From a virus: a stretch of DNA of 29,369 nucleotides. The notes beneath the pieces are model-generated. The model made no database searches. It was not told where the DNA came from and worked only from the letters and a program-made list of their open reading frames with translations. The position numbers and the translations under genes are program-made. Positions 1 through 29,369 of this stretch are shown piece by piece (position 1 is the stretch's first letter; every line of letters begins with the position of its first letter). Location of the stretch: the IMG/VR virus record IMGVR_UViG_3300028844_002621, positions 1-29,369 of that record; one strand, written 5' to 3'.

Positions 1-13
1 CTAGATTTTTCAT
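1..13 (-). CDS. Start of a gene running off the left edge
   Basis: Only the first four codons (Met-Lys-Asn-Leu) are inside the window. The ATG overlaps the TGA stop of the upstream gene in an ATGA junction and is preceded by a good GGAGG Shine-Dalgarno sequence that lies in the end of that gene. This supports a real, translationally coupled gene continuing to the left. Its product cannot be judged. Confidence 0.5.
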
Positions 14-684
14 TTTTCCTCCATTACTTTAACACGATTCAACTGGGTGGTCACTAGTCCATCATCGTCAGTGCGATGACCTTTGACTGTGCCCTTAATT
101 CTAAGTTCAGTGTCTACTGCTGGATGCAAAGTAGAAGAGGCAAAGAAAACTACACTGCCAGTGTTAGTTTTAGCAGTGATAAAGTAGCAACCATACCTTT
201 GTGACAGAATGGTTCTAAGGATAGTAACATCCAATTCTATTCTGTCTTTGATTTTGCCAATCGCAGTAGAAGTTTTAGTCACCTCTGCAATTCGGTCCTC
301 TTGACCTTTTTTGATAACAGCACGGTCATATGCTTTTGGTAGACTTGCGATCATGCCGAAGTCTTTCATATCGGTAATTATATCTTTGTCTGCTAACGCC
401 ATAGCAGATTTATCAAAGTCAGACATCCAACCGCCCGTTAACATCTTAAATGTAAGAGCCTTGTAATGTTGGCGAACTTGAACCCCAAGATTTTTGGTCG
501 TTGCATCGACACCTTTAAGGTTGTTTTCCAACAACTCTTTCATAAGGTCTCGGTTCGGAGTGACTTTATCAGTCTTCTCATTTGCTTTGATGTAGGTCTT
601 CCCATTCATCAAGTATGCTTTAGCAGAAGCCGCCCAAACATCGTTGGCTGAATATTCAATTTGATTCCTACGCATAGTTCTCAT
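10..684 (-). CDS. Phage protein with probable C-terminal OB-like domain
   Basis: A 224-residue protein whose function I do not recognise. The N-terminal two thirds is charged and mostly helical. The last ~75 residues alternate hydrophobic strands (IELDVTILRT, YGCYFITAKT, TELRIKGTVKGH, QLNRVKV) in a pattern like an OB-fold or small beta barrel, as found at the C-terminus of many phage proteins that may bind nucleic acid; this fold is inference. It lies 3 bases downstream of the gene at 688-1098 and overlaps the next gene by ATGA. A Shine-Dalgarno AAGGA directly abuts the first ATG, so the second in-frame ATG at 675, with 9-base spacing, is an equally good start. Confidence 0.8.
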   Translation of the reverse strand: MRTMRRNQIEYSANDVWAASAKAYLMNGKTYIKANEKTDKVTPNRDLMKELLENNLKGVDATTKNLGVQVRQHYKALTFKMLTGGWMSDFDKSAMALADKDIITDMKDFGMIASLPKAYDRAVIKKGQEDRIAEVTKTSTAIGKIKDRIELDVTILRTILSQRYGCYFITAKTNTGSVVFFASSTLHPAVDTELRIKGTVKGHRTDDDGLVTTQLNRVKVMEEK

Positions 685-687
685 TCC

Positions 688-1098
688 TTATGCACTCCAG
701 TATGATTCTGAAAGAGTTGACATGTAATGAGGAGTATTGATTCCCTCAGTTACAGTGATTTTTTTACCAGTACCTGGGCAGATGCCAGTCTTAGTAATCA
801 TTGGTTCAACGTAATCTTCGACAGCAACAATTGTGTAAGATGATGCAAACTGCTTATGAGTAAGATTAAACTGTGGCTCAGTAGCATCACGGTAAGCATT
901 ATGCATGTTAGCATGATACTCAGGCTCACCATTAGCAACACATTCAGCAACTTGATCATATGCTTTTTGGTAGTACTTAACAGTTCTAGTGATACCTGCT
1001 TTAGCGGCACCTACTGTCTTGTACTGAGTAGAAGCATAAGACTTCTTATTGGGCTCTCTGTGGATTGCTTGATTAGTGTTGTCAATGATTAAGTACAT
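688..1098 (-). CDS. Hypothetical phage protein, 136 residues
   Basis: Not recognised. The protein starts MYLIIDNTNQ, is rich in Tyr, Thr and Ala, and has no signal peptide, membrane segment or clear catalytic motif. Longer in-frame ATGs exist at 1128 and 1119. The ATG at 1098 is preferred because AAGGA lies 7 bases upstream, and because the consensus promoter at 1131-1159 would start transcription near 1124, leaving the 1128 ATG outside the message. It is the first gene of a transcript that probably continues into 10-684 and beyond the left edge. Confidence 0.75.
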   Translation of the reverse strand: MYLIIDNTNQAIHREPNKKSYASTQYKTVGAAKAGITRTVKYYQKAYDQVAECVANGEPEYHANMHNAYRDATEPQFNLTHKQFASSYTIVAVEDYVEPMITKTGICPGTGKKITVTEGINTPHYMSTLSESYWSA

Positions 1099-1130
1099 AT
1101 TGTTTCCTTGTTTGTTCATAATATACATAT

Positions 1131-1159
1131 ATTATACGCAAAATTGTACCCAAAGTCAA
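1131..1159 (-). promoter_or_regulatory. Sigma70-type promoter TTGACT-N17-TATAAT
   Basis: On the minus strand a -35 box TTGACT (1154-1159) is separated by exactly 17 bases from a perfect -10 box TATAAT (1131-1136). The expected start is near 1124, giving a leader of about 26 bases before the ATG at 1098. The spacer resembles that of the promoter at 3564-3592: both have GGG and ATTTT at matching places. Confidence 0.8.
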
Positions 1160-1208
1160 GCCTTTTTATCCATTATTTTCATTTTTTTATCGTAATAATA
1201 TCAATAAC

Positions 1209-1493
1209 TTACTCAGTTTCATCGTCTCTAACGATACGTAAGAACGGTTTTTGACGGATATTTGGTGCTTGAACTGGCTGAGGTTCCGTATATTCAGCAC
1301 CTTCTACTTTCGGTTCGATTGACTTGTTTAAGTGCTGAACCAATTGTGCTAACATAAGGACAATATCGTCTTTATCTTCTTGCTCGTCCAGTGTGTCTAA
1401 CCATTTTTCTAATTCTTCAACACCGCCATTGAATAACAATTGTGCTACCCATTTAACATTGGCAGAATATCTACCCTCATTCCATATACTCAT
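1209..1493 (-). CDS. Hypothetical acidic protein, 94 residues
   Basis: Not recognised. The first ~60 residues look helical, with acidic runs (EELEKWLDTLDEQEDKDD). The C-terminus is Pro/Gln-rich and probably disordered. There is no signal peptide or membrane segment. Its ATG overlaps the stop of the cupin gene by TAATG, so the two are probably translated together from the promoter at 3564-3592. Confidence 0.75.
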   Translation of the reverse strand: MSIWNEGRYSANVKWVAQLLFNGGVEELEKWLDTLDEQEDKDDIVLMLAQLVQHLNKSIEPKVEGAEYTEPQPVQAPNIRQKPFLRIVRDDETE

Positions 1494-1825
1494 TAGTGAT
1501 TCCTCCCACCGTCAAACACACATACAAAATACAAACCAAAGACTCCTGTGTTAAAGACTCTATGATAGTCACCATCATTAATACAGATAACATCACCTTC
1601 AGTGACAGGAAATCGTTCACCATCTATCTCCATTTCACCTTTACCTTTGTGAAAGAAATAAACTTCTTCTTGCCCTGCATGAGTGTGGCCATTTGTGCTT
1701 TGATTTGCTCTTAACATTGTACTACTTAGAATTAAATTATTACCAAATGCATTGTCTTTCAATACGTATTGAGAATTATCTTTAATTATATTTCCTCCAA
1801 TGTCTTCCATTTTAACTTTTTGCAT
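1493..1825 (-). CDS. Small single-domain cupin protein
   Basis: A 110-residue protein with both cupin motifs. Motif 1 is GHTHAGQEEVYFFHKGKGEM, with probable metal ligands His47, His49 and Glu53 or Glu54. Motif 2 is GDVICINDGDYHRVFN, with His88. Cupins of this size often bind a metal and act as sugar isomerases, dioxygenases or ligand sensors; the substrate cannot be read here. It joins the upstream lipoprotein and the downstream gene through TAATG overlaps, so the three form a tightly coupled unit. The gene pairing hints at carbohydrate metabolism, but this is inference. Confidence 0.85.
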   Translation of the reverse strand: MQKVKMEDIGGNIIKDNSQYVLKDNAFGNNLILSSTMLRANQSTNGHTHAGQEEVYFFHKGKGEMEIDGERFPVTEGDVICINDGDYHRVFNTGVFGLYFVCVFDGGRNH

Positions 1826-3531
1826 TATTCATACTCCGGATCATATTGTTCATATTCGCCTGTATACCAAGCCTTAATAATTTTTTCTGCTGGCTTACCT
1901 CTTACTGATTGAGAAATATTCGGGAAACCTTCGATTCCGTCATTAAGCCTTTCCTTACTGCTAGGAATTAATGTGTCTGATAACCAATAAGCAGTACTTG
2001 CTGTAGTTCCTTTTGTATTGAACCAAGGATCCTTATCAATTGCTCTAAGCATACCTTCTATAAAAATTGCTTGTGCTGAAAAATCTGTTGGGATAAACCA
2101 TTGCATACATCTACCTTCATATGATACATTATCATATGTGCCCTCAGTACAAAAGCCGTCTTCTTTCCAGCCTGTACTTAAAAACATTTTATGACTCTGT
2201 GCAAACAGATTCCAAATCACTGGGGGAAGATCATACGTGGTATATTCCCAACATGGTTGTTGAGTATTACACATCCAATTGTCATACAGTTGTTGTGAAT
2301 ACTCTGTTATACGTTCTTCCATTAACTCGACTGTAGCATCTTGTTCTTCGCCTTTACTTAACATGTTAGGCAAACTAAGTATAACTCCATCGACCTCATT
2401 TAAGACTCGACTATCATTCCATAATATACCTTCTCCTACATATACTTCACCGCTAAATCTTGCTTTGATTTCTGATACAATGCCTCCCATACGTTCCATG
2501 TAATAGGATCTCATCCAGTCTCGTTCAGTTTGATCAACCTCATTTTGTATCCCACAAAAACAGACATACATAGCACTCCAATCTGCTGACATGCCGCTTA
2601 CACCTAATTGTTCTAACCTGTCTGCTTCCCAAATCATATGCTTTTCATGGCTATCCATAATTCTTTTTAACAATGCTCGGTCAACATAGACCATGCCATC
2701 GAAGGGAAACAACAATGTATTAGTGTCATCTAATGCTAAAAACTGCCAGGCATAATGCATATTCATTCCTAACTCTTGGGCCGTCTCAGCAATATATTCT
2801 ATCTGCCAATCACTTACATGTTTACGACTATGATTGATAGTCCATGTTTCTTCTGTATGATCGTTCCAGTAACCAAAGTTATATACCCATGCAGTATCTA
2901 CACCATGTTCTTTAAGTCGGCGCAACGTTGTTCTATACATTAACTTGATATACTCTTGTGAGGTGCAGTTTTCTACTAAATTAGTTTTGTTTTTTAAGTT
3001 CTCGTATATCCATTGAACACCGTAATCTTTAAAGCCGATTGCTTTAAGATGTCCTTCTCCAAACGAATTCTGTGGCATAGGTATATCAAAATCACCTAAG
3101 TATTCTTCTTTGATTTTTGCACTATGAGGGTTAGTACATGACCCTTCACTGTCTTCGTCATTGACAGTAACATCTACACTTGCAGTACCACCTGAGCAGT
3201 TAAGAGAGAATGTATAGTCACCATAACTATCTATTGTGAAGTTCTCACTACCACTTAATGACTTGCTACCTGACCAATAACCAGATGCTGTACATGAGGA
3301 TGCATTTGAACTAGACCAAGTGATTGTTACACTGTCACCTTTTACAATGCTTGTTTTACTTGCAGTCATTGATACGGATGCATTAGAATTGTTACCTCCA
3401 CTGCCACTATTACCACCACCGATTGTACCACCGATGATTGCTCCAGCAGTGTCTCCACCACCACCGCCTCCACCACATGCAGTAATGATTGCTAGTAAGG
3501 GAACGATTATGATATGTCGATAAAATGTCAT
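1825..3531 (-). CDS. Secreted lipoprotein: Ig-like domain plus TIM-barrel-like glycosidase-type domain
   Basis: A 568-residue protein. A short hydrophobic signal ends in the lipobox ITAC (Cys19), followed directly by a run of glycines, an arrangement common in marine gammaproteobacterial lipoproteins. Residues ~50-127 form an Ig/PKD-like repeat with paired cysteines (SSSNASSCTASG and FSLNCSGGT). Residues ~130-568 look like a (beta/alpha)8 hydrolase: strand-like segments include GVDTAWVYNFGYW, MNMHYAWQFLAL, GVSGMSADWSAMYV, GEVYVGEGILW and VDGVILSLPN, with acidic residues at strand ends as in retaining glycosidases. It should be anchored in the host envelope, where it could change surface glycans or block superinfection (inference). 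It has its own promoter and heads an operon with the cupin and the 94-residue protein. Confidence 0.8.
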   Translation of the reverse strand: MTFYRHIIIVPLLAIITACGGGGGGGDTAGAIIGGTIGGGNSGSGGNNSNASVSMTASKTSIVKGDSVTITWSSSNASSCTASGYWSGSKSLSGSENFTIDSYGDYTFSLNCSGGTASVDVTVNDEDSEGSCTNPHSAKIKEEYLGDFDIPMPQNSFGEGHLKAIGFKDYGVQWIYENLKNKTNLVENCTSQEYIKLMYRTTLRRLKEHGVDTAWVYNFGYWNDHTEETWTINHSRKHVSDWQIEYIAETAQELGMNMHYAWQFLALDDTNTLLFPFDGMVYVDRALLKRIMDSHEKHMIWEADRLEQLGVSGMSADWSAMYVCFCGIQNEVDQTERDWMRSYYMERMGGIVSEIKARFSGEVYVGEGILWNDSRVLNEVDGVILSLPNMLSKGEEQDATVELMEERITEYSQQLYDNWMCNTQQPCWEYTTYDLPPVIWNLFAQSHKMFLSTGWKEDGFCTEGTYDNVSYEGRCMQWFIPTDFSAQAIFIEGMLRAIDKDPWFNTKGTTASTAYWLSDTLIPSSKERLNDGIEGFPNISQSVRGKPAEKIIKAWYTGEYEQYDPEYE

Positions 3532-3563
3532 TCTGTGTACCTATACGTGTCTTATGTTTATAC

Positions 3564-3592
3564 AGTATACATAAAATGGTGCCCGAAGTCAA
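3564..3592 (-). promoter_or_regulatory. Sigma70-type promoter TTGACT-N17-TATACT
   Basis: The -35 box TTGACT (3587-3592) and -10 box TATACT (3564-3569) are 17 bases apart on the minus strand. The expected start is near 3557, about 26 bases before the lipoprotein ATG at 3531. It lies just downstream of the terminator at 3594-3628, which insulates this operon from upstream transcription. Confidence 0.75.
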
Positions 3593-3593
3593 T

Positions 3594-3628
3594 AGAAAAA
3601 TGCCCAAATCTTGCGAAATGGGCATTTT
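3594..3628 (-). terminator. Intrinsic terminator (10-bp stem, T tract)
   Basis: A perfect inverted repeat AAAATGCCCA (3597-3606) / TGGGCATTTT (3619-3628) with a 12-base loop is followed on the minus strand by TTTTTC. It would stop minus-strand transcription before the lipoprotein promoter. The A/T ends are symmetric, so some plus-strand activity is possible, but no plus-strand gene lies nearby. Confidence 0.75.
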
Positions 3629-3666
3629 CAGTTTTGATTTATTCTCTGAGGAAAGAATAGAGTATA

Positions 3667-3834
3667 CTAGATACCTATCTGTCCGATTGAGTGAACCATG
3701 ATCCAAGTAGTTGTTATGAATAACATTACTTCACCTAGTCTTTCTCCATCAAACGAACAGTCGTGCTTCATGCTTAAGAATTTCTTCAATGTCGTCTCCG
3801 TGTGTGTATTGCAAAGGATGTAGATTTTAGACAC
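3667..3834 (-). CDS. Possible small protein in the gene-poor region
   Basis: An uninterrupted 55-codon frame starting with GTG at 3834 (N-terminus VSKIYILCNT; a shorter ATG start is at 3771). Composition is plausible for a protein, with a hydrophobic C-terminal segment. It lies between a TATAAATA motif (3897-3904) and the terminator at 3594-3628, which suggests a transcript here. Against it: neither start has a convincing Shine-Dalgarno sequence. The transcript could instead be non-coding. Confidence 0.3.
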   Translation of the reverse strand: MSKIYILCNTHTETTLKKFLSMKHDCSFDGERLGEVMLFITTTWIMVHSIGQIGI

Positions 3835-3896
3835 ACCTAAAAACGGATTTTTAAAATGCGTAAAAAATACTACTATGTAGGACCCTCCTACAATTC

Positions 3897-3904
3897 TATT
3901 TATA
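3897..3904 (-). promoter_or_regulatory. T4-late-like promoter motif TATAAATA with downstream hairpin
   Basis: An exact match to the T4 late promoter consensus TATAAATA on the minus strand. Transcription from it would start near 3890, so the RNA would begin with the perfect hairpin GTAGGA-GGG-TCCTAC (3877-3891), followed by ATAGTAGTA and six Ts (3862-3867). Whether this phage uses a T4-type late sigma factor cannot be shown from this window. Confidence 0.4.
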
Positions 3905-3935
3905 CCTAATTTTTAATAATGCTACTTTTCGTAGC

Positions 3936-4019
3936 AAGTGTCATAAAGTGTCATACTGCGGAAGCAGTATGGAGTACAGTTAAGTTTAGTTGTCTTCTAA
4001 AGTGTCATAAAATGTCATA
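3936..4019. repeat. Four 10-bp repeats AAGTGTCATA in two tandem pairs
   Basis: AAGTGTCATA occurs at 3936-3945 and 3946-3955, then at 4000-4009, with a one-base variant AAATGTCATA at 4010-4019. Units within a pair are exactly 10 bp apart, one helical turn, and the pairs are 64 bp apart. The second pair runs into the stop codon of the gene at 4015-4434. The layout resembles iterons or a cooperative protein-binding site. Confidence 0.75.
3952..3971. other. Perfect 8-bp hairpin between the repeat pairs
   Basis: CATACTGC (3952-3959) and GCAGTATG (3964-3971) are exact inverted repeats with a four-base loop, GGAA on the plus strand. No T tract follows on either strand, so an intrinsic terminator is unlikely. 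It lies directly beside the first repeat pair and may be part of the same regulatory or replication site. Confidence 0.6.
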
Positions 4020-4434
4020 CTTTAGATTCTAAATATTCTCTTAAGTTGCCATGCAATGTAATCATCATAGCAGTTTTGTGTTCATAAACTCTAATGAAAG
4101 GTTTGCCCTTTTTATTTCTTAATTTATGTACACCAAGGTAATATGGGCATTTGATCTTTTTGATTATTTCTTGTATAAATGCTTCTGGAGCAATAATTCT
4201 GCGTTTGTGCATTGTCTTAGGATCAAGTCCTAATTCAAAATCATAGTATTCAAGTTTTGCTAAATCAAATAATTTGAGTCCTTCATCACTGAGTCGTAAA
4301 CCTTGTCCACCTCTACCAGTCAACCAAGTTTTAAATACAACATCACCAATTGGAATACTAGGAGGTACGATGCCTTCAGGAATTTCTTTAAGAACGGCTT
4401 TGGTTATTTCTTCTTTTGATTTAGGAAATTTCAT
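4015..4434 (-). CDS. Hypothetical phage protein, 139 residues
   Basis: Function unknown. The protein is cytoplasmic and basic. The middle (WLTGRGGQGLRLSDEGLKLF) could be a winged-helix-like element, and the C-terminal half has conserved-looking aromatic and basic runs (IKCPYYLGVHKL, KPFIRVYEHKTA). I recall similar proteins in marine T4-like phages without assigned function. It overlaps the upstream gene by 14 bases and ends inside the second repeat pair, so it is the last gene of the unit that begins with the exonuclease at 6444. Confidence 0.8.
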   Translation of the reverse strand: MKFPKSKEEITKAVLKEIPEGIVPPSIPIGDVVFKTWLTGRGGQGLRLSDEGLKLFDLAKLEYYDFELGLDPKTMHKRRIIAPEAFIQEIIKKIKCPYYLGVHKLRNKKGKPFIRVYEHKTAMMITLHGNLREYLESKV

Positions 4435-4720
4435 CCGGATATACAGTTCGTCCGGAGTTTAAGAATACTACTGTAAATTTATCTGTTTTAAATTGGGCAT
4501 TTAATTTACGACATAAGTTTCTTGCATGACCTGGATTAGAAAAACTTGTCTTTTTATATTTTGGAGCGGCATCACCGTTTAGATAATGAGAAGATTTTAG
4601 GTTAATAGGCTGGTCATCATAGTATACAGCCCAAATACCTGATGCTTCAATGATTTGGTCACACTTGTATGTTTCTTTATCTACATACTCTAATATAACA
4701 TGTGGTTGGCTTCTACTCAC
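4421..4720 (-). CDS. Hypothetical phage protein, 99 residues, GTG start
   Basis: Not recognised. A small mixed alpha/beta protein with a C-terminal strand segment (FTVVFLNSGRTVYP). The GTG start at 4720 overlaps the upstream TGA in a GTGA junction; with no strong Shine-Dalgarno sequence, it probably depends on translational coupling. Confidence 0.75.
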   Translation of the reverse strand: MSRSQPHVILEYVDKETYKCDQIIEASGIWAVYYDDQPINLKSSHYLNGDAAPKYKKTSFSNPGHARNLCRKLNAQFKTDKFTVVFLNSGRTVYPDEIS

Positions 4721-4917
4721 TTGAACGAGCCGCCTTTAACTTGTACATCAACAGTTTCTTCATTGTTCTTTTCCTTTTTCAATTCATGCAAATCTGATAA
4801 CAACATAACCAATTCGTCTTTTAAGCCTCTGGCTTGATCAATTGAAAGAACTACATTATTGTTTCTTTTAGTTTCTCCCAATGTCACTTTATTCACAAAA
4901 TCTTTTATGTGTAACAT
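4717..4917 (-). CDS. Hypothetical small protein, 66 residues
   Basis: Not recognised. The central part (DQARGLKDELVMLLSDLHELKKEKN) is a probable amphipathic helix or short coiled coil; the C-terminus is Lys/Gly-rich. A GATAAATA motif at 4930-4937 lies 12 bases before the ATG and could be a late promoter with an almost leaderless transcript, but it also sits within the end of the upstream coding sequence. Confidence 0.65.
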   Translation of the reverse strand: MLHIKDFVNKVTLGETKRNNNVVLSIDQARGLKDELVMLLSDLHELKKEKNNEETVDVQVKGGSFK

Positions 4918-4924
4918 AATATGC

Positions 4925-5440
4925 TTATATATTTATCAGATTTTTTGCTTCTTCTCTTGTTTTAAAAGGACCTTGGTATGGATATCGTTGAATAAAGATG
5001 TATTTTGGGCAAAATATAACTTGATCAATACCATTATGTTGAACTACAAAGTAGCCTGCGGCATGGAAGCATTTTGATTTTTTAGTCTTAGTAAAAACAT
5101 GAAGACCGCGTTTGACATCATAAACAGAGTTATATGTCCTAGCAGTAGTAGGATATTCAGGGTAAGGAGTATCTACATTTATCTTAGAATCTTTGGGTGC
5201 TACAAACTTAATCTTTGTATTCTTTTGAATCTTTTTGATAGACTCAAACTCAAAAACTTCATTTTGTAGTGTGACACTAAATGTCCCTACGTTGTTTGCA
5301 CAAACATTACCGACTTTTCTTTCGCCGTCTTTTAAAATCCAAAACTCATCATCTTTGATGGGCTTTGCTGTCAATTCTACATCTAATATCATTTTTTCTC
5401 CATTAAGTTCGTAAACATATATATTGTTTGTTTTTACCAT
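4925..5440 (-). CDS. Hypothetical phage protein, 171 residues
   Basis: Function unknown. The N-terminal ~70 residues look like a beta-rich domain. The C-terminal part has a pattern of basic and aromatic residues (FHAAGYFVVQ, VIFCPKYIFIQRYPYQGP) and a final helix (KTREEAKNLINI) that recalls small nucleic-acid-associated phage proteins. The start overlaps the exonuclease stop by TAATG, so the two are probably made together. Confidence 0.75.
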   Translation of the reverse strand: MVKTNNIYVYELNGEKMILDVELTAKPIKDDEFWILKDGERKVGNVCANNVGTFSVTLQNEVFEFESIKKIQKNTKIKFVAPKDSKINVDTPYPEYPTTARTYNSVYDVKRGLHVFTKTKKSKCFHAAGYFVVQHNGIDQVIFCPKYIFIQRYPYQGPFKTREEAKNLINI

Positions 5441-6444
5441 TATCCTACCTTTAGTTCCCCTTCATAGGGTGTGTTCAACCATTTAGAATAAACATCTGCT
5501 TGATCACTAATTCTGTTAAGTTCATACTTACCGCAGAACCTCATAAAATGAACACCGACTTGTGCAACATTGTCTTTAGACACACCAGTCTTAATGATAT
5601 TATCAGTTGCATTTCTAAACTCTATCGGCTGTGCTGTAAGATCAATTAGTGTACGATTGCGTTCATAATCATCACGTACCCTATGCTCGACATCATTGTG
5701 ATCAGTCCAACGTTGTAACATGATGTTGTTCCAGTTGAATCCACCTTTATCTTTATCAGCAAATGCTTCTAATAGACCTGTCTTGTTTTTAGTACCCTTC
5801 TTACGAACACCTGGATATGCACTAAACACATTATCACTAGTGTCACCTCGCATACACTTCTCAAACAATAGATACTGAGGGTCTTCTAATGTCTTATGCT
5901 CCTGAGTCTTTTTATCAATGACTGGCCTGCCTCTGTCATCAAAATAACCATCAATAGTAATTAACTGCTTGTTAACACCATTGTACATATGAACAGATTC
6001 TGATAGCAATTGTAAATAATCAGTATCAGTAGAGATAATGATATGTTCATCGTTAGGGTGTAGTGCGGCAAAACGTGCAATGCAATCATCAGCCTCAGCA
6101 TTCGGATCACGTAAGACTGTTACGTTAGTTTTTTCAGATAAGAATGTAGTCAATGCTTGATAAGTCTCCCAAAACATTTCACTTTCTTCAATCTCTGCTT
6201 CAGTCAAATCTTGTTCTTGTACTTTACGATTTGCTTTATATGGAGTATAAAACTCTTTACGCCATGAACGACCTTCTAAACAAAACACTACATGATCAAC
6301 ACCATAGTTACGAACTGCTTGGTTGACTGATCCTAAAGTCAGATGCAATGCCATGCCTATTTTTTCCCATGTATCTGCGTTGCGTGATGCAACATGTTTT
6401 GCACGGAAGAAGGCATTCATTGTGTCTATAAGGGCATATTTCAT
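5440..6444 (-). CDS. 5'-3' exonuclease / flap endonuclease (T4 RNase H-like)
   Basis: A 334-residue protein with the motifs of the FEN1 / T4 RNase H / Pol I 5'-nuclease family: IDTMNAFFRA at the start (metal ligand Asp7), basic arch region SWRKEFYTPYKANRK, NAEADD (Glu117, Asp119, Asp120), STDTDYLQLL (Asp140, Asp142), and GDTSDNVFSAYPGVRKKG (Asp199, Asp202) leading into the helix-hairpin-helix-like part. In T4 this enzyme removes RNA primers and flaps during lagging-strand synthesis. The length is close to the 305-residue T4 enzyme. It has a clear sigma70-type promoter at 6478-6506 and heads the 4015-6444 unit. No other replication gene is visible here. Confidence 0.9.
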   Translation of the reverse strand: MKYALIDTMNAFFRAKHVASRNADTWEKIGMALHLTLGSVNQAVRNYGVDHVVFCLEGRSWRKEFYTPYKANRKVQEQDLTEAEIEESEMFWETYQALTTFLSEKTNVTVLRDPNAEADDCIARFAALHPNDEHIIISTDTDYLQLLSESVHMYNGVNKQLITIDGYFDDRGRPVIDKKTQEHKTLEDPQYLLFEKCMRGDTSDNVFSAYPGVRKKGTKNKTGLLEAFADKDKGGFNWNNIMLQRWTDHNDVEHRVRDDYERNRTLIDLTAQPIEFRNATDNIIKTGVSKDNVAQVGVHFMRFCGKYELNRISDQADVYSKWLNTPYEGELKVG

Positions 6445-6477
6445 ATGAGTCTCTTATTTATCATTTAATAAGATACT

Positions 6478-6506
6478 ATTATACGCAATATATACGCATA
6501 TTGCAA
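6478..6506 (-). promoter_or_regulatory. Sigma70-type promoter TTGCAA-N17-TATAAT
   Basis: The -35 box TTGCAA (6501-6506) and -10 box TATAAT (6478-6483) are 17 bases apart, with expected start near 6471, about 27 bases before the exonuclease ATG. It shares the sequence TTGCGTATAATA around the -10 box and AAAGGC just before the -35 box with the promoter at 1131-1159. Confidence 0.75.
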
Positions 6507-6530
6507 GCCTTTATGGGTAAAAAGGGTAAA

Positions 6531-7997
6531 TTAATAATCTTGGTCGTGAGGTCCGATTGAAAATCTAAATGTTTGCTGATTTTTGCCGCCCCTTGAAATA
6601 AGATAGTTAAAGTTATGTTCTATCCTAGGTAGTAGTTCTTTTTGGGCTTCTAACCACCATTCATCACTCATATGAGTCAACCTTTCGATTTCATCAGCAA
6701 TCGCAATTGCTCTATCTTCATCATTTTCTATTAGATCATATGCTTCGTTAATCCAGGGAGAAAAGGTTTTGTATCCTGTTTCTCTTAATACTGCTAACGC
6801 ACCGGGCATACCGCACAAAATAAAAGGCATCTTTGCTAGAATAAATTTATATGTTTTTTCAGTAAATGTAATACAGTCTATAAAATTAGTATCAATATTG
6901 ATTGGAACTTCATAATCTTTATTAGCAAGGTTTTCGTATAGGTGTGGATGAGTTTTATTAGTTATATCTTGTAAGTATTTTGTTTCAGTTATAATAGCAA
7001 AATAACATTTGTTTACATGATCTATAGTATCTTCACCTAAAGATATCCATTGATCTTGGTCCATATGAAAAGATTGTAAATCAAAACTACTAGTACCTTC
7101 GTATTCTCTGCTTCCTAAACCTTTTAACCTTAAAGTTAAATCTTTATTATTAACTAATGCTTGAAAAACATCTGGTCCTGATTCAGGAAAATAGGCTTGA
7201 GTAATAGTATTTTCAGGATTAGCATATTGTTCAATAACACCGTCGAACTCGTCTTCTTTTACGTTTAATGACATTAATCCTTGATCATGTAAGTTTCGTC
7301 TAATTATTTGCCCTACAAAATAAACTCTGTTTATTTTAGGATGGTTGTTGTAAAACAAAAATTTATAGGGCTTAATTTTTGGTTTACTATTTAATTTCAT
7401 TAATGCTTTTCGTTCTTTAGAATCGCACCTGTTCCATTGACTATTAAGTGAATCCTCTAATCCATTAGAACATAGTTGAGTCAGACTCAACATGAATTTA
7501 TATTTTTTGTTGTGTTCTATCATATATCGATAGTTTATAGTGTGAGGAGCACATGCCCAAATCATTATAAAATGATTAGGAGTTATTATATCTGGTTTAC
7601 CAGGACCTACTAAGTATGAATGCTTGATGTATTCAAATACATCAGACCAAAGTTTTAAATCTAAAAAAGAATAACCTTCGGATGAAAGTTTTAAAACAAA
7701 TTTATCTTTATTCAGTTCTTGTGCTTTTCCCCATACATAGTCACCTATAATATATATTGCTTCGTTATACTCAGGATCACCGTCCCATGCTTTGCCCGGA
7801 CCTAATAAGTTTTCGGATGCAAAGTAGTAACTATAGATTTCAAAATAATCTTTATGTACATCGGCGCCCAATAATATTGAGGTATGCATACTCCCTTCAA
7901 AACTGCGTTTATTATCCAATTCTGAAGAAATACCTTCGATTATTTTATCTTTATAAGGGGCGAGTCTCGTCCATTCTCCCGGATTATATTTAGGCAT
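6531..7997 (-). CDS. Putative glycosyltransferase-like protein
   Basis: A 488-residue cytoplasmic protein. The C-terminal third contains AIITETKY, then FTEKTYKFILAKMPFILCG and a G-A-L-x-x-L-R-E-x-G-Y-K-T-F segment, followed by E-A-Y-D. This resembles the nucleotide-sugar-binding half of GT-B enzymes, in particular the TEK motif of fucosyltransferase-like families seen in marine phages. The N-terminal part is unfamiliar. The family assignment is inference. An upstream ATG at 8102 would overlap yggX by 101 bases; the ATG at 7997, four bases after the yggX stop and preceded by AAGG, is the likely start. Confidence 0.55.
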   Translation of the reverse strand: MPKYNPGEWTRLAPYKDKIIEGISSELDNKRSFEGSMHTSILLGADVHKDYFEIYSYYFASENLLGPGKAWDGDPEYNEAIYIIGDYVWGKAQELNKDKFVLKLSSEGYSFLDLKLWSDVFEYIKHSYLVGPGKPDIITPNHFIMIWACAPHTINYRYMIEHNKKYKFMLSLTQLCSNGLEDSLNSQWNRCDSKERKALMKLNSKPKIKPYKFLFYNNHPKINRVYFVGQIIRRNLHDQGLMSLNVKEDEFDGVIEQYANPENTITQAYFPESGPDVFQALVNNKDLTLRLKGLGSREYEGTSSFDLQSFHMDQDQWISLGEDTIDHVNKCYFAIITETKYLQDITNKTHPHLYENLANKDYEVPINIDTNFIDCITFTEKTYKFILAKMPFILCGMPGALAVLRETGYKTFSPWINEAYDLIENDEDRAIAIADEIERLTHMSDEWWLEAQKELLPRIEHNFNYLISRGGKNQQTFRFSIGPHDQDY

Positions 7998-8001
7998 AGC
8001 C

Positions 8002-8322
8002 TTATTTATCGGATAAAGGGGGTTGGTACGATTGCACAGCATTGTCGAGTGTTTTGTTTGGATCAACATAACCTTCGGCTTGTGCGACTTCTTTGTTTTC
8101 AAAAAATTTGTGCATTTCTTCTATGAGAAACGTTCTGTTTTCCTGCACAGACAAGTCTAATCTGCGTTCATTAATAAGAGTAGTTTGATGTAGTTTCCAT
8201 GCATCAAAGGCTTTTTGCGACACAGTTTCCATTAAGTCTTTACCGGCTTGTCCTGGTAAAGGCGGAAACGACATTGCTGGTAATTCTTCATTATACTTTT
8301 TACAAAAGACTACTGTTTCCAT
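8002..8322 (-). CDS. yggX: YggX-family Fe(II)-trafficking protein
   Basis: A 106-residue protein matching the YggX family along nearly all its length: VVFCKKYNEELP with the conserved Cys7, PPLPGQAGKDLMETVSQKAF, W-x-x-x-Q-T-x-L-I-N-E-R-R-L, and a terminal KEVAQAEGYVDP block. The E. coli protein has 91 residues; this one has a ~12-residue tail. YggX is a small cytoplasmic protein linked to iron handling and protection of Fe-S clusters from oxidation, known mainly from gamma- and betaproteobacteria. Here it is embedded among phage genes, with a TAATG overlap to the micro membrane protein upstream. Together with iscU in this window it suggests phage support of Fe-S cluster supply. Confidence 0.88.
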   Translation of the reverse strand: METVVFCKKYNEELPAMSFPPLPGQAGKDLMETVSQKAFDAWKLHQTTLINERRLDLSVQENRTFLIEEMHKFFENKEVAQAEGYVDPNKTLDNAVQSYQPPLSDK

Positions 8323-8426
8323 TAATCAATCATCCAAAACATCCAAACAATCATAGGATATAATCCCCATAGTAGATACTCTACTCTTTTAAATTGTTTC
8401 TGACCTTTTTCACTTATATCATACAT
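8322..8426 (-). CDS. Micro membrane protein, 34 residues
   Basis: A short frame with AGAGG about 9 bases before its ATG and a TAATG overlap with yggX. The first 16 residues are polar and basic (MYDISEKGQKQFKRVEY), followed by one membrane-spanning segment rich in Trp, Leu and Met (LLWGLYPMIVWMFWMI). It is predicted to be an inner-membrane single-span protein with a cytoplasmic basic N-terminus. Function unknown. Confidence 0.65.
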   Translation of the reverse strand: MYDISEKGQKQFKRVEYLLWGLYPMIVWMFWMID

Positions 8427-8427
8427 A

Positions 8428-8841
8428 TTAACTTACCTCTGATCTTCCGTCACCCAAATCTGTACTAGTAACAACTCTCATGTCTGCACCAGTAATTGGG
8501 TCTTTGTCTTTACGATTGTATGGATCTGCTTGATCTTGTTCATACACTTCTAATGCAATATTACGACACACTTGTTGAAACCATCTGTCAACTATTTCTT
8601 CATCAGTGTCATCTTCTTTTTCTTTATAACCTGCTTTGATAAGATTTAATACAAACTTATCGTTCCAGTCCATTTCAAACGCACCGTTGTTGATATCCTC
8701 AGGATTAATATCTACATTTAAAATAGATACCCAAGGTTCACCGGCTCTAGTTGCTTTATCTTTTTCACTGAGTTTGGGTGCCGATTTCTTTTTTGGTTCG
8801 GGTTTTTTCTGACCGAACATGCTTTTGATTTTATCTAACAT
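8428..8841 (-). CDS. Hypothetical phage protein, 137 residues
   Basis: Function unknown. A basic, Lys/Pro-rich N-terminus (KKPEPKKKSAPKLSEKDK) is followed by an acidic helical domain with WVSILNVDINPEDI and DEEIVDRWFQQVCRNIALEVYEQ. I recall similar proteins in T4-like marine phages, always unnamed. It follows the UV endonuclease gene directly (stop and start adjacent) and precedes the micro membrane protein with a 1-base gap. Confidence 0.75.
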   Translation of the reverse strand: MLDKIKSMFGQKKPEPKKKSAPKLSEKDKATRAGEPWVSILNVDINPEDINNGAFEMDWNDKFVLNLIKAGYKEKEDDTDEEIVDRWFQQVCRNIALEVYEQDQADPYNRKDKDPITGADMRVVTSTDLGDGRSEVS

Positions 8842-9864
8842 TTAGTTCCTCTCTAAGTACTTATCATGCAATTGGAAGGACGCAAGATTTTTTGCTTTAG
8901 ACTCACACATCATGTCTGCCCATGATAGATGATCCAGTGCCCAGTCATTGACTGCATTGTTCCAGTAGTATTCAGAGTGAGCCCTAAGTTTTTGTTTCTT
9001 ATGATTCGATTCTAGCAAAGTATTTAAGTCAGGCTTTTGATCGATATTATGACCTACAAGATAGTCCTCACGTGATACTGAGTAATGAATAACAGGACGA
9101 ACACCACGCCATGAATCAATTATACGTTTACATCGATCATCGGTTGATAGAATATATTCTCCGTCTTTGACCCAGTGATGGTGTATGTCCAAAACGAGTG
9201 CAAGATGATCGGCGAGTTCGAGGCTTGCGTCAAGGCCCCATGACATTTCATCATTTTCGATTGTGATCGTGTTGCGTGCCTCGGGTGAGAGTCTGGGTAA
9301 GACATCGATGATACCTTGGGGACCTTTACGTCCTGAGATGTGTACGTTGATTTTGAAGTCCTGAAAGGACTTGCCGTAGCCCATTGCTCTTGCCATATCC
9401 ACATGATACTCAAATTCCTCAATACTGTTATTTACTATACCTTCACTTGCTGATGCAAGAACTGTAAATTGACCTGGATGAAACGATAGTCTGACGTTGT
9501 TAGCACGTGCAACCTCACCGATAGGCGCACATAGTTGCTCCATACGATTGATAACGTCAGCACGTTTGTAGAAATATGAGAATTCAGGATGAGTATAACC
9601 AGTCATCATATCACTAGTTAGACGTACCATACGCAGTGATAAGGGCAACGTAGCAACTTTAGATACAAGATTGTATGTATTAGTCAAGTTACGTTCCATG
9701 ACTTCCCACATCTTGTCTTCTGCTTTGTCAGGGTTATTACGCAACCACGTTAGTGTAGTGCCACCTGTATTGAGTCCCTCAGTAGAAACTAGTTGATCTT
9801 TGTCATTGATCTCAGACCATTTGCAGGCGAAACCGATGCGTTTAATATTATTATCTGTAAACAT
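8842..9864 (-). CDS. uvdE: UV damage endonuclease (UVDE/UvsE family)
   Basis: A 340-residue TIM-barrel endonuclease that nicks DNA 5' of UV photoproducts. Family landmarks are present: LSFHPGQFTVLAS (His129), INVHISGRKG (His175), IENDE (Glu203), LVLDIHHHW (Asp226, His228-230) and HYSVSRED; these carry the metal ligands. Length is typical of bacterial UVDE (about 300-340). It gives the phage a repair route independent of host photolyase or UvrABC, useful in sunlit water. It is the first minus-strand gene of its unit, divergent from the GP88-like gene with only 38 bases between them. Confidence 0.92.
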   Translation of the reverse strand: MFTDNNIKRIGFACKWSEINDKDQLVSTEGLNTGGTTLTWLRNNPDKAEDKMWEVMERNLTNTYNLVSKVATLPLSLRMVRLTSDMMTGYTHPEFSYFYKRADVINRMEQLCAPIGEVARANNVRLSFHPGQFTVLASASEGIVNNSIEEFEYHVDMARAMGYGKSFQDFKINVHISGRKGPQGIIDVLPRLSPEARNTITIENDEMSWGLDASLELADHLALVLDIHHHWVKDGEYILSTDDRCKRIIDSWRGVRPVIHYSVSREDYLVGHNIDQKPDLNTLLESNHKKQKLRAHSEYYWNNAVNDWALDHLSWADMMCESKAKNLASFQLHDKYLERN

Positions 9865-9865
9865 T

Positions 9866-9873
9866 GATAAATA
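9866..9873 (+). promoter_or_regulatory. Late-like motif GATAAATA in the divergent intergenic region
   Basis: The 38-base gap between the divergent genes (9865-9902) contains GATAAATA on the plus strand, 29 bases before the GP88-like ATG. It differs by one base from the T4 late consensus TATAAATA. I see no good -35 box for either direction in this gap. Confidence 0.4.
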
Positions 9874-9902
9874 CTCTTATAAAGTGATGGAAAAATAAAC
9901 CT

Positions 9903-11810
9903 ATGAGTGATATACGAAACATACTAGATATGATACAGGAAAATGAGAAGGATGTCAAGCCTCATTTACCCGAATCTAATCCTGGCGAAACTTCAGATTT
10001 CGTTAAAAACAATGCCCGATTCGCCGCACATGCTGAAGAAACATTAGGTAGCATGGTTGATAAATTTGAGGTAGAAACTTTGCCCGAATTTTTGCGTGAT
10101 GAAGGTGTTGAAGTTCCAAATAATGAAGTAGACGAAAACATCTCTGACAACAAATTACCAACTATCGATAAAGAAATGGATTCATACTTTGGATCTAAGC
10201 CCGGTGAACTAGAAGAAGACGAATTAAACGAATACAGATGGCAACCAAGTTCAGACGGTGGCACTAGAAAAGAAGTTGCTAAAGTATATCAATGTAATGA
10301 TTGCGACGGCGACGGTACAGTAGTAGACGAAACTGAAGATGATGCAGAAGTTGTAACATGTAGGCAATGTTTAGGAACAGGCCATGTTGATGCTGAAGGC
10401 AATCCAGTAAGAATTGGATTTGGTCCTAGAGAAGATGAAGTTGTTACAGGACATGAAGAAGAATTAGAAACCGATGATGCTATGTTTGAAGAATTAGGTA
10501 AAGACGGTAAAGCACCGGCAGTTCCATATAGCAAATCTACTGAAAAAGATTTAGCAGATAGAATGCTTAAGGCAACTCCCCCAAGAAAAGATAAAAGAGA
10601 TCATAATAAATCAGACGAAGGTGAATGGGCTAGAGAACTTAGACACATCAAACAGTTAGGTGGACAGACTGGAAAACATGTTGCAGATGCAGGTGAAGAA
10701 GTCGATGAAGCCATCGATGTACCTAAAAGAGTTATTAAAAATAAAGAATTAAATGATTATTTAGATAGAATCTTGTCTAAAGATAAAGGAAAAACAGACA
10801 AATATAAACTACCATATGTTCACAGATCAAATGTTAAAAACTACATTCCAATTGTAGATCCAGAAGGAAAGAAGTTTGATTTAGATAAGTTAGCCGCAGA
10901 CATTACTCAAAGACCTAAACAATTACTTAAACAAAACGAAAAGATGCAACATAGTGACGGCACAACTAGTATCTTCTATAACATAGGTCTTCCTGCTTTA
11001 ACAGGATTAGGCTATGATGAAGAAAAGAAAGAGTTTGTAGTAATTAATACATGTCCGGGTGCAGGAGAATGTAAGACATTCTGTTATGCGTTAAAAGGAG
11101 GGTATGTACAATGGGCTCCAGTATCACTTAGTCAAACAAGAATTTTAAACTTTTTATACAATGATCCAAGTGGTTTCTTTGATCAATTGAATGCAGAAAT
11201 TGATGAACAAAAACGCAAAGGTGATGCTAAACAAGAAAAACATAAAGTTACTGTACGTTGGCATGATGCAGGAGATTTCTTCTCTGATGAATACTTGGAC
11301 TTAGCATACAAACTAGCCGCAACTCATCCTACTGTAGACTTCTATGCATATACTAAAATGGCAGATGTCTCTGGTTCTACTCAAAATAGACCACCCAACT
11401 TTATGATTAACTTTTCAATGGGTGCTAGAAAAGCAGAAGAAAAACGTGTAGACTTTGGTATTACTAAACATTCAACTGTTGTTCCAAAAGATGTCTTTGA
11501 TGATCTTCTTAAAAAAGACGGAAACAAATTAGTTAAAGGTCCTGATGGTGGATGGCAATGGAATAGTCCAAAAGACTATCAAACATTCAAAGAACGTATG
11601 GCAGCCAAATACTCTATTGACCCTAAATCAATTATCACTTATGATGAAATGATGAAGACACCATATGGCGGTGGAGGAATCGACGGTGGTGTTGCTGATG
11701 GAGATAGATCATTTAAGAGAGGGATATACAACGTCATAGTCAAACCAGGTGATGGTGATGACTCAGCCAATCGTGCAGACGTTTTAGGCACTTATTTGTT
11801 GATGCATTAA
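9903..11810 (+). CDS. GP88-family phage protein with N-terminal acidic region and zinc-binding cysteines
   Basis: A 635-residue protein in three parts. Residues 1-120 are acidic and probably disordered. Residues 131-160 hold two CxxC-x-G-x-G knuckles (Cys131, Cys134, Cys153, Cys156), like half of a DnaJ zinc domain. Residues ~300-635 match the phage GP88 family: CPGAGECKTFCYALKGG, then S-Q-T-R-I-L-N-F, then VRWHDAGDFFSDEYL and DFYAYTKM. The Cys triad (384, 390, 394) with HDAGDF could bind metal. GP88 has no firm function. The acidic and zinc-finger extension is unusual for the family as I know it. It is one of only two plus-strand genes and is followed by the lipase with a 1-base gap. Confidence 0.75.
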   Translation: MSDIRNILDMIQENEKDVKPHLPESNPGETSDFVKNNARFAAHAEETLGSMVDKFEVETLPEFLRDEGVEVPNNEVDENISDNKLPTIDKEMDSYFGSKPGELEEDELNEYRWQPSSDGGTRKEVAKVYQCNDCDGDGTVVDETEDDAEVVTCRQCLGTGHVDAEGNPVRIGFGPREDEVVTGHEEELETDDAMFEELGKDGKAPAVPYSKSTEKDLADRMLKATPPRKDKRDHNKSDEGEWARELRHIKQLGGQTGKHVADAGEEVDEAIDVPKRVIKNKELNDYLDRILSKDKGKTDKYKLPYVHRSNVKNYIPIVDPEGKKFDLDKLAADITQRPKQLLKQNEKMQHSDGTTSIFYNIGLPALTGLGYDEEKKEFVVINTCPGAGECKTFCYALKGGYVQWAPVSLSQTRILNFLYNDPSGFFDQLNAEIDEQKRKGDAKQEKHKVTVRWHDAGDFFSDEYLDLAYKLAATHPTVDFYAYTKMADVSGSTQNRPPNFMINFSMGARKAEEKRVDFGITKHSTVVPKDVFDDLLKKDGNKLVKGPDGGWQWNSPKDYQTFKERMAAKYSIDPKSIITYDEMMKTPYGGGGIDGGVADGDRSFKRGIYNVIVKPGDGDDSANRADVLGTYLLMH

Positions 11811-11811
11811 A

Positions 11812-12858
11812 ATGGGTGTTATCCATTATACGCCAGGTCAGCAACAACCCATAGTCCTGAGAGAAGATTACATTAGACAGCAACAACAATGCTCATTACT
11901 TACTGATGTCTGTAGTCAAATGGCTAGACGGTGGAGATTAGCAGGTGAGCCCTACAATAAAACTTATAGTACATTAACTGACCCTAAAAGCCAAGACCCA
12001 TATGGTGGAACCTTTTCATGGACCGCAGAAAATTTATGTGAGGCTGACGAGTGGACAACTAATCCAGTTAAGTTTAAAAACTACAGTTTTCCTGAAGGAG
12101 GGGCAGAAACATTAATATGGACTGCTTATAGGTATGGTCCTGGATTTAAAAACATTCATATAGAGCCTGCCGCTTTTATAGCATATGAAAAGGGGAATCC
12201 AGAAACTGCATATCTTGCATTTAGAGGATCACAAACACCTGCTAACTTCGGTATCGATGCTCAATATGAGCAAGTACCTAATCCAATGGATGTACTAGGC
12301 GGTACTGTAATGAAAGGCTTTGAAAAATACTTTGCAGGGTGCGGAATCAAAGAAGACGGCAGTAGACCTGCACATCATTTCGAGGTACCTAAACCACCAG
12401 GTAAAACACTGTGGCAATCATTATATGATATTTCATATAAAAATGGTGGCAATGTCAAACGTTTAATAGTAACAGGACACAGTTTAGGATCTACTACAGC
12501 ACAACTGTCAGGTGCATTAGCATGTCACAATGGTTGGTTTGAAAGAGTTATTGTATCTTGTAGTGCTAGTCCAAGAGTAGGTACTGCTGGATTTAAAGAA
12601 TGGTATGATAAGTTACATGATCAAGGTAACCCGCATAGAATGTTAAATGACAGGACTTATAGATTAACTAATAAACAAGATACTGTTCCTACACTGCCTG
12701 GACCACCATATGTTGATTTAGGTAATGAACCTTGGTTTGATGAGGGTAATGGTAATGAACATAATCCTTGTTGTACATATTCACATGCAATTAATCATCC
12801 GGACGATGTACATAACAGAAATATAGCAAGTTGTGAGTTCCCTACTCCCCCACTTTAA
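11812..12858 (+). CDS. Class 3 (fungal-type) lipase / alpha-beta hydrolase
   Basis: A 348-residue alpha/beta hydrolase with the class 3 lipase pattern: YLAFRGSQTP near residues 134-143 (oxyanion element), LIVTGHSLGSTTAQL with nucleophile Ser224, VSCSASPRVG, TNKQDTVPTLPG with the probable catalytic Asp, and SHAINHP supplying the His. No signal peptide is visible, so it acts in the cytoplasm or in the virion. It could cleave host lipids during lysis or be carried in the particle. It has no clear ribosome-binding site of its own and follows the GP88-like gene by one base. Its stop overlaps that of the convergent epimerase gene. Confidence 0.85.
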   Translation: MGVIHYTPGQQQPIVLREDYIRQQQQCSLLTDVCSQMARRWRLAGEPYNKTYSTLTDPKSQDPYGGTFSWTAENLCEADEWTTNPVKFKNYSFPEGGAETLIWTAYRYGPGFKNIHIEPAAFIAYEKGNPETAYLAFRGSQTPANFGIDAQYEQVPNPMDVLGGTVMKGFEKYFAGCGIKEDGSRPAHHFEVPKPPGKTLWQSLYDISYKNGGNVKRLIVTGHSLGSTTAQLSGALACHNGWFERVIVSCSASPRVGTAGFKEWYDKLHDQGNPHRMLNDRTYRLTNKQDTVPTLPGPPYVDLGNEPWFDEGNGNEHNPCCTYSHAINHPDDVHNRNIASCEFPTPPL

Positions 12859-13685
12859 ATCTTAAGTAGTTCTTCTAAAGTATATTGACTTGTCATATAT
12901 TTTGATTTGTCTTTAAGTACAGTTTCTGCAAGATCACCTGATCTACGTCCTGCATATTTAACATTAAAGTCTACGTTATTAACTTCTTTAAATTTGTTAA
13001 CCATGGTCTGAACACTATGACCCGTACCATGCCCTAAACATTCTATTTCGTTTGCTGGTTGTTCGATTGCTAGTTTGATACCATCGCATACTTGATTGAC
13101 ATGTACATAATCACGTACACATGTACCGTCAGGTGTGTTATAGTCATTGCCAAAGATTGTAAACTCACCTTTCTGTGGTGCTTGTAATAGATTAGCAATC
13201 AATCCATCTGGATTAGTTGGACCATATCCGTTTGTACCTGTGACATTATAGAATCTAAAAATAGTAAAATCTTGTATATTATGAGACATACAATATTCTA
13301 TAACAACGTCTTCTGCCGCTTTCTTAGATGTACCATATGGATCATTGCAGTACTCAGCAACGCCTGTAGATGCGAATATAAAGTTCTTAGTTTTTATTTT
13401 AGCCAATACATTCATTGTACCGTTAAGATTAGTAATATAGTATTGAATGGGCATTTGTCTACTTTCATTCACTCTAACTCTAGCCGCTAGATGTATGACT
13501 GCATCAAATTCTTCTGGAAACTCTCCAAACGGATGATTGATGTCATGTTGTATAAATTGACCTTCTTTAATCGAAGCCCGAGGTGGAAATAAATCTAGTC
13601 CCCATACATCGTAATCATCTTTTAAATGATTAACTAAATGCGAACCTATGTAACCTGAACACCCTGTTATTAATACTTTTTTCAT
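12855..13685 (-). CDS. NAD-dependent sugar epimerase/dehydratase (GalE-like)
   Basis: A 276-residue short-chain dehydrogenase of the extended type. The Rossmann motif GCSGYIG (residues 8-14) binds NAD. The catalytic set is Ser106/Thr107 and YGTSK with Tyr117 and Lys121. Downstream RFYNVTG, VRDYVHV and GTGHSVQT are typical of UDP-glucose 4-epimerases, which interconvert UDP-glucose and UDP-galactose. It is about 60 residues shorter than E. coli GalE, mainly through a reduced substrate domain, so the exact sugar is uncertain. The start overlaps the upstream membrane-protein gene by ATGA, and a glycosyltransferase follows upstream, which fits a glycan-building role. Confidence 0.85.
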   Translation of the reverse strand: MKKVLITGCSGYIGSHLVNHLKDDYDVWGLDLFPPRASIKEGQFIQHDINHPFGEFPEEFDAVIHLAARVRVNESRQMPIQYYITNLNGTMNVLAKIKTKNFIFASTGVAEYCNDPYGTSKKAAEDVVIEYCMSHNIQDFTIFRFYNVTGTNGYGPTNPDGLIANLLQAPQKGEFTIFGNDYNTPDGTCVRDYVHVNQVCDGIKLAIEQPANEIECLGHGTGHSVQTMVNKFKEVNNVDFNVKYAGRRSGDLAETVLKDKSKYMTSQYTLEELLKI

Positions 13686-13909
13686 AATTTTATTGCCAAT
13701 ATAGTTAGTATTGCTATTAACAATACGTTAGTCATAAAGATGCCTATGGCTAGTATTGTATGATACCATATCCATCTAGTTTTGTATGCGTTCTCAATCG
13801 TTACTTCATCAGGATCTACATCATCCTTCATCATGTCAATAACGACTGTTTCTTTCTTAATCTCAATTGGTTCTGGCTTCTTCCAGAATTTAGTTAACCA
13901 TTCTCCCAT
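13682..13909 (-). CDS. Small single-span membrane protein, 75 residues
   Basis: The N-terminal ~50 residues are charged and soluble (KKPEPIEIKKETVVIDMM); the last 25 form one strong membrane segment (TILAIGIFMTNVLLIAILTI). A C-terminal anchor with a cytoplasmic N-terminal domain is predicted. It sits between glycosyltransferase and epimerase with TAATG and ATGA overlaps, so it could tether them at the membrane, but that is only context. Confidence 0.75.
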   Translation of the reverse strand: MGEWLTKFWKKPEPIEIKKETVVIDMMKDDVDPDEVTIENAYKTRWIWYHTILAIGIFMTNVLLIAILTILAIKL

Positions 13910-15261
13910 TATAACCCTTCAAATAGTTGTGCCGATTGTGTAGATGATACAGTTTCGGGAGGTTGAAAATAAGGATCCGTTGTCAACCATGTATCTGTAT
14001 CGGTATAACAAACAATAAACTTATGTTTGTTTGTTAATACACTCCTTACATCATCAATGCACATTGTACCTCTGTTCAGACTACTAATATAGTCTGCGTG
14101 ACTTGTTGTGGCATGATTTAATATACCTGCAGTAGAATTATTTGACTTTTTACTTATAAAATTATTGAAACATGCAATCCATTTCTTAGCAATTAGTTGT
14201 TCTTGTGCATTGTAGTGTTCTAATGCACCTAACTTATAATAAGACTCTGCTGTAGGATATTCATTATAAAGTGCGGAGATGATCTCTGCTACACTACTTT
14301 TGTCTCCTACATAATAATACTTATCATCAAAGTTTTTTAACCATCGCATTCCTTCAAATGCAACAGTTGGTAATTGAATATGCTGTTCTAAAAATGCAAT
14401 ACCATAACTTTCAACAGTGCTTGGATTAAATGCGACTCTTGCACTAGTGATAAAGTTAACCTTTTCTTGTCCTATAATACCTGACTTAATCTCGTAATCT
14501 ACGCCCATATCTTTTAATCGTGCTTCAAATTTCTTAGCACCATTTGCGTTAGTCATAACTTTAGCAGGTAGTTTAGTCTGCTCAATAACTTTTAAAAAGT
14601 CTTCAGGACCTTTTCCTTCTTCCCATCTACCTATATAAAGTACACCTGTTCTTTCTTTGTTATGTTCTTCTAACAAACCAGGTTCGGGTAATGGAATAGG
14701 TAAATGTACTCCTTTAAGTGTGCCTAGTATCTGTGCATTAAATTCACTTTGCGTACCGATAGTTGTATTCGGCATTTGCATTTGTAATCTCATTGATTGA
14801 TTCACGTTGTCTAAGAAAGGATTTTTTGTATTCTCAAATAACTGACTTTCTAAATGTGTGTAGTTGATAATTTGAATACAATCTTCTAATCCAATCTCAG
14901 ACATCAAACGTGAAGTCTCATATGTATTACATACGATAGAATCATATAAGTTAGATTCTAAGGCTTTGATCACTGAGTTTCTAAAGTTAATCATGCGTTC
15001 TAAACAGTAACTATCACCATACATAAAGATACCTTGATGTTTAGAATAAGACAAAGGATTGTCTGTGTAGATAAATCTAGCACCGTCGTTCTGCAAAGTC
15101 TTAGTAAACTCTGTATGTTTGTCAAACTTGTCTGTAATGATATCAACTTTGATATTATTATCCTTCATTTGCTTTACGAAACTTAAAGCAAACTGTCCTA
15201 TGCCCCCATGGGGAATAAGATGTTGATATGACATTAAGAATGCTATGCGTTTATTGTACAT
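13909..15261 (-). CDS. Glycosyltransferase, GT4-like (GT-B fold)
   Basis: A 450-residue GT-B type enzyme. The N-terminal domain opens with RIAFLMSYQHLIPHGGIGQF, a typical acceptor-side Gly-rich loop. The C-terminal domain has GVLYIGRWEEGKGPEDF and FNPSTVESYGIAFLEQ, the retaining-enzyme E-x7-E signature that binds the nucleotide-sugar. The final ~80 residues are an extension of unknown role. An upstream ATG at 15312 lies well inside the preceding gene; the ATG at 15261, with GGGAGAG four bases upstream, is preferred. Acceptor unknown; likely a glycan or modified DNA base, as with other phage glycosyltransferases. Confidence 0.75.
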   Translation of the reverse strand: MYNKRIAFLMSYQHLIPHGGIGQFALSFVKQMKDNNIKVDIITDKFDKHTEFTKTLQNDGARFIYTDNPLSYSKHQGIFMYGDSYCLERMINFRNSVIKALESNLYDSIVCNTYETSRLMSEIGLEDCIQIINYTHLESQLFENTKNPFLDNVNQSMRLQMQMPNTTIGTQSEFNAQILGTLKGVHLPIPLPEPGLLEEHNKERTGVLYIGRWEEGKGPEDFLKVIEQTKLPAKVMTNANGAKKFEARLKDMGVDYEIKSGIIGQEKVNFITSARVAFNPSTVESYGIAFLEQHIQLPTVAFEGMRWLKNFDDKYYYVGDKSSVAEIISALYNEYPTAESYYKLGALEHYNAQEQLIAKKWIACFNNFISKKSNNSTAGILNHATTSHADYISSLNRGTMCIDDVRSVLTNKHKFIVCYTDTDTWLTTDPYFQPPETVSSTQSAQLFEGL

Positions 15262-15445
15262 GTCTCTCCCATACCCAAGCACCGGCACCAAGATATCTAA
15301 CCTTTTTACCACCCGCTTTTTCTGTGTATTCGTCTTGTACGTCTACACCTTCTCTAAAGAATTCTCGGTCTTGTTTACCGGGATTATCTGCTAACCAAAG
15401 TTTCTTAGCATCTATCATTAAGTAATATCCGTCATTAGTATTCAT
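15251..15445 (-). CDS. Hypothetical protein, 64 residues, probable leaderless message
   Basis: Not recognised. Charged and soluble, with KLWLADNPGKQDREFF and a C-terminal YLGAGAWVWERH. The ATG at 15445 lies only six bases after the -10 box of a perfect consensus promoter, so the message would begin at or within one base of the start codon. A second in-frame ATG at 15418 is an alternative with GGA upstream. Its end overlaps the glycosyltransferase start by 11 bases. Confidence 0.65.
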   Translation of the reverse strand: MNTNDGYYLMIDAKKLWLADNPGKQDREFFREGVDVQDEYTEKAGGKKVRYLGAGAWVWERHVQ

Positions 15446-15451
15446 TTAACT

Positions 15452-15480
15452 ATTATACTTCCTCTCATCTTTAATGTCAA
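15452..15480 (-). promoter_or_regulatory. Perfect consensus promoter TTGACA-N17-TATAAT
   Basis: TTGACA (15475-15480) and TATAAT (15452-15457) on the minus strand with a 17-base spacer, a full match to the sigma70 consensus. The predicted start falls on the ATG of the gene ending at 15445. Confidence 0.85.
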
Positions 15481-15493
15481 CAGTAATGTACCC

Positions 15494-15519
15494 AAAAAGG
15501 AAGGACCTTTCGATCCTTC
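15494..15519 (-). terminator. Intrinsic terminator with C(GAAA)G tetraloop
   Basis: On the minus strand GAAGGATC-GAAA-GGTCCTTC (15500-15519) folds into an 8-bp stem (one G-U pair) capped by a GNRA tetraloop, then CTTTTT. It ends transcripts from the promoter at 15624-15652 or from upstream genes, and separates them from the promoter at 15452-15480. Confidence 0.8.
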
Positions 15520-15617
15520 TACAATTATCTCATATATTATATACGTTCGGCCCATATTTATAATTTTATGTCCTAACTCGGCTGGGAATTCCCGTCAGGT
15601 GTGTATTCGCATTCATG
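15494..15617 (-). ncRNA. Candidate ~120-nt small RNA between promoter and terminator
   Basis: A perfect consensus promoter (15624-15652) would start an RNA near 15617 that ends at the tetraloop terminator at 15494-15519. The 5' part can fold: CCTGAC pairs with GTTAGG around the self-complementary GGGAATTCCC. It also holds a 16-codon frame (15566-15616) whose ATG is 7 bases after the -10 box, so a leader peptide is possible. A TATAAATA late-type motif lies inside (15555-15562). I do not recognise a known riboswitch or phage RNA family. Confidence 0.5.
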
Positions 15618-15623
15618 TCAGTA

Positions 15624-15652
15624 ATTATATCACCGACTAGATATAGTGTCAA
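15624..15652 (-). promoter_or_regulatory. Perfect consensus promoter TTGACA-N17-TATAAT
   Basis: TTGACA (15647-15652) and TATAAT (15624-15629) on the minus strand, 17-base spacer. The -35 box starts two bases after the stop codon of the gene at 15654-15875. It drives the candidate small RNA at 15494-15617. Confidence 0.85.
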
Positions 15653-15653
15653 G

Positions 15654-15875
15654 TTAAATTATAGAGTCCTCAGACTTTTTTACCCAATTAATTTTAATAC
15701 CACGTCTTTCTAATTCTCTAATAGCCTTTGCTCTACGTTTTTTATTTGGATTATCTTTGTTTATTTCTTCAAGTAGTTCTTCTTTAGAAATATTTTTAAT
15801 ATAGTAATGTGTTGTAGTTACTATCTTAGTACCTCTTTGAAGTGTGCTTTGTGATGGTTTAAATTTAGTCGGCAT
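15654..15875 (-). CDS. Hypothetical basic protein, 73 residues
   Basis: Not recognised. The protein is strongly basic, with a helical region KEELLEEINKDNPNKKRRAKAIRELERRGIK expected to form two helices joined by a Lys/Arg patch, which suggests nucleic-acid binding. Its start overlaps the upstream 55-residue basic protein by TAATG. Confidence 0.7.
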   Translation of the reverse strand: MPTKFKPSQSTLQRGTKIVTTTHYYIKNISKEELLEEINKDNPNKKRRAKAIRELERRGIKINWVKKSEDSII

Positions 15876-16042
15876 TATCCTTGTCCTCTGTTAATTGACA
15901 TAGAACGTTTCTTTGCCTTATTCATTGTACTCATCGCAATTTTTACTTTGCGTCCTCTTCCACCAACTCCAGTTGATGTACATTTTCTTCCTGTGCCGTT
16001 AATTAACGACTTATTTACTTTTCTTCTACTTGCTTTTGCCAT
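15875..16042 (-). CDS. Small, very basic protein, 55 residues
   Basis: A 55-codon frame beginning MAKASRRKVNKSL, with about one third Lys/Arg and a Gly-rich centre (GVGGRGRKVK). AAGGAA lies just upstream of the ATG, and the stop overlaps the next gene by TAATG. Composition suggests DNA or RNA binding or packing. No cysteine-based motif is present (one Cys only). Function unknown. Confidence 0.65.
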   Translation of the reverse strand: MAKASRRKVNKSLINGTGRKCTSTGVGGRGRKVKIAMSTMNKAKKRSMSINRGQG

Positions 16043-16062
16043 TATTCCTTTTGGTTAATATA

Positions 16063-16554
16063 TTAAATTTCGACTGTAGTAGTCGGCTCCTCTATTTGAA
16101 GTAGTCCTTGCGGTGGATTATTATGTCCAATCATGCTATCACTACTTCCAATAAATTCTTCACGTTTGCCGTCCCAATTTTTGAGGGCATCTTTAATACT
16201 TGCTTCTGCTAACACACTACAATGTAACTTAATAGGGGGCAATTCTAATGCTTTTGCTATGTCTCTGTCTTTGATTAATTGTGCTTCTTCTACAGTCTTG
16301 CCCATTAACATTTCAACAAACATTGTTGAACTTGCTATTGCACTACCACAACCATAAGTTTTGAATTTGACATCAACAATCTTTTCGTCTTTGTCTAATT
16401 TGAGTTGCAGTTTCATTACGTCACCACATGCCGGCGCACCTGTCATTCCAGTTGCTACGTCTGCATCATTTGGATCAAATCTTCCTACTGCATGTTTTTC
16501 AGGATTTTGAAGGACATCCTCGAACCTTTTTACTACTTTATCTGAATATGCCAT
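16063..16554 (-). CDS. iscU: IscU-type Fe-S cluster scaffold protein
   Basis: A 163-residue protein closely matching IscU. All key elements are present: GAPACGDVMKLQ (Cys43 and the conserved Asp45), KTYGCGSAIASS (Cys69), the HscA-chaperone recognition motif LPPIK, and KLHCSVLAEASIKDAL (Cys112). IscU assembles [2Fe-2S] and [4Fe-4S] clusters with IscS and passes them to target proteins. The N-terminus has the usual Y-x-x-x-V-x-x-x-x-E/D-type IscU beginning. A ~35-residue C-terminal extension follows the usual end, ending in an acidic/Pro-rich tail. It lies two genes downstream of queE on the same strand; QueE needs a [4Fe-4S] cluster. No IscS, HscA or ferredoxin is present, so it would use host partners. 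Confidence 0.92.
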   Translation of the reverse strand: MAYSDKVVKRFEDVLQNPEKHAVGRFDPNDADVATGMTGAPACGDVMKLQLKLDKDEKIVDVKFKTYGCGSAIASSTMFVEMLMGKTVEEAQLIKDRDIAKALELPPIKLHCSVLAEASIKDALKNWDGKREEFIGSSDSMIGHNNPPQGLLQIEEPTTTVEI

Positions 16555-16559
16555 GTTAC

Positions 16560-16754
16560 TTAATAATGTTTGCGAATTGTTTCTATCTTTTCCTCTGCGT
16601 CTGCTATTGCTTGAATCTGAAGTTCTACTGCTTGTACGATATCTGGATGCTCTCCGATACCTGCAGGGTTGGTCATGTATACTTGAATGTTGGCTTTTGC
16701 CATTGCGATTTCACCTTCAAGTTTTTTGATCAATGCTTCTAATAGATAATTCAT
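16560..16754 (-). CDS. Small coiled-coil protein, 64 residues
   Basis: Mostly alpha-helical with heptad-like spacing (LLEALIKKLEGEIAMAKANI and AVELQIQAIADAEEKIETI), interrupted by a short NPAGIGEHPD turn. It could be a two-helix coiled coil. It precedes iscU with a 5-base gap. A GATAAATA motif lies 24 bases before its ATG. Confidence 0.7.
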   Translation of the reverse strand: MNYLLEALIKKLEGEIAMAKANIQVYMTNPAGIGEHPDIVQAVELQIQAIADAEEKIETIRKHY

Positions 16755-16778
16755 TGTTTTTAATTCCTTTTACGTTAG

Positions 16779-16786
16779 TATTTATC
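16779..16786 (-). promoter_or_regulatory. Late-like promoter motif GATAAATA
   Basis: GATAAATA on the minus strand in the gap between queE and the coiled-coil gene, 24 bases before the ATG at 16754. Spacing is suitable for a T4-type late promoter with a leader of ~18 bases, and AAAGGAAT lies about 8 bases before the ATG. Confidence 0.4.
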
Positions 16787-16821
16787 GTCTACTTTATTGA
16801 TTTGTATATAATTAATGATTC

Positions 16822-17712
16822 TCATTTGCCTATTGCATTACCATAGATATGAACGTGTACTCTGCTTGTATAAAAGTACCCTCTTCTAATGGCTTCATCT
16901 GCAATGGTTGCTTCAGTTTGTACTAGCCCTTCATATGTTCCACCTACTCCCATGATCCATACAGGATAATCACACCCTGCTTCTCTAAACAGTTTAGTAT
17001 TTTCTTCTACTTCACGCCAACTCTCGTCTGTGCCATTGACTACATACTTTAACTGACCATGAGGACTTACTTCAGCATATTTACCTATTACTTCAGGCTT
17101 GATTGCTTTCTTAGATTTCTCACCAGCAGTTGCCCATAGTTTAGGACTGAGTGACCAATACCATTCTCTACCGTCAGACCAACGAGAATACTCACGTTGT
17201 ATCCATTCAGCAAATTCGTCCGTGATAGGTCTAGTGCCATTTGTTTCTACAGTCACATTCATAGGTTGATTGTCTCTGCGTTTGAATTCTTCTATGACTT
17301 CGATCATGCCAGGCTGTGTGCCTTTGATCATTGGCTCCCCACCAGTAAACACCATGTGTGATGATTGTCCTGTTGCTGGATGTATGAACTTACCATGAGG
17401 GAGAAGTGCTGTCAGTTCGTCTACTGCTTCTGTTACAGTCTTATCAGTAATAAGATGCTTGTACTTCTTACTCCATGTGTAAGAACTATCACAACCTTTG
17501 TCAAATACAGGAAGATCAAACACACTATCTATGTTTGTGATATCGATAGTTTCATAAGGGAGTTCATATGTTTCTGGATTAGTAGGATCTTTCTGACCAA
17601 AGCCATTGCATTGTAGATTACATAAAAAGAATCGCATCCATAATGACGGGATGCCTACGTATTGTCCTTCACCTTGTGCTGAAAAGAAAGTTTCACTATA
17701 CTTTAGTGTCAT
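16822..17712 (-). CDS. queE: 7-carboxy-7-deazaguanine synthase (QueE), radical SAM
   Basis: A 296-residue enzyme that converts 6-carboxytetrahydropterin to 7-carboxy-7-deazaguanine. It begins with the QueE signature SETFFSAQGEGQYVGIPSLW and contains MVFTGGEPMI (the SAM-binding GGE) and VTVETNG. The cluster cysteines are split: Cys31 and Cys35 (FLCNLQC), then a 38-residue insert before Cys74 in GCDSSYTW, where ordinary QueE has C-x3-C-x2-C-D-S/T directly. The protein is longer than the usual 210-250. The start at 17712 has GAGG six bases upstream and overlaps the small membrane gene. Promoter at 17867-17895. Confidence 0.9.
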   Translation of the reverse strand: MTLKYSETFFSAQGEGQYVGIPSLWMRFFLCNLQCNGFGQKDPTNPETYELPYETIDITNIDSVFDLPVFDKGCDSSYTWSKKYKHLITDKTVTEAVDELTALLPHGKFIHPATGQSSHMVFTGGEPMIKGTQPGMIEVIEEFKRRDNQPMNVTVETNGTRPITDEFAEWIQREYSRWSDGREWYWSLSPKLWATAGEKSKKAIKPEVIGKYAEVSPHGQLKYVVNGTDESWREVEENTKLFREAGCDYPVWIMGVGGTYEGLVQTEATIADEAIRRGYFYTSRVHVHIYGNAIGK

Positions 17713-17860
17713 CTATGTCCTCAATAGGGTTATCATAATAGTCATGTGTTCCTGCTCTGTATCTTGCTTTTTTCTCTGATACCATTACACTACTCATGTA
17801 AGCAAAGTAACCCATGCCCACTGTAATAATTAAAGCAAAAATAAATTCTAGTATTTCCAT
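17696..17860 (-). CDS. Micro membrane protein, 54 residues
   Basis: Residues 1-27 form a membrane segment (EILEFIFALIITVGMGYFAYM); the rest is charged and acidic (AGTHDYYDNPIEDIDD). The ATG at 17860 lies six bases after the -10 box of a perfect promoter, so its message would be leaderless. Another in-frame ATG at 17866 directly abuts the -10 box and would not be transcribed from this promoter, although AGGTGA is well spaced for it in read-through transcripts. The 3' end overlaps queE by 17 bases. Confidence 0.65.
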   Translation of the reverse strand: MEILEFIFALIITVGMGYFAYMSSVMVSEKKARYRAGTHDYYDNPIEDIDDTKV

Positions 17861-17866
17861 TATCAT

Positions 17867-17895
17867 ATTATATCACCTATTGATTGTCTTGTCAA
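17867..17895 (-). promoter_or_regulatory. Perfect consensus promoter TTGACA-N17-TATAAT
   Basis: TTGACA (17890-17895) and TATAAT (17867-17872) on the minus strand with a 17-base spacer, beginning just after the TAG stop of the phosphoribosyltransferase. It should drive the micro membrane gene and queE. Confidence 0.85.
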
Positions 17896-17897
17896 GT

Positions 17898-18455
17898 CTA
17901 ATCTAACCACCAACTTTCCCAGGGGAAGTCTAGCCAAAGATCAGGTGTTTCTAGTCTATTAATTGAGTCATATTGATAGTCAACTCCGTCGAATTGACTT
18001 GCTTCGTTGTTTATGAGTACAGCAAACTTAACATTCTTTTCCCAAACAACGTTCCATGTATTTCTTTCATCAGGGAAACAACTTGCTTCCCAATCATCTT
18101 TGATCCAACTTAGTGTTGCACCAGAGTCATTAATATCTTCTACAATAAGAATGTTTTTGCGTTTAGTTGCGTCCCATCTGTTTTTGACAACGGGGACATC
18201 TTCTGGATTAACTGCACCAAATGCATCACAAGGCATCCATAGATTACTCTCTGGTCCTCCTTGAACATTATCACGTAATGATATGTCTAGTGTGTGCATG
18301 GGTACTTTGAGATAGTGTGAGATCATCTTAGCAGGAAGTAAACCGCCTCTTGTTATCCCAACTACGTAGTCAGGTCTAAAGTTGTCTAAGTGCATTTGCC
18401 TTAGAATTTCTTGTACGGCGTTCTTTACGTCACCGATACTAAGCCGTTTGTTCAT
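17898..18455 (-). CDS. Purine-type phosphoribosyltransferase
   Basis: A 185-residue type I phosphoribosyltransferase. VVGITRGGLLPAKMIS is the PPi-loop region, and ILIVEDINDSGATL (residues 102-115) is the PRPP-binding loop with the Glu-Asp pair at 106-107. The sequence is closest in style to xanthine-guanine phosphoribosyltransferase (Gpt), which makes GMP or XMP from free base and PRPP; the terminal tryptophan-rich stretch LWLDFPWESWW also fits that group. Substrate preference is inferred. It sits between 7-deazaguanine genes and could handle guanine or the deazaguanine base. The start overlaps the preceding gene by 17 bases. Confidence 0.8.
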   Translation of the reverse strand: MNKRLSIGDVKNAVQEILRQMHLDNFRPDYVVGITRGGLLPAKMISHYLKVPMHTLDISLRDNVQGGPESNLWMPCDAFGAVNPEDVPVVKNRWDATKRKNILIVEDINDSGATLSWIKDDWEASCFPDERNTWNVVWEKNVKFAVLINNEASQFDGVDYQYDSINRLETPDLWLDFPWESWWLD

Positions 18456-18609
18456 TTGCTTCTCTTATTACGCCGTTAGTCCAATTCTCAGCACAGTCTT
18501 CTGCATAATGAATTGATTTACCAGGAAGGTACCTTCTTTCCTTTACCTCGCCATCTTCAATAAGTTCAACTACGTAAACTTCTTCTGTGACTACTTTTGA
18601 TTCTCTCAT
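18439..18609 (-). CDS. Hypothetical protein, 56 residues
   Basis: Not recognised. Begins MRESKVVTEEVYVVEL and carries charged residues throughout; probably a small beta-hairpin plus helix. AAAGGAG lies 7 bases upstream of the ATG at 18609, which overlaps the previous stop by ATGA, so longer upstream starts are unlikely. Confidence 0.65.
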   Translation of the reverse strand: MRESKVVTEEVYVVELIEDGEVKERRYLPGKSIHYAEDCAENWTNGVIREANEQTA

Positions 18610-18788
18610 ACATTCTCCTTTATAACTAATGCTGTTGGTTCTAAATTTCCTGCAGTGACTGAACAATTTAAAAATGATGAATTAGCAATAACTCGTTTAA
18701 GTTCTGCATCTAACTTGTCACCATAGTTCAGCAGTTCATTACTGTAAGGAACTTCTACGATTAATGTTGCTCTGATAACTTTATCCAT
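18606..18788 (-). CDS. Hypothetical protein, 60 residues
   Basis: Not recognised. Two strand-like segments (VIRATLIVEVPYS and PTALVIKENV) flank a helix (GDKLDAELKRVIANS), suggesting a small alpha/beta fold. It overlaps both neighbours, by 8 and 4 bases, in a coupled run. Confidence 0.65.
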   Translation of the reverse strand: MDKVIRATLIVEVPYSNELLNYGDKLDAELKRVIANSSFLNCSVTAGNLEPTALVIKENV

Positions 18789-19125
18789 TAATCTTTTTAT
18801 TAATTGCTTTTAAGATTTTGTCAGCATGTTTGTTACCATCAAGTTCTTTTTCATCTACATGACCATCACCGTCTGTATCATAATTGACTTTAGCCCAATT
18901 ACCATATGCAATAGTTATACATCTTTCACGTTCGGTTTGATCTTTTTCAAATGAATAATCACTGATAAGTTGTTGCATCTTTTCTGCAACTACTTCATCC
19001 TTTTTACAAATCTTTAATAATTCATCAAAAGGAAAAGTATCTAACGTTAATTTTTTAGCAACAGTTTTTTTAGCAACCGGCTTTTTAGCGGGTGCTTTCT
19101 TTTTTGTTGTTTTCTTCTCTGCCAT
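18781..19125 (-). CDS. EF-hand calcium-binding protein with histone-like basic tail
   Basis: A 114-residue protein. Residues 1-26 are Lys/Ala/Pro-rich (KKAPAKKPVAKKTVAKK), like histone H1 tails. Residues 83-94 form a textbook EF-hand loop, D-T-D-G-D-G-H-V-D-E-K-E, with acidic ligands at positions 1, 3, 5, 9 and 12. The rest is helical and contains two cysteines. Calcium binding is a strong inference from the loop; the basic tail suggests nucleic-acid or surface binding. Similar tails occur on the nucleotidyltransferase-cupin protein at 25426-26466. GGAGAAG lies 6 bases before the ATG. Its role in the phage is unknown. Confidence 0.8.
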   Translation of the reverse strand: MAEKKTTKKKAPAKKPVAKKTVAKKLTLDTFPFDELLKICKKDEVVAEKMQQLISDYSFEKDQTERERCITIAYGNWAKVNYDTDGDGHVDEKELDGNKHADKILKAINKKING

Positions 19126-19160
19126 TTTTCTTCTCCTATAATATGCTACTATTATATTTA

Positions 19161-19307
19161 TTAGTTCAGTAGTAAGGCCAATAAAATCATAAAGAATGTA
19201 ACGCCTATTACTATTACTGAAAATTTAAATACTGCTTCAAGTATCTCTGGAAAGAACTTGATAACAAGATATGCAACAGTAAAAAATCCTATTACTTCAA
19301 GTATCAT
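19161..19307 (-). CDS. Micro membrane protein, 48 residues, two spans
   Basis: Almost wholly hydrophobic, with two probable membrane segments (VIGFFTVAYLVIKFF and VIVIGVTFFMILLALLL) joined by a short PEILEAVFKF helix. The ATG overlaps the upstream TGA in an ATGA junction. A holin-like topology is possible, but it is short and lacks supporting context such as an adjacent endolysin. Confidence 0.6.
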   Translation of the reverse strand: MILEVIGFFTVAYLVIKFFPEILEAVFKFSVIVIGVTFFMILLALLLN

Positions 19308-19558
19308 AGCCCTAAAATACCTATCGCACTAGACAATCCTGCATTATGCAGTTCAATATAATCGTCTAAATCTTTTAAAATTCTCTGTGTATCGTCAATA
19401 CCTTGATCACTTAATCGTTCTGTAAGGCGCTCTCTGGAGATCTGAGGATGCTCTTTTAAGATAGTCTCAAAGACATCTGCTTTATTTGAACTCTGGCATA
19501 TAGACACAAGCCTATCTCTTGGGACAGTAGCAAACGACATTGTTTGTCCTATAGCCAT
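19304..19558 (-). CDS. Hypothetical protein, 84 residues
   Basis: Not recognised. Helical, with a charged centre (HPQISRERLTERLSDQGI) that could be a helix-turn-helix-like element, and a hydrophobic C-terminus (GLSSAIGILGL). It lies between two micro membrane genes. Confidence 0.65.
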   Translation of the reverse strand: MAIGQTMSFATVPRDRLVSICQSSNKADVFETILKEHPQISRERLTERLSDQGIDDTQRILKDLDDYIELHNAGLSSAIGILGL

Positions 19559-19559
19559 A

Positions 19560-19640
19560 TTAAAACCTCGGCCTGTTGTTATTCATTATAATAATGATTG
19601 CAAATATTATAATTGCAACAAACGTTGTAAATAAATCCAT
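19560..19640 (-). CDS. Micro membrane protein, 26 residues
   Basis: One membrane segment (FVAIIIFAIIIIM) followed by a short polar tail, NNNRPRF. The ATG overlaps the queD stop by TAATG, the pattern used throughout this operon; otherwise support is only the length of the hydrophobic run. Confidence 0.5.
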   Translation of the reverse strand: MDLFTTFVAIIIFAIIIIMNNNRPRF

Positions 19641-20170
19641 TACTGTCTCTCGTAAATTGCTGAGTTAGCATCATGTTCAAATACTTCTACACTCTTAACT
19701 CTTACAGTAGGGTTAAGTGCTTTCTTTTGAAACTTTGATCGTTCAATGATGATAGTCATTTGCTTAAATACTTCTTCTGCAAACTTCTCTGAGCCTACAT
19801 TGTCAAAGACTCTTACTACTGCTAGACCTTTCTTTTCAAGTGCTTTCAATTCACCTAACTTAGGATCATCTTTCGCCGCAACGATTGTATGATCAAAGTT
19901 ATGTTCTAGCCAATTCTTTAATTCTTTCAAACCACCAAAGTCCATAACCCAGTTACGTTCATCAAGTGAATCACACTCAAACACAAGTTTAAATCCTAGT
20001 GAATAACCATGCAATAACGAACAATGTGAATGTGTTGCTTTCCATTGTCTGAAACAACATGAAAAGCCTCTGTCATTGCCATATGTTTTAGTTGATAAGA
20101 ACTTGCCTTTACCGAAATCTATCTCTGGTGTTTTCACTTTTTCTCTTTTTCCCCATTTAAATATATTCAT
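19640..20170 (-). CDS. queD: 6-carboxytetrahydropterin synthase-like protein (QueD)
   Basis: A 176-residue member of the QueD/6-pyruvoyltetrahydropterin synthase family, which turns dihydroneopterin triphosphate into 6-carboxytetrahydropterin. Visible landmarks: THSHCSLLHGYSL (probable catalytic Cys50, His54), MDFGGLK (Asp77-Phe78), NFDHTIV (Asp93, His94), GSEKFAEEV and VEVFEHDANSAIY (Glu165). Two zinc-ligand positions differ from E. coli QueD: the H of the AAHR motif is Phe40 (CCFRQW), and HGH is HGY. I believe an HGY subfamily exists in marine bacteria, so activity is still likely. The start has AGAAGGAG upstream and overlaps the nucleotidyltransferase stop by ATGA. Confidence 0.82.
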   Translation of the reverse strand: MNIFKWGKREKVKTPEIDFGKGKFLSTKTYGNDRGFSCCFRQWKATHSHCSLLHGYSLGFKLVFECDSLDERNWVMDFGGLKELKNWLEHNFDHTIVAAKDDPKLGELKALEKKGLAVVRVFDNVGSEKFAEEVFKQMTIIIERSKFQKKALNPTVRVKSVEVFEHDANSAIYERQ

Positions 20171-20622
20171 TTTTCTCCTTCTGCTACTCGTTTTCTCAAT
20201 GATGAAGAACTAAAACTATGATCTCTGCCATTGTATATTACTTTAATATTTCTGTTTTCACAAATATCTTTACCAGAAAACTCTTGGTCTTGATATTCGA
20301 TGCCAATGATTCTTACATCAATAGGCAATACTAAAAGCAAATCTAATAAATCTTGTTCTGTCTGATAAATTACAATTTCGTCTACATGTCTTGTCGCCGC
20401 TAATTGTATCTGACGTTCTACGATAGATTGTATAGGCGGATTCTTTGAGTCAGGTCGATCTATTGTAGGGTCAGTTTGCAATCCTGCGATTAAATAATCA
20501 CAATGATTCTTTGCTTCTGATAACATTGCAATGTGTCCTGCATGTAATAGATCAAACGTACTAAATGTAATGCCAATAGTCTTACCTTCGTCTTTAAGTT
20601 GTCTTACGTTATTAAAAATCAT
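20167..20622 (-). CDS. Cytidylyltransferase-like nucleotidyltransferase (TagD type)
   Basis: A 151-residue single-domain protein with the HxGH nucleotidyltransferase signature TFSTFDLLHAGHIAML (His27, His30) and the C-terminal SSSSLRKRV, equivalent to the ISSTxLR motif. In size and motif order it resembles glycerol-3-phosphate cytidylyltransferase and related enzymes that activate alcohols or sugar phosphates with CTP. The substrate cannot be told. The ATG at 20622 lies inside the end of the oxygenase gene (11-base overlap); a longer start at 20667 would overlap more and add residues unlike the family. Confidence 0.82.
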   Translation of the reverse strand: MIFNNVRQLKDEGKTIGITFSTFDLLHAGHIAMLSEAKNHCDYLIAGLQTDPTIDRPDSKNPPIQSIVERQIQLAATRHVDEIVIYQTEQDLLDLLLVLPIDVRIIGIEYQDQEFSGKDICENRNIKVIYNGRDHSFSSSSLRKRVAEGEK

Positions 20623-21226
20623 TATCTGTCGCCCATGCAGTAAAGAATAACATTCTTTGATAATCATCTAAGTCATGTGTAATCTCGTTGACACAATGTT
20701 CTTCATCTCTGCTGTATATTACTAATCTATTTGATTTAGGTAATATAGATTTATTACCATTAAGAAAAGTCAATTCTCCTCCCCAACTATCTTCCCAAAT
20801 ATCATGCATGAATAGAAGACTAGTAAATGATTGTTTACTAGTTTTCCCATTGACTGCTTGATCCACATGCGGTATTATTTTGTGTTTATTTGAATGATAT
20901 TGATACCACATCATACGAGCCAAAGGATTTATCAAATTCATATCTTCAATCATGTACTGTTTAATACTACGTGCTATTTTTGGTAATGATTTTGATCCTA
21001 GTCTCACCGCAGTATGCATATAATCAGTATCTTCAGGGTATGTCAAATCTAACCCAACTCTTACAGGAGCATCTTCTTTATAATTTTCACCTGACACATG
21101 CTTTCCAAAACGCAATTCTCCATTTTCTTCTATCCATTCTTTCCGAGGCTCATATTTATTAAGTATGTCTTCTTTAAACAAGTTAAACACTTCATCAGAC
21201 AGAAAATTATCTTTATAACAATACAT
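20612..21226 (-). CDS. 2-oxoglutarate/Fe(II) oxygenase (prolyl 4-hydroxylase-like)
   Basis: A 204-residue dioxygenase-fold protein. The iron triad is readable: IIPHVD (His120, Asp122) and EEHCVNEI (His177), with W-G-G-E-L-T-F-L in the core strand before it and YQRMLFFTAW at the end, where Arg191 would bind 2-oxoglutarate. Such enzymes hydroxylate protein prolines, nucleobases or small molecules; they are common in marine phages. The substrate is unknown; a modified base is one possibility given the neighbours. TAATG overlap with the upstream gene. Confidence 0.83.
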   Translation of the reverse strand: MYCYKDNFLSDEVFNLFKEDILNKYEPRKEWIEENGELRFGKHVSGENYKEDAPVRVGLDLTYPEDTDYMHTAVRLGSKSLPKIARSIKQYMIEDMNLINPLARMMWYQYHSNKHKIIPHVDQAVNGKTSKQSFTSLLFMHDIWEDSWGGELTFLNGNKSILPKSNRLVIYSRDEEHCVNEITHDLDDYQRMLFFTAWATDNDF

Positions 21227-21462
21227 TATTTTTTTAATATTTCCATCATTACTTCTTGTTCTTTATCCTTAAGCCATTCTTCTTCCCCAACAAAGTCAGG
21301 TGCATCTGATATGATTTTATCTAAAAAGAATTTAAGAATGTATAAGTCTTGCTTAATACCCCATGACAGATATCCATCGTTGTAAGGTGAATTCAGTTCG
21401 ATATTCATCTTACGGATCTTGGACATAATATCATCCATATCAGGTAATTGAGGACCAGCCAT
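21226..21462 (-). CDS. Hypothetical phage protein, 78 residues
   Basis: Function unknown. Helical and acidic, with a central SPYNDGYLSWGIKQDLYILK segment and a charged C-terminal helix. I recall similar short proteins in marine T4-like phages. It lies three bases after folE. Confidence 0.7.
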   Translation of the reverse strand: MAGPQLPDMDDIMSKIRKMNIELNSPYNDGYLSWGIKQDLYILKFFLDKIISDAPDFVGEEEWLKDKEQEVMMEILKK

Positions 21463-21465
21463 TGT

Positions 21466-22137
21466 TTACGACCTTGCTAATGCTAAGAATTCTGCCCTTA
21501 CTTCAGGGTCCGATTTGAATCCACCACCTAGTCTACTTGTAATAGTAGAACTACCTGTGTCTTCTACGCCTCTTGATTTAACGCAATAATGTTGTGCATC
21601 AATCATTACTGCTACATCTTCAGTATCCAGTATGAATGACAATGCATGATACACTTGTTCAGTTAAACGTTCTTGTATCTGAGGTCTTTTAGAGAAATAC
21701 TCTACGATACGATTAATTTTTGATAAGCCTAATACTTTCTTATTAGGAACATATGCAACAGTGGCTAACCCATCAATAATAACAAAGTGATGTTCGCAAT
21801 TAGATTGTACAGAAATGTTTTTCTCACAAACCATTTCATTATAATTCATCTTGTTATCAACGACAGTTGCTTTAGGGAAGGCTTCATAATCAAGTCCCCA
21901 AAAGATTTCGTTTACATACATTTTTGCAACACGTTTAGGAGTATCCATAAGACTATCATCAGTAAGATCAAGTCCTAATGTCTCCATAATTTTATTAAAG
22001 TTGTTTTCAATCTTGTCGATTTTATCTGTACGAGATAAGCCATTGTCAATTACTGGAGTTTCAACTCCCATTTTGACTAAGTGTTCGTGTACTTGTTGCC
22101 CTAGAACAGGGTCTGTTTTTGTTTTGTTATAAGACAT
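21466..22137 (-). CDS. folE: GTP cyclohydrolase I
   Basis: A 223-residue type IA enzyme that converts GTP to dihydroneopterin triphosphate, the first step to folates and 7-deazaguanines. The zinc-site signatures SNCEHHF (Cys114, His117) and HYCVKSRGV (His183, Cys185) are intact. Also typical are DTPKRVAKMY, PNKKVLGLSKINRIVEYFSKR and QERLTEQ. Length equals E. coli FolE (222). The start has AGGAAGGAG ten bases upstream. A -10 box TATAAT (22168-22173) without a consensus -35 box, plus a dyad at 22184-22203, lie upstream. Confidence 0.95.
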   Translation of the reverse strand: MSYNKTKTDPVLGQQVHEHLVKMGVETPVIDNGLSRTDKIDKIENNFNKIMETLGLDLTDDSLMDTPKRVAKMYVNEIFWGLDYEAFPKATVVDNKMNYNEMVCEKNISVQSNCEHHFVIIDGLATVAYVPNKKVLGLSKINRIVEYFSKRPQIQERLTEQVYHALSFILDTEDVAVMIDAQHYCVKSRGVEDTGSSTITSRLGGGFKSDPEVRAEFLALARS

Positions 22138-22167
22138 GTGTCTTTTCTCCTTCCTAACGCGGATATT

Positions 22168-22203
22168 ATTATACTAAATTGTGTTGTAGCCTTTGTGCTA
22201 CAA
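22168..22203 (-). promoter_or_regulatory. folE promoter with dyad over the -35 position
   Basis: A TATAAT -10 box (22168-22173) is placed to start transcription near 22161, 24 bases before folE. At the -35 position (22191-22196) the sequence is ACAAAG, not a consensus box, and it is exactly the loop of a perfect 7-bp dyad TTGTAGC/GCTACAA (22184-22203). This arrangement suggests a regulator site replacing the -35 box; a weak terminator for the upstream gene (ending at 22222) is the alternative, but no T tract follows. Confidence 0.45.
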
Positions 22204-22221
22204 ATGTATTTATTCATTATA

Positions 22222-23199
22222 TTACTGTATGTTATATTTTTCAAGTAGAAAGGGTAATATAATTTGATTTACAAAATCTTTATGTTGTTCAGTACTTGGA
22301 TGCGGATCAGTAGGGTCTCTATGATCATACACACTTATGTTAGTTACCCAATCTTGTAAATTATTTATTGGCAACCAGTGGTTTTTATCTATTTCGTTGT
22401 AAAGATAATTGATTTCTGGATTGTTTAAATATGCAAAATGTCGTTCTTTGGTATACTCCGGATGATACGATATACATTCTGAATGCCTAGAATATTCTTT
22501 TGTCTCTAAATTTAGAGTTTCGTTTGTATTGCTGTTTCTATCTGCATATTTTCCATTATCAGGACCCACATATGTAAACACATCAAAGTCATACTCTGTC
22601 ATAAAATACCTGATACCTTTTTCTTTAAGGAACCATTGTATTCTTAAAATATGTTCACATGTTTCTATTATTGCTTTCTCAGGACTAACAAAATTTTCAA
22701 ATTGCCTCATAGTTAACTCATCTTTCCAATTTGGATTTAAAATATAATGAGCAGGTAGTTTTGAATTTCTTATTGTATACGGATTTTGCATATTATGATA
22801 GATTTCTTTACTATCTGATTTATGAACAAATAATGGTTTCACAAACCCATTATTTTCTATAGTATTTGAAAAGTCAGTATACGTCTCGTTTCCGCCTAGT
22901 TTTGTAGAAAGACTATAATTTCTTTCATAGTTTTCTGAGTAATGTTCTTGTCTATCACAACCAGACCACATAATTCCTACTAGCATCTGATCGGGCGATA
23001 TCCCTTGTTCTAATGCATCTAATACAACACTAATAACTTTACGTGATATAGTTTGATTGCCAGCGGCGCCGTGTCCGTTGTGTGATATATATTCTACTGA
23101 TGGAAGACTTGCTTCTAAATGTAGAGGCCATGTTTGATCACTATTGACTGGTTGTGAATATGAACAACCGGCTGTAAGTAAATAAGTTGGTGACTTCAT
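22222..23199 (-). CDS. SGNH/GDSL-like hydrolase
   Basis: A 325-residue protein with the blocks of SGNH hydrolases as found in phages: LLTAGCSYSQP at the N-terminus (nucleophile Ser13, replacing GDS), NGHGAAGNQTIS (oxyanion Gly and Asn48), MVGIMWSGCDR in the core, and DPTDPHPSTEQH near the C-terminus (Asp298, His300). SGNH enzymes cleave acyl esters on sugars or lipids. The cytoplasmic location (no signal peptide) and neighbours suggest acetyl-ester trimming of a nucleotide-sugar or glycan. TAATG overlap with guaC upstream. Confidence 0.72.
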   Translation of the reverse strand: MKSPTYLLTAGCSYSQPVNSDQTWPLHLEASLPSVEYISHNGHGAAGNQTISRKVISVVLDALEQGISPDQMLVGIMWSGCDRQEHYSENYERNYSLSTKLGGNETYTDFSNTIENNGFVKPLFVHKSDSKEIYHNMQNPYTIRNSKLPAHYILNPNWKDELTMRQFENFVSPEKAIIETCEHILRIQWFLKEKGIRYFMTEYDFDVFTYVGPDNGKYADRNSNTNETLNLETKEYSRHSECISYHPEYTKERHFAYLNNPEINYLYNEIDKNHWLPINNLQDWVTNISVYDHRDPTDPHPSTEQHKDFVNQIILPFLLEKYNIQ

Positions 23200-24236
23200 T
23201 AATTGTTCTCAAATACTTTGTTATATTGATTATTTACTCTAACAAAGGTAGTACACTTACTCAAATCTTTAATTTTACGTGCGCCTGCGTAAGTACAGGC
23301 GCTTCTAATGCCCCCTAAGATGTCTTGGACAGTATCTTTAATTGCACCTTTATATGGAATCTTTACAGTTCTACCCTCAGAACTTCTATATTCTTTAAGT
23401 CCACCGAAGTGTTTAGTATTAGCAGTATCACTACTCATGCCATAAAACTGTACATTGCCATCAATAACTTCACCGCCACCTTCATCATGTCCTGCCATCA
23501 TACCACCAAGCATAACAAAGTCTGCTCCTGCTCCGAATGCTTTTGCTACATCTCCAGAACTTGAACAACCGCCATCAGCAATGATGTGTCCGCCAAGACC
23601 ATGAGCGGCATCGGCACATTCAATGATCGCCGAGAGTTGCGGATATCCAACGCCAGTCTTAATGCGAGTAGTACAAACACTACCAGGCCCAATACCCACT
23701 TTAACGATATCTGCTCCACTTAAAATTAACTCCTCTGTCATTTCTCCAGTAACTACATTACCTGCAATGATAATAAGTTCTGGGTATTTTTCTCGTATTT
23801 TTTCTACCGTTGTAGCAAATCGTTCTGAATAGCCGTTAGCAACATCAATACATAAGAACTTAATAACATGTAGTTTCATTACTTGATCAAGTTTCTCTAA
23901 GTCATGTTCAGCAATACCTATACTCATAGCAACAAAACATCGTTTAGCAAGTGCATTGCCACTAGTAAAATACTCTATTAGTTGTTTTGCTGAATATGTC
24001 TTAACTAGACATGTAAATAATTTTTGTTCGATAAGGGCATCAGCCATTTCAAATGTACCTACACCATCCATGTTAGAAGCCATAATTGGCACACCCATAA
24101 ATGATGCATTATCTGATGCATTTCTAAACTCATAAAAACGATTTAAATCTACTTCTTTGCGTGATCCTAGTGTTGATCTTTTTGGCTTAATTAATACATC
24201 TGAAAAATCTAATTTAATCTCAGATTCAATTCTCAT
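23199..24236 (-). CDS. guaC: GMP reductase
   Basis: A 345-residue IMPDH/GMPR-family TIM barrel. Length and sequence fit GMP reductase (E. coli 347), not IMP dehydrogenase: no CBS domains, and the active-site loop is [33 protein letters not shown] in the GMPR form (only the key part is cited: Cys188 in GPGSVCTTR). Other landmarks: [10 protein letters not shown] at the start, [15 protein letters not shown], and [15 protein letters not shown]. It reduces GMP to IMP and ammonia with NADPH. TAATG overlaps link it to the SGNH hydrolase and the glycosyltransferase. In this phage it may rebalance guanine and adenine nucleotides made from host RNA or DNA. Confidence 0.95.
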
Positions 24237-25423
24237 TAGAACTTACTCACTCTTGTCTGTTGTCGATAATCTATACTATCTCTACGCCAATCTTCTCCAT
24301 CACCTTGCATGATGTCAATACAACGATCAATAGTACCATTAGTCCAATCACTAATCTTACCTTGATTAGGATGTTCTATACTCAATAAAGGATGCATCTT
24401 GTCGATAACATCGTCAATTGACCATGGGATATAAAGTCTATCTCTGTCATTAGCAAACGTTTCAGGGAAACTTCTGTAAGCAGGGAATAGAACATTACAA
24501 CCTAATGCATCACCTTCACTGACTGTGTTTGATACCCAGTCTTGTAATGCACAATTGAATACAACTCTAGTATCATTAAGAATTCTATAGTAATCATTCT
24601 TAGATAGATTCTCATGGATAACTAGTTTCTTTTGTTTTTGTAATTTCTTTGTACGTTTCATGTACGAGTCATTGTTGCTTCTTAACTCTCCACCTGATAA
24701 AAGACAGAACTCTATGCCATGCTTCTTACCATATCTTTCATACCATTCTTCGATAAGGTCCATATAAAAGTCAGGTTGTTTCTCTTGGTCCCAACGAGCA
24801 GTAAATGCCACTCTCATTTTACGTTCTTCAAAAGGTTTGAATTCTTCTAGTTCTAGTAAACGTCTACGTACTTCGTCTTTACCAAATGCAAGACCTGAGA
24901 TATTATAGATAGGAGCAGTCCAACCTGCTATCTTCATGTGTGCAACCATTTCTTCATTAGTTGCTAAGACACCAGTAACAAATTCATTGACCATCTTTTC
25001 GTAAAGACCCATCCACTTCTCCATGCCCCAGACATGTACGAAATCATCCGGGTCAACAGACTGTGCTAAACATCTTACAAAGACTTTGGGTCTGTGTTCT
25101 TCTGCTACTTGATCCATGATATAAGGAAGTGATTCGATACCTGGCTGAAACATATCTTCAAAGAAAATACAATCTTCACTAGTTACCTCACCTTCTTTCA
25201 TCAGTTTAACTAATGACATCATTTGTGACATACCAAAGTATGAACGACCATGTGCGTCTAAGACTTGTCCTGTTACAATCGATTGATCAGTTGTTAGTAG
25301 ATCGCCCGGAACAACTACGTAGTCAAGTTTACGTTTTTCAAATGCTTCTGTATTCCAGTCTTGCAATTGCAAAGTATATCTTGCTTCGTAGGGTTCTAAG
25401 CCCATGTAAAATAGTTTACGCAT
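24236..25423 (-). CDS. Putative GT-B glycosyltransferase
   Basis: A 395-residue protein. The C-terminal half reads like a GT-B donor domain: [50 protein letters not shown] and [25 protein letters not shown], with Glu in the position of the E-x7-E motif. The N-terminal half is diverged. The donor and acceptor are unknown. It is coupled to guaC and lies 2 bases after the nucleotidyltransferase-cupin gene, which could supply its activated sugar. Confidence 0.65.
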
Positions 25424-25425
25424 AA

Positions 25426-26466
25426 TTATCTCTTGTTTCTAAATACTCGTTCAATGTCTTCTTCAATACAGTTATCACCATATTGAATCTCACATATAGT
25501 TAATGGCTCACTTTCATTGTTAACCAACATATGCCAATCTTGTACAGGAATAAATGTGTAGTCATGTTTAGCAAACTTACCTACTAAGATATCTCCTACA
25601 TCACGTTTAGCATCATTGGGATATGCTACTGTATATACACTAGCAATACCACTAGCAACAAACCAAAACTCTGCTCGACCTGTATGTCGTTGCATACTTA
25701 ATGATTTACCTGGATCAACAGTTAGTTCTTTAATCTTAACTTCTCTGCTGAATTCATGTAAAACACGATAGTAACCCCAATCACGTTCAGTACGAGGAGC
25801 CGCCCATTCACCTAAAAGATCAGAACTAGATTGAGTTTTATCTCCACCTACACCAAACGAAAATGATACATTTGTGTCTGGATAGTTCATTTCTTTAATA
25901 TTAGCACTAGTTCTATCTCCACCGTTAGCAAATATTATATGCTCATCCGGGAACATATGTCTAGTAATATGGATAGCATTCATACTAGAATCATCAGAAT
26001 CATCAAACGTGATTACTTGATCAACATTACGCATAGCAAGTAATAGTCTAACTCGTTCTTCGACAGGCATAAAACACTTGCCTTTCTTTCTTGTTAACCA
26101 TTCATCACTATTAACACCGACAACTACTTTAGCACCGTGCCATGATTCGTCACGACCTAAGTCTTTTGCCGCATCGATGTAGTCTAAATGACCAGAGTGC
26201 AAAGGATCAAATCCACCTGTAACTAAAACGACTGTACCATTTTCTCTTGTAGGAGTTTTTGGCATTTCAATCTTTTGTACTACAGGTTTTGCTTGAACAC
26301 TGTTTTCTTCTACAATAGGCTTTTTTGTAGCAACTGGTTTTTTCTTAACGACAGGCTTTTTAGCAGGTGTCTTCTTTTTAACAGGCGTCTTTTTAGGAGT
26401 AACTTTTTTAGTAGTCACTTTTTTAGCGCCTGTTGTAGTACTTTCTTTTTTCGTGTTTTTGGCCAT
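25426..26466 (-). CDS. Fusion: basic tail + heptose-type nucleotidyltransferase + PMI-type cupin
   Basis: A 346-residue three-part protein. Residues 1-52 are a Lys/Thr/Pro/Ala tail with KKTPVKKKTPAKKP. Residues 78-218 are a nucleotidyltransferase like the C-terminal half of HldE/RfaE: VTGGFDPLHSGHLDYI (His90, His93), VVVGVNSDEWLTRKKG, FANGGDR and TQSSSDLL. Residues ~235-345 are a cupin like that fused to mannose-1-phosphate guanylyltransferases: SLSMQRHTGRAEFWFVASG (His261, Glu266) and IPVQDWHMLVN (His312). Together they suggest making and isomerising a nucleotide-activated sugar. The exact sugar is unknown. I know these two domains as fusions with other partners, not with each other. Confidence 0.82.
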   Translation of the reverse strand: MAKNTKKESTTTGAKKVTTKKVTPKKTPVKKKTPAKKPVVKKKPVATKKPIVEENSVQAKPVVQKIEMPKTPTRENGTVVLVTGGFDPLHSGHLDYIDAAKDLGRDESWHGAKVVVGVNSDEWLTRKKGKCFMPVEERVRLLLAMRNVDQVITFDDSDDSSMNAIHITRHMFPDEHIIFANGGDRTSANIKEMNYPDTNVSFSFGVGGDKTQSSSDLLGEWAAPRTERDWGYYRVLHEFSREVKIKELTVDPGKSLSMQRHTGRAEFWFVASGIASVYTVAYPNDAKRDVGDILVGKFAKHDYTFIPVQDWHMLVNNESEPLTICEIQYGDNCIEEDIERVFRNKR

Positions 26467-26644
26467 CTATTTCCCACATGTTCCTGACAGGTTTCCCCAC
26501 CATATATCGTTGACTGTATAGTCGCCAGATGCGACTGCTCTTGTTGTAAAGATGTTCGGGCTTAACCTTATACCCATATTCTTTACAGAAGGCTGTGTAA
26601 GCCTCAAGGTCCTCAAAAACTTGAACAGTTTTAGGGTTTGACAT
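26423..26644 (-). CDS. Hypothetical protein, 73 residues
   Basis: Function unknown. Aromatic and basic residues dominate (YTAFCKEYGYKVKPEHLYNKS and KHEKRKYYNRR). I recall similar short proteins in T4-like marine phages. AAGGA lies 9 bases before the ATG. Its end overlaps the fusion gene by 44 bases in another frame, unusually long for this genome. Confidence 0.65.
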   Translation of the reverse strand: MSNPKTVQVFEDLEAYTAFCKEYGYKVKPEHLYNKSSRIWRLYSQRYMVGKPVRNMWEIDGQKHEKRKYYNRR

Positions 26645-26672
26645 TGTAATATTCCTTGTATTCTCATATTAC

Positions 26673-27071
26673 CTAAGTTAATGTATCCGATATTGGATAC
26701 TCCATTTCGCAACCGTTTTCATTGTCTTCGGCTACTGAAATCTTTATGTAACGATTCGGATACTTTGTTTGTATTTCTAATGCCAAATCGTCTGCGATCA
26801 TTTCACAACTCTTATGATTAAGTTGTAATACACTTGTACTGCTTTCTACTTCTGCGTACAAACGTTCTAACCATCTTTTAAACTGTATGAATTCGATATC
26901 TCTATCATCATGGAAGACTTCAATCCATACTTTAAAATGAAATATATGTCTGTGAGGATAACCTAAAAACGATACATCGTCCCAGTCGCCAGTTGCTAAC
27001 TTAGGATCTGTATCAGCACCAGGATACTTATGTATACCTTCTTTAGTAAATGTTACCCAAATACTTCTCAC
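26673..27071 (-). CDS. PTPS/QueD-fold-like phage protein
   Basis: A 132-residue protein that I recognise only as common in marine phages. The order of elements follows the 6-pyruvoyltetrahydropterin synthase fold: an N-terminal strand with His14 (FTKEGIHKYP), an HxH pair PHRHIFHFKVWIEVF (His40, His42), EFIQFKRWL in place of the D-F-x-x-L-K motif, NHKSCEMIADDLALEI in place of the N-P-T-S-E helix, and ISVAEDNENG with Glu115. The possible zinc set His14/His40/His42 is kept. This is fold inference without a search. The GTG at 27071 has GGAGG well spaced and overlaps the upstream stop (TAGTG); a TTG at 27077 is less likely. Confidence 0.6.
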   Translation of the reverse strand: MRSIWVTFTKEGIHKYPGADTDPKLATGDWDDVSFLGYPHRHIFHFKVWIEVFHDDRDIEFIQFKRWLERLYAEVESSTSVLQLNHKSCEMIADDLALEIQTKYPNRYIKISVAEDNENGCEMEYPISDTLT

Positions 27072-27253
27072 TACCAACCTCCGTCAATTGCTTCCATTAC
27101 TTCATTCATATGACCTAACATTTGTGTGATAGGTTCATCGTAGTCACCAATCTCATAGTCAACGGCATCTTGTTCTTTGAACATTGCTTTTACTTGGTCA
27201 CCATACTGAACAACCATTTCAAGTTGTTCTCTCATTTCATCTGATATTGCCAT
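27071..27253 (-). CDS. Hypothetical acidic protein, 60 residues
   Basis: Not recognised. Acidic and helical (MREQLEMVVQYGDQVKAMF; EPITQMLGHMNEVMEAIDGGW). The ATG at 27253 overlaps the membrane-protein stop by TAATG, so a longer start at 27277 is unlikely. Confidence 0.65.
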   Translation of the reverse strand: MAISDEMREQLEMVVQYGDQVKAMFKEQDAVDYEIGDYDEPITQMLGHMNEVMEAIDGGW

Positions 27254-27663
27254 TATGCTTCCTTGTTTGGGTCCCAAATAGTTAGATTCTTTTTACGCAA
27301 TCGGTTTACTACCAATTTGTATCTGCTTTGTTCTTCTTTCCATTCTTTTAACCAATTATGACCATCACGTTCTGCATCAATAAAGATTGCGTTAGTCATT
27401 GCTAGTGGTAGTAGAATTGCTACGTGAATAAAGATGCTACCTACTGTGTTATAGTTAACTACACCTAAGTAATCAGTTGCTAAGAATCCAAACCATACAC
27501 TCCAGATAGTAAACAATACTAACATAAAGTAAGTTTGCAAACTAGGGTCAGGTACATACTTTAATGGATTGTATCTTACATCCATTACACGTCTCCAACC
27601 ATATACGGTTGCCATTACAGTTCTTCTGAACAGACTCGGCTTATTAATATTAGGTTCTACCAT
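27253..27663 (-). CDS. Membrane protein, 136 residues, two spans
   Basis: Two strong membrane segments, YFMLVLFTIWSVWFGFLA and VGSIFIHVAILLPLAMTNA, are flanked by basic soluble ends (FRRTVMATVYGWRRVMDVR; KEEQSRYKLVVNRLRKK). Both termini are probably cytoplasmic by the positive-inside rule. GGAGAAG lies 3-4 bases before the ATG. Function unknown. Confidence 0.75.
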   Translation of the reverse strand: MVEPNINKPSLFRRTVMATVYGWRRVMDVRYNPLKYVPDPSLQTYFMLVLFTIWSVWFGFLATDYLGVVNYNTVGSIFIHVAILLPLAMTNAIFIDAERDGHNWLKEWKEEQSRYKLVVNRLRKKNLTIWDPNKEA

Positions 27664-27672
27664 TTTCTTCTC

Positions 27673-27768
27673 CTACTCAATATGATGTCTAATGTATTCT
27701 CTAATTACATGCATACCATAAGATATCCATGTTACAACTATTAGACTCCACAACAATATCTCTATCAT
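27673..27768 (-). CDS. Micro membrane protein, 31 residues
   Basis: One membrane segment (EILLWSLIVVTWISYGM) followed by a His/Arg-rich tail. The ATG lies five bases after the -10 box of a good promoter, so the message is predicted to be leaderless. It precedes the 136-residue membrane protein. Confidence 0.6.
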   Translation of the reverse strand: MIEILLWSLIVVTWISYGMHVIREYIRHHIE

Positions 27769-27773
27769 TAGTA

Positions 27774-27802
27774 ATGATACAAGGTTTTGTGTTTAATGTC
27801 AA
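27774..27802 (-). promoter_or_regulatory. Sigma70-type promoter TTGACA-N17-TATCAT
   Basis: TTGACA (27797-27802) and TATCAT (27774-27779) on the minus strand with a 17-base spacer, located just after the DpdA-like gene. Its start would fall on or next to the ATG at 27768. It should drive the run from 27768 down through the fusion gene and beyond. Confidence 0.75.
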
Positions 27803-27818
27803 TAGTTTGTTTACCCAT

Positions 27819-29366
27819 TTATTCATCAACTTCCTGCATTAATGCATCACTATCTTCGTGTTCTTCATCATTATTTATGGGAGTTTCTTCCTCTACAGAA
27901 AAAAGTTGATCAAACATTGTGCCTGCGTTAATAGCCCTTTTACCTGAAAAACCTTGTGATCCTGACTGAATTTGCATCCATAGTCTACTGTGTTGATCAA
28001 TCAAGTCTAGTGATTTTTGTCTGTCTTTAAGTGAAAAGATTTCATCAACTACATCTCCAAATCTTACACGATCAAACGTTTCATTCATCAACATTGCGGG
28101 GACACACCCTGAGTCATATTGTCTGTTTGCTTCTTGTACTGCAAACATATGCTGATAGACATTGTGTGCCTGTAGCAATGTATAACTGAGTGTGTCCCAA
28201 CTCGTTTTAGTTTCTTTCCCATGCTTGTTTAAGAAACCATGACCACGATAACAAAGGTCCTTCATAACCATTGCGTTAGTGACAGGAGAGTCATTAAATT
28301 TATCATGTATACCCTCTGCTATTACGGCGTCACTAAATTTACGCATGTCAGTATCAAAGTCTTTGCTTTCCGCAGTCTTTTCCATAGAGTATGTCCACTT
28401 AGTATTGTGTTCCATATTAGAGTTAAAGTATGCTAACCCTTTAGCCGCACCAAAGAAAGGACTTGCACAATCAAACGTAATCTGTAAGTTTGGATTGTGA
28501 TACTTTCTTACTGCTTTCTGAATATCAGAAAACAGGACAGCATATTCTAAGATAGATGTACCTAAGCAATGAATAAGATCATGCTTTCCGGGTTCTAACA
28601 GTCCATCATGTATAATACCAACGATTCTTTTTAAGGTAAGATGTATGTCGATTTTGTTTTGACCACCGAATGCCCAACCATTGAAATGATTATCTGGGTA
28701 CTTATTCGGATCGCAATACATCTTCATTTCCTCATACCAGTTATCTGACTGAGTATGATTCAACCCCTGCAAGACATTTAAGAACTTACAGTTACCATTA
28801 CGATTGTGTATAAAGTAATCGTTGTTGATATGCGTTGCCAGTGCGGCTTCCTCTATGGTTTTTATACCATGCTTGTCAAACAGATGTTGATTTTGCACAG
28901 TTTGCGAGGGTATGTCTAAACACATGCCGTAATCCATATACGTGTCCATCCACGTTAGGACTTTGATACGTTGTTCAAGTGCTTTAGGACAATTCGGATC
29001 TTTCCAATCAGCAGGCCATTGACCTTTCATAATCTGAAAACCACCCGAGTCGCCTAACATAAACGTACCCTCTTCTCTATCACGTATGATAGATTCAGCA
29101 GAAATGTCCTTAGTTACATCTAAGTCTGCATGGCCAGCAGAATACAATCCCCACTTATAAGTGAACAAACCTTCTTTAGAGTTTAAGAAATTCAGACGTT
29201 CTACGTCTCCGTTGAACCCTGCTGGTATACGTTCTTGAGGAAAGTAATCCTCAGTAGTTGTATCTCTTTGCTTACCTAAGCCAGTAATAAAAAAACTACT
29301 GACTGCGGGTAAGAACAGTGCCCAATCCGGCTTATGCTCTTTTGAAAGATCGATTTGTTCTGCCAT
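27819..29366 (-). CDS. dpdA: DpdA-like DNA guanine transglycosylase (TGT superfamily)
   Basis: A 515-residue protein related to tRNA-guanine transglycosylase. Motifs in TGT order: MLGDSGGFQIMKG (Asp106), DIPSQT near residue 151, KFLNVLQGLN, GWAFGGQ (residues 230-236; TGT has GGL), HCLGTS, and QITFDCASPFF with the probable nucleophile Asp299 (compare FDCVLPTR of TGT). The Cys/His zinc site at the C-terminus of TGT is not visible. Length exceeds bacterial TGT (~375-385), with a ~200-residue C-terminal part of unknown role. Phage DpdA proteins insert 7-deazaguanines into DNA in place of guanine; folE, queD and queE in this window supply the precursor. A tRNA target is the main alternative. The gene is complete, but its upstream region is outside the window. 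Confidence 0.85.
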   Translation of the reverse strand: MAEQIDLSKEHKPDWALFLPAVSSFFITGLGKQRDTTTEDYFPQERIPAGFNGDVERLNFLNSKEGLFTYKWGLYSAGHADLDVTKDISAESIIRDREEGTFMLGDSGGFQIMKGQWPADWKDPNCPKALEQRIKVLTWMDTYMDYGMCLDIPSQTVQNQHLFDKHGIKTIEEAALATHINNDYFIHNRNGNCKFLNVLQGLNHTQSDNWYEEMKMYCDPNKYPDNHFNGWAFGGQNKIDIHLTLKRIVGIIHDGLLEPGKHDLIHCLGTSILEYAVLFSDIQKAVRKYHNPNLQITFDCASPFFGAAKGLAYFNSNMEHNTKWTYSMEKTAESKDFDTDMRKFSDAVIAEGIHDKFNDSPVTNAMVMKDLCYRGHGFLNKHGKETKTSWDTLSYTLLQAHNVYQHMFAVQEANRQYDSGCVPAMLMNETFDRVRFGDVVDEIFSLKDRQKSLDLIDQHSRLWMQIQSGSQGFSGKRAINAGTMFDQLFSVEEETPINNDEEHEDSDALMQEVDE

Positions 29367-29369
29367 ATT

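Follow-up and report, generated by a model that had tools for sequence, protein, structure and literature searches.

A conserved promoter-to-terminator unit in an uncultured phage, predicted to be a micropeptide mRNA

Results and Discussion

A small, conserved transcription unit upstream of a glycosyltransferase-like gene

In the uncultured virus record IMGVR_UViG_3300028844_002621 (positions 1 to 29,369; all 29,369 bases were analyzed and are called the window here), we found a mini-gene of ~160 bases in which a strong promoter is followed by a reading frame of 16 codons and a terminator. As judged by comparison with related contigs, this conserved small transcription unit is a real feature of the phage, and we predict that it is most likely the mRNA of a micropeptide. 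All of its elements lie on the minus strand in the order P1, ~105 nt, terminator, and P2. The features referred to below are as follows (positions in the window):

15624..15652, minus strand: P1, predicted promoter of the unit, TTGACA-17-TATAAT with an extended -10 (TGA TATAAT), 12/12 consensus
15566..15616, minus strand: micro-ORF MNANTHLTGIPSRVRT, 16 codons plus TAA, in-frame ATG and core kept in relatives
15576..15602, minus strand: 27-nt near-invariant core ACACCTGACGGGAATTCCCAGCCGAGT, 0-1 mismatch in all relatives
15572..15599, minus strand: possible, weakly indicated hairpin inside the ORF, CCUGAC-GGG-AAUU-CCC-(AGCCGA)-GUUAGG
15545..15555, minus strand: 11-nt block AUGGGCCGAAC after the stop codon, invariant in all relatives
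15494..15519, minus strand: intrinsic terminator GAAGGATC-GAAA-GGTCCTTC plus CTTTTT (stem-loop 15519-15500), 8-bp stem and GAAA loop
15452..15480, minus strand: P2, predicted promoter of the downstream gene, TTGACA-17-TATAAT, 12/12 consensus, conserved in relatives
15251..15445, minus strand: 64-aa ORF with P2 as its presumed promoter, leaderless, with the ATG 6 nt past the -10
13909..15312, minus strand: glycosyltransferase-like gene (Pfam PF00534, E 1.3e-4, below the curated cut-off)

A preliminary description of this DNA had listed two perfect promoters and, between them, ~100 bases followed by a terminator with an 8-bp stem and a GAAA loop, and we located every one of these elements. The 16-codon frame that it placed 7 nt past the -10 box was likewise confirmed, with the ATG at 15616. 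Past the frame, the sequence is AT-rich and includes the block AUGGGCCGAAC ahead of the terminator; the internal TATAAATA pointed out earlier is also present between the frame and the terminator, but it is absent from the relatives and thus not conserved.

Promoters and terminator

Perfect promoters (spacer of 16-18 nt) occurred three times in the window; 500 dinucleotide shuffles averaged 0.058, and not one of them (0/500) reached three. Among the five distinct complete versions of the unit, the P1 hexamers match the consensus at 12/12 positions in four and at 10/12 in the fifth (L002); identities in the P1 spacer are 3-8/17 in the most diverged pairs and 12/17 between the window and L006. 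P2 matches at 11/12 positions in L012. The earlier view of a perfect promoter as exceptional in such phages did not hold up, as a 128-kb relative has a dozen. At least five perfect promoters were also seen within the few kilobases upstream of the homologue of a 73-aa gene in L120, L121, L122, L124, L125, L128, L149, and L150.

The terminator stem carries compensatory changes in L002 and L012 (A-U to G-C, U-G to U-A, and C-G to G-C). Terminator-like sites alone were not above chance (1 found vs 1.6 expected), and L013 has a terminator at the same place though without the RNA, this terminator being all that lies between its 73-aa gene and the glycosyltransferase. In L096 (from 1531), L097, L098 (from 4941), L099 (from 5220), and L013 (4940-4981), the terminator overlaps the promoter: its hairpin contains the -35 (TTGACT or TTGACA), and its T tract supplies some of the 17 nt that lie between this -35 and TATAAT or TAGAAT, an arrangement that amounts to a very compact operon junction.

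Distribution of the unit

Searching IMG/VR with the neighboring proteins and four DNA patterns, we found the unit in 11 other contigs; a lack of conservation in close relatives had been named beforehand as one refutation of the preliminary description, and the unit passes this test. In every relative, P2 and a glycosyltransferase follow directly after the unit, and the gene that precedes the unit differs: L003 and L012 have a SET-like gene where the window has the 73-aa gene. When the RNA was used as a query against seven carrier contigs, each gave one match. At the equivalent place in more distant relatives (L013, L096-L099, and L369), the RNA is missing. Looser DNA patterns for diverged copies returned the same 11 contigs from IMG/VR along with matches that we judged to be unrelated, as were those that a 16-base pattern gave in genomes of bacteria and archaea, and a similarity search of 50,697 phage records with the RNA yielded no relative and short chance matches only. 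A covariance model of the RNA, run over 60 sources, gave two matches outside the clade below E 0.01, both of which rest on the terminator. Rfam had been proposed as a check, and no known RNA family matches the RNA: with Rfam 15, no family reached the gathering score in the window or in ten relatives, and a permissive search (E 10) of 15440-15700 returned only a chance match to JA03, outside the RNA.

Promoter-terminator units of other phages were considered as relatives and rejected as unrelated; several of them encode a protein of 50-55 aa. A conserved protein of this size (core LNSLERAN), served by a strong promoter and a terminator of its own, was seen in related phages at L070:201+, L102:2262-, L120:1970-, L124:501-, L150:1368-, and L029:76+. 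Other phages that carry NifU have even shorter promoter-terminator units (47-60 nt from the -10 to the stem; L036:197-, L037:3404-, L048:242-, and L064:4041-), which lie near a divergent perfect promoter on the opposite strand and contain no obvious gene.

A micro-ORF with a conserved core

The core HLTG[I/V]PSRV and an in-frame ATG are present in 5/5 distinct complete versions, and the predicted peptides (MNANTHLTGIPSRVRT, MITTHLTGIPSRVRT, MVTTHLTGIPSRVQDI, METLHLTGIPSRVQDI, and MITIHLTGVPSRVRIQR) are 15-17 residues long. The changes seen in the core are one Ile-to-Val replacement and one synonymous GTT/GTA difference. Residues at the N terminus are free to differ between versions, and close to the stop codon a +1 indel alters the last residues (RT vs QDI). 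Bases around the ATG differ among the versions, the ATG itself being shifted by one codon in the window. Since only five distinct complete versions exist, a formal coding signal is absent for the micro-ORF. Frames of 15-17 codons are near or under the length cut-offs of the usual gene callers.

The ATG lies 7 nt past the -10 box in the window, 6 nt in L002, and 9 nt in L012, and the other two versions (L003 and L006; 2/5) have a 5' leader with a Shine-Dalgarno sequence, AGAGGAG, 9-10 nt before the ATG. An ATG so close to the -10 would be unusual for many phages. Corresponding distances for other genes of the window or the 128-kb relative are 6 nt for DNA polymerase (promoter 10/12), 5 nt for a J-domain protein, and 6 nt each for two small genes, the 64-aa gene behind P2 and a 54/56-aa gene; other genes on the same contig have a ~30-nt leader with a Shine-Dalgarno sequence. 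Because leaderless and Shine-Dalgarno-led genes both occur in the group, the micro-ORF fits the start layouts that the genome itself uses. Leaderless genes are apparently common in these phages (window 17895-17867 and 15480-15452; L373:17236, L375:9230, and L373:2308). Having its own promoter, a start codon, and a conserved frame, as a micropeptide gene should, the 16-codon frame is probably a gene.

We somewhat favor the reading that the unit is a self-contained phage mini-gene, a short mRNA that encodes a trans-acting peptide. Comparison shows how far the unit extends, its promoter P1 and terminator, the conservation of the frame, and that other genes of the group are laid out as leaderless, whereas transcription, early timing, translation, and peptide action are inferred. 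Host sigma-70-type RNA polymerase would initiate at P1, ~6-8 nt past the -10 box, and the ATG would therefore be at or adjoining the 5' end of the RNA in this phage. The RNA would be ~120 nt long, and its terminator probably serves to end the upstream operon as well. In the window, the RNA would be a leaderless mRNA whose translation gives a peptide of 16 residues (core HLTGIPSRV), and in L003 and L006 a normal Shine-Dalgarno sequence would be used in place of the leaderless start. The peptide may then act in trans, probably early in infection, on a host or phage target.

Constraint on the RNA and alternative explanations

The unit could instead produce a non-coding or dual-function regulatory RNA, in which the 27-nt core and AUGGGCCGAAC work by RNA pairing or protein binding and the frame is incidental or secondary; we regard this, the main rival reading, as possible but doubtful. 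Such an RNA would be consistent with the invariance of the nucleotides, wobble positions included, and with the conserved 11-nt block outside the frame, which the peptide alone leaves unexplained and which hints at an RNA role. Moreover, the fourfold sites of the core are unchanged in L012 whereas those of the neighboring glycosyltransferase gene are ~40% different between L012 and the rest, pointing to a constraint on the RNA itself. Core invariance alone is not extraordinary, because the glycosyltransferase gene itself contains a 38-nt invariant run; in terms of sequence, the telling measure of core conservation is the contrast with its own flanks. The +1 indel within the frame leaves the lower stem of the possible hairpin intact in L003 and L006 as CCUG..CAGG plus a bulge, and the 40-nt hairpin stretch within the frame reaches a z of -2.2 vs shuffles, but this stretch was picked after inspection, and the core pairs never vary. 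While the whole RNA folds only weakly better than shuffles (z -1.4), the RNA upstream of the terminator folds no better than they do (z +0.26), and the foldable 5' domain of the preliminary description finds no support as a notable fold. Among the start regions of the phage, where a trans-acting antisense sRNA could have a target, none pairs with the RNA better than shuffles, an Rfam match is lacking, and an in-frame ATG with a Shine-Dalgarno sequence or leaderless placement in every version would not be expected. On balance, the observations speak more for a small coding RNA than for one that is purely non-coding. That a leaderless RNA has a dual function, its 27-nt core encoding the micropeptide and, with AUGGGCCGAAC, forming an undescribed family of RNA elements, seems rather unlikely to us. 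As a candidate, a type III toxin-antitoxin RNA was rejected: the core is present as a single copy with no tandem repeats, and downstream are the 64-aa ORF and the glycosyltransferase-like gene, not ToxN.

The preliminary description had offered a small RNA or a leader peptide. A small RNA is the better supported of the two, in the form of a coding one, and an attenuating leader finds no support. In a cis-acting leader, translation of the micro-ORF would control whether transcription passes the terminator and enters the glycosyltransferase genes; the order of promoter, short frame, terminator, and gene is that of a classical attenuator, and GGGCC in the window could pair with GGUCC of the 3' arm of the terminator. 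We nevertheless consider attenuation quite unlikely, because in the relatives P2 separates the terminator from the next gene and the antiterminator pairings are weak and lineage-dependent: the candidate pairing is lost in L002 and L012 as the terminator stem changes, its energy is within the range of shuffles, and the best pairings differ between lineages. The core holds no single-amino-acid run, and a conserved antiterminator competing with the terminator, by which an attenuator would be recognized, was not found. Finally, P1 and the frame might be a relic or by-product, left from a lost gene and retained by shared ancestry, which would agree with the confinement of the unit to one clade and with the lack of the RNA at this position in L013, L096-L099, and L369. 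However, the P1 hexamers and the core are kept despite the ~40% difference at fourfold sites and flanks that are replaced or bear indels; a relic is disfavored and, in our estimate, very improbable.

Relation to known phage peptides and small RNAs

The unit, which we take to be a micropeptide mRNA, is a new and so far nameless family within the phage small genes (PMC11323111) or the phage small RNAs (PMC12197685). Over 2 million phage small genes or proteins under 100 aa have been predicted (PMC11323111), and the micro-ORF belongs to this general kind as a small conserved reading frame without an assigned function; it differs in that no other gene shares its promoter and terminator. Phage-encoded small RNAs include VpdS and PreS (PMC12197685). 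Like these, the unit corresponds to a short, terminator-ended RNA that is predicted to be separately transcribed, whereas the RNA here carries a conserved start codon and frame. Stp of phage T4 is a 26-residue anti-restriction peptide that acts on a host system (PMC12409349). It is likewise a very short phage peptide, from a large T4-type phage, but it is longer; a sequence link is not expected, and membership is not claimed. The Rfam motifs of marine phages comprise wcaG, PhotoRC-II, and CfrI (PMC9964418), and the unit likewise specifies a small RNA of an aquatic phage, with a nucleotide-sugar epimerase gene nearby that recalls wcaG, but at E 10 the RNA itself still had no match in Rfam.

Because gene callers routinely drop 16-codon frames, most phage micropeptides that have a promoter of their own go unnoticed. 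The unit illustrates how such genes can be recognized in uncultured phages from their leaderless placement, the conservation of the promoter, and covariation in the terminator. The present case is directly testable, since the limits of the transcript are defined.

Neighboring genes and phage affiliation

The 64-aa ORF has 81-88% identity to its relatives and gave no Pfam or PHROG match; it is missing in L012, where P2 leads directly to the glycosyltransferase. The glycosyltransferase-like gene is ~88-94% identical in the relatives that carry the RNA. In L003 (4107-4643) and L012 (4308-4799), the SET-like gene (named by eye from its sequence) separates the 73-aa gene from the RNA unit, and P1 overlaps the 3' end of the SET-like gene. 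A cyanophage origin was considered, as BUCT-ZZ01 carries a relative of the glycosyltransferase; nine related records yielded no member of the photosystem reaction-centre family, and rhizobial phages have the nearest DNA polymerases (~50% identity). The window also encodes a NifU-like (16063-16554) and a QueE-like (16822-17712) protein, auxiliary metabolic genes that lie in one cluster.
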